A stretch of 46,375 nucleotides of DNA, taken from IMG/VR virus record IMGVR_UViG_3300031392_000003, positions 1-46,375 of that record; one strand, given 5' to 3'. The stretch comes from a virus. How positions within the stretch are numbered: the first letter of the stretch is position 1; every line of letters begins with the position of its first letter. Below, one piece after another: positions 1 to 46,375 of the stretch. The translations under genes and the position numbers were made by a program. Below the pieces are notes generated by a model. The model was not told the DNA's origin. It did not search any database and saw only the letters and a program-made list of their open reading frames with translations.

Positions 1-2
1 AG

Positions 3-131
3 CAAAATACTGGGAGTTCTACTACGTCGATGACTTCGACAAGTGTGCCTCAAGACAAACCTAAATCGATTTTCGATGTTCCACAAGATCAGATGATAGC
101 CCAAACACGAAAGAAATTGGGCGTCCGATGA
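3..131 (+). CDS. C-terminal end of an upstream phage gene (partial)
   Basis: An open frame enters from the left edge and stops at TGA 129-131, giving 42 residues ending in KKLGVR. The visible part is rich in Ser/Thr and then polar (VPQDKPKSIFDVPQDQ). It lies 21 bases before the major capsid gene, where a scaffold, protease or decoration gene is usual. That position suggests a morphogenesis role, but the sequence itself does not identify the product. Confidence 0.6.
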   Translation, partial: QNTGSSTTSMTSTSVPQDKPKSIFDVPQDQMIAQTRKKLGVR

Positions 132-152
132 TTCTAACGAAAGGATTAAACT

Positions 153-1271
153 ATGCCTATCTCTAATGCTAACTTTCAGGTCATTGAGGAAGTACTACGT
201 CAGTACTCACACGAAGCGTACACTACTTCCAAAAACATCCACACGACTGGTGTCGTAGGTACTCGTGAGGGTATTGACGGTAACTCAGAAAGCTATATTG
301 GCCAGTTCCGTTGGTACAAGCCTCTTGAGCCGGAAGTCAACGTCATGTCAACAACTGACGACACTGAAGGTACAATGACAAACATCAGCACTAACCTTGC
401 AAAATACATCAAGACCGCTCGTTCGCACGGTGCTGAGCAAGTTAACGTGCAACAAGTGATCTCTGGTGAAGACGGGCTTAAAAAGATTGCTCGTGACTTC
501 GCACAGACACGTATGGAAGACGAAGGCAAAGCCTTCTACAACGTCCTACAAGGTGTTGCTCGTTCAGAGGTCGCCCTAGGTGATGCTAGCGATGCAGGTG
601 AGGGTGGTCTTGTAGACTTTGATACTGACCCTGATGCCACAGCAACTGGTTTCTTTGTTGATCTCAACGCTTCTTCCGCCGTATTTGGTTCTGCTGCAAC
701 CGGTGCACCTGATCAGCGTAAGCTGTTTGATGCATCGGGTGTTGGTGCTGCTCGTGGTGAGCGTCTGTTCCAAGCAATTGGTATGGCGTTTAAGGACTAC
801 GAACCGGACTACATGTACATGGTTACCTCCCCGGAGACCCTTGCACAGATCCGCGCTGCTAACCTTGTTGATGAGGACCGAGTAACGGACGGTGAACTGG
901 AATTCACTACTATCTTTGATGGTAAATTCCGCCTACTGCCTACTCGTTTTACTCAGATGGCATCGGTTAGTGCTGGCGATCTAAACGCACGGTCTACTAA
1001 GTGTACTTTCCTTCTGAAACCCAACTCTGTTTCTTTCGCTCCGATTGAAATCCCAACTCCGGTTGAGATAGATCGTGATGCGTCTGTCTACCTTGGTGGT
1101 GGTAAGACTGAGATCTGGTACCGTTGGGGTTACGTGTGGCACCCTGAGGGTTATGCTTGGGCTGGTGCTGAGGACGCGTTTGCTACTAACGCTACTTTCT
1201 CTGCAGCAGCTTCTTGGACACGTAAAGTTTCGGCTCTAAACCTGCCGATCCTTCCAATTTACCACGCATAA
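153..1271 (+). CDS. Putative major capsid protein
   Basis: A 372-residue protein with an AAAGGA ribosome site 8 bases before the ATG. Size, high expression-type codon use and position (first gene before the connector and tail genes) fit a major capsid protein. The N-terminal 70 residues are polar and resemble the N-arm region of phage coat proteins. The middle is acidic (GLVDFDTDPDATATG) and the C-terminal half is rich in beta-type and aromatic residues (EIWYRWGYVWHPEGYAW). I see no separate protease domain. The call rests on context and general resemblance. An HK97-type fold is likely for a siphovirus but not proved here. Confidence 0.8.
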   Translation: MPISNANFQVIEEVLRQYSHEAYTTSKNIHTTGVVGTREGIDGNSESYIGQFRWYKPLEPEVNVMSTTDDTEGTMTNISTNLAKYIKTARSHGAEQVNVQQVISGEDGLKKIARDFAQTRMEDEGKAFYNVLQGVARSEVALGDASDAGEGGLVDFDTDPDATATGFFVDLNASSAVFGSAATGAPDQRKLFDASGVGAARGERLFQAIGMAFKDYEPDYMYMVTSPETLAQIRAANLVDEDRVTDGELEFTTIFDGKFRLLPTRFTQMASVSAGDLNARSTKCTFLLKPNSVSFAPIEIPTPVEIDRDASVYLGGGKTEIWYRWGYVWHPEGYAWAGAEDAFATNATFSAAASWTRKVSALNLPILPIYHA

Positions 1272-1288
1272 GCTTAAAGGAGGTACTC

Positions 1289-1786
1289 ATGGCTTTAATC
1301 GTCGGAGTAAACAGCTACATTTCAGTCGCGGATGCTACAACGATCCTTGCTGATCGATTTGGCCTCTCAGACTGGGACGCTGCTGATCCCGTTACCAAAG
1401 CACAGGCTCTTGTTACCGCTACATCAGCGATTGACGAACGTCGTTGGCTTGGTTCCGCTGTGAGTGCCTCCCAACCGCTTGGGTGGCCTCGCACAAGTGC
1501 GAAATTTGTTGACCCAAAACTTAATTTGATTGTTAATCCTGCTAACGATGAAATCCCAGAAAGAGTGAAGCTAGCTACAACGCTACAAGCGCTCCACTTT
1601 ATACAGTTCCCTGCTGCATATGCCTCTGAAGAGAGTATTGCGGAAAGCATAACTGTTGGGCCTATCTCGATTTCAGATAGTAACTCTAGGACAAAGACCG
1701 TTAAATTCCCTTACAAGGTAGTTGATCTACTTAAGCCTCTTACAGTGCGCGGAAACTCCGGCTATACTTGGTGGATGGCTAACTAA
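1289..1786 (+). CDS. Head-tail connector, DnaT-like/gp6-like adaptor
   Basis: A 165-residue protein preceded by a strong AAAGGAGG site. It starts with the pattern VGVNSYISVADATTILADRF and continues with AIDERRWLGS and QPLGWPR. This layout is typical of the phage adaptor family often labelled 'DnaT-like ssDNA-binding protein', which sits at the portal-tail interface. In siphoviruses this gene follows the capsid gene and precedes the head-closure gene, as here. The next gene begins within its stop (TAATG), so translation is coupled. The DnaT label should not be read as a DNA-binding function. Confidence 0.75.
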   Translation: MALIVGVNSYISVADATTILADRFGLSDWDAADPVTKAQALVTATSAIDERRWLGSAVSASQPLGWPRTSAKFVDPKLNLIVNPANDEIPERVKLATTLQALHFIQFPAAYASEESIAESITVGPISISDSNSRTKTVKFPYKVVDLLKPLTVRGNSGYTWWMAN

Positions 1787-2130
1787 TGTCCCTAGATTCA
1801 AGAATTAGAGGTGGAGTAGAGACTGCCTTCAACGCCGTTGGTGATGTGAAGAGGTCTGTAACTCTACAACCAAAAACCGTAAGTGGTTTTGATCACACTA
1901 CTCAATCTAACATTGAAAGTGCTGCCCCTCCTGTTACCCGTCAAGGTATCGAAGTAAGTCGTTTTATTAGTAAAGACGGTACAGAAGAGGTTAAGCTACT
2001 TTTTAGGTATGGTGATGTATCAGAAAACACTTACCAAACTCTAACCTTTGAGAATAGAACCTATACTATCACTGGGTTTGAACCTACAATGAAGTACATT
2101 GTTGAAATAACAGCTACTAAGGAGAATTGA
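1786..2130 (+). CDS. Putative head-closure / head-tail joining protein
   Basis: A 114-residue protein overlapping the stop of the connector gene by one base. Strand-rich segments (EVKLLFRYGDVSENTYQTLTF, then NRTYTITGFEP) fit the small beta-barrel stoppers that close the portal in siphoviruses. No catalytic motif is visible. The role is inferred from size and from its place between the adaptor and the tail-terminator-like gene. Confidence 0.5.
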   Translation: MSLDSRIRGGVETAFNAVGDVKRSVTLQPKTVSGFDHTTQSNIESAAPPVTRQGIEVSRFISKDGTEEVKLLFRYGDVSENTYQTLTFENRTYTITGFEPTMKYIVEITATKEN

Positions 2131-2131
2131 T

Positions 2132-2518
2132 ATGTCTAGTTTTAGACCAGTTTATCTCATTGTAGGTAGCTTAGTTGGCGCTTCAGGACTTGAAGCTTAC
2201 CCAGAGGATTACAAAGGTAACATCTCTAACGAGAGCTTATACGGGAGATACTCAATCTCCTTTAACGACCGTGAGCGTGAAGACTTCGGTGATGGCTCTG
2301 TTATGGAAGGACTGATTTTCTTTAGGATCTTTTATGATAGAAACAACGGACATATGGACGCTGTTGACTACGCTGGTACTTTAGAAGATACGTTTGATCG
2401 TTTTATTAACAATACATTAACAATCAATTACTCAACACTTTCGCAACCTCAAGATGACCCCGACAATGAAGCACTAGGCATGATGGTCTGGCAAGCTTCA
2501 TTTACCAAACACCTCTAA
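2132..2518 (+). CDS. Putative tail terminator protein
   Basis: A 128-residue protein with an AAGGAG site upstream. It is a mixed alpha/beta protein without recognisable catalytic motifs (RYSISFNDREREDFGDG, LEDTFDRFINN). Tail terminators of this size cap the tail tube and normally lie just before the tube gene, which is the arrangement here. The assignment is by synteny. A minor tail protein is the main alternative. Confidence 0.5.
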   Translation: MSSFRPVYLIVGSLVGASGLEAYPEDYKGNISNESLYGRYSISFNDREREDFGDGSVMEGLIFFRIFYDRNNGHMDAVDYAGTLEDTFDRFINNTLTINYSTLSQPQDDPDNEALGMMVWQASFTKHL

Positions 2519-2528
2519 GGAGAAATTT

Positions 2529-3065
2529 ATGACTCACATTAGCTCACTAACGTCTGGTATTTACTCGTACATGGACGTTTTTACAGGCGATGTTAGCGCT
2601 ATCGACGGCGACTCTGTCGCTGGAGACTATGCAGCTCTATTCGCAGGCGGAACACCGGGAACTGACGTTCTACGCGTACCTTCGCCACGAGAATTCCCAG
2701 CCGTAGGTAACGCCGCTAACATTACTAACGTTCCTGTATTTGGCCAACAACAGTCCTCACAGGTATCAGGACAATCTGATGCTCCGTCGATGGACGTTAC
2801 AATCAACTACGTGCCTAGCGATATTCTAGAATTTGAAGATATCAAAGGTCAAGAAGTTGCTTTCCGCTTTATGTTTGCTGCTGCGGCGGTAACAGAAGCT
2901 GATGGTACAGCTGCTACGCTGGATGTTGATAACACAGAGTTCTACTGGAAAGGCAAGATCGAAGCCATCCAGCCGACTCCGTCTCTGACTGACTCAAACA
3001 CCGCCGTTATTAACATTTCGGTTCAGGTCGACTTTGTTGGTCCGTCGACTATCGCAGCTACCTAA
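2529..3065 (+). CDS. Putative major tail (tube) protein
   Basis: A 178-residue protein with TAAGGAG 9 bases before the ATG. The composition is Ala/Gly/Thr/Val rich with alternating strand segments, ending NTAVINISVQVDFVGPS, which resembles siphovirus tube subunits. It lies directly before the tail chaperone genes and the tape measure gene, the standard order for a tube protein. No C-terminal Ig-like extension is present. A phage promoter begins 20 bases after its stop. Confidence 0.7.
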   Translation: MTHISSLTSGIYSYMDVFTGDVSAIDGDSVAGDYAALFAGGTPGTDVLRVPSPREFPAVGNAANITNVPVFGQQQSSQVSGQSDAPSMDVTINYVPSDILEFEDIKGQEVAFRFMFAAAAVTEADGTAATLDVDNTEFYWKGKIEAIQPTPSLTDSNTAVINISVQVDFVGPSTIAAT

Positions 3066-3085
3066 TTTATTGATTTTTAATAGTT

Positions 3086-3105
3086 AATTAGGTGACGTTA
3101 AAGAG
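3086..3105 (+). promoter_or_regulatory. Phage single-subunit RNA polymerase promoter 1
   Basis: The 17-base core TTAGGTGACGTTAAAGA occurs here and at two other places, each in or beside an intergenic gap on the + strand. It closely matches the published SP6 promoter (ATTTAGGTGACACTATAGAAG), sharing TTAGGTGAC and the AnAGA around the start site. By that alignment the start G is base 3103. This copy drives the tail chaperones and tape measure. The phage-encoded T7-type polymerase at 18361-21277 is the likely reader. Confidence 0.85.
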
Positions 3106-3128
3106 GAGGCCCCTTCGGGGGTCTCTTC
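3103..3128 (+). promoter_or_regulatory. 5' mRNA stem-loop starting at the promoter's +1
   Basis: The arms at 3103-3113 and 3118-3128 form an 11-bp stem (two G-U pairs) around a TTCG tetraloop. It begins exactly at the predicted first transcribed base. There is no T-run after it, so it does not look like a simple intrinsic terminator. A 5' hairpin could protect the late mRNA from decay. Partial termination of upstream transcription is the alternative. Confidence 0.65.
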
Positions 3129-3147
3129 AATCAAGTTAGAGGAAGTT

Positions 3148-3378
3148 ATGAACGAAAAAAAGTTTAGATTCAGTAAAAACTACGTCCTAGATGTAACTGC
3201 TAAACATATGATTCGTGCTGTTGATATCAGTCTAGATAAGACCGCCCAGCGTATGGAACAGTTGACCCCAGAAGAAGGTCAGGAAGTATTAGAAACAATT
3301 AGTGAGTTGTTCAAACTCCGTAAGTTTTTAAAAGAGTATAGAGAAAGGTTCACCAAAGATGAAACATCTAGTTGGTAA
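3148..3378 (+). CDS. Small hypothetical protein before the tail chaperones
   Basis: A 76-residue protein with a GAGGAAG site, the first gene after phage promoter 1. It is helical and charged (TPEEGQEVLETISELFKLRKFLKEYRERF). It overlaps the chaperone G gene by 20 bases. Many siphoviruses have a small helical gene at this place, but I do not recognise its family. A tail-assembly role is an inference from position. Confidence 0.6.
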   Translation: MNEKKFRFSKNYVLDVTAKHMIRAVDISLDKTAQRMEQLTPEEGQEVLETISELFKLRKFLKEYRERFTKDETSSW

Positions 3379-3718
3379 GGAAGTCACTAAAGAAGTTGAC
3401 TTTATGGAAGAAAAAGTGAGCATTCGTAAACTGACGTTCGGTCAGATTATTGAACTACAGAAACAGATTAAAGCAGTCCAGACTAAGCCAAAGTCTAAGA
3501 AGAACGAGGAAGTGGATAGTATGGAGCTGCTTCGTATTGTTATTGGTGCTGGTGTAATTGGCGCGCAAGAGCTAAGTGTTGAAGACTACCAGTCTTTCCC
3601 ACCTGATGAACTTAATAACCTAGCAACAGAAGTCCTTAACTACATCGGTCTAAGTACTGATGCTGTAGAGGTTGACCCTGATAGTGATGTTGATGGAGAA
3701 ACCCCTATGGGAAACTAA
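3359..3718 (+). CDS. Tail assembly chaperone G (unshifted product)
   Basis: A 119-residue protein between the tube and tape measure genes, the standard site of the lambda G-type chaperone. It is helical (LTFGQIIELQKQIKAVQ; ELNNLATEVLNYIGLS) with an acidic tail. The last codons read ATG GGA AAC TAA and contain a slippery heptamer, so a fraction of ribosomes should continue into the -1 frame. It probably coats the tape measure protein during tail assembly. Confidence 0.8.
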   Translation: MKHLVGKEVTKEVDFMEEKVSIRKLTFGQIIELQKQIKAVQTKPKSKKNEEVDSMELLRIVIGAGVIGAQELSVEDYQSFPPDELNNLATEVLNYIGLSTDAVEVDPDSDVDGETPMGN

Positions 3719-4149
3719 CCGATGAAGAACTCCAAGTCTATGAAATCGCTTTTCTTCTGAAGAAAACTATTTCTGAGATTATAGACATGCCTTATTCAGA
3801 GTTTGTCGGTTGGTGTTATTACTTCAAAGCAAGACCTCCCGGTTATGCAGAGGATATGAGGACTTACTATATTATGTCTTCTATGACAGAAATAAAGAAG
3901 AAGCCTGAAGAAATATTCCCAACCATTAGAGCTGTTGTTAACTCAGAAAAGGCTCGTAAGCCTGAATTCAGAGAAGGCGTAATGCCTGAAAATAAGATGC
4001 TTGACAATATGAGAAAAGCTAGAGGTGGAGATGGAGAGTTTAATCTTGAGGACCTTATTCAAAGAGGAGTAAAGAACAATGGTGTTCGGAGTGAGCATGG
4101 AAGTAGTGGACTTCGATCGAGAGTTGAGAAGAGCAGCCTTAGAGGTTGA
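3359..4149 (+). CDS. Tail assembly chaperone G-T fusion by -1 frameshift
   Basis: The fusion is join(3359..3715,3715..4149). After the slip the frame continues GGG AAA CTA ACC GAT and stays open through conserved-looking sequence (LTDEELQVYEIAFLLKKTIS, then EFVGWCYYFKARPPGY) to the stop at 4149. This stretch has no good start codon of its own near 3716. The first ATG in this frame is 3787 and would lose about 24 residues of coherent sequence. The G/GT pair is a well-known siphovirus arrangement in which the T part binds the tube and G binds the tape measure. The product is about 264 residues. Confidence 0.8.
3709..3715 (+). other. Slippery heptamer GGGAAAC for -1 frameshifting
   Basis: GGGAAAC has the X XXY YYZ pattern in the zero frame (ATG GGA AAC), and the zero-frame stop TAA follows at once. 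Both tRNAs can re-pair on GGG and AAA after a -1 slip. The match of the site with the frame needed to reach the downstream open frame makes chance unlikely. Confidence 0.8.
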
Positions 4150-4390
4150 AGAGATTGCTAGTGACGACGTCAATGCAAGAATGGATTTTGCTACCAACCT
4201 TCTCCGAGAAGTAACCCCAGTTGACACTGGTTTTGCCCGTTCTCGTTGGAGAAACAATAAGTCTATTTTCCGTATCGGTGGTCAAATTGCTAACGATGCT
4301 CCTTACATTACCTATCTTAACCAAGGCGGGTCAAAACAAGCCCCAGCTTTCTTTATCGAGAGAGTTCTTCAAACATCAAAACTTATTTAA
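4079..4390 (+). CDS. Putative HK97 gp10-like neck/tail completion protein
   Basis: A 103-residue protein whose start overlaps the end of the GT frame. An AGAGGAG site lies 9 bases before the ATG. The segment EVTPVDTGFARSRWRNN followed by IANDAPYITYLNQGGSKQAP is typical of the HK97 gp10-like family of neck or tail-completion proteins. Its position after the chaperones, rather than beside the connectors, is less usual. Residues 1-5 may be dispensable, since a second ATG lies at 4097. Confidence 0.65.
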   Translation: MVFGVSMEVVDFDRELRRAALEVEEIASDDVNARMDFATNLLREVTPVDTGFARSRWRNNKSIFRIGGQIANDAPYITYLNQGGSKQAPAFFIERVLQTSKLI

Positions 4391-4396
4391 GTGTAA

Positions 4397-4434
4397 GCCC
4401 TAGATGGCCCCTGTTATTAGGGACTGTCTAGGGC
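4397..4434 (+). terminator. Stem-loop between the neck gene and tape measure gene
   Basis: GCCCTAGA (4397-4404) pairs with TCTAGGGC (4427-4434), and an inner CCCT/AGGG stem closes a six-base loop. It is followed by CAATTTA and not a clear T-run. It could be a weak terminator or an mRNA processing/stability hairpin ahead of the long tape measure gene. Confidence 0.45.
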
Positions 4435-4465
4435 AATTTAATCCGTAACGTAGAGGAGAAGGATA

Positions 4466-7400
4466 ATGGTATTACCCACAGGACCGGGGCGCGGCGTCCG
4501 TATTCGCGTTACGGCTGACACTGCTAAAGCACGTCAAGATATCCGTAGACTAAACGGTGACTTTAAGAGCGTTGGAAACACCGCCGCTAGTGCTACAAAG
4601 AACATTGCAAGGCTAGCCACTGGTATTGCTGCCGCATTCGCCGGTACAGCTCTTACAAGAGGTATTAACCGGGCAACAGATAACTTTGTTGACATGGAGA
4701 ACCAAGTTGCTCTGGTTGTTGGTCGTGGTGAAGAACTAGCTAAACAGATGGATACGATCTACAGGATTTCTTTACAGACTAAAGCCCCTGTACAATCCAC
4801 CGCCCAAGCCTTTAACCGTATGGGACAATCCCTAAAGGGTACTGGCAGGTCAATTCAGGACATTAATAAGTCTATTATCACGCTAAACCAAGCCGCTGCT
4901 ATCTCTGGTGGTTCTGTAGAGTCACAGAGGGCTGCTCTGGTACAGCTAGGGCAGGGTCTGTCTGCTGGTACACTGAGGGGTGAAGAGCTTAACTCGGTGC
5001 TAGAGCAGCTACCTCGTGTCGCTACGGCCATCGCGGATAACATGGGTGTAGCTCGCGGCGCGCTTCGTGGTCTTGCGGCTGATGGTAAGCTGACTTCTGA
5101 TGTTGTATTCTCGGCCCTGCTTGGGCAGTCTGAGGCTGTCGCTAAAGAGTTTGAGAACATTGAGCTTACTTCTGGTAAAGCATTTGTTCTTCTCGGGGAC
5201 CAAGTAGGTAGACTTACTGCTGAACTATCTAAAGCGCTAGGAATTACTAGTTCATTTACAAATAAAATTTCTAGGTTAACAAATGCTATTGCTGGTAACA
5301 GAGAATCTATTGTTGCTTCCGTAGTAGAATGGAGAAATAGACTAGCAGAGATCCCAAAGATAATCGGTAGGGTTGTTAAAGACTTTGTTTCTGGTTTAGG
5401 GGTAATGAAAAAGTCTCTGTCTTCTTTTGATATCTCTAGCCTGTATGAAGGACTAGAAGGACTAGAAGGCATTTATAAAGGTATGATAGATGCTGCCAGA
5501 GTGTCTATGAGAACCATCTCTGATATCATAGAAAACAACTTTGGTAGCTCAATAGACTTTATAAAGGACCAATTCAACAGACTAAGTGATACCTCCGCAT
5601 TCCAGTTCTTAGAACGAACTTTCAGAAATGTTAGAGACTTCGCTGTTATTTACCTAGGTGATGCAGCTAGAGTTGTGAGAGACTTTGCTTCAGACGTAAT
5701 TGAATTCTTCTTTAATATCTATGAGAAAGTTGTTGGTAATTCTTACTGGACAGATACAATGGAGGGTATTGCCAACCTAGCAGATAAATATCTCCCGGTT
5801 GTTCTCAATAAAGTAAAATCATTCGCTAATGACGTTACTAGTGCCTTTAAAGCTATCTACAGCGCTGGTCGGGGGAGGTTAAACTTTGATATTGACCTAA
5901 CTGCCACCGCTCAAAGTATTCAATCGATCAGGCAAACTATTATCGATGCTGTTTCTGGGGGATTCTCTAGAGGTGTCGATGCAATCAGAAGTCTTGCCCC
6001 TGAGATTAGAAAAACCTTTACTACAGCTATCCTAGCAGCGTTTACCTTTGCCTTTAGTACAGGGACTATCACTAAAGCCTTTGGCAAAATTGCTGATAAA
6101 ATTGGCCCAGTGTTCCTAGCGGTTCTTGTTGCTAATCTTGTTGAAGCCGTAGGATCACCAAAGGTCTTTGCTGCCTTTGGTTCGATGGTAGGTGAGGTAA
6201 TTGGGGAAGCTATCAAACAAATTGTGACAGCGCTTCCTGCTATCATCTCTGGACTTGTGTCCGCTCTGGGTGCAGGCCTTATAGGTCTGTTCAAGGAAGC
6301 AGGTATTGCAGGGTCTATAGCATTTATCGCTTCTTTTGCTTTACTGTTTCCTAAGACCTTTAAAAGTATCTTAGCGGCTGCAGCCCTAGGTCAAACCTTT
6401 GTTGATGGTCTCTTAGGTGTATCCCAACGTAGGACTCTTAAAAGTAGACTTGTTGGTCTCCTTTCTCTTGGTACTCCTCGGGGCCAGAGAGCAGGCCGTG
6501 GTTCTAGCCGTCGAGGACGTGGTGGGGGTACTGTACTTAACCCAGTGTTCCAACCCTTCTTTGATGCCTTTAGTAAAGATAATATTAAAGCAAAAGTTAA
6601 CGCATTTGGTAATGCTGTTCGTACAAACGCTATTCCTGCTATTGCCGCTATGGGTGGTATCGTACAGAACCTTGCAGCTCCAGCACTAGCTAGGATGCAA
6701 GCTATCTTCTCTAGTCTTCCTACCTCACTAAGGCGCGCTACTCGTAGTATGGGTTCTTTCGGTAGGGTTGGTGCTGCGTCTATTGCTGCTCTTGTTGCCG
6801 GTGCAGGTATGGCTTCTGCCGGTTCTGGCGATGGAGCAAACGGGGTCGCTACCATTGTTGCTGCGTCTATTGCTGCTCTTGTTGTCGGTTCAGGTATTGT
6901 AGAGCAGGCGGTAGGTCTTGCTGGAAGAAAACTTGGTCTTGGTCTTGCTATTGATACAGCCAAAAGCTTTGGTTCTGCTATCCTTGGGTTACTTAGCCGG
7001 GCGCTCTTAGCTATTCCTACTCTTCTTAAAGGTGTGATTGCTACCTTAGCATTTAAGATTATTGCCACTATTACAGCTGCAGTTGTAGTTGGCGGTATTG
7101 CCTATACACTTATCTTTGGTGAAGGAGATACCTTCAGGGGAAAGTTTGATAGCCAAATAAACTACGCTAGACGTAAGCTTGGCCTCTTAAACGAAGCTAC
7201 AGTTTCTAATGCGGTTGATGTTCGTTCTACGTCTCGTACCATTGCTGCTCGCGGTCAATTTGGTCGTAATGCATTTGAGAATAGAAGAAACAAAGAGAGT
7301 ATTGAAACTCTTAACTTCCAAGCTCTTAGTGATGTTTCAGCAGGTAAGATCATTGACTCTGTTAATAGTCTTGAGGCTATCCAGATCAAGTACAACCAAG

Positions 7401-9910
7401 AAATTCTAACTTATGGTAGTGCTACAGCAGAGACTACAAGCCGTCTTGAGGCCGCTCAAGAAAGAACTACTGCCGCTATTGATAAAGCAGCAGATGAGGC
7501 AGCTAACAGAGATACAGGGGTTGCCGCAGCTCTAAGTGTTCAAAATAGACCGGGCTTCGCTGATTTCAGAAATCTTCTTAGCGATATTACCGTATTCCTT
7601 GGTGGGGAACAATCAGACTTCTCTAAACAAAGTGACATTCTTGCTAACATTGCAGAGACACTTGGGGAAGGACCTGTTACAGCGGAAGGTCTAACTAGAT
7701 TTGCTTCTGCCCTTCAGATAAACCAAACACCGGAGCAAATAGAATCTCTGTTTGGAGAAGATACTGCCGCCCTCCTAGGTGGTATTGCCAACAGAGACCC
7801 TTCTGAGTTCTCAACAGAGTTTACCAACTCTATCAATGAACTGATTGTTGCCCTTTCGGAAGAACGATTTGGTAATGCGACACTTAACCCGATGAAGAGT
7901 AATTTTACTAACCCTATTCTTGAGCGTATTAGGGATCGTAATGTTAGAGATGCTCGTTCAAACTTTGATGAAGCCGCTCGTAGGAACCCTGAGCTTGTTG
8001 CTAGACAAAGAGCAACTGAAAACTTTGAGAATGCTGTAAGAGCACTTGAGGACCAGAGCCTAAATACTCTTGGTAACAGATCTTTAATTTCTACTTCAGA
8101 GTCTAAGCTTATCTCTGATGCGTTCTCATCTGCTCTAGCGGGAAGAGGAAATCTAGAAGATACCCTTGCTAGAAGACAAGCTGGAGACGCTACCGATGGT
8201 GATGTTGCTAGAGCTAGATCCTTCTTGGCTGAGGCCGAAACAAGCCTAAAACAGACTATTACAAGTGCACTACGAGATGGATCTGCTCAAGCAAACTTTA
8301 CAAGACTAGCAGACGAAGTCGGTGATATTATTGATCCCGCTAAGATCGCTCAGATTGCTAGTGATGCCACTAGTTTTGGTATCCAAGAAGGCATAGAGAC
8401 AACTAAGATCAGCCTTGGTGGGTTCTCTGATATCTCATCAACTCTAACTGAGCTTGAGAACGTTAGAGAGCAAATGGAAGCAATTGGTGCTCTGCCGGTT
8501 GTGACTAATGAGAATGCTAGACTGTTTGCAAATCTTAAGCAAGATGAGGCTGAGCTTAGTAAAATACTTGGCCTGCTTTCTCAATCCGCTAATATCCAGT
8601 TGTTCTCAGAAGACCTTGCTAAGGGCGAAGCTACTCGTGATCAGATCATTGAAGTTATTAATTCTGCTCTTGCCCTAAAAGGTATCTCAATTGATGCTGA
8701 TAAACTTCTTAATGCTCCGGATAGCCTTATTTCTAATCTTGGTAAAATCGCTTCTGGGTTCTTGTCAGCTGCATTTGCTCGCGATACTCTTGCAGCAGGT
8801 GGCGAAGTTGATGATACAACTATTGACAAAGTAATCGAAAAGTTAAAGGCAAGAGGGAAGGCTCTTTCCGATGCTATCTCTAGTGGGGGTCTGAATACTA
8901 GCAATGGCGGTGGTGGTGGCGGTGGTACTACCAATACTCCTATTCAAAGACTGCTAAGTGATATTGGTCTAACAATAGAAGGATTAGTCGGCCTAACTGG
9001 TGGAGAAACTAACTCACTCTTCTCTTCGCTCAAGAAGATCGAAGCAGCAGAAAAGCGTATTAACAACTCTGCTCTTACCAATGTTGGCCTTCGTAAACAA
9101 CAGCTTGATATTATCAGGAATCAGGAAGCTGAAATAGAGAAAATCCTGTCTAATGGTAATGTTAACTCAGCAGAGGCCGCAGGGTTTAGCCCTGAAGTGC
9201 TTGGTGGTGGCGCTGGAGCAATAGAACTCCAAAGAGAGATCAACCGTATCATTCGTGAGCGTGGTCTCATAAGCGCTAATAATACGGAAGAGATTGCGAG
9301 AGCTAACAATGAGCTTTCTAGCGCTCAAGCTAGACTCGACTCTATGCTGTCTACTTCTCAGAGGCTATCTGATGGGCTTAGAGACGGTCTGAGAGAGGGT
9401 CTAGGAAAGGTCTTCAAAGAGGGTGATCTTGAAGGTGGTATTATGGCTTTTGCTGATAAATTCTCCTCAACTGTTGTTGACACCTTCATTGACGCATTTG
9501 TTACATCCTTAATTGAGACTGCAGGTATAAAAGAATTCTTTGATGGAATTACCTCTAGCCTGTTTGATATTCTCGGTGGACTCGGTGGAGGAGGTGGTCT
9601 ATCAGGTATACTTTCTAGTGCTTTTAGTTTATTTGGATTTGGAGCTGACCGTGGTGGTACTGTTCCTCTTATCCCGGGTGCTCAGGTAGGTAAGGACTCG
9701 GTCCCTGCCTTACTGAAACCGGGTGAGATTGTTACAACTACCCAAGATGCTAGAACTAATAATAGATCCACAGAGTCAAAGGATACTCAGGTGTTTAACA
9801 TCAACATCACTGGTGACATCTCTCGTCAAACTCGTAAAGAGGTTCTTACAATGATCCCAGACATTGCCGGTGGAGTAGGGTCCTACAACAGGGAAGTTGG
9901 CGTATACTAA
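4466..9910 (+). CDS. Tail tape measure protein
   Basis: A 1814-residue protein with AGAGGAGAAGG before its ATG. Residues about 70-210 match the tape-measure N-terminal domain (VDMENQVALVVGRGEEL, GGSVESQRAALVQLGQGLSA, LRGEELNSVLEQLP). Hydrophobic helices cluster at about 510-640 and 770-890, as in other tape measures that cross the inner membrane on DNA entry. A long helical, Ala/Glu-rich rod follows. A Gly-rich end carries GGTVPLIPGAQVGKDSVP and LKPGEIVTTTQ, typical of tape-measure C-termini. At about 1.5 angstrom per residue this length fits a tail near 270 nm. There is an 87-base internal tandem duplication near 6772-6945. No lytic transglycosylase or peptidase motif stands out. Confidence 0.95.
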   Translation: MVLPTGPGRGVRIRVTADTAKARQDIRRLNGDFKSVGNTAASATKNIARLATGIAAAFAGTALTRGINRATDNFVDMENQVALVVGRGEELAKQMDTIYRISLQTKAPVQSTAQAFNRMGQSLKGTGRSIQDINKSIITLNQAAAISGGSVESQRAALVQLGQGLSAGTLRGEELNSVLEQLPRVATAIADNMGVARGALRGLAADGKLTSDVVFSALLGQSEAVAKEFENIELTSGKAFVLLGDQVGRLTAELSKALGITSSFTNKISRLTNAIAGNRESIVASVVEWRNRLAEIPKIIGRVVKDFVSGLGVMKKSLSSFDISSLYEGLEGLEGIYKGMIDAARVSMRTISDIIENNFGSSIDFIKDQFNRLSDTSAFQFLERTFRNVRDFAVIYLGDAARVVRDFASDVIEFFFNIYEKVVGNSYWTDTMEGIANLADKYLPVVLNKVKSFANDVTSAFKAIYSAGRGRLNFDIDLTATAQSIQSIRQTIIDAVSGGFSRGVDAIRSLAPEIRKTFTTAILAAFTFAFSTGTITKAFGKIADKIGPVFLAVLVANLVEAVGSPKVFAAFGSMVGEVIGEAIKQIVTALPAIISGLVSALGAGLIGLFKEAGIAGSIAFIASFALLFPKTFKSILAAAALGQTFVDGLLGVSQRRTLKSRLVGLLSLGTPRGQRAGRGSSRRGRGGGTVLNPVFQPFFDAFSKDNIKAKVNAFGNAVRTNAIPAIAAMGGIVQNLAAPALARMQAIFSSLPTSLRRATRSMGSFGRVGAASIAALVAGAGMASAGSGDGANGVATIVAASIAALVVGSGIVEQAVGLAGRKLGLGLAIDTAKSFGSAILGLLSRALLAIPTLLKGVIATLAFKIIATITAAVVVGGIAYTLIFGEGDTFRGKFDSQINYARRKLGLLNEATVSNAVDVRSTSRTIAARGQFGRNAFENRRNKESIETLNFQALSDVSAGKIIDSVNSLEAIQIKYNQEILTYGSATAETTSRLEAAQERTTAAIDKAADEAANRDTGVAAALSVQNRPGFADFRNLLSDITVFLGGEQSDFSKQSDILANIAETLGEGPVTAEGLTRFASALQINQTPEQIESLFGEDTAALLGGIANRDPSEFSTEFTNSINELIVALSEERFGNATLNPMKSNFTNPILERIRDRNVRDARSNFDEAARRNPELVARQRATENFENAVRALEDQSLNTLGNRSLISTSESKLISDAFSSALAGRGNLEDTLARRQAGDATDGDVARARSFLAEAETSLKQTITSALRDGSAQANFTRLADEVGDIIDPAKIAQIASDATSFGIQEGIETTKISLGGFSDISSTLTELENVREQMEAIGALPVVTNENARLFANLKQDEAELSKILGLLSQSANIQLFSEDLAKGEATRDQIIEVINSALALKGISIDADKLLNAPDSLISNLGKIASGFLSAAFARDTLAAGGEVDDTTIDKVIEKLKARGKALSDAISSGGLNTSNGGGGGGGTTNTPIQRLLSDIGLTIEGLVGLTGGETNSLFSSLKKIEAAEKRINNSALTNVGLRKQQLDIIRNQEAEIEKILSNGNVNSAEAAGFSPEVLGGGAGAIELQREINRIIRERGLISANNTEEIARANNELSSAQARLDSMLSTSQRLSDGLRDGLREGLGKVFKEGDLEGGIMAFADKFSSTVVDTFIDAFVTSLIETAGIKEFFDGITSSLFDILGGLGGGGGLSGILSSAFSLFGFGADRGGTVPLIPGAQVGKDSVPALLKPGEIVTTTQDARTNNRSTESKDTQVFNINITGDISRQTRKEVLTMIPDIAGGVGSYNREVGVY
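6772..6945 (+). repeat. Degenerate 87-bp tandem duplication inside the tape measure gene
   Basis: The stretch beginning TGCTGCGTCTATTGCTGCTC at 6772 recurs at 6859, offset by 87 bases (29 codons). It encodes the similar segments AASIAALVAGAG and AASIAALVVGSG. The in-frame unit suggests a local slippage or duplication event that lengthened a hydrophobic helix region. Confidence 0.6.
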
Positions 9911-9925
9911 GATAATCCAAACTAA

Positions 9926-9952
9926 GGTCATCTCTCACTTCGAGGGGTGGCC
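9926..9952 (+). terminator. Terminator-like hairpin after the tape measure gene
   Basis: GGTCATCTCTC (9926-9936) pairs with GAGGGGTGGCC (9942-9952) around a five-base loop, an 11-bp stem with G-U pairs, followed by TATTTTAT. A near-identical hairpin ends the rIIB gene at 39594-39620. It closes the structural operon and lies over any start codon upstream of 9980. Confidence 0.75.
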
Positions 9953-9979
9953 TATTTTATCAGAAAGGTTTTGTATAAT

Positions 9980-10300
9980 ATGAAAAAATGGAAAGAAAAG
10001 TTTAACCTAAAGGGGGGAAAACTATACCATCAAAAGAGTGTTGGTAGGGCCAGAGCAGGGGCAAGAGCGGGCACTGATCATGGTGATGGTTATAGGACTG
10101 TAAGGATTGACGGGAAGGCTGTGTATGAACATCGTATTGTAAAAGAAATCACTACAGGTAAGAAGATAAGATCTGGTGATGTTGATCATAAGGATAGAAA
10201 CAGATCGAACAACAAACCCTCTAACCTTAGGCAGGCGACTAGATCAGACAATCTGAAAAATAGGTCTAGTTGGGCTGCTAAAAAGCCCGTTAAAAAGTGA
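9980..10300 (+). CDS. HNH homing-type endonuclease
   Basis: A 106-residue protein with the HNH_3 signature: EHRIVKEITTG, then DHKDRNRSNNKPSNLR, then a basic tail. The His of EHR, the DH pair and the downstream Asn supply the usual HNH metal site. I chose ATG 9980, with AGAAAGG upstream, over the in-frame ATG at 9947, which lies inside the terminator hairpin and lacks a ribosome site. It stands alone between the tape measure gene and the early region, as free-standing homing nucleases often do. Its last codons share the bases GCTAAAAAGCCC with a repeat near 11770. Confidence 0.85.
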   Translation: MKKWKEKFNLKGGKLYHQKSVGRARAGARAGTDHGDGYRTVRIDGKAVYEHRIVKEITTGKKIRSGDVDHKDRNRSNNKPSNLRQATRSDNLKNRSSWAAKKPVKK

Positions 10301-10336
10301 GAAAAACAAAGCATCTATAATGAACGAAAGTTCATC
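10291..10336 (+). promoter_or_regulatory. Repeat element A, copy 1 (TATAAT plus GAAA hairpin)
   Basis: An A-rich run and GTGAGAAAAACAAAGCATC lead into TATAAT (10316-10321), which merges with the small hairpin TGAACGAAAGTTCA (10321-10334), a GNRA-type tetraloop. The same unit recurs at 11426, 11786 and 14150, each before a small gene. TATAAT fits a host sigma-70 -10 box. No good -35 box lies at the right distance, so an activator or A-tract effect may be needed. Confidence 0.6.
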
Positions 10337-10371
10337 CTCCGAAAACCCAAACACAAGGAAAGTGATAAAAA

Positions 10372-10629
10372 ATGAGCCTATTTATACTTAGGGCTATTAA
10401 GCTAAAGGGCGAAACAGAGTTTCATGTTTTTAAAGACATTGAAGGAAACTACGGAGAAGATAAGGTAGCAGTGTTTAATATACCAGCTGGCTCTGGTATC
10501 TACGTATCATTTCTTCAATGGGCGGCACACAACAATCACACTGTAATAGGAGAAAACAAAGGAGGATCCCGATACCCCATACATGATCCAAACTCAACAA
10601 AGATCATAACCGACCCATCTGAACTATAA
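10372..10629 (+). CDS. Hypothetical early protein, 85 residues
   Basis: The first gene behind repeat element A copy 1, with a GGAAAG site. It is a mixed strand/helix protein (IYVSFLQWAAHNNHTVIGEN) with no motif I recognise. Its place suggests early expression, and a host-directed role is only a guess. Confidence 0.6.
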   Translation: MSLFILRAIKLKGETEFHVFKDIEGNYGEDKVAVFNIPAGSGIYVSFLQWAAHNNHTVIGENKGGSRYPIHDPNSTKIITDPSEL

Positions 10630-10651
10630 CCCCCAAAAAGGAACGATCAAT

Positions 10652-10897
10652 ATGTTGATACTCGATAAAGAAGTCATACCGGAACTTAAAGAACCTGTTG
10701 GCTTTTACTTCCATATGAAAGACAAACCAGAAGAAGAGTGTATTGCACTCTACACTGATGATCCCACCGAGGTTGTTGTGTTCTACTATGACGGGGTAGT
10801 TTCTGTTCAAAAATTAAGGCACTTCCCTAATGAAGAGATTAAGAGATTCATTTATCAGGGGGAAAAAATAGGTATCACTATAACCAAGGAAAAGTAA
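10652..10897 (+). CDS. Hypothetical early protein, 81 residues
   Basis: It follows the previous gene by 22 bases with an AAAGGA site. The protein is acidic and strand-rich (ALYTDDPTEVVVFYYDGVVSV). No known family is recognised. It is probably co-transcribed from repeat element A copy 1. Confidence 0.6.
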   Translation: MLILDKEVIPELKEPVGFYFHMKDKPEEECIALYTDDPTEVVVFYYDGVVSVQKLRHFPNEEIKRFIYQGEKIGITITKEK

Positions 10898-10947
10898 CTA
10901 TTCTGGACCGCCAATTACATCGAAGCCAACTCTGAGGAGTACTTTAA

Positions 10948-11301
10948 ATGACACGTCAAGAAGCCTTTGACAAAGCTGCTCGGCACTTGATTTCCACAGG
11001 CAAGAAAAGCGCCGATAGTATAAGCTGTACTTACAGCGGGTCAGGATGTGCAATACGTCCATTCATCCCAGATGGAGAAGATCCCAAAAAATGGGACGGC
11101 TATGGGTCCATCATGGACATAATTATATCCAACCCCAAACAAGTCCCCGACTTCATCAAAGCAGACATAGACTTTTTCCAAGACTTACAGAGCACCCATG
11201 ATAACTGCAACGATGGCAAAGACTTCCTTCCGAAGTTCATCAACAAAATGCGTTATCTTGCCACCGAATACAACCTGAACACGGAGGTACTTGACACATG
11301 A
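10948..11301 (+). CDS. Conserved phage hypothetical protein, 117 residues
   Basis: The start MTRQEAFDKAARHLISTGKKS, the CTYSGSGCAIRPFIPD segment and DFFQDLQSTHDNCND recall a small-protein family common in phages of Proteobacteria (MTRQEAF...H...G..S......Y....CAIG..I). Its function is unknown. Two Cys flank the central part. The stop overlaps the start of the truncated gene at 11298 (ATGA). Confidence 0.7.
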   Translation: MTRQEAFDKAARHLISTGKKSADSISCTYSGSGCAIRPFIPDGEDPKKWDGYGSIMDIIISNPKQVPDFIKADIDFFQDLQSTHDNCNDGKDFLPKFINKMRYLATEYNLNTEVLDT

Positions 11302-11360
11302 CCCGCGTTTCTGTCTACTTCAATCTCCACCGCAAGTGTTTCTCAATCCGCCCTGCTTAA
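11298..11360 (+). pseudogene. Truncated remnant of a 'VYFNLH' phage protein
   Basis: The frame encodes only 20 residues, MTRVSVYFNLHRKCFSIRPA, before TAA. The VSVYFNLH...CFSIR start resembles a small phage protein family that normally continues for about 60-100 residues. The downstream frame does not look conserved. It is therefore probably a decayed 5' end left by the rearrangements of this region, though a functional micropeptide is possible. Confidence 0.45.
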
Positions 11361-11425
11361 GCCCCATGTGCGATTCGGTGGTTAAAGAAGAACAAACTTG
11401 GTAACAAAGTAGGAAAACGTACGAA

Positions 11426-11470
11426 AAAAAGTGAGAAAAACGAAGCATCTATAATGAACGAAAGTTCATC
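11426..11470 (+). promoter_or_regulatory. Repeat element A, copy 2
   Basis: The same unit as at 10291: TATAAT at 11450-11455 and the GAAA-loop hairpin at 11455-11468, followed by GTTCATCAACCCAACGCTCA. It shares the upstream bases AAAACGTACG with copy 4 at 14150. It lies 52 bases before the ATG of the small membrane protein gene. Confidence 0.6.
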
Positions 11471-11506
11471 GTTCATCAACCCAACGCTCAATGAAAGGGC
11501 ACAACT

Positions 11507-11698
11507 ATGTTTGCTATTGCTATCTCTGGTTTCGTTGCGATCTTAGGTTCTTTTGGGATCAACTTTGCTGCAATGAAAATTGCTACTGTTGTTGGAGCAA
11601 CCGTTTATAACGCAGTATGGGCAGCCCCAATAGCTTATGCTTTTACTGCAATAATTGCACAGTTTCCAATTGTTGCATTTATTGTTGCTCTGGTTTAG
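11507..11698 (+). CDS. Small membrane protein, copy 1
   Basis: A 63-residue, almost wholly hydrophobic protein (SGFVAILGSFGINFAAMKIA; YAFTAIIAQFPIVAFIVALV) that should form two membrane helices, with a GAAAGGG site before the ATG. An identical gene follows at 11867. No charged catalytic residues are present. It could be a holin-like or membrane-perturbing peptide, but nothing in the sequence decides this. Confidence 0.7.
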   Translation: MFAIAISGFVAILGSFGINFAAMKIATVVGATVYNAVWAAPIAYAFTAIIAQFPIVAFIVALV

Positions 11699-11708
11699 AG
11701 CAATAAAC

Positions 11709-11767
11709 GGGCTTTGAAAGCTAACACCTGAACATGTGTATAAACTGTTCATCAACCCAACGCTCAA
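11709..11767 (+). repeat. Repeat element B, copy 1
   Basis: The unit GCTTTGAAAGCTAACACCTG then AACATGTGTATAAACTGTTC recurs at 12069, 12881 (partial) and 14488. It contains TATAAA and the inverted pair GAACA...TGTTC and, in three of four copies, runs into ATCAACCCAA, which element A copies 2-4 also share. It may be a second promoter/operator type, or the 3' end of each cassette. Confidence 0.6.
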
Positions 11768-11785
11768 GTTGCTAAAAAGCCCACT

Positions 11786-12127
11786 AAAAAGTGAGAAAAA
11801 CGAAGCATCTATAATGAACGAAAGTTCATCGTTCATCAACCCAACGCTCAATGAAAGGGCACAACTATGTTTGCTATTGCTATCTCTGGTTTCGTTGCGA
11901 TCTTAGGTTCTTTTGGGATCAACTTTGCTGCAATGAAAATTGCTACTGTTGTTGGAGCAACCGTTTATAACGCAGTATGGGCAGCCCCAATAGCTTATGC
12001 TTTTACTGCAATAATTGCACAGTTTCCAATTGTTGCATTTATTGTTGCTCTGGTTTAGAGCAATAAACGGGCTTTGAAAGCTAACACCTGAACATGTGTA
12101 TAAACTGTTCATCAACCCAACGCTCAA
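11786..12127 (+). repeat. 342-bp perfect direct repeat, copy 2
   Basis: The second copy of the unit at 11426-11767, containing element A copy 3 (TATAAT at 11810-11815), the second 63-residue membrane-protein gene and element B copy 2 (12069-12127). The absence of any visible difference between the copies implies a recent event or ongoing gene conversion. An assembly artefact is possible but the unit is short enough to be spanned by ordinary reads. Confidence 0.95.
11867..12058 (+). CDS. Small membrane protein, copy 2
   Basis: Identical in sequence to the 63-residue protein at 11507-11698, with the same leader and ribosome site. The duplication doubles the gene dosage of this two-helix membrane peptide just ahead of the pentapeptide-repeat genes. 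Confidence 0.7.
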   Translation: MFAIAISGFVAILGSFGINFAAMKIATVVGATVYNAVWAAPIAYAFTAIIAQFPIVAFIVALV

Positions 12128-12148
12128 TCTTGTGGCTAGGAGGCCAAC

Positions 12149-12802
12149 ATGAAATACGATATCCAAAACCGCCACACTGGAGAAATCCAGTTTACGGCTG
12201 ACTTTGCCTGCGCCAACGACTTTTCGGACTCAGTAAAAATTGGTCTGGCCGTAAGATGGGCTATAGAAAACGACGTCGATCTGAGCGGTGCTCTCCTAAA
12301 TGGTGCCAATCTGCGCTATGCCAATCTGAGTGGTGTCAATCTGCGCTATGCCGATCTGCATGGTGCTCTCCTAAGTGGTGCCAATCTGCGTGAGGCCAAT
12401 CTGCATGTTTCCAATCTGCGCTATGCCGATCTGCATGGTGCCAATCTGCGCCATGCCAATCTGCGCCATGCCAATCTGCGCTATGCCGATCTGAGCTATG
12501 TTGATCTGCGCTATGCCGATCTGCATGGTGCTCTCCTAAGTAATGCCAATCTGCGCTATGTCAATCTGCATAGTGCCAATCTGCATGTTGTCAATCTGCG
12601 TGAGACCGATCTGCATGGTGCCAATCTGAGCTATGCCAATCTGAGTGAGGCTGATCTGACTGGGGCCAATCTGCGTGGGGCCAATCTGCGTGGGGCCAAT
12701 CTGCGTGGGGCCAATCTGCATGGTGCTCTCCCAAGTGAGGCCAATCTAAGTAAAGCTCATGGTATTTTGCGTGTTGGGCCGAGCGCCGACGGCCACTCTT
12801 GA
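12149..12802 (+). CDS. Pentapeptide-repeat protein, C-terminally truncated copy
   Basis: A 217-residue protein. Residues 1-45 form a short N-terminal domain (MKYDIQNRHTGEIQFTA, KIGLAVRWAIEN). About 30 pentapeptides of the A(N/D)L type follow (GANLRYANL, LHGANLRHANL), predicting a right-handed quadrilateral beta-helix. The paralogue at 12940 continues after DGY with a C-terminal domain. Here about 112 bases are missing after GACGGC and the frame stops early at DGHS. Homology to the paralogue resumes in non-coding form up to about 12832. The leader TTGTGGCTAGGAGGCC supplies the ribosome site. Some pentapeptide proteins mimic DNA and bind gyrase, but that role is not shown here. Confidence 0.85.
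   Translation: MKYDIQNRHTGEIQFTADFACANDFSDSVKIGLAVRWAIENDVDLSGALLNGANLRYANLSGVNLRYADLHGALLSGANLREANLHVSNLRYADLHGANLRHANLRHANLRYADLSYVDLRYADLHGALLSNANLRYVNLHSANLHVVNLRETDLHGANLSYANLSEADLTGANLRGANLRGANLRGANLHGALPSEANLSKAHGILRVGPSADGHS
12280..12755 (+). repeat. Pentapeptide-coding 15-bp repeats, first gene
   Basis: Runs of GCCAATCTGCG(C/T)..., 15 bases per unit, are repeated with blocks of near-identical 45-60 bases also present in the second gene (for example CTGCATGGTGCTCTCCTAAG). The DNA-level identity invites unequal recombination within and between the two genes. Confidence 0.8.
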
Positions 12803-12880
12803 GCGGAGCGGATAACGTTTGTAAACTTTATCGAAGCACAGATGTTACCCAATAAGATCTGATTAGTCAGGTCTTATTAT

Positions 12881-12918
12881 GACACCTAAACATGTGTATA
12901 AACTGTTCATCAACCCAA
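12881..12918 (+). repeat. Repeat element B, copy 3 (5' end divergent)
   Basis: ACACCTAAACATGTGTATAA and CTGTTCATCAACCCAA match element B, but the GGCTTTGAAAGC part is missing. The TTGTGGCTAGGAGGCC leader of the pentapeptide gene follows at once. The TTGAAA seen in other copies is thus not a fixed part of the element. Confidence 0.6.
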
Positions 12919-12939
12919 TCTTGTGGCTAGGAGGCCAAA

Positions 12940-13770
12940 ATGAAATACGATATCCAAAACCGCCACACCGGAGAAATCCAGTTCACAGCTAACTTTGGCT
13001 GCACCGACGACGTTTCGGACCCAGCAAAAATTGGTCTGGCCGTAAGATGGGCTATAGAAAACGGCGTCGATCTGAGTGGTGCTCTCCTAAGTGGTGCCAA
13101 TCTGCGGTATGCCGATCTGAGTGAGGCCGATTTGACTGTGGCCGATCTGTGCTATGCCGATCTGCATGGTGCTCTCCTAAGTGGTGCCAATCTGCGCTAT
13201 GCCGATCTGAGCTATGCCAATCTGCGTGAGACCAATCTGCGCTATGCCAATCTGAGTGAGGCCAATCTGCGCTATGCCGATCTGCATGGTGCTCTCCTAA
13301 GTGGTGCCAATCTGCGCTATGTCAATCTGCATGGTGCCAATCTGAGCTATGCCAATCTGAATGAGGCCGATCTGACTGAGGCTAATCTGTGCTATGCCAA
13401 TCTGCACTATGCCGATCTGCGTTATGCCTATCTGAGCTATGTCGATCTGCGTTATGCCGATCTGTGTGAAGCTAATCTGAGTGGTGCCAATTTGCGTGAA
13501 GCTAATCTGAGTGGTGCCGACCTAAGTAAGGCTCATGGTATTTTGCGTGTTGGGCCGAGCGTCGACGGCTATGAATTTTTCAGCGTGGTCAGGGATGACC
13601 AAGTATGGATTAAAGCCGGTTGCCGATGGTTCACATCTGACGATGCCCGGACTCACTGGAACAAGACTCGCGGCGGTACATCACTGGGAGCGGAGCGGAT
13701 AAGCTTTGTAAACTTTATCGAAGCGCAAGCTGTTCATCTCCCCAATCTTGTGGCTGGGAGGCCAACATGA
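12940..13770 (+). CDS. Pentapeptide-repeat protein with C-terminal domain (full copy)
   Basis: A 276-residue protein. Residues 1-45 are the same N-terminal domain as in the gene at 12149. Residues about 46-198 are pentapeptides (GANLRYADL, SYANLRETNL). The C-terminal domain from about 200 reads ILRVGPSVDGYEFF, then KAGCRWFTSDDARTHW and FVNFIEAQ. This C-terminal domain resembles that of the beta-helix protein at 45440 (DGYMF, AGCRDFTPDEAKAHW). The stop overlaps the next start (ATGA). It is probably a cytoplasmic rod-like protein with a ligand or partner site at the C-terminal cap. Gyrase or host-protein binding is a possibility only. Confidence 0.85.
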   Translation: MKYDIQNRHTGEIQFTANFGCTDDVSDPAKIGLAVRWAIENGVDLSGALLSGANLRYADLSEADLTVADLCYADLHGALLSGANLRYADLSYANLRETNLRYANLSEANLRYADLHGALLSGANLRYVNLHGANLSYANLNEADLTEANLCYANLHYADLRYAYLSYVDLRYADLCEANLSGANLREANLSGADLSKAHGILRVGPSVDGYEFFSVVRDDQVWIKAGCRWFTSDDARTHWNKTRGGTSLGAERISFVNFIEAQAVHLPNLVAGRPT

Positions 13771-14111
13771 AAACTGAGACAATGACATCACTAACAAACA
13801 AATCCTGCACCCATAAAATTTGGATGGCGGGTGACGTGACGCTGGCAAAGATAATTGTCCGAGAATACTGCGACAAGATCGGTGACTGTTATGCGGTCAC
13901 CTCTTTGGACTATATATACACCGATGGCGACGAAGCTGGGTTTTGTGTGAGTCGCATCCAGTACCCACGTTTTCCGATCAGTGAGGCTGACATACTTAAG
14001 CGAACCAACGAACTTGCAAAACTTCTTTGTGAGGGGCTATGCCAAAAAAGCTATACGGTTGAAGGCCCTAGCAACACTGTTTGGTTTTCGGGTGATGATG
14101 ATAAACATTGA
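13767..14111 (+). CDS. Hypothetical early protein, 114 residues
   Basis: Its ATG overlaps the stop of the pentapeptide gene, and its ribosome site (TGGGAGGCC) lies in the same TTGTGGCTGGGAGGCC leader used by both pentapeptide genes. It is a mixed protein with several Cys (NKSCTHKIWM, REYCDKIGDCYAV, LLCEGLCQ) and no motif I recognise. The shared leader indicates that the leader travels as a cassette part. Confidence 0.6.
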   Translation: MKTETMTSLTNKSCTHKIWMAGDVTLAKIIVREYCDKIGDCYAVTSLDYIYTDGDEAGFCVSRIQYPRFPISEADILKRTNELAKLLCEGLCQKSYTVEGPSNTVWFSGDDDKH

Positions 14112-14149
14112 CCGCAAGGTTGCCATGTAACAAGGTGGAAAAACGTACG

Positions 14150-14197
14150 AGAAAAAGTGAGAAAAAAGAAGCATCTATAATGAACGAAAGTTCATCG
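14150..14197 (+). promoter_or_regulatory. Repeat element A, copy 4
   Basis: AAAAAGTGAGAAAAAAGAAG then CATC, TATAAT at 14176-14181, the GAAA-loop hairpin at 14181-14194 and the GTTCATCAACCCAACGCTCA tail. Upstream AACGTACGA matches copy 2. It stands 36 bases before the gene at 14233. Confidence 0.6.
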
Positions 14198-14232
14198 TTC
14201 ATCAACCCAACGCTCAATGAAAGGGCACGACC

Positions 14233-14487
14233 ATGCCACTCAAGATCATCCAAACCGGGACCAGTAAGCACGAAGATATAGATACAGAGTTGTTCACTGG
14301 TATCATCAAAGAAGATGGTAGGTCTACAGCGTACGCAACTGTCATCAACAAGAAAGGGATCTACTGTGATCTCATGTTTGACGATGGGTCTGATCCTTTC
14401 AGCTTTGCAAATGAAGGGGAAGTCTATATGTCTTACAAGGACACTCTTGAGTTCACGCTCATGACCTACGAGCTTTCTCAGTTTTAA
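14233..14487 (+). CDS. Hypothetical early protein, 84 residues
   Basis: Preceded by element A copy 4 and GAAAGGGCACGACC, nearly the same leader as the membrane-protein genes at 11507 and 11867. The protein is acidic and mixed (GTSKHEDIDTELFTGIIKED; CDLMFDDGSDPFSFANEGE). It has no recognised domain. Element B copy 4 begins at its stop. Confidence 0.6.
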   Translation: MPLKIIQTGTSKHEDIDTELFTGIIKEDGRSTAYATVINKKGIYCDLMFDDGSDPFSFANEGEVYMSYKDTLEFTLMTYELSQF

Positions 14488-14530
14488 CGGGCTTTGAAAG
14501 CTAACACCTGAACATGTGTATAAACTGTTC
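14488..14530 (+). repeat. Repeat element B, copy 4
   Basis: GGGCTTTGAAAGCTAACACC then TGAACATGTGTATAAACTGTTC, as in copies 1 and 2, but the ATCAACCCAA tail is replaced by ACTATGTCAAAC. It separates the gene at 14233 from the membrane-protein gene at 14567. Confidence 0.6.
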
Positions 14531-14566
14531 ACTATGTCAAACACACCAAGCTCAAGGAGCATTACT

Positions 14567-14755
14567 ATGACTATGGCCATCATCAGCACTATTGCTAGTG
14601 TCACTATCGCTATCGCCCTCATCTACGGAGCTTTCGCAGTCAGCGTCACCTTCGGGTGGGTTGCTGGTGTGCTCCTTGGGCTGGGTATTGCAAAGAATAT
14701 CATAGGGCTGATCACCCTGATGGTTCTTGTATTCTCGAAGACCGAAGCAGCATAA
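14567..14755 (+). CDS. Small two-helix membrane protein
   Basis: A 62-residue protein with two hydrophobic segments (TIASVTIAIALIYGAFAVSV and WVAGVLLGLGIAKNIIGLIT). I chose ATG 14567 because AAGGAG lies 7 bases upstream. The in-frame GTG 14516 and ATG 14534 lie within or next to element B and lack such a site. No function is recognised. It belongs to a run of small membrane proteins in this region. Confidence 0.65.
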   Translation: MTMAIISTIASVTIAIALIYGAFAVSVTFGWVAGVLLGLGIAKNIIGLITLMVLVFSKTEAA

Positions 14756-14860
14756 ACCACGATAAAAGGCAGAAACTAAATTCTGTCCAAAAAATAACTA
14801 ACAAGTCAGCACTAGAATGCTGGGCAAAATCAATCGTCGTCATACAAAAAGGAGCACGAC

Positions 14861-15166
14861 ATGTTCAACTTCATCAAAAAAATCGTTCGTAAAGTTACGG
14901 ACAAAACAATCAAGTTTCAGACCCAGCTTCTGGACTTTCTGAAGTCGTTCTTCAAGACGACGAAAGAGGACGCTCCTAAAGAGGAAACTCAGGCGGAGGA
15001 AAGCGCCTCGACTTCCACTGATGAGTCTTCCAAACTGGAAGAACTGGTTGCTGCTAAAACTGCAGAGGCCGGAGAGAGAGCAAAAGCTTTCGATCCTCAT
15101 TCTACTCGTCAAAAAGCACGTAAGACTAAACCTCTGCGTAAAGCCAACCGCAAGCCTCGTAAATAA
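14861..15166 (+). CDS. Hypothetical protein with amphipathic N-terminus and basic tail
   Basis: A 101-residue protein preceded by AAAAAGGAG. Residues 1-32 form an amphipathic, basic helix (FNFIKKIVRKVTDKTIKFQT), residues 37-65 are acidic and Ser/Thr rich, and the C-terminus is strongly basic (RQKARKTKPLRKANRKPRK). The basic tail could bind nucleic acid or the membrane surface. I do not recognise a family. Confidence 0.6.
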   Translation: MFNFIKKIVRKVTDKTIKFQTQLLDFLKSFFKTTKEDAPKEETQAEESASTSTDESSKLEELVAAKTAEAGERAKAFDPHSTRQKARKTKPLRKANRKPRK

Positions 15167-15177
15167 AGGACACAACA

Positions 15178-15573
15178 ATGATTAATCGTATCAAACTCTG
15201 GTTCCGCAACAAGTGGAACACTCTTCGCCGTAAGCCTGCTGCTCGTGCAGCTATGGCAATCTCTGTGGCCTGTGTTATGGGGGTTGCAGTCTACCTCTCG
15301 GTTGTAATGGCTTTTGATATCTTTGCCAGCGTGGCTAGCTCGGCTCTAGCTCTGGCTGTTGCAACCGTTGTGACTCTCAGCTTGTGTTTCATCACTCGTC
15401 TCTATGACGCCCACATCGAGCATCCCTCTCTTCACGGGCTTGCTACTTGGGCTGGAAACGGTTTCGCAGTTTTGACTGTGTTTCTAATGATGATGCCGCT
15501 GATCTTCCCCATGTCGATCTTGATCACAGCATGGGAAACGAGCAAACTTCTTGTCAAGGTGGTCTTGGCATGA
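15178..15573 (+). CDS. Integral membrane protein, 131 residues
   Basis: A 131-residue protein with a basic N-terminus (RIKLWFRNKWNTLRRKPAAR) followed by three to four hydrophobic segments (AMAISVACVMGVAVYLSVVM; SALALAVATVVTLSLCFI; VLTVFLMMMPLIFPMSILI). It starts after AAAGGACACAACA. Its stop overlaps the ATG of the next small gene. The role is unknown. Inner-membrane location is likely. Confidence 0.65.
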   Translation: MINRIKLWFRNKWNTLRRKPAARAAMAISVACVMGVAVYLSVVMAFDIFASVASSALALAVATVVTLSLCFITRLYDAHIEHPSLHGLATWAGNGFAVLTVFLMMMPLIFPMSILITAWETSKLLVKVVLA

Positions 15574-15689
15574 TAAATTTCATTTCAACCCTCTGTACAA
15601 TCATAGTCACTATTATGGCTGCATCAGTCATTGTAGCTGTCTATACCATCGCGCTAGTGGTGTCAGAGGTAATCTGCGCAAAGAAGTAA
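15570..15689 (+). CDS. Single-helix membrane micropeptide, 39 residues
   Basis: The ATG overlaps the TGA of the preceding gene (ATGA). The product has one long hydrophobic helix (CTIIVTIMAASVIVAVYTIA) and a short polar end (SEVICAKK). Translation is probably coupled to the upstream membrane protein, suggesting the two act together. Confidence 0.55.
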   Translation: MINFISTLCTIIVTIMAASVIVAVYTIALVVSEVICAKK

Positions 15690-15697
15690 GAGGTTCA

Positions 15698-15730
15698 ATG
15701 AAGGAAACTCTGACAGACACCCGAGGTTAA
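15698..15730 (+). CDS. Possible 10-residue leader peptide
   Basis: ATGAAGGAAACTCTGACAGA starts a frame for MKETLTDTRG ending in TAA 15728-15730, with AAGAGG just upstream. It stops 4 bases before the ATG of the next gene and runs through the left arm of a strong stem-loop. A ribosome translating it would open that stem, so it may control the downstream gene. This is an inference from layout only. Confidence 0.35.
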   Translation: MKETLTDTRG

Positions 15731-15753
15731 GCTAATGAGCTTCTTCGGGTGTC
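15716..15753 (+). promoter_or_regulatory. Stem-loop with a start codon in its loop
   Basis: GACACCCGA (15716-15724) pairs with TCGGGTGTC (15745-15753), and AAGCT (15729-15733) with AGCTT (15738-15742), leaving AATG as the loop. The ATG at 15735 is thus in the loop and the GAGG ribosome site (15723-15726) is partly in the stem. CTTGTAGTTTT follows, so a terminator is the alternative reading. Confidence 0.6.
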
Positions 15754-15947
15754 TTGTAGTTTTGATAGAGAAAGCTGTTGAGTACTTGTTCTTCAAGTAT
15801 GTCTGGCCTTCCCTAGAGAAATTCCTTAAACGTCTTATCAGGAAGGGAATCGGTCTACTGGTTATCCATATCGGCCCCCGACTGTTTAAGATGCTGCAAG
15901 TCATGTTAAAGGCTTGTGTAGGAATACAAGATATCCAAATAGCGTGA
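15735..15947 (+). CDS. Hypothetical hydrophobic/basic protein, 70 residues
   Basis: The protein alternates hydrophobic and basic stretches (MSFFGCLVVLIEKAVEYLFF; EKFLKRLIRKGIGLLVI), consistent with membrane association. Its start codon lies in the loop of the stem-loop at 15716-15753, so expression may be regulated by structure. If that hairpin is only a terminator, this frame may not be translated. Confidence 0.5.
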   Translation: MSFFGCLVVLIEKAVEYLFFKYVWPSLEKFLKRLIRKGIGLLVIHIGPRLFKMLQVMLKACVGIQDIQIA

Positions 15948-16068
15948 TACGGATAACAACTCCCACCATAGAGACCGTGAATAGGATGTAAGAGGGTGGA
16001 ACAATCACCCTACCGACGCTATAGAGATAACGCTGTTTCCGTTCTTTACGGGCACAGAGAAAAATTCA

Positions 16069-16188
16069 ATGAAACAATCCAAGATGGAAACTCCGATGCG
16101 GAACTTCTTAGTAGATCTACTGGGTGTAAGCGCCCTATTTACCCTGCTTATTGCAGGTTTTTACATCACTCATGGAATCGGAGGATGA
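16069..16188 (+). CDS. Single-helix membrane peptide, 39 residues
   Basis: ATG 16069 to TGA 16186-16188 encodes MKQSKMETPMRNFLVDLLGV followed by a hydrophobic helix (SALFTLLIAGFYITHGIGG). The last codons contain the GGAGG ribosome site of the next gene. The upstream site is weak (AGAGAAA). A competing frame from GTG 15996 has no membrane or domain features and was not chosen. The 121 bases before this gene hold only a small AGGGTG/CACCCT hairpin. Confidence 0.5.
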   Translation: MKQSKMETPMRNFLVDLLGVSALFTLLIAGFYITHGIGG

Positions 16189-16189
16189 C

Positions 16190-16525
16190 ATGGCAAAAAT
16201 AAAGGCGTTCCTGCATAGCAAATATATTCCCAAAGGAGAGTATGATGTTGATGTTTCTGAGACATATGAAGATGGCTCATTAGCTATTCATATCTCCAAA
16301 GACGGAAAACTGTGGTCTAGGCCTACAGCCTTTGTAGCTGGTGTTATGGAAAAAGCTGTTCCCAAACCCCTGCGTAGCTCTTTTGCCCTAGTTAAAGAAT
16401 ATTCAGAAAACGAGGGCGTTGCTAAAGCTCTCGAAGACGCTGGAATCCTAAAAAGGATGTGTACTATCCCAATAGGGTTTGGTTATGGCTATCTGTGTCA
16501 AATCAACGAAAAGATGCTAAAATAA
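16190..16525 (+). CDS. Hypothetical protein, 111 residues
   Basis: ATG 16190 has GGAGG 5 bases upstream. The in-frame start at 16151 lacks one and was rejected. The protein is mixed with a YDVDVSETYEDGSLAIHISKD strand region and a GYGYLCQINEKMLK end. No family is recognised. A strong terminator follows about 120 bases later. Confidence 0.65.
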   Translation: MAKIKAFLHSKYIPKGEYDVDVSETYEDGSLAIHISKDGKLWSRPTAFVAGVMEKAVPKPLRSSFALVKEYSENEGVAKALEDAGILKRMCTIPIGFGYGYLCQINEKMLK

Positions 16526-16642
16526 GCTATGACGTGTCTATCGGGAAGTTTGATCGTAACCACACCTACAACTATCTAGCACAAATGTGCCAAGAATCCT
16601 AATAAAACCGTGCAAATCTGGTAATGTGAGTGATGTCTCTTT

Positions 16643-16685
16643 CCCCTCGCCCTTCGGGGCGGGGGGTAAATACCTAATTTTTTTT
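16643..16685 (+). terminator. Intrinsic terminator
   Basis: CCCCTCGCCC (16643-16652) and GGGCGGGGGG (16657-16666) form a 10-bp stem with a TTCG loop, followed after 11 bases by eight Ts (16678-16685). The interval 16526-16642 holds no gene I can support. One frame reads SIGKFDRNHTYNYLAQMCQES but has no start with a ribosome site. Confidence 0.85.
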
Positions 16686-16698
16686 CAAGAGGCAAATA

Positions 16699-16887
16699 AT
16701 GACAAATAACAAAATCCTAAAAACTAAGGAGATTACTGCTACAAACACCGAAAGTCTTGAGCGTAAAGTCGCTAAATACATTATGAAAGTTCGCCCAAAT
16801 GGCGGGGTAGATCCCCTTGAATTCTTTGAATGTCGCGCCTATCTTAATAAACCAATCAAGCGTATGAGGATTACACACAGTGTCTAA
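16699..16887 (+). CDS. Hypothetical protein, 62 residues
   Basis: The first gene after the strong terminator, with AAGAGGCAAATA before the ATG. It is basic (ESLERKVAKYIMKVRPNGG; NKPIKRMRITHSV). It overlaps the start of the HD-domain gene by 8 bases, so the two are likely coupled. No family is recognised. Confidence 0.6.
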   Translation: MTNNKILKTKEITATNTESLERKVAKYIMKVRPNGGVDPLEFFECRAYLNKPIKRMRITHSV

Positions 16888-17494
16888 AGAAATTGAAAAC
16901 GCAGTAGAAACGTTCACGTTGTGGCGATCTGGTTTCGTAAATCGTTATCACTCACACCATGAGCATAGCCTCAGAAACTCGGCAGATCTCACAGACGCAC
17001 ATTCTGCTCGTATGGTGAAGCTGCTTTTGTCTCTTTTTAAAAAAGAAGTTGACCTACAAACAGTTTTGTATATCATTATGCATGATGCACCAGAGTTTGC
17101 AGCAGGTGACTCACCTCATCATGCTAAAAACAAATCTCCTGAACTAAAGAAAGCTCTTGACAATCTAGAATCTAATGAAATGAAGAGGTTTGAATTCCAT
17201 TGTTCAAGGAGCTTTACTTACCCCGCAGCAGTTACAGACCGCCAGAAAGATATTGTCAGAATGTTGGATCAACTTGATAGCCTTCTTTTTCAAGCTTCTA
17301 TAAAACCAGAACGCATGGATCAAGAGCTAACTCTGATTGCTGGCATCCTTAGTCAGGCATCTAAACTTGGTGTTCGTCAAGACGTGGGTCTTTTGATCGT
17401 ACGAGCTTTCCGATTCTACGGATCAAACTATGACCTCGGATCAAACCCAAAGACAAGTGATATGGAAATGCAATCGGAGGCGTATCGAGTATGA
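16880..17494 (+). CDS. HD-domain phosphohydrolase (YfbR-like)
   Basis: A 204-residue protein starting at GTG 16880 with GAGGATT upstream. It has the HD metal-site pattern: RYHSHHEHSLRNSADLTDAH near the N-terminus, then the HD pair in IIMHDAPEFAAGD (about residues 69-80), and a C-terminal Asp in MLDQLDSL. This resembles the YfbR family of 5'-deoxynucleotidases and related HD hydrolases. In a phage it may act in nucleotide turnover, but substrates cannot be read from sequence. The next gene overlaps by ATGA. Confidence 0.75.
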   Translation: MSKEIENAVETFTLWRSGFVNRYHSHHEHSLRNSADLTDAHSARMVKLLLSLFKKEVDLQTVLYIIMHDAPEFAAGDSPHHAKNKSPELKKALDNLESNEMKRFEFHCSRSFTYPAAVTDRQKDIVRMLDQLDSLLFQASIKPERMDQELTLIAGILSQASKLGVRQDVGLLIVRAFRFYGSNYDLGSNPKTSDMEMQSEAYRV

Positions 17495-17673
17495 TTATAT
17501 TCTACTGGATTCCCGTCATATTATCTTGGGTCGTCTACACCATAGTATGGTACTTCGATGCACCTTGGTGGATTGATTACCCCACATTTGGACTAGCTAG
17601 CGTTGTTTCAGGCCTAGTGCTAGTGTTCTTATTAATACTATCTAACAAAGACGGCTTCGGTCCAAGGTTCTAA
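17491..17673 (+). CDS. Small two-helix membrane protein, 60 residues
   Basis: The ATG overlaps the HD gene's TGA. Two hydrophobic segments (FYWIPVILSWVVYTIVWYF; FGLASVVSGLVLVFLLIL) are followed by a polar end (SNKDGFGPRF). Inner membrane location is likely and function is unknown. Confidence 0.65.
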   Translation: MIIFYWIPVILSWVVYTIVWYFDAPWWIDYPTFGLASVVSGLVLVFLLILSNKDGFGPRF

Positions 17674-17698
17674 GAGAAACTATCTGAAAGGGTAAGCT

Positions 17699-17974
17699 AT
17701 GAAAAACGAATATCAAGTAATTACGCTTAGAAACGGTTATGAAATGTTTCTTGGAGAAAATCAACTTGAAGAAATCAATAAAGAATTTATTAAGAATGGA
17801 GTAATTCCTTATGAGCCTACTAGAAAAGTTGAAGCCAGCAAGGCAGAAGTCACAAAACAAAACGCTCAGTTCCCAGTCGTCGTTGGACTCATCAACGACA
17901 AACTGTCACACACCTACGAAAACAGTGATAGTGAAAGGCCAGTCGAAGAAATCTTCAAAAGCATGTTCTGGTAA
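17699..17974 (+). CDS. Hypothetical protein, 91 residues, overlapping an HTH gene
   Basis: It has GAAAGGGTAAGCT before the ATG. The sequence looks like a folded soluble protein (YQVITLRNGYEMFLGENQLE; FPVVVGLINDKLSHTYENS). Its last 164 bases overlap, in another frame, the N-terminal part of the gene at 17811. Function is unknown. Confidence 0.6.
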   Translation: MKNEYQVITLRNGYEMFLGENQLEEINKEFIKNGVIPYEPTRKVEASKAEVTKQNAQFPVVVGLINDKLSHTYENSDSERPVEEIFKSMFW

Positions 17975-18344
17975 GGCCAAGACGCAGGATCAGACTAAAG
18001 GATCGGTAAACCCTAGGTTTAACTTCTCTGGTTGGGGAAATAACCAAAACATAATCAAGAACGATCAGCTCCTTAGTTTCTCTATCTCTGGGACTGCAGC
18101 TCGTTACGGGGTTTCGAACTCTACTGCTTGGAGAACTACAAGGCTAAGGGAACCGACTTTCGGTAAAACTGGGGATATCCTTCAGGTCGTCGGAGACTAC
18201 GATGATTCCTTTCGTATGAGAGCATGTCAAGAGGCTATTAAAGTAGGTCCTACTAAAGCCGCAGAAAAGTTTGGATGTAGTAAGGATTCTATTTATAACT
18301 GGTTAAAAGTTTACGATAACACTCATAACTACTTCCATAAGTAA
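17811..18344 (+). CDS. Helix-turn-helix DNA-binding protein
   Basis: A 177-residue protein with two HTH-like units: SGTAARYGVSNSTAWRTTRL (about 92-111) and PTKAAEKFGCSKDSIYNWLK (about 147-166), both resembling transposase or terminase-small-subunit type HTHs. Residues 1-60 are low complexity (Ser/Thr/Lys) and lie over the gene at 17699 in another frame. No later start codon with a ribosome site exists before the HTH region, so a long overlap seems real. It may regulate early transcription or bind phage DNA. It lies just before the RNA polymerase gene. Confidence 0.65.
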   Translation: MSLLEKLKPARQKSQNKTLSSQSSLDSSTTNCHTPTKTVIVKGQSKKSSKACSGKAKTQDQTKGSVNPRFNFSGWGNNQNIIKNDQLLSFSISGTAARYGVSNSTAWRTTRLREPTFGKTGDILQVVGDYDDSFRMRACQEAIKVGPTKAAEKFGCSKDSIYNWLKVYDNTHNYFHK

Positions 18345-18360
18345 GATAACAGGAGGCGGT

Positions 18361-21277
18361 GTGGAAGCATCAGAAACTCTAGAAGCCCTCGAACAAGACC
18401 TAAGTTACCGTCTTGAAAATCTTGACACCAGAAATGGTGCCTACTGGCTCACGGAAGAGAAACTATCTGCGGAAAACCTTATCGCCTTCAGTTACCCCCA
18501 TGTTCTGAGAGCAATTGAGCGAAGAGGAACGCTGGTAGAGCTATCTGCTTCTATTGGTCGTAGGCTAAGACAAAAGAACAAGCTACCACAAGACTCTATT
18601 ATGGAAATCCATGCTGGGTGGTTTATTGTAATAAGTTTCATAGACATTGGCTTGATTTCTTACACAAAAGAAAAGACAAATCGAAATACAAAGGTCTCTA
18701 AGCACAGAGCCTATGTTATTGTAGCAGAAGATTGGAAACGTCTCAAGACTCTGATTGATACAATCGATATGGACAATTGTGACATGTTTCCTGTCAATAT
18801 CGTCCCAGCACCTTGGGTCAAGGGATATCCATATCATTCAACTACTGGCACACCAATTGTTAAAAGAGGGTCTGCCATGCAACTTGACCCATTTAAAAGA
18901 CCCAGCGAAGAAATGGAAGTGCTTTTCTATGTTCTAAATAAACTAAGCAGCACTGGATGGAGGATCAACAAGGATGTCTTTGCAGTCTATGAACACTTCA
19001 TGGAAAAATCCGAAGACTATAGTGAGTCTCCGTTCAAATATTATAGAGAGGTCGACAACAAGAAAAAACGGTCTATGCTAATAGAAGCGGAAGCCGTCCG
19101 AAAGCTTGCAAATCTCCACCTTGATAAAACTTTCTACCACTTATATAACTTCGACTTCCGTTAATCCTATGGCGGAAGTAAAACTCTGTGAATTCGGTAA
19201 ACATCCAATGTGACAATACCGAGCCAAGCTAATTTTTAATTAGAAGGTGTAGAGACTATTATGTAGAGCCAAGTGGCTCGAAGCGCAGAGGCCTAGTATA
19301 GGTATGATATAGTCCGATCTTCTTAGTAATAAGGAGCAGAACATGCGAATATGGAAAGATATTAAAGGCTTTGAAACCGTATACCAAGTATCTAATAAAG
19401 GAGAAGTACGTCGTTTAGATACTCTTGTTCCCTTCAGTGGAACTATGGCGTTAAGAAAAGGTAGATATCTCAAGCCTACTAAAAACTCTAAAGGTTACCT
19501 GACTTTAGTTCTATGTTATAAATCAAAGAGATGCACAAAAACAGTTCATCAGCTTGTTGCGGATAGTTTTATCTTAAAGGTGCCTAGCTTGACACAGGTT
19601 AACCACATAGACGGAAACCCACTCAACAACAGCCTTTGTAATCTAGAAAGATGTACTCCTTCTCACAATCAACTTCATTCTTACAGGATGAATGGAAGGA
19701 AAAACCCAATGAGGAAACTTACAGAGCTAGAAGTGATAGAAGTAAAGAAGAGGCCTAATATGAAGAGGAAAGCTCTTGCAAAGAAGCTCAATGTCACGGA
19801 GTGGTGCATAAAACAAATAAGGGCTGGAAAAACTTGGTCGCATGTTACGGTAGAAGACTAACGATCTTCTGCGAACAATATGGGTAGGATTTACCCCAAC
19901 ACGGCATTCTTACATGAACAGTCTTCAGATAACGCTCGCGGTATCCTAATGCTGGACGAACCAGTCCCGCTAGGTCCTAACGGCCAAAAGTGGTTATACA
20001 CCTATGCTGCAAATGTATGGGGAGAAGACAAGATACCGCTAAAAGAAAGAGTTGAATGGGTAGAAGATAACTTGCATTATATTAAAGATTACGCGCGCGA
20101 TCCGCTTTCTCATCGTGGATGGATGAAAGCTGATAAACCTTTCTCTTTCTTAGCCTCTTGCTTTGAAATTGAAGCCTTGACTGCGTGGGAAAAGCGAGGT
20201 GAAGAATCAGAAGATTTCCCGTCTTGCCTACCGGTCTTCATAGACGGTAGTAACAATGGTGTTCAACACCTTGCTGCTATGTCCCGTGATGAAGAGGTTG
20301 CGCCTCTTGTCAATCTTGTACCTCAAGCTACCCCCGGCGATGTATACATGTTCATTGCTGATAAGGTATGGTCTAGGTTAGAAGACATGCGTAGCAAACT
20401 ACCTAAGAAAGTAGTAAATAGATTTAGTGCTGTGCAAAGTAAGGGTATAGAGCTGCAAAAGAAGTACTCTGAAGCTCCTCTTGGGTCAGATCGTAAGGAA
20501 ATTGCCTATAAGAATCTTATGAAATGGAAACAGAGTAATAGGGATCTTAGAGAAAAGCTATTCCCTGTCTATTGGCTCAAATTAACTAAGAAACAGAGGA
20601 GATCAAGCGTCAAGAGAAATACTATGACACTCGGTTATGGCGGTACCCCCTACGGTATGGGTCAACAAGTAATTGAGGACACCAGAGGTATTAGCGATTA
20701 TCTGAGAGACAAGGACTATCTCTGGGGTATAATGTTAGGAGACTTAGTATATCGTACCTGTTATGATGAACTAAAAGGCCCAGCTAGAATGCTCAGGCTG
20801 TTTGAAACCCTTGCGGAGAGAGCAAATGAAGAAAATAAGCCGCTCACATGGCATACACCAACTACTGGGTTTCCAGTGGTACAAGAGTATCGAAAAGCAA
20901 AGGCTGTACGCGTACGCCTACAACATGGACCCAAAACTCTGTGGGTCCAAATTCAAGTTTGGGAAGAGAGTACTCTTAACGAAAGCAAGCAAAAAACAGG
21001 GGCTGCACCAAACATCGTACATTCGTTGGATGCTGCACACTTGGCCCATACTGTACATGATTGCTCATTTTCAGTTGTTGTGGTACATGACTCTTTCGGT
21101 TGTCATGCCGCCCATATGGAAGATCTCTTCTACAGGGTACGCAAAACGTTTAGACGGCTACATGAAATAGATCCTCTTAGAGAGATCTTAGAAGAACTTA
21201 ACTCTTTAGATCTAATGCCAGAAAGAGGCAAACTAGATCTTAGCAAAATAGAGGAATCAGACTATGCCTTTGCATAA
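18361..21277 (+). CDS. T7-type single-subunit RNA polymerase, split by a group I intron
   Basis: The spliced product is join(18361..19161,19883..21277), 731 residues, from GTG with AGGAGG 4 bases upstream. Exon 1 ends in YHLYNFDFR and exon 2 begins GRIYP, restoring the conserved DxxGR motif (T7 YNMDWRGRVYA). Catalytic residues are present: Asp in PVFIDGSNNGVQHL (T7 D537), Lys and Tyr in KRNTMTLGYG (T7 K631, Y639), His-Asp in VVVHDSFG (T7 H811, D812), and the end ESDYAFA (T7 ESDFAFA). It is shorter than T7 RNAP (883), mainly in the N-terminal part and specificity-loop region. Unspliced mRNA would stop at TAA 19162-19164 and give a dead fragment. The likely targets are the three promoters at 3086, 21963 and 31527. 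Confidence 0.95.
19162..19882 (+). mobile_element. Group I self-splicing intron in the RNA polymerase gene
   Basis: The 721-base intron follows U 19161 and ends in G 19882. P1 forms between exon ACTTCCGT (19154-19161) and the guide GCGGAAGT (19172-19179), with the required U-G pair at the splice site. Core elements are visible: P AATTCGGTAAAC (19191-19202), Q CAATACCGAGCCAAGC (19214-19229), R GGTGTAGAGACTA (19246-19258) and S GATATAGTCC (19306-19315). P4 pairs CGGTA with TACCG, and P7 pairs ACTAT with ATAGT. An HNH endonuclease gene fills the 3' half. Splicing joins CGT to GGT in frame. Confidence 0.92.
19343..19861 (+). CDS. Intron-encoded NUMOD4-HNH homing endonuclease
   Basis: A 172-residue protein with AAGGAG 6 bases before the ATG. 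It begins with a NUMOD4 motif (RIWKDIKGFETVYQVSNKGE), followed by an HNH_3 core (KTVHQLVADSF, QVNHIDGNPLNNSLCNLE) and a C-terminal helix-turn-helix-like unit (KRKALAKKLNVTEWCIKQIR). It should cut intron-less polymerase alleles and promote intron homing. It is flanked by the 9-base direct repeat CGATCTTCT (19315-19323 and 19862-19870). Confidence 0.9.
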   Translation: MRIWKDIKGFETVYQVSNKGEVRRLDTLVPFSGTMALRKGRYLKPTKNSKGYLTLVLCYKSKRCTKTVHQLVADSFILKVPSLTQVNHIDGNPLNNSLCNLERCTPSHNQLHSYRMNGRKNPMRKLTELEVIEVKKRPNMKRKALAKKLNVTEWCIKQIRAGKTWSHVTVED

Positions 21278-21665
21278 TAAAGTAAAAGTAAATATATCAA
21301 GAGAACGAATTGAGAAGTTAAGGTCTCTTGGTTGTGCGGATTATATTCATATTGCTTTGCTTGAACGCATTGAAGAACTGGAGTCTGAAATAATAGCAAT
21401 TTACAGCCTAGATCCCTGTGTAGAGCCTACCATAGTTTTTAAGGGTATGATGTTCTGGATAAGAGCACCGGGTGCATTCCAAGGTACTTTACCTAAAGAT
21501 GCTGTTTGTCTGTTCAAAGTAATAGGGAGGGCTGATATTGAAGGAGCTATCGTTGGGATGGTCACCTATGATCCAGAGTCCGACTCAAGAGAGAAACTTG
21601 TCGCAATTCCGTTTGGATTGTGGCCTACAGTTGCAGTTAGGCAGTGTCTTCATCGACCCGTTTGA
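21264..21665 (+). CDS. Hypothetical protein, 133 residues
   Basis: Its ATG lies inside the end of the polymerase gene (14-base overlap), so it is coupled to it. The N-terminal half is helical (ISRERIEKLRSLGCADYIHI, LLERIEELESEIIAI) and the C-terminal half is strand-rich. Basal similarity to a known polymerase regulator is not visible. Function is unknown. Confidence 0.55.
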   Translation: MPLHNKVKVNISRERIEKLRSLGCADYIHIALLERIEELESEIIAIYSLDPCVEPTIVFKGMMFWIRAPGAFQGTLPKDAVCLFKVIGRADIEGAIVGMVTYDPESDSREKLVAIPFGLWPTVAVRQCLHRPV

Positions 21666-21694
21666 CGACGCTCAGCACTGGTTGAAAGGAAAAG

Positions 21695-21961
21695 ATGAGA
21701 AAAGAAGAATTAGATGAGCTACTTGACGAACTGAAAGAAATATGCGAGGATCTTAAGCTAGTCTACGTTGGACTCTTTTTACCTCCCCACTCTAAAAAAG
21801 ACTATGTTGCAGTAGAACTAACAACCGCTAACCAGCACGCTAAACTTTTGAAAGCATTTGAGCGATCAGAATTTTGTGATATACTCTTCTGGGGTGCTAT
21901 ACCTTACATACACCCAGAAAGAAGAGAAGGACGTATTCTAGTTGCTTGGCCTGTAACATAA
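21695..21961 (+). CDS. Hypothetical protein, 88 residues
   Basis: It starts after GAAAGGAAAAG. The N-terminal helix is very acidic (RKEELDELLDELKEICEDLK), followed by strands (LVYVGLFLPP; ILVAWPVT). Its stop codon abuts phage promoter 2, so it closes the early transcription unit. No family is recognised. Confidence 0.6.
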   Translation: MRKEELDELLDELKEICEDLKLVYVGLFLPPHSKKDYVAVELTTANQHAKLLKAFERSEFCDILFWGAIPYIHPERREGRILVAWPVT

Positions 21962-21962
21962 A

Positions 21963-21980
21963 ATTAGGTGACGTTAAAGA
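21963..21980 (+). promoter_or_regulatory. Phage RNA polymerase promoter 2
   Basis: The core TTAGGTGACGTTAAAGA at 21964-21980 is the same as at 3088 and 31530, with start G at 21979. It stands before the SSB and replication genes. The early transcript contains GCGC/GCGC (21989-22001) and GAGAGC/GCTCTC (22009-22031) hairpins, again placing structure near the 5' end. Confidence 0.85.
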
Positions 21981-22053
21981 AGAGGACAGCGCTAAGTGCG
22001 CACTATAAGAGAGCAAAATTTATAAGCTCTCGAAACACAGGATGTAATAAAAC

Positions 22054-22701
22054 ATGGCAATTATCAAAGATGCTACCATTTTCTGGTTGAAGGCTGACCC
22101 TAACAACCCTGTCAAAATCGGAGACGATAACGATGGTAATCCTCGTATGGGTTGGGAAGTCGAACTGCGAACAGAGGACAAGGCAGAGGCCAATAAGTGG
22201 CGTAAAGAGTATAACGCTACTAAACATGTAAAAGCTGTTCGAGAAGACAAAGACGATGAAGAGTCGACTATTCTTTTCTATCGTTGGAAGCTTCGTCGTA
22301 ACCAGTTTAAGGCAAACGGCCAAGAATCCAGCCCGCCTGAGATCCTTCGCGGTGATACAGGAGAGGCCTTCAGCGATCCTAAGATCGTTGGTAATGGATC
22401 GATTGGTGATGTTCGTATCTTCACACGAGAATACACGCACGATGGTGTGACTAAACACGTTCATTACTTTCTTGGTCTCTCTGTTAAAGAGCTTCACCGC
22501 TATGTACCTCGGCCTAAAGAAGAGTTTGAGCACGTCAACTCTATGAAGGTTGTTGATCCAGATGGTGACGAAGATGGTGATGTTGGTTCTAAGGCACTAG
22601 AGAAAGCTGACGCCCAACCAAAGAAGGGTCGAGCAGCACCAAAGAGTAAAAAGACTACACCAAAAGATCTTGATGACGAAATCCCTTTTGACCAAGGGTG
22701 A
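22054..22701 (+). CDS. Single-stranded DNA-binding protein, T7 gp2.5-like
   Basis: A 215-residue protein, the first gene after phage promoter 2. Residues 1-155 look like an OB-fold (ATIFWLKADPNNPVKIG; VRIFTREYTHDGV), followed by a charged linker with basic patches (KKGRAAPKSKK) and the acidic-aromatic tail DLDDEIPFDQG. Such a tail is the partner-docking end of phage and bacterial SSBs. It should coat single strands and recruit the DNA polymerase and primase-helicase encoded downstream. Confidence 0.85.
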   Translation: MAIIKDATIFWLKADPNNPVKIGDDNDGNPRMGWEVELRTEDKAEANKWRKEYNATKHVKAVREDKDDEESTILFYRWKLRRNQFKANGQESSPPEILRGDTGEAFSDPKIVGNGSIGDVRIFTREYTHDGVTKHVHYFLGLSVKELHRYVPRPKEEFEHVNSMKVVDPDGDEDGDVGSKALEKADAQPKKGRAAPKSKKTTPKDLDDEIPFDQG

Positions 22702-22707
22702 TAGGCC

Positions 22708-22803
22708 ATGAATACCACCGAAGAGTGGCGTCTATCCCCCAGCTTGACCGATTACATGGTTAGTTTAGAAGGTCGTGTAATGCTTACCGGCTCGAAAGTA
22801 TAA
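22708..22803 (+). pseudogene. NUMOD4 fragment of a lost homing endonuclease
   Basis: A 31-residue frame (MNTTEEWRLSPSLTDYMVSL, then EGRVMLTG) follows the NUMOD4 pattern seen in the intron nuclease (WKDIKGFETVYQVSNKGEVRRL). No HNH core follows: the frame stops at TAA 22801-22803 just before a hairpin. It is probably a remnant, possibly left by deletion of a homing gene beside the SSB gene. Confidence 0.45.
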
Positions 22804-22816
22804 ATAACAAAAACAA

Positions 22817-22839
22817 GGGGGGGCTATAATAGCCTCCCC
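22817..22839 (+). terminator. GC-rich hairpin after the SSB gene
   Basis: GGGGGGGCT (22817-22825) pairs with AGCCTCCCC (22831-22839) around ATAAT. No T-run follows. It may attenuate transcription after the SSB gene, giving more SSB mRNA than downstream message, or act as an mRNA end. Confidence 0.6.
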
Positions 22840-22862
22840 AAACAACTGAAAGGGTTGAGAAT

Positions 22863-23378
22863 ATGTCTGAAAGATTCATGGAGTTCTACAGCGGTAATCT
22901 AAGCCTAGTAGATGAAAATTACAGCCTACACTTTATTGAGAGTGGACCCTGTGCCCAAAAGGGTTACATCATGCTTATTAGAGATGGGTGTTATACTATG
23001 GTTGATATGCGAGCGCATATGTCTTTAATAGAATCGAATGCTCGTTACAATAATATCGACATCTCTAACTGGGAATGGTGCTCTTGTGAAGTATTAGACG
23101 ATCCTTATAAATGGGCTTTCTTCTTTGGGAAAACTTATGGCAACGAATGGAAGGACAATCCTATGGCTTTAGTAGAGCTTAAAACAAAAGAACAAATTAT
23201 GATGTGTCGTGACCAGTTTGAAGAACGAGCGGCAATCATGGCAGAGGGTAACCACTGGTCTCAAGACTTTGCTGCAGACAAAGTAGCACGTCTCTACGGA
23301 TACATTAGCGCAGAAGCCCTGCGTTATGATCTCTCTAAGGCACTTGATGAAATTGAAGAAGAAGCTTATAATGGATGA
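22863..23378 (+). CDS. Hypothetical protein, 171 residues
   Basis: It has GAAAGGGTTGAGA before the ATG. The protein is acidic and Met/Trp rich (NNIDISNWEWCSCEVLDDPY; FFFGKTYGNEW) with a C-terminal helical part (LSKALDEIEEEAYNG). It lies between the SSB and polymerase genes, so a replication-linked role is possible. No family is recognised. Confidence 0.6.
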   Translation: MSERFMEFYSGNLSLVDENYSLHFIESGPCAQKGYIMLIRDGCYTMVDMRAHMSLIESNARYNNIDISNWEWCSCEVLDDPYKWAFFFGKTYGNEWKDNPMALVELKTKEQIMMCRDQFEERAAIMAEGNHWSQDFAADKVARLYGYISAEALRYDLSKALDEIEEEAYNG

Positions 23379-23671
23379 TATCTTTGAAACTAAAAAAAAA
23401 AGCGCCGTTTGAAAAGCAATTAGCAGATGTTAAAGATGAAGAGGTCTGTGTTGGTTGGTGGGCCCCCCACGTATTCAGTGTCAAGAGGTGGAGAGATGTA
23501 GTTGCCCGAAACGGAACAGAGAAAGAACAAACTTCAGCGTTGATAGGACTTAGAGGAAAGATGTATGACACAGAGAGACGCGCAAACTTTTATAACCACC
23601 ACAAAAAAGAGGCAATCCCAGTGTACGCTAAGAAAACAGACCTTCTCCAGAGTGAGAAGGAACAGTCTTAA
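23375..23671 (+). CDS. Hypothetical protein, 98 residues
   Basis: It overlaps the previous stop (ATGATAT). It is a basic protein with VCVGWWAPHVFSVKRWRDVV in the middle and a polar helical C-terminus. No motif is recognised. The spacing indicates co-translation with its neighbours. Confidence 0.6.
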   Translation: MISLKLKKKAPFEKQLADVKDEEVCVGWWAPHVFSVKRWRDVVARNGTEKEQTSALIGLRGKMYDTERRANFYNHHKKEAIPVYAKKTDLLQSEKEQS

Positions 23672-23695
23672 CTATAACTAAAGAAGAGGTATTAT

Positions 23696-24151
23696 ATGAC
23701 AACAGAACGTGAAAAAGGCCAAAACTCGGTGCAAGCTAAGCATCACCAACTGATTCCGGCAGAGGAAATGATCCGAGCCTTGCAAACTGGTAGGGACATT
23801 GGATACAATGACCTTGCTGCCTACATTGGTAGTAAGATCAATCCCTATGTTACACCGAGTGTGGTCAACGCACTAAAGTATCAAACTCGTCTCGGTCGAA
23901 AAGATGATGAGCGTATTGAGCTAGAAAAGGCAATCTGGTATCTTATGGATGCTCACAACCGCATTTCTGATACACAGAAACAGCCACGGGAATTTGCTCC
24001 TTGGGCACACATGGGAAAGATTAAACAGTGTAAAGACCTTGGTGTAGACATGAATCTCTTTTATCCCGGTATTCCTAACGAGACTTTCCAAGGAGGAGAC
24101 GAATGGCTAGACGAAGGTGTGTCTACGACACTGAAGCAAACGGGTTCCTAA
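23696..24151 (+). CDS. Hypothetical protein, 151 residues, overlapping the DNA polymerase
   Basis: A helical protein (LIPAEEMIRALQTGRDIGYN; ERIELEKAIWYLMDAHNRIS) with AAGAAGAGG upstream. Its last 49 bases overlap the start of the DNA polymerase gene in another frame, and the polymerase ribosome site lies within it. Function is unknown. Its tight coupling suggests a polymerase-associated role. Confidence 0.65.
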   Translation: MTTEREKGQNSVQAKHHQLIPAEEMIRALQTGRDIGYNDLAAYIGSKINPYVTPSVVNALKYQTRLGRKDDERIELEKAIWYLMDAHNRISDTQKQPREFAPWAHMGKIKQCKDLGVDMNLFYPGIPNETFQGGDEWLDEGVSTTLKQTGS

Positions 24152-26130
24152 GAAGCGCAGACAGATGGTTCTGCGGCGGTATTATAGACCTTGATACTAA
24201 GGAAGAAAAATGGTACGGTCCTCTCGAATTTGAAAAGTTTTTAAGAGACCTATGTACATACGATGTCCGCGCTGCTCATAACGGCGCGGGCTACGACGAA
24301 TACCTACTTATTAAGCTAGCAAGACTTAACGGTATAACATGGTACAAGCATAATCACGATAAGTTTGTTGATACCCATGTTATGTCTAGAGTGCTCAATT
24401 ATAATAGGTTTGATGCTTCTGATCAGAACTACCAAAACTATCTAAAATGGCGGAATGAACAGGGTGATTTTGGTTTGTTTAAAAAACCTAAGCTTGTCAT
24501 GGGTGATAGCCACAGCCTTGCCCGATGGGGTATTCACCTTGACAACTACAAAGGTGAATGGACAGACTTTACTAAGTTCAGTAAAGAAATGTTTGAGTAT
24601 ATGAAACAAGACGTTCGTCTTATGGTTCCTATTTATAAAGAACTACTAGGCGAAGTAACCCATATAGTCAAATCAGGGCAGAAGAACATTGTAAGAGCTA
24701 TCCAAATTGAGACAGACTCTGCTAGAATTGCCGCAGAACAACTCATTAACGGTTGGTTAATTGATCGGAGAAGCGTTTGTGATGTTATCGATAAAATTGA
24801 CAAACGTATGGATGAGATTACATCAGAAGTTAATCCTCGTCTTGGTAAAGAGCCTCAGAAGATCAGTGGAGATCGGAAAGGGTATAAATCTGACACCATA
24901 AGATACACAGACGAGTACGATCACGACAACTTCACTGGTGGCTTTGCTAAGAAATGGGCTGTTCAAAAGAATGGTCTGTTCTCGAAAGCACTTCGTGAAA
25001 CCTTTGACTTACCAAAGGATGCAGGTAAGAAGAACAACTACGGTGTTTGGGGTGATTACTGTCGTGTAACATTCCGTGATGCTGATATTGGTTCTACAGA
25101 CTCAGTTAAACGATATCTATGGAAAATTGGCTGGGAGCCAGATGACTGGAATGGTAAGTGGGAGTTTGACGAAAGAGGTAAACGTTATTGGAAAAGGACT
25201 TCCCCAAAAATTACTAGTACTTCGTTAGAGTTGCTTGATAACGCAGGAGACATTAATGAGTTTTACACTCTAAGGTCTCGTAAATCAATTATGGATGGAT
25301 GGGAAGATCATTTTTCTGATGATGATCGTCTCCACGGAGATGTTATTAATATTGGTACACCAACCTTTAGACAGACTCAGTCCGTTATTGTAAATCTACC
25401 ATCAGGTAATGCTACACTTGGGAAAGAAGTCAGAAGCCTCTTTATTGCTGAAGAGGGTTGGTCTGTTGTGTCGGCTGACTCCGCTGGTTGTCAGCTAAGG
25501 CTTCTAGCTCATTACATGAAAGATGATGAGTTCCTAAAAGAACTTCTCGAAGGAGACATGCATCAGAACAATGCTAATATTCTTTCTCGTAGTGCTACAT
25601 CTATTCTTAAGTCATCAACTATTGTCAGCCGAGCAGATGCCAAACCCTTCATTTTTGCATTTCTTTACGGTGCCGGAGGGCCTAAACTTGCCAAGATTCT
25701 AAAGCTTCCCGAGTCTGTTGGTTTCCAACTTAAAGAGGAGTTCCAAAAGGCTTATCCAAACCTCGATAGCTTGATCAATCGTGTTAAAAATATCGTAAAA
25801 AAGCAAGGATTTATCGTAGGTCTAGACGATCGACATATCTATTGCAATCAGCCTCATAAAGCTCTCAACTACCTCATCCAAGGTGCTGAGGCAATCGTTA
25901 TGAAGGCAACTATCTCCATGATTTGGCGTAGGTTTAAAGAAGAGGGCATTGCCCACCGATTCCTATTGTTCTATCATGATGAGATCAATATTGAAGTAAG
26001 AAACGATTACGTTGAAAGAGCAAAAGAAATCATCATTGAGAGTTTTAAGGAAGCCCCGAAAGAATTCGGTGTTGACATTATGGTATGCGGGGATTGTAAA
26101 GCTGGAAAAGACTACTTTGAAGTCCACTAA
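24103..26130 (+). CDS. Family A DNA polymerase, T7 gp5-like
   Basis: A 675-residue protein with AAGGAGGAG before its ATG. The 3'-5' exonuclease domain has VYDTEANG (Asp9, Glu11), HNGAGYDEYLL and YMKQDVRL. The polymerase motifs follow: A VVSADSAGCQLRLLAHYM, B RADAKPFIFAFLYGAGG, C LFYHDEINIEV. Size and motif spacing match T7 gp5 (704). T7 gp5 needs host thioredoxin bound to a loop in the thumb. Whether that loop is present here I cannot tell by eye. It is the replicative polymerase, acting with the SSB and the primase-helicase. Confidence 0.95.
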   Translation: MARRRCVYDTEANGFLRSADRWFCGGIIDLDTKEEKWYGPLEFEKFLRDLCTYDVRAAHNGAGYDEYLLIKLARLNGITWYKHNHDKFVDTHVMSRVLNYNRFDASDQNYQNYLKWRNEQGDFGLFKKPKLVMGDSHSLARWGIHLDNYKGEWTDFTKFSKEMFEYMKQDVRLMVPIYKELLGEVTHIVKSGQKNIVRAIQIETDSARIAAEQLINGWLIDRRSVCDVIDKIDKRMDEITSEVNPRLGKEPQKISGDRKGYKSDTIRYTDEYDHDNFTGGFAKKWAVQKNGLFSKALRETFDLPKDAGKKNNYGVWGDYCRVTFRDADIGSTDSVKRYLWKIGWEPDDWNGKWEFDERGKRYWKRTSPKITSTSLELLDNAGDINEFYTLRSRKSIMDGWEDHFSDDDRLHGDVINIGTPTFRQTQSVIVNLPSGNATLGKEVRSLFIAEEGWSVVSADSAGCQLRLLAHYMKDDEFLKELLEGDMHQNNANILSRSATSILKSSTIVSRADAKPFIFAFLYGAGGPKLAKILKLPESVGFQLKEEFQKAYPNLDSLINRVKNIVKKQGFIVGLDDRHIYCNQPHKALNYLIQGAEAIVMKATISMIWRRFKEEGIAHRFLLFYHDEINIEVRNDYVERAKEIIIESFKEAPKEFGVDIMVCGDCKAGKDYFEVH

Positions 26131-26160
26131 TCATAATAAGAAAGATAGGGTACACAATCA

Positions 26161-26364
26161 ATGACCAAAGTTAAAAAGATTGACGACACTTATAGCATTG
26201 AGTTCAACAAAAACTTTAATGATAAACCCGGTAGAGTCTTGAGACATGGTTACTACACAGGTCTGAACTTTCACCATGACCTACCAAACTTCACTCTTTC
26301 TATGTGGTATAGAATTCTAGAGCTTGAAGAGTTCGTAAAATCGAAAGGTCTAAATGTCCCATAA
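26161..26364 (+). CDS. Hypothetical protein, 67 residues
   Basis: A small protein 30 bases after the DNA polymerase gene (YSIEFNKNFNDKPGRVLRHG; LNFHHDLPNFTLSMWYRILE). It overlaps the next start by 11 bases. No family is recognised. Confidence 0.55.
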   Translation: MTKVKKIDDTYSIEFNKNFNDKPGRVLRHGYYTGLNFHHDLPNFTLSMWYRILELEEFVKSKGLNVP

Positions 26365-26656
26365 GACTAAAAACAAAAAAGAAAACAGGCTACCAGACAT
26401 ATTGATTAACGTTGAGAATAAGTCTGGAGTCAGAATTATAGACTTCCAAAGGCAACCTACTGGAGACCCTATGAAAGTGTACATATCAAGAGATGGGGTT
26501 CTTCAAATTGTTCAAAACACAGACTTTGGAGTAGACACAGTCAGGTTTGACGTTAGGTGTCTTGCAGCACTCCTAAAGGCTCTAGGTGTAGATTGGGAAA
26601 ATGAACTTGAAGGAAACTTCTCTCTACACCCCCAAAAGTATGGGGAGAAGGTATAA
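26354..26656 (+). CDS. Hypothetical protein, 100 residues
   Basis: It starts within the end of the preceding gene. It is basic at the N-terminus (SHKTKNKKENRLPDILINV) and strand-rich in the middle (VYISRDGVLQIVQNTDFGVD). Function is unknown. Confidence 0.55.
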   Translation: MSHKTKNKKENRLPDILINVENKSGVRIIDFQRQPTGDPMKVYISRDGVLQIVQNTDFGVDTVRFDVRCLAALLKALGVDWENELEGNFSLHPQKYGEKV

Positions 26657-26667
26657 AAGAATACGCA

Positions 26668-26838
26668 GTGGAGAAGAAACCAAAGAATATCAAAAAGGTT
26701 AATAGGTTGCATCCTCTCAATGGAGAAAAAGAGTATCACCCGGTTACAGGACAGCTACGTCCAAGACCTTTTGAAAATGAAAGAGTCAATGACTGGAAAT
26801 GGTTCAAACCAAAGACTATTCGCGGGGCAAAAAAGTAA
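26668..26838 (+). CDS. Small basic protein, 56 residues (GTG start)
   Basis: From GTG 26668 the frame encodes a Lys/Arg-rich protein (EKKPKNIKKVNRLHPLNGEK; NDWKWFKPKTIRGAKK) up to TAA 26836-26838, filling an otherwise empty gap. The ribosome site is weak (AAAAGA). No family is recognised. Confidence 0.45.
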   Translation: MEKKPKNIKKVNRLHPLNGEKEYHPVTGQLRPRPFENERVNDWKWFKPKTIRGAKK

Positions 26839-26841
26839 ACA

Positions 26842-27153
26842 ATGGATACTAATATGAACAAATACGAATACGAAATTACCCACGAAGAGGGTGAGGAAGA
26901 AGAATACACTTACCGATTCCGACTAGAGGTAAAGTCTTTTCCAAATGTTGCAGTTGCTCTTAATGAACTAGCATCAAAGAAAGGGACAGATTACCCAATT
27001 GAGATTGTATCGGATTTCCCAATTGGAAAAGATGTTGCTTTTCAACAGGCTTATGAGGGGGTGATGACTGAAATCCTAAGTGCTGTAATGCAAGGAATTG
27101 ATCTTGACCTAATTTCAAAGGAAGATGATAATGCAGGAAGTAATCCAGTATAA
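26842..27153 (+). CDS. Hypothetical acidic protein, 103 residues
   Basis: It starts at ATG 26842, with a second in-frame ATG at 26854. The N-terminus is very acidic (ITHEEGEEEEYTYRFRLEV). The end overlaps the exonuclease start by 23 bases and carries its AAAGGA ribosome site. Function is unknown. Confidence 0.6.
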   Translation: MDTNMNKYEYEITHEEGEEEEYTYRFRLEVKSFPNVAVALNELASKKGTDYPIEIVSDFPIGKDVAFQQAYEGVMTEILSAVMQGIDLDLISKEDDNAGSNPV

Positions 27154-28009
27154 GCCAAAGAACAGGAGACTCTTAATCGATGGTGATATTCTTGTTCACA
27201 TGGCTTGTTGGCAAAAACCAGCATCTAAGGCTGACTTAGAAGAGATGGAGTGGAGAGGTGCAAGTCTTAAGGAAATAGAAGCAGCAAAACAAACCTATCA
27301 GCCTTCAATTGAACACGCTCAAGACCGTTTTGAGCATTTTGTAGAGCACATATTCGAGAGCCACTACATACCAGAAGAAGAGGCTGTGTACTCAATGGCA
27401 GTTGGCAACTCCCAGGATAACTTTCGAAAGAAAATACATCCAGAGTACAAGCTTCAAAAAGCAAGGGCAACATCTAATAAGAAAAGAGCGCCTTATATTG
27501 ATGAGCTAAGGTTCTGGGCAGTAGATGTATTTGATGCCCATTACTGTCAAGGTTACGAAGCAGATGACGCTATTGGTGTCTGGGCTACCAAGCTAGGAGA
27601 AGATAACTATGTTGTAGTCACGGTTGACAAAGACCTAGACATGATACCCGGATATCATTTAGACCCAAAAACAGAGGTTAACGCTAAGAGGCGTTGGCAC
27701 GTCAATGAGGAACAAGCCGATATATTTTTCTGGAAACAGATGTTGACCGGCGACTCCATTGACAATATTCCGGGTATAGAAGGAATAGGACCAATCAAGG
27801 CAGGTAAGATTTTGTCGGGCTTGACAACACCACAAGAACACAAAGAGGTGGTAGTTTCTAAGTATGGTCTTAAATACGGTAACGAGGGTTTCAAGAAGCT
27901 TTTGTTCAATGGTAGTCTCCTTCATATCTGGAGGACAAAAGGAGACATTTGGACATTTGACCCAGAAGAATACGAAGAAATCACCAATTCCCACGCCGTT
28001 ATTGTCTAA
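27131..28009 (+). CDS. 5'-3' exonuclease / flap endonuclease (FEN-PIN family)
   Basis: A 292-residue protein. I chose ATG 27131, which stands 8 bases from AAAGGA, over ATG 27125. The metal-binding acids of the FEN/PIN fold are visible: RLLIDGDILVHM, EADDAIGVWA, VTVDKDLDMIPG and TGDSIDNIPGIEGIGP. The last is followed by the helix-hairpin-helix IGPIKAGKIL. This resembles T7 gp6 and Pol I 5' nuclease domains. It should remove RNA primers and process ends during replication. A GIY-YIG nuclease frame begins at its stop. Confidence 0.9.
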   Translation: MQEVIQYKPKNRRLLIDGDILVHMACWQKPASKADLEEMEWRGASLKEIEAAKQTYQPSIEHAQDRFEHFVEHIFESHYIPEEEAVYSMAVGNSQDNFRKKIHPEYKLQKARATSNKKRAPYIDELRFWAVDVFDAHYCQGYEADDAIGVWATKLGEDNYVVVTVDKDLDMIPGYHLDPKTEVNAKRRWHVNEEQADIFFWKQMLTGDSIDNIPGIEGIGPIKAGKILSGLTTPQEHKEVVVSKYGLKYGNEGFKKLLFNGSLLHIWRTKGDIWTFDPEEYEEITNSHAVIV

Positions 28010-28493
28010 GGACAACCTAGGCCACTGGTCATTCCGAAGAAAATTTAGAACTTCGGAGTGGTTTGGGTTTGTCTATTGTATCACAAGAAAAAGTGACGGT
28101 AAATTTTACATTGGCAAGAAAGTGTTTAGGTATAACGGATTAAAGAAATCACCTAAATACGGAAAAGAACATTCTTGGAGAACCTATGCGGGTTCGTCTA
28201 AAAATCTTAAAGACGATATAAACAAATTAGGAAAAGACGCATTTGAGTTTGAGATAATTGATCTCTACAAAACAAAAGGTGGTCTTTACTACGGAGAGGT
28301 TTACCTGCAAATGCTCTCTGACTCTATAACCTCTACCCTTCCTTCGGGGGAGTACGCTTCATATAATCGTGTTATATCAGCAATTAAATTTGTTCCTCAC
28401 GAAAACGTTTCCTCGGCTACAAAAAAGTATGCTGCTAAAATTAAACGTAAGATCCTTGAAAGGAATAAGAAAAATGAAATACAAAGTAGTTAA
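28002..28493 (+). CDS. GIY-YIG homing-type endonuclease
   Basis: The frame carries a GIY-YIG domain: WFGFVYCITRKSDGKFYIGK, then WRTYAGSSKNLKDDINKLGK and GGLYYGEVYLQ with the catalytic Glu. It resembles T4 Seg-type free-standing nucleases. No ATG lies near the domain start. The TTG at 28002, overlapping the exonuclease stop, is the best candidate but lacks a good ribosome site, so reinitiation or a frameshift from the exonuclease is possible. From TTG the product is 163 residues. It lies between two replication genes, a typical place for a homing nuclease. Confidence 0.8.
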   Translation: MSKDNLGHWSFRRKFRTSEWFGFVYCITRKSDGKFYIGKKVFRYNGLKKSPKYGKEHSWRTYAGSSKNLKDDINKLGKDAFEFEIIDLYKTKGGLYYGEVYLQMLSDSITSTLPSGEYASYNRVISAIKFVPHENVSSATKKYAAKIKRKILERNKKNEIQSS

Positions 28494-28632
28494 GTGTTCT
28501 GATAGGTATATATTGGAGAGCCAAGTTAATAGTCTTATGCAAAAAGGCTATAAACCTATTGGTGGGGTGTCTTTCTTGGGAGATAATAAATTTTCCCTTG
28601 AGAGTTGGACGCAGGCTATGCTAAAGGAGTAA
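28474..28632 (+). CDS. DUF1737-like small protein, 52 residues
   Basis: ATG 28474 has GAAAGGAAT upstream and overlaps the end of the GIY-YIG gene. The sequence (MKYKVVKCSDRYILESQVNS, LMQKGYKPIGGVSF) follows the DUF1737 pattern of a short beta-alpha-beta protein with a Gly-Gly-Val segment. Its function is unknown. Confidence 0.7.
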   Translation: MKYKVVKCSDRYILESQVNSLMQKGYKPIGGVSFLGDNKFSLESWTQAMLKE

Positions 28633-28633
28633 A

Positions 28634-31351
28634 ATGCCCAAGTATAATCAGATTTGCCCCGCTCATGGGGGTAACAGCTTCACAGTCTTTGATGATGGTG
28701 GTGGTTACTGTCATAATGCAGAATGTGGAGCAAAGTTTAAATCAGGGTCGTTTGATCCCGATACTGGAGAGGAAATGGGTACCGGAGAATATAAAACAAA
28801 GGAGGAATACTCTAAAAAACCAAAGGGTTGGTCTGATCGTAAAGACCCTAAGTTTGCCAAAGCTGTATTTGATGCCTATGACTCGGATAAATACGAGTTG
28901 AAGAAAATATCTCTACGAACAATGGAGCTATACAACTGTAAAGTATCCTACTTTGATGATGGAGACCAAGAAGCAGTTTATTATGCCTATAACATTGATG
29001 ATGGTATTCCAAAAGGCTATAAGAAGAGAGTTCTACCTAAGGATTTCTCTGAAGGCACAGTAGGTGAAATGAAAGGCTTGTTTGGTTGGGGTCTGTTCCC
29101 AAACAAGGGTAAGAGGGTAGTAATCACCGAAGGTGAAGACGACTGTATGAAAGTACAAGATGGCAACTACGGCATCTATAAAAGACACTACCCTGTTTAC
29201 TCTATTCAAAGTTCCGTTGCAACAAAAGACTTAATTGACGTAAGAGAGGAACTCAGGAAGTTTGATGAGATTGTTATCTGGTTTGATAATGACGGACCCG
29301 GTCAAAAAGCAACTAAAGAAGCCGCTAAGATACTTGGCTACGACAAGGTTAAAGTTGTTCAGACAGTTGATGGTGTAAAGGATGCTTGCGACTATGCAAA
29401 AGAGTATGGCATAGACCACGTAGTTTGGGCTATTGCTGATGCTAGAGAGTATTCTCCTGCTGCTATTCTTAACGGTAAAGACCTCTGGGAAAGGCTAGAG
29501 GCATATAACAATAAACAGTCTGTACCTTACCCAGACTATATGGAGGGTCTAAACGAAAAGCTTAGAGGTATACGAACTGGTGAAATTACCCTTTGGACCT
29601 CTGGCACAGGCTCTGGGAAGTCTACCCTAATGAGAGAGATCGTTTACCACCTACAGCAGGGTGTCTCAGAGGAGACCGGAGAGGCATGGGTTCACTCCTC
29701 TAGTAGGGTAGGTATCATCAGCCTAGAGGAGTCACCAGAGGAGTACACTAAGAAGCTCTCTGGTATGGCTATCAACAAGAACCCCTCTTACGAAGATGTC
29801 CCTATGGAAAACCTGAGAGAAGGCTTTGATAAGGTCTTCGCAGATGGAGATATTCTGGTGTTGGACCATCAAGGCTCTATCAGCGACGGGTCTATTATGG
29901 ACCACCTAGAGTTCATGTGTCTGAAAGGTTGTAAGTATCTTTTTATCGATCACATTACAATTCTTGTTTCTGAAGGTTCAGACGGGCTTACTGGTAATGA
30001 AGCCATTGACAAGATTATGAACAGTCTCTTGCATCTAGCTAAGAAGTATGATGTGTGGATTGGTCTAATCTCTCACCTTCGTAAAAGAAACAACGACCAG
30101 AAAACTTTTGAACAAGGTCGTATTCCGTCCCTAGACGACATCAAAGGTTGTTTAGCTTATGACACAGAAGTATTAAGCTATAAGGGTAGAAAAGTAAAAG
30201 TACAAGACATCAAAGTTGGTGACAAGCTCATGGGTCCAGACTCATTACCAAGAACAGTTATGAGCCTAAAAACCGGTGAACAACGTATGTATAAAGTATC
30301 TAACAAAACATCAAAAGATTATTTTATCTGTAATGAGAACCATGTATTGACTCTATCAAGAAATAATAGAATGTTTGATATGAAAGTTAAAGACTTTTTA
30401 GATAAAAGTAAAAGCTTTCAGGTTAGGTGTAAACAACACTTCTCGGAAGGGTATGAACTAGATAATAAGGATCTTATTATACCCCCTTACTCTTTAGGGG
30501 TTTGGCTTGGAGACGGTTCTAAGTCTGCTTTCAGGATCATGGATGCTTCTGACTTAGGTATTGCAAAAAGGGTAAGCAAAGAATTGAATGCAACTTTGAA
30601 GACACCATCTAATAGAAAGAAAGAATATTTCAACTTTGTAACTACTACAAAAGGTGATTTACTCAATAAATTAAAGCATATTGGTGTTCTAAATAACAAA
30701 CACATTCCTCCTGACTATAAGTTTAACTCTAGGGAAAATAGAATCCAGTTAATTGCCGGGTTAATAGATACAGACGGAACTTACTCAAAGAAAGACAGGT
30801 GTTTTTATTTTTACCAGAAAGATAAAACAATGGCGGAAGATGTAAAGGACATTGCAAGGTCTTTAGGTTTTTATAGTACTTGTCGCCCTCAAAAGATAAC
30901 TTCAACAAGCTATTCTTCATATAACTCTACTATTTACCAAGTAACGATTTCAGGTGCAATAGATAAGATACCTTGTCAAAAGTCATCAAGAGTACCACCT
31001 AGTAGGAAACGTAATGACTGTCTAAAAAGAGGAATTATCATTGAGAAACTTAATGAAGATAGGTACTATGGCTTTACCTTAGACGGAGACGGTAGGTTCT
31101 TATTGGGTAACCATATAATCACCCACAATTCTGGTTCTATCAAACAGATTTCTTTCGACGTCATTGGCTTTGCAAGAAACCAAGAGTCAGACGACGATAA
31201 AGAGCGAAACACTATGATGCTAAGTGTACTCAAGTGTCGCTTCACTGGCCAAACCGGCCCTGCTGGTAAGCTATATTACAATCATAAAACTGGAAGGATG
31301 CAGGCTGATACAGACAAGCTCATGAGAGTAGAAGAAATGAAAGAAATCTAA
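28634..31351 (+). CDS. Primase-helicase, T7 gp4-like, with intein
   Basis: A 905-residue precursor giving a 578-residue mature protein. The N-terminus is a primase zinc ribbon (Cys8, His11, Cys26, Cys31). A TOPRIM domain follows (RVVITEGEDDCMKVQDGN; EIVIWFDNDGPGQKA). The RecA-type helicase has Walker A SGTGSGKST (about 322-331), Walker B CKYLFIDHITILV and GLISHLRKR. An intein (residues 506-832) breaks the motif DIKG/SGSIKQ, equivalent to T7 DLRGSGALRQLSD. The protein should unwind the fork and lay down primers with the SSB and family A polymerase. Confidence 0.95.
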   Translation: MPKYNQICPAHGGNSFTVFDDGGGYCHNAECGAKFKSGSFDPDTGEEMGTGEYKTKEEYSKKPKGWSDRKDPKFAKAVFDAYDSDKYELKKISLRTMELYNCKVSYFDDGDQEAVYYAYNIDDGIPKGYKKRVLPKDFSEGTVGEMKGLFGWGLFPNKGKRVVITEGEDDCMKVQDGNYGIYKRHYPVYSIQSSVATKDLIDVREELRKFDEIVIWFDNDGPGQKATKEAAKILGYDKVKVVQTVDGVKDACDYAKEYGIDHVVWAIADAREYSPAAILNGKDLWERLEAYNNKQSVPYPDYMEGLNEKLRGIRTGEITLWTSGTGSGKSTLMREIVYHLQQGVSEETGEAWVHSSSRVGIISLEESPEEYTKKLSGMAINKNPSYEDVPMENLREGFDKVFADGDILVLDHQGSISDGSIMDHLEFMCLKGCKYLFIDHITILVSEGSDGLTGNEAIDKIMNSLLHLAKKYDVWIGLISHLRKRNNDQKTFEQGRIPSLDDIKGCLAYDTEVLSYKGRKVKVQDIKVGDKLMGPDSLPRTVMSLKTGEQRMYKVSNKTSKDYFICNENHVLTLSRNNRMFDMKVKDFLDKSKSFQVRCKQHFSEGYELDNKDLIIPPYSLGVWLGDGSKSAFRIMDASDLGIAKRVSKELNATLKTPSNRKKEYFNFVTTTKGDLLNKLKHIGVLNNKHIPPDYKFNSRENRIQLIAGLIDTDGTYSKKDRCFYFYQKDKTMAEDVKDIARSLGFYSTCRPQKITSTSYSSYNSTIYQVTISGAIDKIPCQKSSRVPPSRKRNDCLKRGIIIEKLNEDRYYGFTLDGDGRFLLGNHIITHNSGSIKQISFDVIGFARNQESDDDKERNTMMLSVLKCRFTGQTGPAGKLYYNHKTGRMQADTDKLMRVEEMKEI
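30149..31129 (+). mobile_element. Intein with LAGLIDADG homing endonuclease
   Basis: This is a 327-residue in-frame insert in the helicase. It starts with Cys (CLAYDTEVLSYKGRKVKVQD, block A), has block B NENHVLTL and ends RFLLGNHIITHN before extein Ser. Two LAGLIDADG motifs (SLGVWLGDGS and IAGLIDTDG) form a homing endonuclease. All residues for splicing (Cys1, His-Asn end, Ser+1) are present. Removal restores the helicase motif DIKGSGSIKQ. Confidence 0.93.
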
Positions 31352-31370
31352 AATTAAAAGGACAATACAA

Positions 31371-31556
31371 GTAAGTGATAATCTGAGGGCGTTACTTAAC
31401 TTCTTTGGTGGCAACATTGAAGCTATAAGGAGCTTTGTAAATTGGCACTGGGTCATGGGGACTTACCCGGCAGAAACAGCACGAGAAGTGCTAAAGGAGC
31501 TAGATAAGTATGAGCAATCAAAGAAAAATTTAGGTGACGTTAAAGATGAAGAATAA
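31371..31556 (+). other. Open frame of 61 codons without a normal start codon
   Basis: The frame reads (V)SDNLRALLNFFGGNIEAIRS, then FVNWHWVMGTYPAETAREVL, ending KDEE. It looks like a real helical protein, with AAAAGGA 8 bases before GTA 31371, exactly where ATG would be expected. The only in-frame ATG (31455) would leave 33 residues. Either GTA is a sequencing error or mutation of ATG, or the gene is decaying. Phage promoter 3 lies within its last codons. Confidence 0.4.
31527..31546 (+). promoter_or_regulatory. Phage RNA polymerase promoter 3 with downstream hairpin
   Basis: AATTTAGGTGACGTTAAAGA is the copy nearest to SP6 on its 5' side (ATTTAGGTGAC). The start G is 31545. Bases 31564-31571 and 31580-31587 form an 8-bp stem (GGGGCAGG/CCTGCCTC) about 20 bases into the transcript. 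It stands before a small membrane gene and the RNR gene. Confidence 0.85.
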
Positions 31557-31628
31557 CTACGGTGGGGCAGGGTAAGGAACCTGCCTCATTAAATAACAAA
31601 TTAGTCTAATAACTATCTAGGAGATAAG

Positions 31629-31844
31629 ATGTCTGAGAAAAAAACTGTTGAACACAACTACAGGTTCGTAGGGTTCCTGCAACTACTAACCCTGCTGTTT
31701 GTGGGTCTTAAACTAGGCCAAGTTGGTGTAGTTGCATCATGGTCTTGGTGGTGGGTACTTTCACCTCTTTTGATCCCGCTTGCTATTATCCTCATCTTCT
31801 TTGTGTTAGTTGTCATTTGGTTTTACCTTAAAAAGGGAATGTAA
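31629..31844 (+). CDS. Small two-helix membrane protein, 71 residues
   Basis: The first gene after phage promoter 3, with TAGGAG upstream. It has two hydrophobic segments (GFLQLLTLLFVGLKLGQVGV; LLIPLAIILIFFVLVVIWFY) and a Trp-rich turn (ASWSWWWVLSP). The two-helix layout is compatible with a holin or a membrane effector. There is no endolysin gene nearby to support a holin. Confidence 0.65.
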   Translation: MSEKKTVEHNYRFVGFLQLLTLLFVGLKLGQVGVVASWSWWWVLSPLLIPLAIILIFFVLVVIWFYLKKGM

Positions 31845-31870
31845 CAATAACCCTGATGTAGGAATACAGC

Positions 31871-32143
31871 ATGAAAACCGAAACTATATACCAAGTTGAC
31901 TATCGAGTTAAGTGTGTCATTGAAAAGATGTCAGGACGCCATTTTTCAGTATGTGGAAAAGACGCAGTATGCAGAAGTTATTGGTTAAGCTATGTTAGGT
32001 TGACGAATAAGGTTTCTCCTAAAACACACTTCAACGACAAAGCTCCAGAAAGTCTAATCGCCGTTGCTGATGCATACATTGATCGTGTGGTCAGTCTTAG
32101 TAAATCAAATAATCCAAAGGAATACAACGATGGACCTCTTTAA
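31871..32143 (+). CDS. Hypothetical protein, 90 residues
   Basis: A basic, Cys-containing protein (YRVKCVIEKMSGRHFSVCGK; DAVCRSYWLSYVRLTN). It overlaps the next gene by 14 bases. No family is recognised. Confidence 0.6.
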   Translation: MKTETIYQVDYRVKCVIEKMSGRHFSVCGKDAVCRSYWLSYVRLTNKVSPKTHFNDKAPESLIAVADAYIDRVVSLSKSNNPKEYNDGPL

Positions 32144-32501
32144 CGGCACGACTGACAAGAGTAAAGACTATGTCCCTGATCGATTTGAAAGAGAGATCAG
32201 GGTAGGTAACCATGTTATTTATTCTAAAGGTGGAATGGATGGACGAATTTATGTAGGAATTTGTCTCAAAGTTCTACCAGTTACAAAGAAGAGATGTAAT
32301 GCAAAAGCTGAGTTAGGGCTCTTCTACCTAGGTGACGAGAGAATAGACCAAAAAGTTCTGTTTAAGGTAACCCCTTTTTCTAAACGGACCCTCATCCTAG
32401 CTGAGGACTGGCTACCAGCAGAAAAAAGGTACAACGGACCACCTCTAGAAGAGGTGCAACTTGTTGAAAAAGAAGGGAGATACCTCCCAAGAGACCTTTA
32501 A
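32130..32501 (+). CDS. Hypothetical protein, 123 residues
   Basis: ATG 32130 with AAAGGAA 8 bases upstream is preferred to the in-frame ATG at 32064. It is a strand-rich protein (FEREIRVGNHVIYSKGGMDG; LFKVTPFSKRTLILAEDWLP) that recalls small KOW-like barrels, but I cannot assign it. A hairpin follows directly. Confidence 0.6.
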   Translation: MDLFNGTTDKSKDYVPDRFEREIRVGNHVIYSKGGMDGRIYVGICLKVLPVTKKRCNAKAELGLFYLGDERIDQKVLFKVTPFSKRTLILAEDWLPAEKRYNGPPLEEVQLVEKEGRYLPRDL

Positions 32502-32509
32502 ATAATAAT

Positions 32510-32534
32510 CACCCCCCGCTTAACGGTGGGGGTG
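32510..32534 (+). terminator. GC-rich hairpin before the RNR gene
   Basis: CACCCCCCG (32510-32518) pairs with CGGTGGGGGTG (32524-32534) with a small bulge and a short loop. No T-run follows. It could attenuate read-through or stabilise the message ahead of the RNR gene. Confidence 0.6.
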
Positions 32535-32563
32535 TAATACTAGAAACTACCATAGGAGGACTA

Positions 32564-34666
32564 ATGAATTCATCCGAACTACCTACTTCTTACCAAAAGT
32601 TTATTGCCCTTTCTCGTTATGCTCGATGGATTGAGTTCCTCCAAAGGCGAGAAAACTACCATGAAACGGTAGATAGATACATTGATAATGTTGTCACCAG
32701 TGTTATGAGGGGTCACATTGGCGAATTAAGCCAAGAGGACCTTGATGTGATCTCAGAACTACGACAAGGTATTTATGATCTTGAAGCCATGCCTTCTATG
32801 AGGGCAATGATGACAGCAGGACCTGCTCTAGATCGAGATAACACGGCTGGCTTTAATTGTGCTTTTCTTGTTGTTGACAACATCCATTCCTTTAGAGAAA
32901 CTATGATTATCTTGTCAAACGGTACAGGTGTTGGTTTCTCTGTAGAAAATAAGTTTGTGTGTGACCTTCCTGAAGTTGCAGAGACTATGACAAAAGTCCC
33001 TACACAAATTATTGTAGAAGACTTCAAAGAAAGTTGGGCGGATGCTTTGCATCAGCTTATATCCCTACTCTTTTCTGGCATTGAGCCTAGCTGGGACACA
33101 ACTCGTGTCCGTAAAGCTGGTACCCCACTAAAAACTTTTGGTGGACGTGCTAGTGGACCTGAACCGCTAGAAGATCTTTTTCATTTTGTTGTTAAAGTGT
33201 TTCGTGAGGCGAGAGGTCGCCAACTTAAAACACAAGAGTGTCATGACATAATGTGCAAGATTGCTCAAGTTATTGTTGTTGGTGGAGTCCGTCGATCCGC
33301 AATGATCTCGCTTTCCGACCTTGATGACGCTGAGCTTCGCATTGCTAAAGAGGGTGAATGGTATATTGTACATCCTGAACGTGCTCTGAGCAATAACTCA
33401 GTTGCATATGACCATAAGCCAAACGAAGCCACTTTCTGGGAAGAATGGCAGGCCTTGATTAAATCTGGTTCTGGTGAGAGGGGTATCTTCAACAGAGAAG
33501 CGGCACAAAGGATTATTAAAAAACACGGTCGTCGTATGACCCATGCTACAAGTGCTAATGACCCAAGTCGTTGGGAAAAGATTAACTTTGGCACAAATCC
33601 GTGCAGTGAAATAATCCTTCGTCCTTATCAGTTCTGTAACTTAACAGAGGCTGTTATACGGCCCAAAGATACCGTTGAAGATATTAAAGAGAAGATCCGC
33701 AAAGCGGTAATTCTTGGTACTATCCAATCTACTCTAACCCATTTCCCTAATTTACGTAGTATCTGGAAAAAGAATACTGAAGAAGAAAGACTCCTAGGCG
33801 TGTCTCTTACTGGTATTATGGATAACCCTCTAATGACTCGTAAGAACTCTGGTCTGGAGGCAACCCTTGATTACTTCAGGAAGTATGCTGTAGAGGTAAA
33901 CCGTATTTGGGCAAATAAGCTAGGCATTAATCAGTCTGTTGCTATTACTTGTGTAAAGCCTAGTGGTACAGTGTCTCAAATGGTAGATAGTGCCTCTGGC
34001 ATCCATACTCGTTTTGCTCCATACTACCTTCGTACAGTACGAAATGATAACAAAGACCCTGTTACCCTTCTTATGAAGGATCAAGGAGTGTACTGGGAGC
34101 CTAATGTTATGGAGTTTTTCAGTAAAGGTGGGCTTGCTATCGTGGAAGACTATGAAAATCTTTCTAAAGACGAAGAAGGGAAAATCAATAACAACAGCTA
34201 TGTCTTTGATATTAAGACTAAAACTCTTTTGAAAGAATATCAAGTAGTTGGAGAAGAAGAGTATAGCAGCACTGTATTCTATTTTCCAATGAAAGCGCCA
34301 GACAAAGCCGTCTTTAGGCATGATATAAATGCTATCGATCAGCTTAAGACTTGGCTTGTTTACCAAGACCACTGGTGTGAGCACAAACCATCTGTGACAA
34401 TTTCAGTTGAAGATCACGAATGGGAAGAAGTAGGAAAATTTGTCTATGAGCACTTTGACAAGATGTCTGGTGTTTCTTTCTTGCCTTACGATGGCGGGAC
34501 TTATCAGCAAGCTCCTTATGCTGAAATCTCTGAAGAAGAATACAGAGAATGGAGCCGTGAACGTAGTGTAGAGGTTGATTGGTCTCTACTTTCATTTTAT
34601 GAAAGCACCGACATGACAAAAGGTAGTCAAGAGCTAGCTTGCGTCGCTGGAGGTTGCGAAATCTAA
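32564..34666 (+). CDS. nrdJ: Class II (B12-dependent) ribonucleoside-triphosphate reductase
   Basis: A 700-residue protein with TAGGAGGA upstream. It matches the monomeric RTPR type. Cys99 lies in AGFNCAFL, the radical site NPCSEI holds Asn345, Cys347 and Glu349, the second active-site Cys is 358 (QFCNL), and the C-terminal redox pair is Cys693/Cys698 (ACVAGGCEI). The 11-residue spacing between Cys347 and Cys358 equals that in Lactobacillus RTPR (408/419). It makes dNTPs with adenosylcobalamin, so the host must supply B12. A glutaredoxin gene downstream may feed electrons. Confidence 0.95.
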   Translation: MNSSELPTSYQKFIALSRYARWIEFLQRRENYHETVDRYIDNVVTSVMRGHIGELSQEDLDVISELRQGIYDLEAMPSMRAMMTAGPALDRDNTAGFNCAFLVVDNIHSFRETMIILSNGTGVGFSVENKFVCDLPEVAETMTKVPTQIIVEDFKESWADALHQLISLLFSGIEPSWDTTRVRKAGTPLKTFGGRASGPEPLEDLFHFVVKVFREARGRQLKTQECHDIMCKIAQVIVVGGVRRSAMISLSDLDDAELRIAKEGEWYIVHPERALSNNSVAYDHKPNEATFWEEWQALIKSGSGERGIFNREAAQRIIKKHGRRMTHATSANDPSRWEKINFGTNPCSEIILRPYQFCNLTEAVIRPKDTVEDIKEKIRKAVILGTIQSTLTHFPNLRSIWKKNTEEERLLGVSLTGIMDNPLMTRKNSGLEATLDYFRKYAVEVNRIWANKLGINQSVAITCVKPSGTVSQMVDSASGIHTRFAPYYLRTVRNDNKDPVTLLMKDQGVYWEPNVMEFFSKGGLAIVEDYENLSKDEEGKINNNSYVFDIKTKTLLKEYQVVGEEEYSSTVFYFPMKAPDKAVFRHDINAIDQLKTWLVYQDHWCEHKPSVTISVEDHEWEEVGKFVYEHFDKMSGVSFLPYDGGTYQQAPYAEISEEEYREWSRERSVEVDWSLLSFYESTDMTKGSQELACVAGGCEI

Positions 34667-34681
34667 AGGAAAATATTAAAC

Positions 34682-35440
34682 ATGTATAATGAACATGTCC
34701 CTCTTATTGCACAGCAAGCGAAGTCTATTGAAGGCTTCCTTGCTGTGTGTAGGTTTACAATGCATTCAATTCGACGCCCTTTTAACAGAATTGATGTAGA
34801 TAACAAAATTACCTCAACAACAGAAGAAGGTTGGTCACATCTTGTTGACAACGTTGATAAGTACTTTGAAGCTGCAACAAGCGAAGAGTTTTGTCTCACT
34901 GATAGGTTTTACCACTTGCTGGATATAAAGGGTCTGAATCTTACAAAAGTTGGTTTTGTTCTGCAAATGTGTGGGCACCCCATAGGTTGCATTGATACAC
35001 ATCACATACAGGACTTTAACAAAAAGCACAAGTTTGAACTACCTAGTTCCCGTCCCTACAAAAGTATTAGGTGGGAGACAATATCAAAGTTATCAGACAG
35101 GGTTTTGAAAGCAAATAAAAAGCCAAATTACGATAATTCCCCCTACCCTAATTACGAATACAACGTTTGGCGTAATCGCGATCTTGTAACTAGATATATC
35201 GGTCTATGTTATCACGAGCCAATGAAGAATCCAGAACACATGTGGAACTCTTGGTGTGATAAGATTGCTATTAAATACAATAAAGACTACAAAGATGGAT
35301 ACCAAGTATCCGCACATCATCTCTCTCACATTATAGGATTCCGAAAGGAAATTGAAAATGGAAAGTTTGGAACCTCACTACTCTGGTCAAACAAATCAAA
35401 TAATCAAGACAAATTCGAAGCTGCGTTGTGTGCTGTCTGA
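34682..35440 (+). CDS. Conserved phage protein with possible HhH-glycosylase-like core
   Basis: A 252-residue protein. The segment YHLLDIKGLNLTKVGFVLQM followed by CGHPIGCIDTHHIQDFNKK resembles the helix-hairpin-helix and catalytic-loop layout of endonuclease III-like proteins (G-x-x-x-K-x-x-F...D-T-H). The rest is not recognised, and no Fe-S Cys cluster is present. It lies directly after the RNR gene. The HhH similarity is a visual judgement and the function is open. Confidence 0.6.
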   Translation: MYNEHVPLIAQQAKSIEGFLAVCRFTMHSIRRPFNRIDVDNKITSTTEEGWSHLVDNVDKYFEAATSEEFCLTDRFYHLLDIKGLNLTKVGFVLQMCGHPIGCIDTHHIQDFNKKHKFELPSSRPYKSIRWETISKLSDRVLKANKKPNYDNSPYPNYEYNVWRNRDLVTRYIGLCYHEPMKNPEHMWNSWCDKIAIKYNKDYKDGYQVSAHHLSHIIGFRKEIENGKFGTSLLWSNKSNNQDKFEAALCAV

Positions 35441-35624
35441 AACTCAATTCTACGAGAAAGGGGCGTTGTATGACGTGTACAACGTAAAGCATGAACACGG
35501 TGAGAAAAATGCTCGTAGGTTCGTACAAGGATCTGACGGTATCTACGACGATGTGGCTATGACTGTATCTAAATTCAAAGAGGAAAAGAATGGAAAACGA
35601 AACAAAGGGGCCTGCGACAAGTAA
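35358..35624 (+). CDS. Hypothetical protein, 88 residues
   Basis: ATG 35358 lies 7 bases after AAAGGAA. A TTG two codons earlier is less likely. It overlaps the end of the preceding gene by 83 bases in another frame. The protein has a YDVYNVKHEHGEKNARRFV segment that may form a small SH3-like barrel (E.G..Y.V......G). No firm family is assigned. Confidence 0.6.
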   Translation: MESLEPHYSGQTNQIIKTNSKLRCVLSETQFYEKGALYDVYNVKHEHGEKNARRFVQGSDGIYDDVAMTVSKFKEEKNGKRNKGACDK

Positions 35625-36096
35625 AGTCAAGCGTAAACCGGGACGGCCAAAGAAAGGGGATGAAGATCCAAAGATCCCTCAAAGAAAAACAGCAAGGAGA
35701 AAAATGGTATTGAAACGAGACAATGAACGAATTGTCCAAGACGTTATCAAAAGTTTGGCCGGGCGTAAAGAGGATCTTACAGTCGAAGTCTATATGTGTG
35801 ACCCAATCACTCTTCTTCTTCTTCCCAAACTGGTAACTTCTCTCTCTTCTAACTCTCTTATTCTATTTACTGATCCTGATGATAACCAATCAACAGTTAT
35901 GAATAGGACGATTCACGGTTTGTCTAATACTCTGGATCGTGTAGAGTTCTTACATCCATCACAAATGGGAATTGGATATGGAGAAATCCTAATCTTTGGT
36001 GAAACTGATTCAGTTAAGAAATTTCTGAAGATGCGGAAAAATGACTACAACTATGAGGATCACTACAGTGAAATTATTGTGGCAGAGGAATTCTGA
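35590..36096 (+). CDS. Hypothetical protein with AT-hook-like N-terminus
   Basis: A 168-residue protein. The N-terminus is strongly basic and contains KRKPGRPKKG, an AT-hook type motif (GRP core with flanking Lys/Arg) that binds the minor groove of AT-rich DNA. The C-terminal part is a mixed alpha/beta domain (LTVEVYMCDPITLLLLPKLV; NSLILFTDPDDNQS). It overlaps both neighbours. It is possibly DNA-associated and its family is unknown. Confidence 0.65.
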   Translation: MENETKGPATSKVKRKPGRPKKGDEDPKIPQRKTARRKMVLKRDNERIVQDVIKSLAGRKEDLTVEVYMCDPITLLLLPKLVTSLSSNSLILFTDPDDNQSTVMNRTIHGLSNTLDRVEFLHPSQMGIGYGEILIFGETDSVKKFLKMRKNDYNYEDHYSEIIVAEEF

Positions 36097-36308
36097 TGAG
36101 TGATAATACAGAGACTCTTCTTGTTGAGAGGGAAGGGAAGTTTATCAAAGCTGAATTCGTTAGGGGAAGTATGAGCGGAAATTTGTCATACTTCTTCTCT
36201 GACATTATAACTGTGAAATATAAAGGTCAAGAGTATGATTTGAGATGGAATAAATTTGAATCAGACTATAGGGGGATTGTAGATGGGAGATCTGTTATCT
36301 TACTCTAA
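36096..36308 (+). CDS. Hypothetical protein, 70 residues
   Basis: It starts in the stop of the previous gene (TGATG). It is a small strand-rich protein (FIKAEFVRGSMSGNLSYFFS; TVKYKGQEYDLRWNKFESDY). It overlaps the glutaredoxin gene by 26 bases. Function is unknown. Confidence 0.6.
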   Translation: MSDNTETLLVEREGKFIKAEFVRGSMSGNLSYFFSDIITVKYKGQEYDLRWNKFESDYRGIVDGRSVILL

Positions 36309-36573
36309 AGAAGATTTAGTAGTATTCACAAAAAAAGAATATTGCCCACACTGCAATGATGTAAAGAGAATTCTTCGAGAACTCGAATTTGAATTTACTG
36401 AAGTTAATGCAACATCTATCCGGCCACTCTTTGTGGCAAAACACAGAACTGTTCCTCAGGTGTATTCTAAAGGGTTGTGTATAGGTGACGCAGACTCTAT
36501 TTTCCTCATCTACAAGACTTACTCTTTAGAAAATGCTAGACGAATCATAATTGAAGGAATCTATCCAAAATGA
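36283..36573 (+). CDS. Glutaredoxin
   Basis: A 96-residue protein with the thioredoxin fold: EDLVVFTKKEYCPHC with the redox pair Cys21/Cys24, then the cis-proline loop RTVPQVYSKG and GDADSIFLIYK. CPHC is a glutaredoxin-type active site. Its natural partner here is the class II RNR upstream, whose C-terminal disulfide must be reduced each cycle. It overlaps rIIA by ATGA. Confidence 0.88.
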   Translation: MGDLLSYSKEDLVVFTKKEYCPHCNDVKRILRELEFEFTEVNATSIRPLFVAKHRTVPQVYSKGLCIGDADSIFLIYKTYSLENARRIIIEGIYPK

Positions 36574-38774
36574 AGTTGATGCAAGAAGAACGTGATGTAC
36601 GTACGAGCGTGTCTCAAGAAGGTCGTTTCAAAATTGCTGAGAATGGAAAGGCCTTTAAGGCTCTTATTGACGGTCTATACTCCCGCAAGGCGGAATCAAT
36701 TACTAGGGAGATCTGGTCTAACGCTTACGACGCTCATACAGAACGTGGTAACAAGGACCGCCCCTTTTCTGTTACGTTTCCTAGTTTGTTCAACAACGAG
36801 TTTAGGGTGCGTGATTATGGCTATGGATTGTCTCATGAAGATGTCATGGGACTGTATACAACTGTGTTCCAATCTACAAAAGAGGATACAAACTCTCAAA
36901 CGGGCAAGTGGGGTCTTGGTTCTAAATCGCCTTTCTCCTACACTGACACATACGGGGTTACATCTTGGCATGATGGAAAGCGTAGGGTCTATTCAGCAGT
37001 AATTGGTCGAGACGGTGTACCAACCATTAACTTGATGCACGAGGAAGACTCTAATGATGAAACTGGTCTAGAGGTAACTTTCCCTGTTGATGCTAGAGAC
37101 GTTCAGTCTTTCCGGGATGCTGCTGAGTGGGTTTCTCTCGCCTATGACCCTATCCCAGAGGGGTTTGAGCCTAAAAAGCGTATCAAATATGACATTGATA
37201 AAAAAGGTCTTTACAAGATAGGCAATTTCTGTGATAAAAACGGAAGCCCCGTAGGGATAGGGTATAACGAAACCATTGTTTTTGCTAAAATGGGTACCGT
37301 TCTTTATCCTATCAAGCCTAACGATTATGTTTCTTCTTCCGAAATTATTACTCTAACAAAACTTTGTGGTCGTGATGACATTATTGTCCTACCCTTTGAA
37401 ATGGGGGAACTTGAGATAACTCTGTCTCGGGAGGAGCTATCTTTCGGTAAAGATGAACCTACTGCTGACTCTATTAAAAAGAGAATTAATGAAGTATCAG
37501 ATGTAATCTTAGAGGATACTCTTGAAGTAGTAAACAAATTTAAAACGCTTGAAGAAGCTAACAAATACTTTCGGAGTAGAGTTTCACATAACTATTTTAA
37601 GCAACAATACTTCACTTCTGCCAGTTCAATAGTAAAATTTAGTACTAACTCAAACCTAGAAAAATATGACCCAAAGAAACCGCAATATGGGAATGCTACT
37701 GTTTACAAAGAAGGTAGGTTTACTTCTGTTTGGGGCAAATTACTCAATTCCCATATTCTAACCGAGCTAGACCAATTTTCTTTTGCTTGGATAGATCATA
37801 AAGCCACAGCCAACGCAAAAATTACTAAAACAAATCATTTTACTGATTCAATTTACCGGCTTACCACAGATCCAATTCTTATTATATCCGATCAAAGGAA
37901 GGGAGCGCCCCAAGCAAAGCATAATGCCAGACGTGTACATAAGTACCTAACGGAAAAAGGTTTTAGTCGAGCTTCCTATGTTGAAATAACGGACGACAAC
38001 GAGAAAGAAGCTCTGGATCAGATAAAGACCTATAAGTCTAGGCGTGCAAAAGAGAATAGGGGAACTATTTTTACCCACGAAATAGACTACACCCATCCTA
38101 AAAAGGGGAGGTCTCGTGTAAAACTCAGGGAACTGAAAGGGAATGGCAGCTTCCGTGGTTACGATACTACACTTGAACCTGAAGAATTTGATGAGGGTGG
38201 TTACTATCTTCGCATGTTTAGAAACGATATCCAAGACGGGGCTTTCAAGGAAAATTTTCTTCTCCCTAACTGGAAAAGTATTCTTGGGCTAAGTCCTGAT
38301 GATAAAGTTGTTATTGTTCCTAAAACTATGTGGAGTCGATTTGATAAAGACCCAGATTGGATTAATCTTGATGTCACTGCTAAAGAGGTAATTAATAGTG
38401 GAGAATACAAACGTCTTGTTAATCTGAGGCATTGCATAACTGCAAAAAATCGTATTAGTAATATCATAAATTCCTCTTACAATTCTTACACACTTCCGTT
38501 TTGGCCAAGCAGGCATATAAATGCTATAAGGCCAATCTATGAAAAACTTGAGAAAATTACCGCATCTATAACGAGGGATGATCTACACAAAATTAACTCA
38601 GTTAGGGCTGATGTTAAAGAGTCAGGACATCTTGTTTCTTACGATCGTATCATTGAGGCAATCTCAAAAGAACGATCTTCCCTGTTTCCACTCCTATCTA
38701 AACTGAACGGATGGAATAAAGATACTGTTAAGCAGTATGAAGACCTAGTCATGAACCAAAAAGGAAAGTTTTAA
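36570..38774 (+). CDS. rIIA: rIIA-like protein with GHKL ATPase domain
   Basis: A 734-residue protein. The N-terminal ATP-binding GHKL fold has EIWSNAYDAH (N box), RVRDYGYGLSHEDV (G1) and KWGLGSKSPF (G2). The middle and C-terminal parts resemble phage rIIA proteins and it is followed at once by rIIB. In T4, rIIA/rIIB are membrane-associated and protect infection against the Rex system of a lambda prophage. In other phages they are thought to counter host or prophage exclusion. Expression is coupled to rIIB (TAATG). Confidence 0.88.
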   Translation: MKLMQEERDVRTSVSQEGRFKIAENGKAFKALIDGLYSRKAESITREIWSNAYDAHTERGNKDRPFSVTFPSLFNNEFRVRDYGYGLSHEDVMGLYTTVFQSTKEDTNSQTGKWGLGSKSPFSYTDTYGVTSWHDGKRRVYSAVIGRDGVPTINLMHEEDSNDETGLEVTFPVDARDVQSFRDAAEWVSLAYDPIPEGFEPKKRIKYDIDKKGLYKIGNFCDKNGSPVGIGYNETIVFAKMGTVLYPIKPNDYVSSSEIITLTKLCGRDDIIVLPFEMGELEITLSREELSFGKDEPTADSIKKRINEVSDVILEDTLEVVNKFKTLEEANKYFRSRVSHNYFKQQYFTSASSIVKFSTNSNLEKYDPKKPQYGNATVYKEGRFTSVWGKLLNSHILTELDQFSFAWIDHKATANAKITKTNHFTDSIYRLTTDPILIISDQRKGAPQAKHNARRVHKYLTEKGFSRASYVEITDDNEKEALDQIKTYKSRRAKENRGTIFTHEIDYTHPKKGRSRVKLRELKGNGSFRGYDTTLEPEEFDEGGYYLRMFRNDIQDGAFKENFLLPNWKSILGLSPDDKVVIVPKTMWSRFDKDPDWINLDVTAKEVINSGEYKRLVNLRHCITAKNRISNIINSSYNSYTLPFWPSRHINAIRPIYEKLEKITASITRDDLHKINSVRADVKESGHLVSYDRIIEAISKERSSLFPLLSKLNGWNKDTVKQYEDLVMNQKGKF

Positions 38775-39568
38775 TGCAATACCCCTATACCTACACCCCG
38801 AAAGCAATCTCTATCTTCTTTAACGGCAAGTCGCATAACATCCCAAGTGACTCAAAGAACTTTGATGAGCTTTGTAAACACCTTCTTTACGAGCCTCATG
38901 ACCCTGAACTTATCACCAGTTTGATTGACCGTGGTCTTGCAATGTCTAAGTTTGCAGAAGGTTCTGACATTAATGTTGACCTTGAAGCACAAACTATCAC
39001 CTACAAGGGTGAAGAGCTTCATGGTGTTCTCGTAGATAAGATGCTTGATCTTGCTAGCGAAGACGCTGACATTGAGCCCTTGGCTAACTTCCTTCGCAAC
39101 ATTGACCAGAATCCTAGCTACAACTCTCGTCAGTCTCTGTTTGCATTCCTTGAGCACTGGATGGCTCCTATCACAGAAGATGGGCACTTTGTGGCCTTTA
39201 AGAACGTTCGCGAGAACTACCATGACATCCACTCAAATACATTTGACAATAGTCCGGGTAAGGTGTGCGAAGTTTCTCGACATCAGGTTGATGACAACAT
39301 CAATAACACCTGCTCGCAGGGTCTCCACGTTGCAGCTACCTCTTACCTGAGTCATTTCTACTCTAACGGTAGTCGTACTGTTGCAGTTAAGGTAAACCCG
39401 GCAGACGTGGTTGCTGTGCCGCCGGATTACAACAATGCCAAGATGCGTTGCTGCCGGTACGAGGTTCTTGAAGAAGTTGAGCCTAATAGTCTTGAAGAAC
39501 GCTCTACAAGGGTCGTTTATGATCGTGATTACGATCAGGCCCCGAGTCATCGGGCGTTCCGAGTCTAA
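38774..39568 (+). CDS. rIIB: rIIB-like protein
   Basis: A 264-residue protein overlapping rIIA by one base. It has FLEHWMAPITEDGHFVAFKN, then CSQGLHVAATSYLSHF and VKVNPADVVAVPPDYNNAKM, a set of motifs typical of rIIB proteins. It should act with rIIA. A terminator-like hairpin follows. Confidence 0.88.
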   Translation: MQYPYTYTPKAISIFFNGKSHNIPSDSKNFDELCKHLLYEPHDPELITSLIDRGLAMSKFAEGSDINVDLEAQTITYKGEELHGVLVDKMLDLASEDADIEPLANFLRNIDQNPSYNSRQSLFAFLEHWMAPITEDGHFVAFKNVRENYHDIHSNTFDNSPGKVCEVSRHQVDDNINNTCSQGLHVAATSYLSHFYSNGSRTVAVKVNPADVVAVPPDYNNAKMRCCRYEVLEEVEPNSLEERSTRVVYDRDYDQAPSHRAFRV

Positions 39569-39593
39569 TCGTCGGAACTGGTAATAAAACATT

Positions 39594-39620
39594 GGTCATC
39601 CCTCTTTCTGAGGGGTGGCC
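39594..39620 (+). terminator. Terminator-like hairpin after rIIB
   Basis: GGTCATCCCTC (39594-39604) pairs with GAGGGGTGGCC (39610-39620) around TTTCT, an 11-bp stem. It differs from the hairpin after the tape measure gene by one stem base and the loop. No T-run follows (TACAAAACC). It may be a terminator for the phage RNA polymerase or an RNA processing site. Confidence 0.7.
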
Positions 39621-39667
39621 TACAAAACCAAACCTGTAAACTGAACTCCTATAAAGGACCAGACCAA

Positions 39668-41860
39668 ATGACAAACTTCAAACTTTTTGCTAACACAGTA
39701 AACAAGAGCTTCGACAAAATGTCTAAAGGTGAACTATTCGTTGTTGACCTAGAACTTCAGGACTTTGGTGAAAAAGAGGTGTACGCCAAGAACGACTACG
39801 GGCGTCCAGCCTATGACCTCGGACCAATCAAAGACAAGTATGAAGAAAAAGATTTCTTTGACTTTTACCTCGACGCGTTTACCGGGAAGGAAAACCCCAT
39901 CTTCCGTACACGTACGTTCCACGATGGTTCATATGATAAACAATTTATTCGTCGAGTTGGCGGCGTCATATCCATTGATCCGAAGACTTTTGAGAAAACT
40001 ACTGTATGGGATAACTGTAGTAACCTTCCAGAGCCTTACAACAGAATAGCGAAGGCAATGAGGAGTATTGTAAAGTCCACGCCGATCAAATCTATCTTCC
40101 GATCCTCTGAATGGAAGGTGTCGGTGCCCTCTAACAAGAACCTTGATCCGGATGGTAACGTGGAAACCTTCTACCATTTTCACGCTAGCATCGACAAGGC
40201 CCATTACCATAAGTCTCCGGGGGATCCACAGGGGAAAGTCAAATCTCTTTATGGGGTTTTTAAACGATCAATGGACGAATTCACCATTGATGCTCTTGAA
40301 ACAGTAAAGGATTTGATTGACGAAAACAGTCTCTACCGAGGTCAAGAGCATAAGAAAAAAGTTAATGACATGCTCAAGGCAAAAAAAGATTTTAAGAATA
40401 AGCTAGTTTCTTCACAAAAGGATAGTTTCCTGTGGCATGTAGCAGCAACAAACCCCGGCCTCGCTTCCTTCCGAAATACCTCAATTGGTACTCTTGTTAC
40501 AGACTTGTCCAAGGGTAAAGAGGTTGAATCAGCGGTAAAGTCTTTTGAAAGTAAAGTTGCTCCTCAAAACTACAAGCGTCCTAAAGCTTTGATCACCCAA
40601 CGTATGGTTGATGATGCTGTTAAGACTCTTAAAGAGCTTAACATGGAACACGCTGTTGATCGTAGGCTTGCTCGTGCTTCAGATATGAACGTTAACGACG
40701 TTTTGTTTGTTGACCGGGACACTGGTAAACAGATGATCGGTGGTTCTGTGATTAATGATTTGCTTTCTTCTGAAGTTAAAAAGACAGACTTTAGCATCAA
40801 GAACGCTAAGCCGATTCCAGCAGAGGACTTCATTGAACATGTTGTTCCTCAGGCCAATAAGATTGAAGCCTTGGTTCGTAACGATCATACGGCTAACTTC
40901 ATGACAGTTACCGCTCCCAAACACGGTGACTCCGGTGGTCTCTTTAGCTGGAACAATGACTTTGGTTGGGCCTACAACGGTGGTATCACTGATTCTGATC
41001 TCCGCCGTGAAGTTGCTGCACGAGGGGGTTCGGTTAATGGTGACTTCCGGTTCTCTCACTCTTGGAACCACGAGGGTCGGCGTAATGCCTCCCTTATGGA
41101 TCTTCATGTTTTCCACCCCGGAAATAGCAAGAGGGCTTTTGAAGTTGGTGACAAGTATGGTAACAACGAACAGCGAGTAGGCTGGAACAAACGTCAACAT
41201 TCGCAAACAGGAGGAGTTCAAGACGTAGATTACACTTCAGCTGCGCCAAGTGGCAATGTACCAGTTGAGAACATTACTTACCCGTCTCGTAGTAAAATGT
41301 CGGATGGTATATATCGTTGTGCCATTCATAACTGGAAACTTCGTTCTCCTACAGAAGGTGGCTTCAAAGCCGAGATTGAGTTTGATGGTCAGGTCTTTGA
41401 ATATGACTATCCTAAAAAACTTGGTCACAAAGAATGGGTTCTTGTTGCTGAGGTAACCCTAGAAAATGGTGTGTTCTCTATCGCTCACAAGATCCCTTGC
41501 TCTTCTCAGTCTTCTAAAGATATTTGGGGAGTAGATACAAACAACCTAGCAACGGTTCGTACTATCATGAACTCACCTAACTACTGGGGTAATAATAAGG
41601 CTGGTAATAAACACACCTTTTTCATCCTCGACGGGTGTGAGATTGATGAGGAACCTCGTGGTATCTTTAATGAGTTTCTAAGTCCAGCGCTTTATAAGCA
41701 CCGTAAGGTGTTTGAAGTACTTGGAAACAAGACTAAGTGCGAGCTTGATCCCGACCAGCTTTCTGGTGTTGGATTTTCTCATACCAAAAAAGCCGAAATC
41801 GAACTTTTGGTAACAGACAACAAAGGTAAGAAAACCGCTTACAACGTAAACTTTGGATAA
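39668..41860 (+). CDS. Conserved phage protein with C-terminal YfaP/DUF2135-like domain
   Basis: A 730-residue protein. The N-terminal part (residues 1-400: DLYLDAFTGKENPIFRTRTFHD type sequence near 60-80, then RRVGGVISID) resembles a large conserved protein seen beside rII genes in many phages. Residues about 450-600 look like a beta-sandwich of the YfaP/DUF2135 kind (GDFRFSHSWNHE, ASLMDLHVFHPG, GGVQDVDYTS, PVENITYP). It starts 48 bases after the rIIB hairpin, so it is a separate but adjacent unit. The function is unknown. The domain assignment is by eye. Confidence 0.75.
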   Translation: MTNFKLFANTVNKSFDKMSKGELFVVDLELQDFGEKEVYAKNDYGRPAYDLGPIKDKYEEKDFFDFYLDAFTGKENPIFRTRTFHDGSYDKQFIRRVGGVISIDPKTFEKTTVWDNCSNLPEPYNRIAKAMRSIVKSTPIKSIFRSSEWKVSVPSNKNLDPDGNVETFYHFHASIDKAHYHKSPGDPQGKVKSLYGVFKRSMDEFTIDALETVKDLIDENSLYRGQEHKKKVNDMLKAKKDFKNKLVSSQKDSFLWHVAATNPGLASFRNTSIGTLVTDLSKGKEVESAVKSFESKVAPQNYKRPKALITQRMVDDAVKTLKELNMEHAVDRRLARASDMNVNDVLFVDRDTGKQMIGGSVINDLLSSEVKKTDFSIKNAKPIPAEDFIEHVVPQANKIEALVRNDHTANFMTVTAPKHGDSGGLFSWNNDFGWAYNGGITDSDLRREVAARGGSVNGDFRFSHSWNHEGRRNASLMDLHVFHPGNSKRAFEVGDKYGNNEQRVGWNKRQHSQTGGVQDVDYTSAAPSGNVPVENITYPSRSKMSDGIYRCAIHNWKLRSPTEGGFKAEIEFDGQVFEYDYPKKLGHKEWVLVAEVTLENGVFSIAHKIPCSSQSSKDIWGVDTNNLATVRTIMNSPNYWGNNKAGNKHTFFILDGCEIDEEPRGIFNEFLSPALYKHRKVFEVLGNKTKCELDPDQLSGVGFSHTKKAEIELLVTDNKGKKTAYNVNFG

Positions 41861-41873
41861 AGGAATCAAAACC

Positions 41874-42275
41874 ATGACTAATCTCTACAAACGTGCTGCA
41901 AAAGAAAACTGGCGCTTCAACTCCACTAAGGGTCAGATGACCGTTGAGGATCTGTTCAAGTTGGCTCTGACTTCTCAAACAGGTGCTGCTTGCCTTAATA
42001 AGGTGGCAATTGATCTTTCTCGTCAGATTCGTGAAACGGGAGAAGAGACCTTCGTTGATACTGGGTCTAACCCCCAGTTGACTCGTTGGAAAGATCAGCT
42101 TGAGCTTGTTAAAGACGTAATTGCTGATAAGCAAGACGAAAACGCTGCTCGTCAAGATGCCCGCGCTAAAGCTGAAAAGCGTCAGAAGCTTCTTGAGATC
42201 CTTGATAAGAAACAAGAAAACAAACTGGAAGGTCTTTCCGAAGATGAAATCCGAAAGCAACTTGCCGAACTTTGA
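41874..42275 (+). CDS. Hypothetical coiled-coil protein, 133 residues
   Basis: ATG 41874 follows AAAGGAATCAAAACC. The upstream in-frame ATG at 41853 overlaps the previous gene and is less likely. The C-terminal half is a long charged helix (DENAARQDARAKAEKRQKLL; DKKQENKLEGLSEDEIRKQL), likely a coiled coil. Function is unknown. Confidence 0.65.
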   Translation: MTNLYKRAAKENWRFNSTKGQMTVEDLFKLALTSQTGAACLNKVAIDLSRQIRETGEETFVDTGSNPQLTRWKDQLELVKDVIADKQDENAARQDARAKAEKRQKLLEILDKKQENKLEGLSEDEIRKQLAEL

Positions 42276-42489
42276 TCTTCTTAGTCTGATGAATAGGAGC
42301 GCTAGAAACTCTGATGCGTATCTTAGTTTACATGCGCTTGGCGCTGCTAGACATTACAACACTATGTTTAACTCCTACAAACAGGAACTGATTTCACGCG
42401 GGGTAAAACTCGCGTGGGATCAAAAAGGTTTTGCAACTATAGTAAGCAAGGAAAAAAAACAATGCACTGGTGTGATAAAGCCGAACTAG
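42244..42489 (+). CDS. Hypothetical protein, 81 residues
   Basis: From ATG 42244, overlapping the end of the previous gene by 32 bases, the frame gives LSLHALGAARHYNTMFNSYK and LAWDQKGFATIVSKEKKQCT. An in-frame ATG at 42289 is an alternative start. No family is recognised. Confidence 0.5.
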   Translation: MKSESNLPNFDLLSLMNRSARNSDAYLSLHALGAARHYNTMFNSYKQELISRGVKLAWDQKGFATIVSKEKKQCTGVIKPN

Positions 42490-42620
42490 AACTTGAACAA
42501 GAGCTTGAGGATGGCCTTATAACTCAGGAAGAGTTTAATGAGTATATAAGAGACCTCAAGCAAGAACTCAGAGAAGCAAGAGAAGAGGCTGCAGAAGCTG
42601 CATTTGACAACTACTACTGA
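42462..42620 (+). CDS. Small acidic helical protein, 52 residues
   Basis: ATG 42462 has CAAGGAAAA upstream and overlaps the preceding gene. The product is one long acidic helix (ELELEQELEDGLITQEEFNE; LKQELREAREEAAEAAFD), resembling small phage proteins of unknown role. Confidence 0.6.
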   Translation: MHWCDKAELELEQELEDGLITQEEFNEYIRDLKQELREAREEAAEAAFDNYY

Positions 42621-42659
42621 CTATACTGTATACTAAATCAACAGAAGGAAGCCATAACA

Positions 42660-42854
42660 ATGGTGAAAAAGACAGAAGAGTATTACATTTGTGATAGGTG
42701 TAATATTAAAATGGAGAGACCTATGGTAGGGTGCGATCTGGCAGGTTGGGTGGCTTTAAATTGGACAGATCTTTGTTGTTCCTGTAACTTTCACCTTGAA
42801 AACCTAGTCAAGGACGAGCAGAAAAAACAACGAAAAACAAGGGCAAAACTATGA
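42660..42854 (+). CDS. Zinc-ribbon-like small protein, 64 residues
   Basis: It has GAAGGAAG before the ATG. It contains YYICDRCNIKMERP and LCCSCNFHLENL, two Cys-x2-Cys knuckles about 39 residues apart that could bind one zinc. This resembles small zinc-ribbon proteins of phages. The partner and role are unknown. Confidence 0.65.
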   Translation: MVKKTEEYYICDRCNIKMERPMVGCDLAGWVALNWTDLCCSCNFHLENLVKDEQKKQRKTRAKL

Positions 42855-42994
42855 AGATTGATCTAGATAGGATTAAGCCGGTGGGTGGTAGCCGACTCAC
42901 CAAAGAAGAATGTCTTAGGCGCATCAAAGAATGCCAAGAGGCTAACATGATCCATGCTGTCGAAGCGTTAAAAGAAGAAATGAAAGGTTACTAA
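42851..42994 (+). CDS. Hypothetical protein, 47 residues
   Basis: ATG 42851 overlaps the preceding stop (ATGA). The product is charged and helical (KIDLDRIKPVGGSRLTKEEC; LRRIKECQEANMIHAVEALK) and ends at TAA 42992-42994, 3 bases before the next ATG. The tight fit supports translation. No family is recognised. Confidence 0.55.
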   Translation: MKIDLDRIKPVGGSRLTKEECLRRIKECQEANMIHAVEALKEEMKGY

Positions 42995-42997
42995 CTT

Positions 42998-43396
42998 ATG
43001 GCTTATATGAATTATAACTGGGATCTTGTGAGCAACCTATGCTTTGTTTTTGGTTCTAACCTCGCTGGTTATCACAGTGCAGGGGCGGCTTACTATGCAC
43101 ATCAAGGCCTTGGAGCAGCTTGGGGTGTAGGGACTGGCCGTACTGGCCGGTGCTATGCTATCCCTACTAAAGACGGGAGTATGCAGACTTTGTCTCTCGA
43201 TAAAATTGAGAACTTTGTCTATAGGTTTATCAAGTATGCTGAGGCTCGCCCCGGTCTCTTGTTTGTTATCACACCGATTGGTTGTGGTCTGGCTGGCCAT
43301 AATCGAGAGGACATCATGCAGCTTATCATAGATCAAGGAGGTCCTCTCCCTAACATGGTCTTTACAGCAAGCTGGGTGGATCTGGACGTAATCTAA
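42998..43396 (+). CDS. A1S_2505-like phage non-structural protein
   Basis: A 132-residue protein with the pattern CFVFGSNLAGYHSAGAAYYA, then RCYAIPTKDGSMQTLSLDKI and LFVITPIGCGLAGHNREDIM. This matches a family of phage proteins (A1S_2505 type) with a macro-domain-like look (Gly-rich loops). Members are common in lytic phages. The substrate is not established, and ADP-ribose-type binding is a possibility only. Confidence 0.75.
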   Translation: MAYMNYNWDLVSNLCFVFGSNLAGYHSAGAAYYAHQGLGAAWGVGTGRTGRCYAIPTKDGSMQTLSLDKIENFVYRFIKYAEARPGLLFVITPIGCGLAGHNREDIMQLIIDQGGPLPNMVFTASWVDLDVI

Positions 43397-43420
43397 ACAC
43401 ATAGGATAAGGAGAAAATCA

Positions 43421-43663
43421 ATGGCTGGTGGAAAATCTGGAATTGGTAAAGCAAAGGCACGTCAGAGCAGCCACAAGAGTGCTCTTGGAATTAACGCTAG
43501 GCAGAAAGCCGGGCTTCCGGCTAAGTCTGGTCGTCGTCGATCGCCTAACATTCGTTCTGAAGTTGATCGGCATGGTAAGCGGAATTGGGTTACTGCAACC
43601 CCCAATGAAGTCCATGCTAACAACAAGAAGAATCACCAGAAGTCCCAAAGCGTGGCTGTGTAA
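43421..43663 (+). CDS. Small basic protein, 80 residues
   Basis: It has AAGGAGAAAA before the ATG. It is strongly basic throughout (GKAKARQSSHKSALGINARQ; KSGRRRSPNIRSEVDRHGKR) and probably binds nucleic acid. Its stop overlaps the next ATG (TAATG). The family is unknown. Confidence 0.6.
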   Translation: MAGGKSGIGKAKARQSSHKSALGINARQKAGLPAKSGRRRSPNIRSEVDRHGKRNWVTATPNEVHANNKKNHQKSQSVAV

Positions 43664-43839
43664 TGGTGTATGAGGATCTTGGTCCATTTAAGACAAAGGA
43701 GGACGCCCTTGTGGCGTCTTCTAACTACCTGAGAAAGTATCCTGCGCAAGGCTACGATACTATAACCCGCAAACCATATATGTCTCCGAGAGATAACAAG
43801 TGGTATGCGATAGTTTCGAGAGGAAACAACTGTGATTGA
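43663..43839 (+). CDS. Hypothetical protein, 58 residues
   Basis: ATG 43663 overlaps the preceding stop, and the frame ends at TGA 43837-43839 inside the start of the next gene. The product (KTKEDALVASSNYLRKYPAQ; SPRDNKWYAIVSRGNNCD) looks like a small folded domain with a helix and two strands. No family is recognised. Confidence 0.55.
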   Translation: MVYEDLGPFKTKEDALVASSNYLRKYPAQGYDTITRKPYMSPRDNKWYAIVSRGNNCD

Positions 43840-44023
43840 ATCTTACAAACCTAACAAAAAATCTTGGCTATTTGTTAAAGGCTATGAAGAAATTTTTGAG
43901 AAAAGGAGACAAAACTACGTGGCCAAACCGCCCGGCCTTATCAATACAAAGTACCGGTCTATCAAATACAATTTCTGCCCTAGGGTGGATTACAGTAAGG
44001 TGAAAAACTATGACAATTGCTAA
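43832..44023 (+). CDS. Hypothetical protein, 63 residues (GTG start)
   Basis: GTG 43832 follows GAGAGGAAACAACT. The protein is basic and aromatic (KPNKKSWLFVKGYEEIFEKR; YRSIKYNFCPRVDYSKVKNY). It overlaps both neighbours by 8-14 bases. Function is unknown. Confidence 0.55.
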   Translation: MIESYKPNKKSWLFVKGYEEIFEKRRQNYVAKPPGLINTKYRSIKYNFCPRVDYSKVKNYDNC

Positions 44024-44369
44024 AATAACTGATAAGGAATTTAATCAATGGATGGCCGCACTCCGCAGTGGTAAGTACCAGCAAATACAAGGGACACTTA
44101 TGGGTGTTTCAGAGTTTGGTAAGACAGGTTATTGCTGCCTTGGTGTACTTAATGATTTGTTTCATCTCGGCCCTATGGAAGTTGAGAGTCTTAATAAAAG
44201 TGGTTTTACTTTTGAAGGACACGAGATAACCTATGACCACATAATGAAATTCACCCAAGACTCAAAAATATCAAGAATTGCTACAGAAATGAATGACAAA
44301 GGTAAATCCTTTAGTGAGATTGCAAATGCTCTAGAAGAATACTATTATAGCAAAGGAAAACCTAAATGA
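44010..44369 (+). CDS. Conserved phage hypothetical protein, 119 residues
   Basis: The start ITDKEFNQWMAALRSGKYQQ followed by GYCCLGVLNDLF is a familiar pattern in phage hypothetical proteins (W...LRSG.Y.Q..G.L......CCLGVL). The C-terminal part is helical. It is the last gene of native composition before the GC-rich insert, and its stop overlaps ATGA at 44366. Confidence 0.65.
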   Translation: MTIAKITDKEFNQWMAALRSGKYQQIQGTLMGVSEFGKTGYCCLGVLNDLFHLGPMEVESLNKSGFTFEGHEITYDHIMKFTQDSKISRIATEMNDKGKSFSEIANALEEYYYSKGKPK

Positions 44370-44387
44370 AAAACCTAACACAAGCAG

Positions 44388-44663
44388 ATGTCGCCCGCCT
44401 TGAATGCGCGCTGGAAGTCGTCCGATCTGATCGGGCTGTTGCCCGTGTTGGTGCAGCCGTCACACGTTGGCAAAACGCTTGGCGTGTTCCCGGCGGTCGA
44501 AACCAAAAAGCCCGGCTGGCGTCTGACGCCCGGCGACAAACGCGGCCTGCGCCTGGCCGCTTTCCTGCAATCCGTTCGGGGCTTCGGCGGTGTCGGTGGG
44601 TTTTGTTGCACAGCCGACGATTTTGCAAAATTACTGCTTGACTCGTGCGGTATTAACGGGTAA
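44388..44663 (+). pseudogene. N-truncated VRR-NUC nuclease fragment
   Basis: The frame from ATG 44388 to TAA 44661-44663 contains KSSDLIGLLPVLV, VFPAVETKKPGWRLTPGDKR and FLQSVRGFGGVGGFCCTADD, the second half of the VRR-NUC nuclease fold with its Asp and E-x-K. The first half of the usual domain is missing. The upstream bases 44366-44401 encode MKNLTQADVAR in another frame, copied from the gene at 44952. A frame starting there (to 44641) is a chimera without sense. The fragment probably lacks activity. Confidence 0.65.
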
Positions 44664-44710
44664 TAGTGGTGCAAGGAAACGGGCAGACGCCCACAACTGG
44701 AGAGACCAAG

Positions 44711-44896
44711 ATGAGCATGCAGATTTTGAAATACAGCGTTTACGCAAACGGCATCTTCTGGGGTGAGTTTGAAGGCACGAGCGAGCAAGATGCAATGGAA
44801 GTTGCAGCCACACTTCACGGCACGCCATACATTGACGATGACGGCGACGAGTGCCCCGACACCACCGGCATGACCGCCGTTGAAATTGACGCATGA
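44711..44896 (+). CDS. Hypothetical protein, 61 residues
   Basis: ATG 44711 has GGAGAG upstream and is preferred to GTG 44666. The protein has a helix-strand layout (QILKYSVYANGIFWGEFEGT; SEQDAMEVAATLHGTPYIDD) and an acidic end. It is GC-rich in codon use like its neighbours. No family is recognised. Confidence 0.6.
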   Translation: MSMQILKYSVYANGIFWGEFEGTSEQDAMEVAATLHGTPYIDDDGDECPDTTGMTAVEIDA

Positions 44897-44951
44897 CCCC
44901 CACCCCCGGCCACGCGCCGGGGACCACACATCAACCAAAGGAACCAACCAA

Positions 44952-45332
44952 ATGAAAAACCTAACACAAGCAGATGTCGTCCGCCTTTTTGAGGATGCAG
45001 GTCTGACGATAGACATTCGCGGATCGCTCCGAGTTACCCACAAAACAGGCACATTCCTTTACGATACTGAGGACGAGGACGACCGCGGCGTTTATATCGC
45101 AATGCACCAAGACACCATTGACGCCGATGAAAAATACCGTGCAGAAGAAGAGAAGCGCGCAGCGGAGGAAGCCAAACTGAAGGCCGCGTTCTTGGAAACG
45201 GATGAAGGAAAGGAGTGGGCGGAGAAAAACGCATTCCCTACCATTGACGTTTCTAGCGGGTCTGAGACGTATTTTACGGGCATATTTGTTAACTGTGCCG
45301 ACCTTAGCGGCGGCAAGCCTTGGCTGAAATAA
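44952..45332 (+). CDS. Hypothetical protein, 126 residues
   Basis: It starts with MKNLTQADVVRLFEDAGLTI and has AAAGGAACC upstream. A helical acidic stretch (EKYRAEEEKRAAEEAKLKAA) lies in the middle. Its first 36 bases recur at 44366 with one to two changes, a sign of recombination. Function is unknown. Confidence 0.6.
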   Translation: MKNLTQADVVRLFEDAGLTIDIRGSLRVTHKTGTFLYDTEDEDDRGVYIAMHQDTIDADEKYRAEEEKRAAEEAKLKAAFLETDEGKEWAEKNAFPTIDVSSGSETYFTGIFVNCADLSGGKPWLK

Positions 45333-45365
45333 CTAAGTCCATTTAAATAACAACGGAGAGAGACC

Positions 45366-45443
45366 ATGTCCGACTTCGCCACGCGCCTGTTCCTGATTAT
45401 GGACCGCCAGCGCGACGATCAACACAAGGAGACAGACAGATGA
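45366..45443 (+). CDS. Short peptide gene before the beta-helix gene, 25 residues
   Basis: ATG 45366 with CGGAGAGAG upstream encodes MSDFATRLFLIMDRQRDDQH plus five residues, and its TGA overlaps the next ATG (ATGA). The AAGGAG ribosome site of the beta-helix gene lies in its last codons. It may serve translational coupling rather than code for a functional product. Confidence 0.45.
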   Translation: MSDFATRLFLIMDRQRDDQHKETDR

Positions 45444-46111
45444 AAGAGCAAACTCACAATTTCGGAGACGGCAACGGCCCCGTTCCTGCGCACAGGCATA
45501 TTAAAGGCAACGGGTGGGTGGCTGATACGGCTAACGTACATAATAGCGCGTACATTGGAGAAGATGCGCTGGTCTACGGCAATGCGCTGGTCTACGGCAA
45601 TGCGCTGGTCTCCGGCGATGCGCTGGTACACGACAATGCGCTGGTCTACGGCAATGCGCGGGTCTACGGCGATGCGTGGGTCTCCGGCAGTGCGCGGGTC
45701 TACGGCAATGTGCTTGTCTACGGCGATGCGCGGGTCTCCGGCAATGCGCGGGTCCGCGGCGATGCGCTGGTCTACGGCAATGCGCTGGTCTCCGGCGATG
45801 CGCGGGTCCGCGGCGATGCGTGGGTCTCCGGCAGTGCGCGGGTCTACGGCAATGCGCTTGTCTACGGCGATGCGCGGGTCTCCGGCAATGCGCTGGTCAA
45901 GCGCGGGGTGTACACGTCTACGCCTACAAGCATAACCCGATCAGATGGGTACATGTTCACCTTGCAATCGGACGGATCGATTGTCGCTGGGTGCCGCGAC
46001 TTTACGCCTGACGAGGCGAAAGCCCATTGGGGCCACCCTAAGCACCACAAACATCGTGAAAGCATGGCAATTGTCACCGCTCTGAATGCAATCGCTGCCG
46101 AGCGACAGTAA
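45440..46111 (+). CDS. Left-handed beta-helix (hexapeptide-type) repeat protein
   Basis: A 223-residue protein. Residues 1-40 form a short N-terminal part (GWVADTANVHNSAYIGEDAL). From about 40 to 155, six-residue units of the type (A/G)x(A/G)xVxG repeat about 19 times (ALVYGNALVYGNALVSGDAL), predicting a left-handed beta-helix. The C-terminal domain (SITRSDGYMFTLQSDGSIVA, then GCRDFTPDEAKAHW) resembles the end of the pentapeptide protein at 12940. Acyltransferase-type catalytic His is not evident. It is probably a structural or binding rod in the cytoplasm. Confidence 0.8.
   Translation: MKEQTHNFGDGNGPVPAHRHIKGNGWVADTANVHNSAYIGEDALVYGNALVYGNALVSGDALVHDNALVYGNARVYGDAWVSGSARVYGNVLVYGDARVSGNARVRGDALVYGNALVSGDARVRGDAWVSGSARVYGNALVYGDARVSGNALVKRGVYTSTPTSITRSDGYMFTLQSDGSIVAGCRDFTPDEAKAHWGHPKHHKHRESMAIVTALNAIAAERQ
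45555..45905 (+). repeat. 18-bp coding repeats of the beta-helix gene
   Basis: Units such as GCGCTGGTCTACGGCAAT and GCGCGGGTCTCCGGCGAT repeat at 18-base spacing. Near-identical longer blocks recur (for example at 45658 and 45838), indicating recent expansion by slippage or unequal recombination. Confidence 0.85.
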
Positions 46112-46156
46112 ACTCAACGGGGCCAAGCGCCCCCATTACCACAGGAAGAAAGAGAA

Positions 46157-46375
46157 ATGAACATCACCGAGACGGCCAAGCTGTACGCCGCCCAAATAAG
46201 CCCTGAGATTGACGCGCATGCTGCCCGCGCCTGTTCCTCTTCCCGCAGCGGGTTGGCTGATGCTGGTGGGGCTAGGCGCGCTTTTGATAAAAGGAAAATC
46301 CTATACAACATGAAAGCGTCTGAGATCAGACTTATAGACAAACTAGAAGAAGGACTACACAATGGAAACAGTACC
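46157..46375 (+). CDS. Open partial gene at the right edge, probable chimera
   Basis: ATG 46157 with AGGAAGAAAGAG upstream starts a frame that runs off the window (NITETAKLYAAQISPEIDAH, later MKASEIRLIDKLEEGLHN). The first 40 codons are GC-rich and the last 30 AT-rich, so the frame crosses the edge of the foreign insert. The native gene may start at ATG 46310, whose ATGA overlaps the stop of the small VPLPA-like frame. Confidence 0.5.
   Translation, partial: MNITETAKLYAAQISPEIDAHAARACSSSRSGLADAGGARRAFDKRKILYNMKASEIRLIDKLEEGLHNGNST
46218..46313 (+). CDS. VPLPA-type sorting-signal-like peptide, 31 residues
   Basis: The frame from ATG 46218 reads MLPAPVPLPAAGWLMLVGLG then ALLIKGKSYTT. The VPLPAAGWLMLVGLGALL pattern is that of the VPLPA-CTERM protein-sorting tail known from Rhodobacteraceae: a proline-box, a hydrophobic helix and basic residues. 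No exported protein precedes it, and it overlaps the frame from 46157. It is either a captured host gene end or a small membrane peptide. Confidence 0.4.
   Translation: MLPAPVPLPAAGWLMLVGLGALLIKGKSYTT

What the first reader, a model, noticed from the sequence alone, without database searches (positions are those of the whole stretch)
3086..3128. SP6-like phage promoter whose transcript starts directly with an 11-bp TTCG hairpin
The sequence shows the core TTAGGTGACGTTAAAGA three times (3088, 21964, 31530). It is close to the known SP6 promoter. At this copy the predicted +1 base is the first base of a perfect stem-loop, so the mRNA would begin inside a hairpin. The other two copies have hairpins within 10-20 bases of +1. 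A fixed promoter-plus-5'-hairpin design in a long-tailed phage would be a neat mRNA-stability device.
Basis: partly seen in the sequence, partly recalled or inferred. Interest (0 to 1): 0.8.

Follow-up and report, generated by a model that had tools for sequence, protein, structure and literature searches.

The report
SP6-like phage promoter on conserved hairpin
A long-tailed phage has a start signal for its own RNA polymerase sitting exactly against an RNA hairpin, and related phages suggest that the hairpin is the conserved part (a likely message-stability device beside the tail-tube gene) while the start signal comes and goes.

Summary
TTAGGTGACGTTAAAGA occurs three times (chance about 0.2), and at 3103 the predicted +1 is the first base of an 11-bp stem with a UUCG loop. 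The promoter reading is well supported. The virus encodes a T7-type RNA polymerase, interrupted by a group I intron with an HNH gene. Relatives, including the dU-DNA roseophages DSS3_VP1/PM1, carry the same motif family. Across relatives the -11 base follows the polymerase residue at the T7-N748 position: R/K with G, E with C, L with T. SP6 also has R there, yet the polymerase is no closer to SP6 (32%) than to T7 (34%), so the SP6 likeness looks convergent.

The "fixed promoter-plus-hairpin device" is only partly right. At this site, between the major tail protein and tail-chaperone genes, 65 of 68 distinct relatives keep a strong sense-strand hairpin, but only 15 or 16 have the promoter. The hairpin mostly lacks the U-tract that the family's tape-measure terminators carry, and it folds far better as sense RNA than antisense. 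Best reading: a conserved intercistronic mRNA-stability hairpin on which a promoter has been placed, nearly flush, so that it also caps the new transcript. T7 phi10 is the known precedent. No function was tested.

The parts
3088..3104 (+). SP6-like phage promoter core, predicted +1 = G3103
   Evidence: same position relative to the tail genes as the DSS3_VP1 motif at 29396
3103..3128 (+). 11-bp UUCG hairpin flush with +1; member of a hairpin conserved at this intergenic site
   Evidence: (z -3.36)
2529..3065 (+). major tail protein gene (upstream cistron)
   Evidence: phrog_158, weak, E 0.0036; 65% identity to the DSS3_VP1 protein
3148..3378 (+). first gene behind the hairpin; small protein of unknown family
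   Evidence: 37% identity to DSS3_VP1 29453-29683; no Pfam or PHROG match
3359..3718 (+). probable tail assembly chaperone gene
   Evidence: phrog_508, weak, E 0.0039; 42% to DSS3_VP1
21964..21980 (+). second promoter copy, predicted +1 = 21979
   Evidence: DSS3_VP1 has a motif (46551) upstream of the homologous gene
21989..22031 (+). two short stems at +11 and +31 of the second promoter
   Evidence: z -3.14
31530..31546 (+). third promoter copy, predicted +1 = 31545
31561..31590 (+). 11-bp stem, 8-nt loop, at +17 of the third promoter
   Evidence: z -5.07
18361..19164 (+). N-terminal exon ORF of the T7-type RNA polymerase (its last codons run into the intron)
   Evidence: 63% to DSS3_VP1 RNAP
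19152..19879 (+). group I intron (Rfam match 19152-19336) with NUMOD4/HNH ORF 19343-19861; the 3' end is inferred from the start of the second exon ORF
19880..21277 (+). C-terminal exon of the RNA polymerase, with the specificity loop
9925..9953 (+). terminator-like hairpin behind the tape measure gene, used as internal contrast (has a T-run)

Best explanation
The 17-mer is a promoter of the phage's own T7-type RNA polymerase. Supported here by comparison: motif family, strand, position, and a base-residue match at -11. The hairpin at 3103-3128 belongs to a more widely conserved element: a sense-strand RNA hairpin between the major tail protein gene and the next gene, in promoterless relatives about 11 nt behind the stop codon and about 20 nt before the next start codon. 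Inferred mechanism: on read-through transcripts the hairpin blocks 3'-to-5' decay and protects the abundant tail-tube message from the fate of the chaperone/tape-measure message downstream. In lineages that carry the promoter, transcripts start at or within about 3 nt of the stem, so the same hairpin also gives the new mRNA a structured 5' end that slows 5'-end-dependent decay. The first role is inferred from conservation and the usual lack of a U-tract. The second is inferred from register and from the T7 gene 10 precedent.
For: Promoter: 3 exact copies against 0.19 expected. In 49 records, 25 of the 25 chosen for holding the 17-mer and 6 of the 24 chosen through the polymerase have the motif with at most 2 mismatches; the backward control matched once in all. 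Seven copies in DSS3_VP1, all on its gene strand. Polymerase-promoter match: residue 748 R/K with G at -11, E with C (26 of 27 motifs), L with T (2 of 2). Hairpin: 65 of 68 distinct orthologous sites against shuffle mean 2.2, max 5; present in 15 of 15 with a promoter at up to 2 mismatches and 49 of 51 without. Sense 65 versus antisense 6 of 68. Covariation score 1.02 against 0.37 shuffled, 85 two-sided cells against 23 (0 of 500 shuffles). Not a terminator: T-run of 4 or more in the next 8 bases in 2 of 65, against 10 of 11 strong tape-measure hairpins. Register: stem starts at 0 to +3 in 15 of 15. Precedents: T7 phi10 and phi3.8, SP6 22415 at +3; Mertens 1996 title, seen in the reference list of PMC6146998.
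Against: No transcript data exist here: +1, RNA half-lives and polymerase binding are all inferred. One more site, L153, has its lineage's promoter variant (CCAGGGGACGTTAAAGA, 3 mismatches to the consensus used) and no strong stem, so counting it gives 15 of 16. The 15 include 7 near-identical window-clade sites. The flush register may partly reflect lack of space, since in several relatives the promoter begins at the stop codon. Strong hairpins behind stop codons are not rare in these genomes (52 of 393). The hairpin could instead separate translation of the two genes or bind a protein. Allowing T-runs that begin inside the last 4 bases of the stem raises the count to 7 of 65. The covariation count uses stems chosen for pairing, and the simple count of pairs with two-sided change (9) is reached by 89 of 500 shuffles. 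In the window/DSS3 promoter group the +1 stem excess is not significant, and SP6 has 0 of 13 motif sites with a gapless stem exactly at +1. The -11 match rests on few independent changes: the E enzymes look like one clade, the R loci are one near-identical clade, and two of the three K loci are copies of DSS3_VP1.
Confidence: 0.62

Rival explanations
1. One reading: a dedicated promoter-plus-5'-hairpin cassette, in which the hairpin exists to stabilise the mRNA that starts there.
For: Stem within 3 nt of +1 in 15 of 15 promoter-bearing sites. Exact +1 stems in 17 of 67 AT-rich-clade promoters against shuffle mean 1.2. T7 phi10 and phi3.8 begin the same way.
Against: 49 of 51 promoterless orthologous sites keep the hairpin. 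Two of the three window promoters lack a +1 stem. 50 of 67 AT-rich-clade promoters have no such +1 stem, and the window/DSS3 group does not beat shuffles.
Confidence: 0.15
2. The hairpin is a partial transcription terminator that lowers expression of the chaperone/tape-measure genes after the major tail gene, and the promoter restarts transcription.
For: Position behind an abundant structural gene, as T7 Tphi lies behind gene 10. Sense-strand conservation.
Against: T-run of 4 or more within the next 8 bases in 2 of 65, although the same phage group puts such runs behind the tape-measure hairpin (10 of 11 strong ones).
Confidence: 0.12
3. The hairpin is a translation insulator: it keeps ribosomes ending on the major tail gene from re-initiating on the next gene and keeps the next Shine-Dalgarno free.
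For: Narrow spacing on both sides: stop to stem 10.8 +/- 3.1 nt (49 sites), stem to ATG 20.3 +/- 5.3 nt (48 sites) without promoter.
Against: No direct evidence; equally compatible with the stability reading.
Confidence: 0.12
4. The 17-mer is not a promoter but another repeated signal, such as a replication or packaging site or a protein-binding site.
For: No biochemical test; some DSS3_VP1 copies lie inside genes.
Against: Same strand as genes, many copies upstream of genes, 14 of 17 match to SP6, and the -11 base follows the polymerase specificity residue.
Confidence: 0.05

Closest known systems
Phage T7 promoter phi10 with the gene 10 leader stem-loop
   Same: Single-subunit RNA polymerase promoter; transcript begins at +1 with an 8-bp stem; major structural gene region. 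A literature title states that a 5' or a 3' terminal stem-loop stabilises T7 gene 10 mRNA (Mertens 1996, seen only in the reference list of PMC6146998).
   Different: In T7 the hairpin sits before the abundant gene; here it sits behind the major tail gene and is found without a promoter in 49 of 51 such relatives.
Phage SP6 promoters
   Same: TTAGGTGAC half identical; 14 of 17 bases; both polymerases have R at the T7-N748 position.
   Different: The -6, -5 and -2 bases differ (G, T and A here; A, C and T in SP6). Polymerase is 32% identical to SP6 and 34% to T7 in the aligned C-terminal part.
Naomviridae phages DSS3_VP1 and DSS3_PM1
   Same: Homologous gene order, 64% RNAP identity, promoter plus flush UUCG hairpin at the same place behind the major tail gene.
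   Different: Window RNAP gene has a group I intron; no match listed to the VP1 dCMP deaminase; the VP1 promoter variants ATAGGTTA and ATAGGGTG were not found in the window.
Intercistronic hairpins of the Rhodobacter puf operon mRNA
   Same: Hairpins inside a polycistronic message giving its segments different decay rates (passage and cited title seen in PMC7509114).
   Different: Bacterial operon studied by experiment; here inferred from sequence only.

Membership tests
T7-type (single-subunit) phage RNA polymerase | RNA_pol domain with catalytic residues of T7 RNAP | tested here: met
   Pfam PF00940 E 4e-82; the alignment to T7 keeps the DGS, KR..MTL.YG, VHS.D and HDSFG stretches (their catalytic roles are recalled)
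T7-type (single-subunit) phage RNA polymerase | Recognises a promoter of about 17 bp ending at a purine +1 | tested here: inconclusive
   Motif family and residue-base covariation; no biochemistry
SP6 promoter family | SP6 consensus -15..+2 | tested here: not met
   3 of 17 bases differ from the SP6 core; it resembles the family, but the likely cognate polymerase is no closer to SP6 than to T7
Naomviridae (family of DSS3_VP1/PM1) | Homologous structural and replication genes in the same order | tested here: met
   30 window ORF rows match DSS3_VP1 in collinear order, of which two are nested in the capsid gene and two are the RNAP exons
Naomviridae (family of DSS3_VP1/PM1) | dU-DNA genome | tested here: inconclusive
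   No match listed to the VP1 dCMP deaminase in this probably incomplete record; base composition of the DNA not testable
Intrinsic terminator | GC-rich stem followed by a U-tract | tested here: not met
   T-run of 4 or more within the next 8 bases in 2 of 65 sites; the window site is followed by AATCAAGT
5'-terminal mRNA stabiliser stem-loop | Stem within a few nt of the mapped 5' end, longer half-life | not testable with these tools
   Register fits if +1 is 3103; 5' ends and half-lives unmeasured

The most novel reading that the evidence does not exclude
One RNA hairpin serves two messages: it is the 3' guard of the major tail message and, where a promoter has settled on it, the 5' cap of the chaperone/tape-measure message. 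The hairpin came first, and phage promoters were gained or lost on it repeatedly (7 changes on the best major-tail-protein tree; strongly supported branches force at least 3), within 3 nt of flush register. In parallel, the wild polymerases of this group re-code the -11 contact (R/K-G, E-C, L-T), one branch converging on the SP6 solution.
Probability: 0.4. Interest if true: 0.6.

Novelty: new variant of a known kind. Interest (0 to 1): 0.48.

Why it matters
It gives this family of long-tailed phages, which includes the dU-DNA roseophages, a testable transcription system: polymerase, promoter code and start sites. The natural match between one polymerase residue and the -11 base bears on how phage polymerases change promoters, and offers new specificity variants. 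The tail-site hairpin is a natural experiment for separating an mRNA-stability hairpin from its promoter, and may help set the ratio of tail-tube to tail-assembly proteins.

Tried and rejected
Terminator reading: rejected as main function because 2 of 65 sites have a T-run of 4 or more in the next 8 bases (1 directly behind the stem; 7 if the run may begin in the last 4 stem bases), while 10 of 11 strong tape-measure hairpins have one. DNA cruciform or protein-dyad reading: disfavoured because the pairing needs G-U pairs of the sense strand (sense 65 versus antisense 6 of 68). N4-type split polymerase: considered because the RNAP lies in two ORFs; rejected because DSS3_VP1 has one 732-aa ORF matching both parts and a group I intron lies between them. 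Close kinship with SP6: rejected (32% against 34% to T7).

A +1-stem excess in the window/DSS3 promoters did not beat shuffles. A look for promoter motifs in the more distant polymerase clades (748 = W or V) gave nothing convincing. The three orthologous sites without a strong gapless stem are L153, L333 and L368. By eye, L368 has a hairpin with one mismatch, L333 has other sequence behind the tail gene, and L153, which carries its lineage's promoter variant, has only a weak long-loop fold. The window-clade motif TTAGCAGACGTTAAAGA (4 of 11 motifs in the R group) has C at -11; it is the sister-contig version of the in-gene copy at 23420, and I treat it as not a promoter. Of 7 promoterless tail-site contigs whose other held pieces I scanned, 3 have the motif elsewhere and 4 do not.

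In print: searches listed no paper whose title or opening lines describe these promoters or this hairpin; I did not open most of the listed papers. The 2021 family description (recalled, DOI tried) is not held, so it may mention promoters. PMC12697855 has 0 occurrences of 'promoter' and of 'RNA polymerase'.

Full report
WHAT WAS CLAIMED AND WHETHER IT IS THERE. The 17-mer TTAGGTGACGTTAAAGA is exact at 3088, 21964 and 31530, all on the plus strand. A three-mismatch copy lies at 23420 inside an ORF. Shuffles give 0.19 matches on average with up to three mismatches. At 3088 the predicted +1 (G3103) is the first base of an 11-bp stem closed by UUCG (two G-U pairs; z -3.36). At the other two copies the first stems start at +11 and +17 (z -3.14 and -5.07).

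WHAT THE VIRUS IS. The window is a 46,375-base virus record, probably incomplete. Thirty of its ORF rows match the roseophage DSS3_VP1 in order, two of them nested in the capsid gene and two being the RNAP exons; the DSS3_VP1 record is placed in the Naomviridae. DSS3_VP1 and PM1 carry dU-DNA (PMC12697855, passages). I could not show that the window virus does: no match to the VP1 dCMP deaminase was listed. It has a tape measure gene, a family A DNA polymerase, and a T7-type RNA polymerase in two ORFs separated by a group I intron with a NUMOD4/HNH ORF. The two ORFs (267 and 465 aa) together match the single 732-aa VP1 enzyme.

THE PROMOTER. An exact scan of IMG/VR found 31 stretches with the 17-mer. 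I then searched 49 records: 25 chosen through the 17-mer (all match by selection) and 24 through the polymerase, of which 6 have the motif with at most two mismatches and 18 do not. The pattern read backwards matched once in all. DSS3_VP1 has seven copies, all on its gene strand; some lie inside genes. Variants seen are [AT]TAGGTGACGTTAAAGA, ATAGG(TTA/GTG)CGTTAAAGA in the DSS3 phages, [AT]TA[CG]CTGACGTTAAAGA in a large AT-rich clade, CCAGGGGACGTTAAAGA in one record and ATAGTGGACGTTAAAGA in another.

THE POLYMERASE MATCHES THE PROMOTER. N748 of T7 RNA polymerase contacts base pairs -10 and -11 (PMC5937735, passage), and N748D appears in T7 enzymes evolved onto the T3 promoter (PMC4633624, passage). 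I aligned 61 polymerases of the group (window and VP1 included) with T7 and SP6 and listed motifs with positions -12 to -8 left free. Motifs were found in 30 of 61 loci. Residue R: 7 G and 4 C at -11, all from the near-identical window clade; the four C are one in-gene site in sister contigs. Residue K: 16 of 16 G, from three loci; two of these are copies of DSS3_VP1, so three motifs are counted twice. Residue E: 26 of 27 C, one T. Residue L: 2 of 2 T, one locus. Residue W: two lone A motifs, likely chance. These loci were fetched by polymerase sequence, not by promoter, but the number of independent changes is small. SP6 also has R at this position; overall the window enzyme is 32% identical to SP6 and 34% to T7, so the SP6-like promoter looks like convergence on one contact.

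THE HAIRPIN IS MORE WIDESPREAD THAN THE PROMOTER. Together with earlier loci that gave 117 loci with the gene and 68 distinct sites. Strong sense stems (at least 7 bp, -9 kcal/mol or better) occur in 65 of 68, against a shuffle mean of 2.2 and maximum of 5. They occur in 15 of 15 sites with the promoter (at most 2 mismatches), 1 of 2 with 3-4 mismatches and 49 of 51 without it. The intermediate miss, L153, carries its lineage's CCAGGGG promoter, so the promoter count may be put at 15 of 16. In 393 stop-codon contexts of eight family genomes or large parts of them, this site and near-copies included, 52 have such a stem. On the tail-protein tree of 62 rows, promoter presence needs 7 changes (bootstrap 6-7; strongly supported branches force at least 3). 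Of 7 contigs without the promoter at this site whose other held pieces I scanned, 3 have it elsewhere (G038, 3300025655_000128, 3300035232_000964).

IT IS AN RNA ELEMENT AND PROBABLY NOT A TERMINATOR. The sense strand folds (65 of 68) and the antisense does not (6 of 68); 121 of 674 pairs are G-U. In 33 trimmed distinct hairpins the covariation score is 1.02 against 0.37 shuffled, with 85 two-sided cells against 23. Those stems were chosen for pairing, so the 100% pairing is by construction, and the plain count of pairs with two-sided change (9 of 9) is reached by 89 of 500 shuffles. A T-run of four or more lies within the next 8 bases in 2 of 65 (7 of 65 if it may begin in the last four stem bases). 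By contrast, 11 of 17 tape-measure sites have strong stems, and 10 of those 11 have such a run within the next 8 bases.

REGISTER WITH THE PROMOTER. Where both are present, the stem starts at +1 in 9, +2 in 2, +3 in 3 and one base before +1 in 1 of 15 sites, seven of them near-identical. In the window the promoter core begins 22 bases behind the stop codon, so the flush register there is not forced by lack of space. Across 87 non-redundant promoters, exact +1 stems of at least 4 Watson-Crick pairs exceed shuffles in the AT-rich clade (17 of 67 against 1.2; many look like one orthologous site behind the polymerase gene), but not in the window/DSS3 group (1 of 20 against 2.1; with G-U and at least 5 pairs, 8 of 20 against 4.5).

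COMPARISON WITH KNOWN SYSTEMS. Of 17 annotated T7 promoters, phi2.5, phi3.8 and phi10 start with a gapless stem of at least 5 bp at +1. Of 13 SP6 motif sites none does, but one has a -13 kcal/mol hairpin at +3 before the capsid gene. The T7 gene 10 leader stem-loop is a known mRNA stabiliser, at either the 5' or the 3' end (reference title seen in PMC6146998), and hairpins inside the puf operon message set segment decay rates (PMC7509114, passage and cited title). The device therefore works like known ones. What I did not find described is its conservation at the tail-gene boundary, its independence of the promoter, and the -11 pattern in this group.

MECHANISM AND CONFIDENCE. Supported by comparison: promoter family, polymerase match, hairpin conservation, sense-strand pairing, usual lack of a U-tract. 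Inferred: transcript starts, protection of the upstream message from 3' decay, 5' capping of the new transcript. I give 0.62 to the combined reading and about 0.9 to the promoter part alone.

Noticed in passing
window 18361-21277: The T7-type RNA polymerase gene is interrupted by a group I intron (Rfam 19152-19336) carrying a NUMOD4/HNH ORF (19343-19861); DSS3_VP1 lacks the interruption.
   Followed up: partly
window 28634-31351: The primase-helicase ORF matches Hint and LAGLIDADG homing endonuclease families, so it probably holds an intein.
   Followed up: no
window 9925-9953; DSS3_VP1 and relatives behind the tape measure gene: Terminator-like hairpin, often with a GGTCA..TGGCC stem, and a T-run behind the tape measure gene; 11 of 17 distinct relatives have a strong stem. 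A similar GGTCATCCC..GGGGTGGCC stem lies behind window 38774-39568.
   Followed up: partly
AT-rich relatives, promoter just behind the RNA polymerase gene (e.g. L056 11575, L042 11586): Transcripts would begin GAACAAT..GTTC or GAACATTTGTTC: tiny hairpins exactly at +1 with varied sequence.
   Followed up: partly
window 22054-22701 behind promoter 21964: Homologue (46%) of DSS3_VP1 46619-47248, which also has a promoter motif just upstream; no Pfam match in either; function unknown.
   Followed up: partly
L333 (3300009505_000750), behind the major tail gene: A near relative of the window clade (71% tail protein) has about 400 bases of other sequence where the promoter and hairpin would be.
   Followed up: no
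window 32564-34666: Matches to ribonucleotide reductase barrel and B12-dependent RNR families, while DSS3_VP1 is annotated with separate alpha and beta subunits.
   Followed up: no

Follow-up and report, generated by a model that had tools for sequence, protein, structure and literature searches.

In this uncultured phage, the DxxGR codons of the T7-type RNA polymerase gene appear to be interrupted by a mobile, HNH endonuclease-encoding group I intron, which would splice out of the transcript to give a 732-aa polymerase and would home; we put the probability of this reading at about 94%. The stretch analysed, called here the window, is a viral record of 46,375 bases. Splicing is proposed because of the intron anatomy and the empty-site homologues, and homing because of the endonuclease family, the site-specific lineage of the endonuclease and the patchy distribution. 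The initial annotation had placed a group I intron at 19162-19882, and this is borne out by a full-length match to RF00028, covarying helices, P1, P10 and the terminal G, and the join of the protein. The elements of the gene and of the intron are the following.

18361-19161 (+): RNA polymerase exon 1, 267 aa, ending ...FDFR (translation, join)
19162-19882 (+): group I intron, 721 nt, terminal G at 19882 (RF00028, contigs L001-L004, uninterrupted homologues)
19154-19179 (+): P1, exon strand ACUUCCGU at 19154-19161 with IGS GCGGAAGU at 19172-19179, 8 bp, terminated by U.G (sequence, covariation)
19163-19170 (+): P10 partner strand in the P1 loop, pairing with 3'-exon 19884-19891, 8 pairs, one of them G.U (sequence)
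19184-19290 (+): P3, 19184-19189 with 19285-19290, enclosing P4-P6 and a peripheral hairpin GAGCC/GGCUC (Rfam alignment, RNAalifold)
19254-19314 (+): P7, GACUA at 19254-19258 with UAGUC at 19310-19314 (Rfam alignment; invariant across the intron alignment)
19319-19336 (+): P9 hairpin, 3' strand containing AAGGAG at 19331-19336 (Rfam, RNAalifold)
19343-19861 (+): homing endonuclease ORF, 172 aa, NUMOD4 and HNH_3 (Pfam, PDB match)
19850-19872 (+): 3'-terminal hairpin, P9.2-like, its loop including the endonuclease stop codon (fold -9.2 kcal/mol, z -2.3)
19883-21277 (+): RNA polymerase exon 2, 464 aa, beginning GRIYP... (Pfam RNA_pol)

The polymerase gene begins with a GTG start at 18361, with AGGAGG just upstream at 18351-18356. 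Exon 1 is homologous to the RNA polymerase of DSS3_VP1 along its entire length, and its end at 19161 (...FDFR) is directly followed by TAA. Exon 2 matches Pfam RNA_pol (PF00940) at 3.9e-82 and T7 RNA polymerase (1aro) at 9.4e-50, with its GR aligned to T7 residues 424-425; the interrupted motif is DxxGR, T7 residues 421-425. The T7 alignment also places motif A (IDGS.NG), motif B (K..MTL.YG) and motif C (HDSFG) in the protein together with DxxGR, which marks it as T7-type. Exact removal of the 721 nt yields a single T7-type polymerase of 732 aa, collinear with the unsplit DSS3_VP1 enzyme, and D-F-R-G-R runs uninterrupted across the junction in about 60 intronless homologues, including the roseophages DSS3_VP1 and DSS3_PM1 (Naomviridae). 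The match of this product to uninterrupted homologues upholds the earlier proposal that excision rebuilds DxxGR by joining FDFR to GRIYP. That proposal had also described the motif as needed for catalysis: DxxGR is indeed conserved, but it is distinct in the T7 alignment from motifs A and C, to which the catalytic aspartates belong.

A covariance-model search, which the initial annotation had put forward as a check, matched Rfam RF00028 (Intron_gpI) at 19152-19336 (+) over the full model length with 53.4 bits and an E value of 7.1e-11, slightly above the gathering threshold of 50. This was the only Rfam match in the entire 46 kb; the Rfam filters overlooked true introns in long stretches (L057, L084), and negative long-sequence scans therefore mean little. 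The 5' splice site, 19161|19162, is marked by the U.G pair of P1, and the 3' splice site, 19882|19883, by the terminal G. The predicted P10 is an independent fix on the 3' splice site, and it is preserved with different bases in the same-site intron of L057. Thus the U-G splice pair, the terminal G and the exact sites 19161/19883 given earlier agree with P1, P10 and G19882. The core elements P1, P4 and P7 named with them are also present, P1 and P4 in the RNAalifold consensus and P7, by analogy the guanosine-binding helix, in the Rfam alignment. RNAalifold on 11 related introns recovered P1, P3, P4, P5 and P9, and 21 of its 38 pairs show two-sided, pair-preserving changes among these introns. 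Hairpins like that at 19850-19872 precede the 3' splice site in related introns too. The minimum-free-energy fold of the single intron sequence was unexceptional (z -1.17), and the case for the intron is therefore based on the covariance model and on comparison.

The ORF within the intron matches Pfam PF07463 (4.8e-15) and PF13392 (2.2e-7) as well as the HNH homing endonuclease of PDB 1u3e (1.4e-7), which we take to be the structure of I-HmuI; the predicted enzyme is a NUMOD4-HNH endonuclease of the I-HmuI kind. The AAGGAG at 19331-19336 in the 3' strand of P9 is likely its ribosome-binding site, with the ATG at 19343. As this site lies within P9, translation of the endonuclease would be reduced from the folded RNA.

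The identical 721-nt intron is found in four near-identical further contigs (L001-L004) from four metagenome records. In the window and in L001, L002 and L003 its non-coding part is the same, and the endonuclease ORF carries 3, 11 and 13 changes; the 11 base changes in the L002 ORF cause just 3 amino-acid changes. L057, whose exons share about 52% nucleotide identity with the window, has a 763-nt intron at the identical DxxGR site, which is empty in its relatives at 86-92% amino-acid identity. A third lineage, L121, also has an intron at this site, and its relatives at 82% are empty. Introns at the same site together with empty relatives at 82-92% are, as far as sequence comparison goes, the signature of a mobile intron. 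Among the window's own close relatives no intronless allele was found. The flank of the L057 insertion site, examined for a co-conversion tract, is conserved throughout the relatives. The same P1 is present in introns of other phage genes, and a pattern scan of bacterial genomes for the window-type P1 returned 21 loci, none with a polymerase hit; in the stretch examined directly after the match, most of these loci have no intron core.

Related phages carry introns at several positions of the same gene. Introns interrupt DxxGR in the window group, L057 and L121, and L084 has one seven codons before this insertion point. Motif A is interrupted in L084 and L213, and the position just before motif B in L084, L213 and L238. 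Introns at the motif-B tyrosine are found in L053, L054, L056, L057, L084, L088, L207, L209-L212, L217, L225, L228 and L238, with one slightly beyond it in L208. Every one of these introns that was tested with Rfam was confirmed, and several others are defined by the gene break and core sequence; the fourth intron of L084 was identified via P1 and core sequence rather than Rfam. The HNH insertion of Pseudomonas phage ZC08 (L279, 24703-24968) is likewise a group I intron (88.9 bits), located directly after the HD of motif C. Taken together, these positions show a set of introns that has invaded the polymerase gene at its core motifs across related phages. As a separate observation, the RNA polymerase gene of the 104-kb contig L084 (6900-10600, -) contains four group I introns, two of which are separated by a 19-nt exon (AATGTTATGGTTCTTCCGT); a similar 19-nt exon occurs in L238.

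The DxxGR and motif-B introns often share the exon target bases (A)CUUCCGU. The ribozyme of the L121 DxxGR intron (2765-3566) resembles the motif-B introns of L207 and L209 at 83-85%. Deep branches of the large ribozyme tree with all introns were unsupported and a reduced tree was used, in which the L121 ribozyme clusters with the L207 and L209 motif-B ribozymes (99/99 support). Constraining the three DxxGR ribozymes together was marginally rejected (AU p 0.04), a test that was set up after the grouping had been seen and is suggestive only. The endonuclease of L121 groups with the DxxGR and nearby-site enzymes, and most motif-B enzymes form a separate family. Endonuclease lineages largely track insertion sites; outside its own group, the best viral-contig matches of the window endonuclease are the same-site enzymes of L057 and L121, at 52% and 44%. 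Most simply, ribozymes would move from one guide-matching site to another and acquire endonucleases suited to the new site. The discordance of ribozyme and endonuclease in L121 at shared targets would then be a case of site change and endonuclease exchange within one gene.

In the mechanism that we propose, the intron would fold in the transcript, guanosine would attack the 5' splice site, and ...FDFR would be joined to GRIYP... in a 732-aa polymerase. In mixed infections, related phages whose RNA polymerase gene lacks the intron would probably have that gene nicked or cut by the endonuclease, and its repair would then copy the intron in. The intron would be present in the polymerase gene because it carries a homing endonuclease, a component that the initial annotation did not mention, and the DxxGR site would be used because it is nearly invariant within the gene.

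Repeats of TTTAGGTGACGTTAAAGA occur in three copies in the window (at most one mismatch) against 0.08 expected, all of them intergenic and on the + strand.

3087-3104 (+): intergenic promoter-like repeat (w)TTAGGTGACGTTAAAGA, a candidate site for the window polymerase (3 copies at 3 or fewer mismatches, 0.08 expected)
21963-21980 (+): intergenic promoter-like repeat, the first one past the polymerase gene, also in L001-L004
31529-31546 (+): promoter-like repeat, intergenic (repeat count)

DSS3_VP1 (L276/L277) has a sister motif, ATAGGKKRCGYTAAAG, in 13 copies, every one on the + strand, and we take the repeats to resemble the SP6 promoter. The TTTAGGTGACGTTAAAGA and ATAGGKKRCGYTAAAG repeats are probable promoters of the Naomviridae polymerase, and their occurrence in the window and in DSS3_VP1 suggests that this polymerase drives much of the genome. 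If so, phage transcription would need splicing, as with any intron-bearing essential gene, and such a dependence is plausible. Dependence on constitutive splicing is not regulation.

A stronger proposal would make the intron a regulatory gate, in which timed or conditional splicing decides the onset of the phage's own polymerase and of most phage transcription. We consider this quite improbable. The in-frame UAA at the very 5' junction would suit it, as would the candidate polymerase promoters at intergenic positions across the genome, and the initial annotation had taken the in-frame TAA for a lock on the polymerase. This claim is weakened: 14 of the 16 introns extracted from RNA polymerase genes begin with UAA whatever their phase, and in the motif-B introns of L207 and L088 it is out of frame. 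The initial UAA is therefore, on this comparison, a consensus of the intron family that falls in frame at DxxGR by chance rather than a purpose-built lock. Moreover, about 60 relatives manage without the intron, the sequence gives no hint of conditional folding, and the intron bears the hallmarks of a mobile element. The combined proposal that intron removal is the control point for the onset of phage-driven transcription, and that the N4-type splits arose as introns repeatedly invaded DxxGR and motifs A, B and C, is improbable.

It is also conceivable that the gene is truly split, the 267 aa ending in ...DFR and 465 aa from an ATG at 19880 assembling in the manner of N4 RNA polymerase II, with or without splicing. 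By analogy, an active two-piece enzyme is not unthinkable, since N4 RNA polymerase II consists by nature of two chains, divided 31 residues past the same motif; an ATG stands immediately before exon 2, and in G7C the genes of the two subunits are separated by an HNH gene. Such a split is nevertheless very unlikely here: 19880 has no upstream ribosome-binding site, the ribozyme core and the splice-site pairings are intact, and the break would fall within DxxGR, not beside it. A conserved internal start for exon 2 was rejected, as the same-site introns of L057 and L121 have no ATG. An N4-type two-subunit break at the same position was rejected as well: N4 gp15 runs on for 31 residues after its DKRGR, whereas the break in the window lies inside DFR|GR. 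The two-piece polymerase of Salmonella phage LPST153, considered as an intron case, has overlapping ORFs with no intervening element and was assigned to a frameshift; the Klebsiella mtp14 polymerase, which is unannotated, is also in two pieces. Finally, that the intron is dead and the gene inactivated, or that the insert is an assembly artefact absent from the phage, is extremely unlikely. The modest Rfam score is the point in its favour, set against the recurrence of the same insert in the four metagenome records of L001-L004, both exons and the endonuclease ORF being open, and the low proportion of amino-acid changes in the L002 ORF.

Other features of the phage genome were recorded. The primase/helicase ORF of the window (28634-31351, +, 905 aa) has an intein inserted, in which a Hint domain spans residues 506-580 and LAGLIDADG/Hom_end approximately residues 699-775; the PHROGs label 'terminase' for this part is misleading, and the DSS3_VP1 homologue is without the insert. 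The ORF at 16880-17494 (+) encodes a YfbR-like HD hydrolase, of the Pfam family of the DSS3_VP1 dTMP phosphatase (PMC12697855). DSS3_VP1 has deoxyuridine DNA (PMC12697855), and the hydrolase family suggests that the DNA of the window phage may contain deoxyuridine also. An exact 300-nt direct duplication is present at 11426-11725 and 11786-12085, at a spacing of 360 nt, with further short repeats nearby. Periodic 15-nt repeats span two ORFs at 12149-13770 (+), the second of which (12940-13770) encodes a pentapeptide-repeat protein, and about 25 units of an 18-nt tandem repeat within an ORF at 45440-46111 (+) give a six-residue protein repeat.

It is well established that phage genes can harbour group I introns encoding HNH enzymes. 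Such introns have been described in the phage DNA polymerase genes of SPO1 (I-HmuI), Bastille (I-BasI) and Pf-WMP3 (I-PfoP3I), and for Pf-WMP3 both splicing of the intron and nicking of the empty site by its enzyme have been demonstrated (PMC3428280). These systems share with the window a group I ribozyme, an HNH ORF, a conserved replication or transcription gene and empty sites in relatives; their host gene is a DNA polymerase, whereas that of the window is a T7-type RNA polymerase, for whose intron splicing and nicking are predicted. In phage transcription genes, the PhiPA3 gp210 intron lies at conserved residues of the beta gene of a multisubunit phage RNA polymerase, and gp210 targets the empty site of a competing phage (PMC11620839); group I and II introns are found in the virion RNA polymerase of AR9/PBS1 (PMC12350094). 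These are likewise introns with endonucleases in phage transcription genes, but the polymerases are multisubunit and unrelated to the T7-type. In the open-access literature, to which the search was confined, no description of an intron within an unsplit T7-type polymerase was found.

A close case is ZC08, for which a 'homing endonuclease inside RNAP2' has been published (PMC5418858). There, too, an HNH element, in a group I intron, lies within a T7-related phage RNA polymerase gene, but the ZC08 polymerase is of the split N4 type and the element comes directly after the HD of motif C in its second subunit, whereas the window intron lies at DxxGR in an unsplit enzyme. With ZC08 supplying motif C, every T7-type motif examined (DxxGR, A, B and C) is now intron-bearing in some phage. 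The rule that homing elements favour nearly invariant codons fits these sites and is extended to the T7-type polymerase family, in which no intron named as such turned up in the open-access papers searched. N4 RNA polymerase II (gp15/gp16) is itself T7-related, and its coding sequence too is broken into two parts close to DxxGR; it differs in that the split is permanent, 31 residues downstream, yielding two proteins with no intron. The split N4 polymerase has been suggested to descend from an interrupted one (PMC5418858), and the intron-bearing genes, as living examples of the interrupted state, make this idea testable. The window intron is of interest for the motif hotspot to which it belongs and for what it may reveal about how split N4-type polymerases arose.
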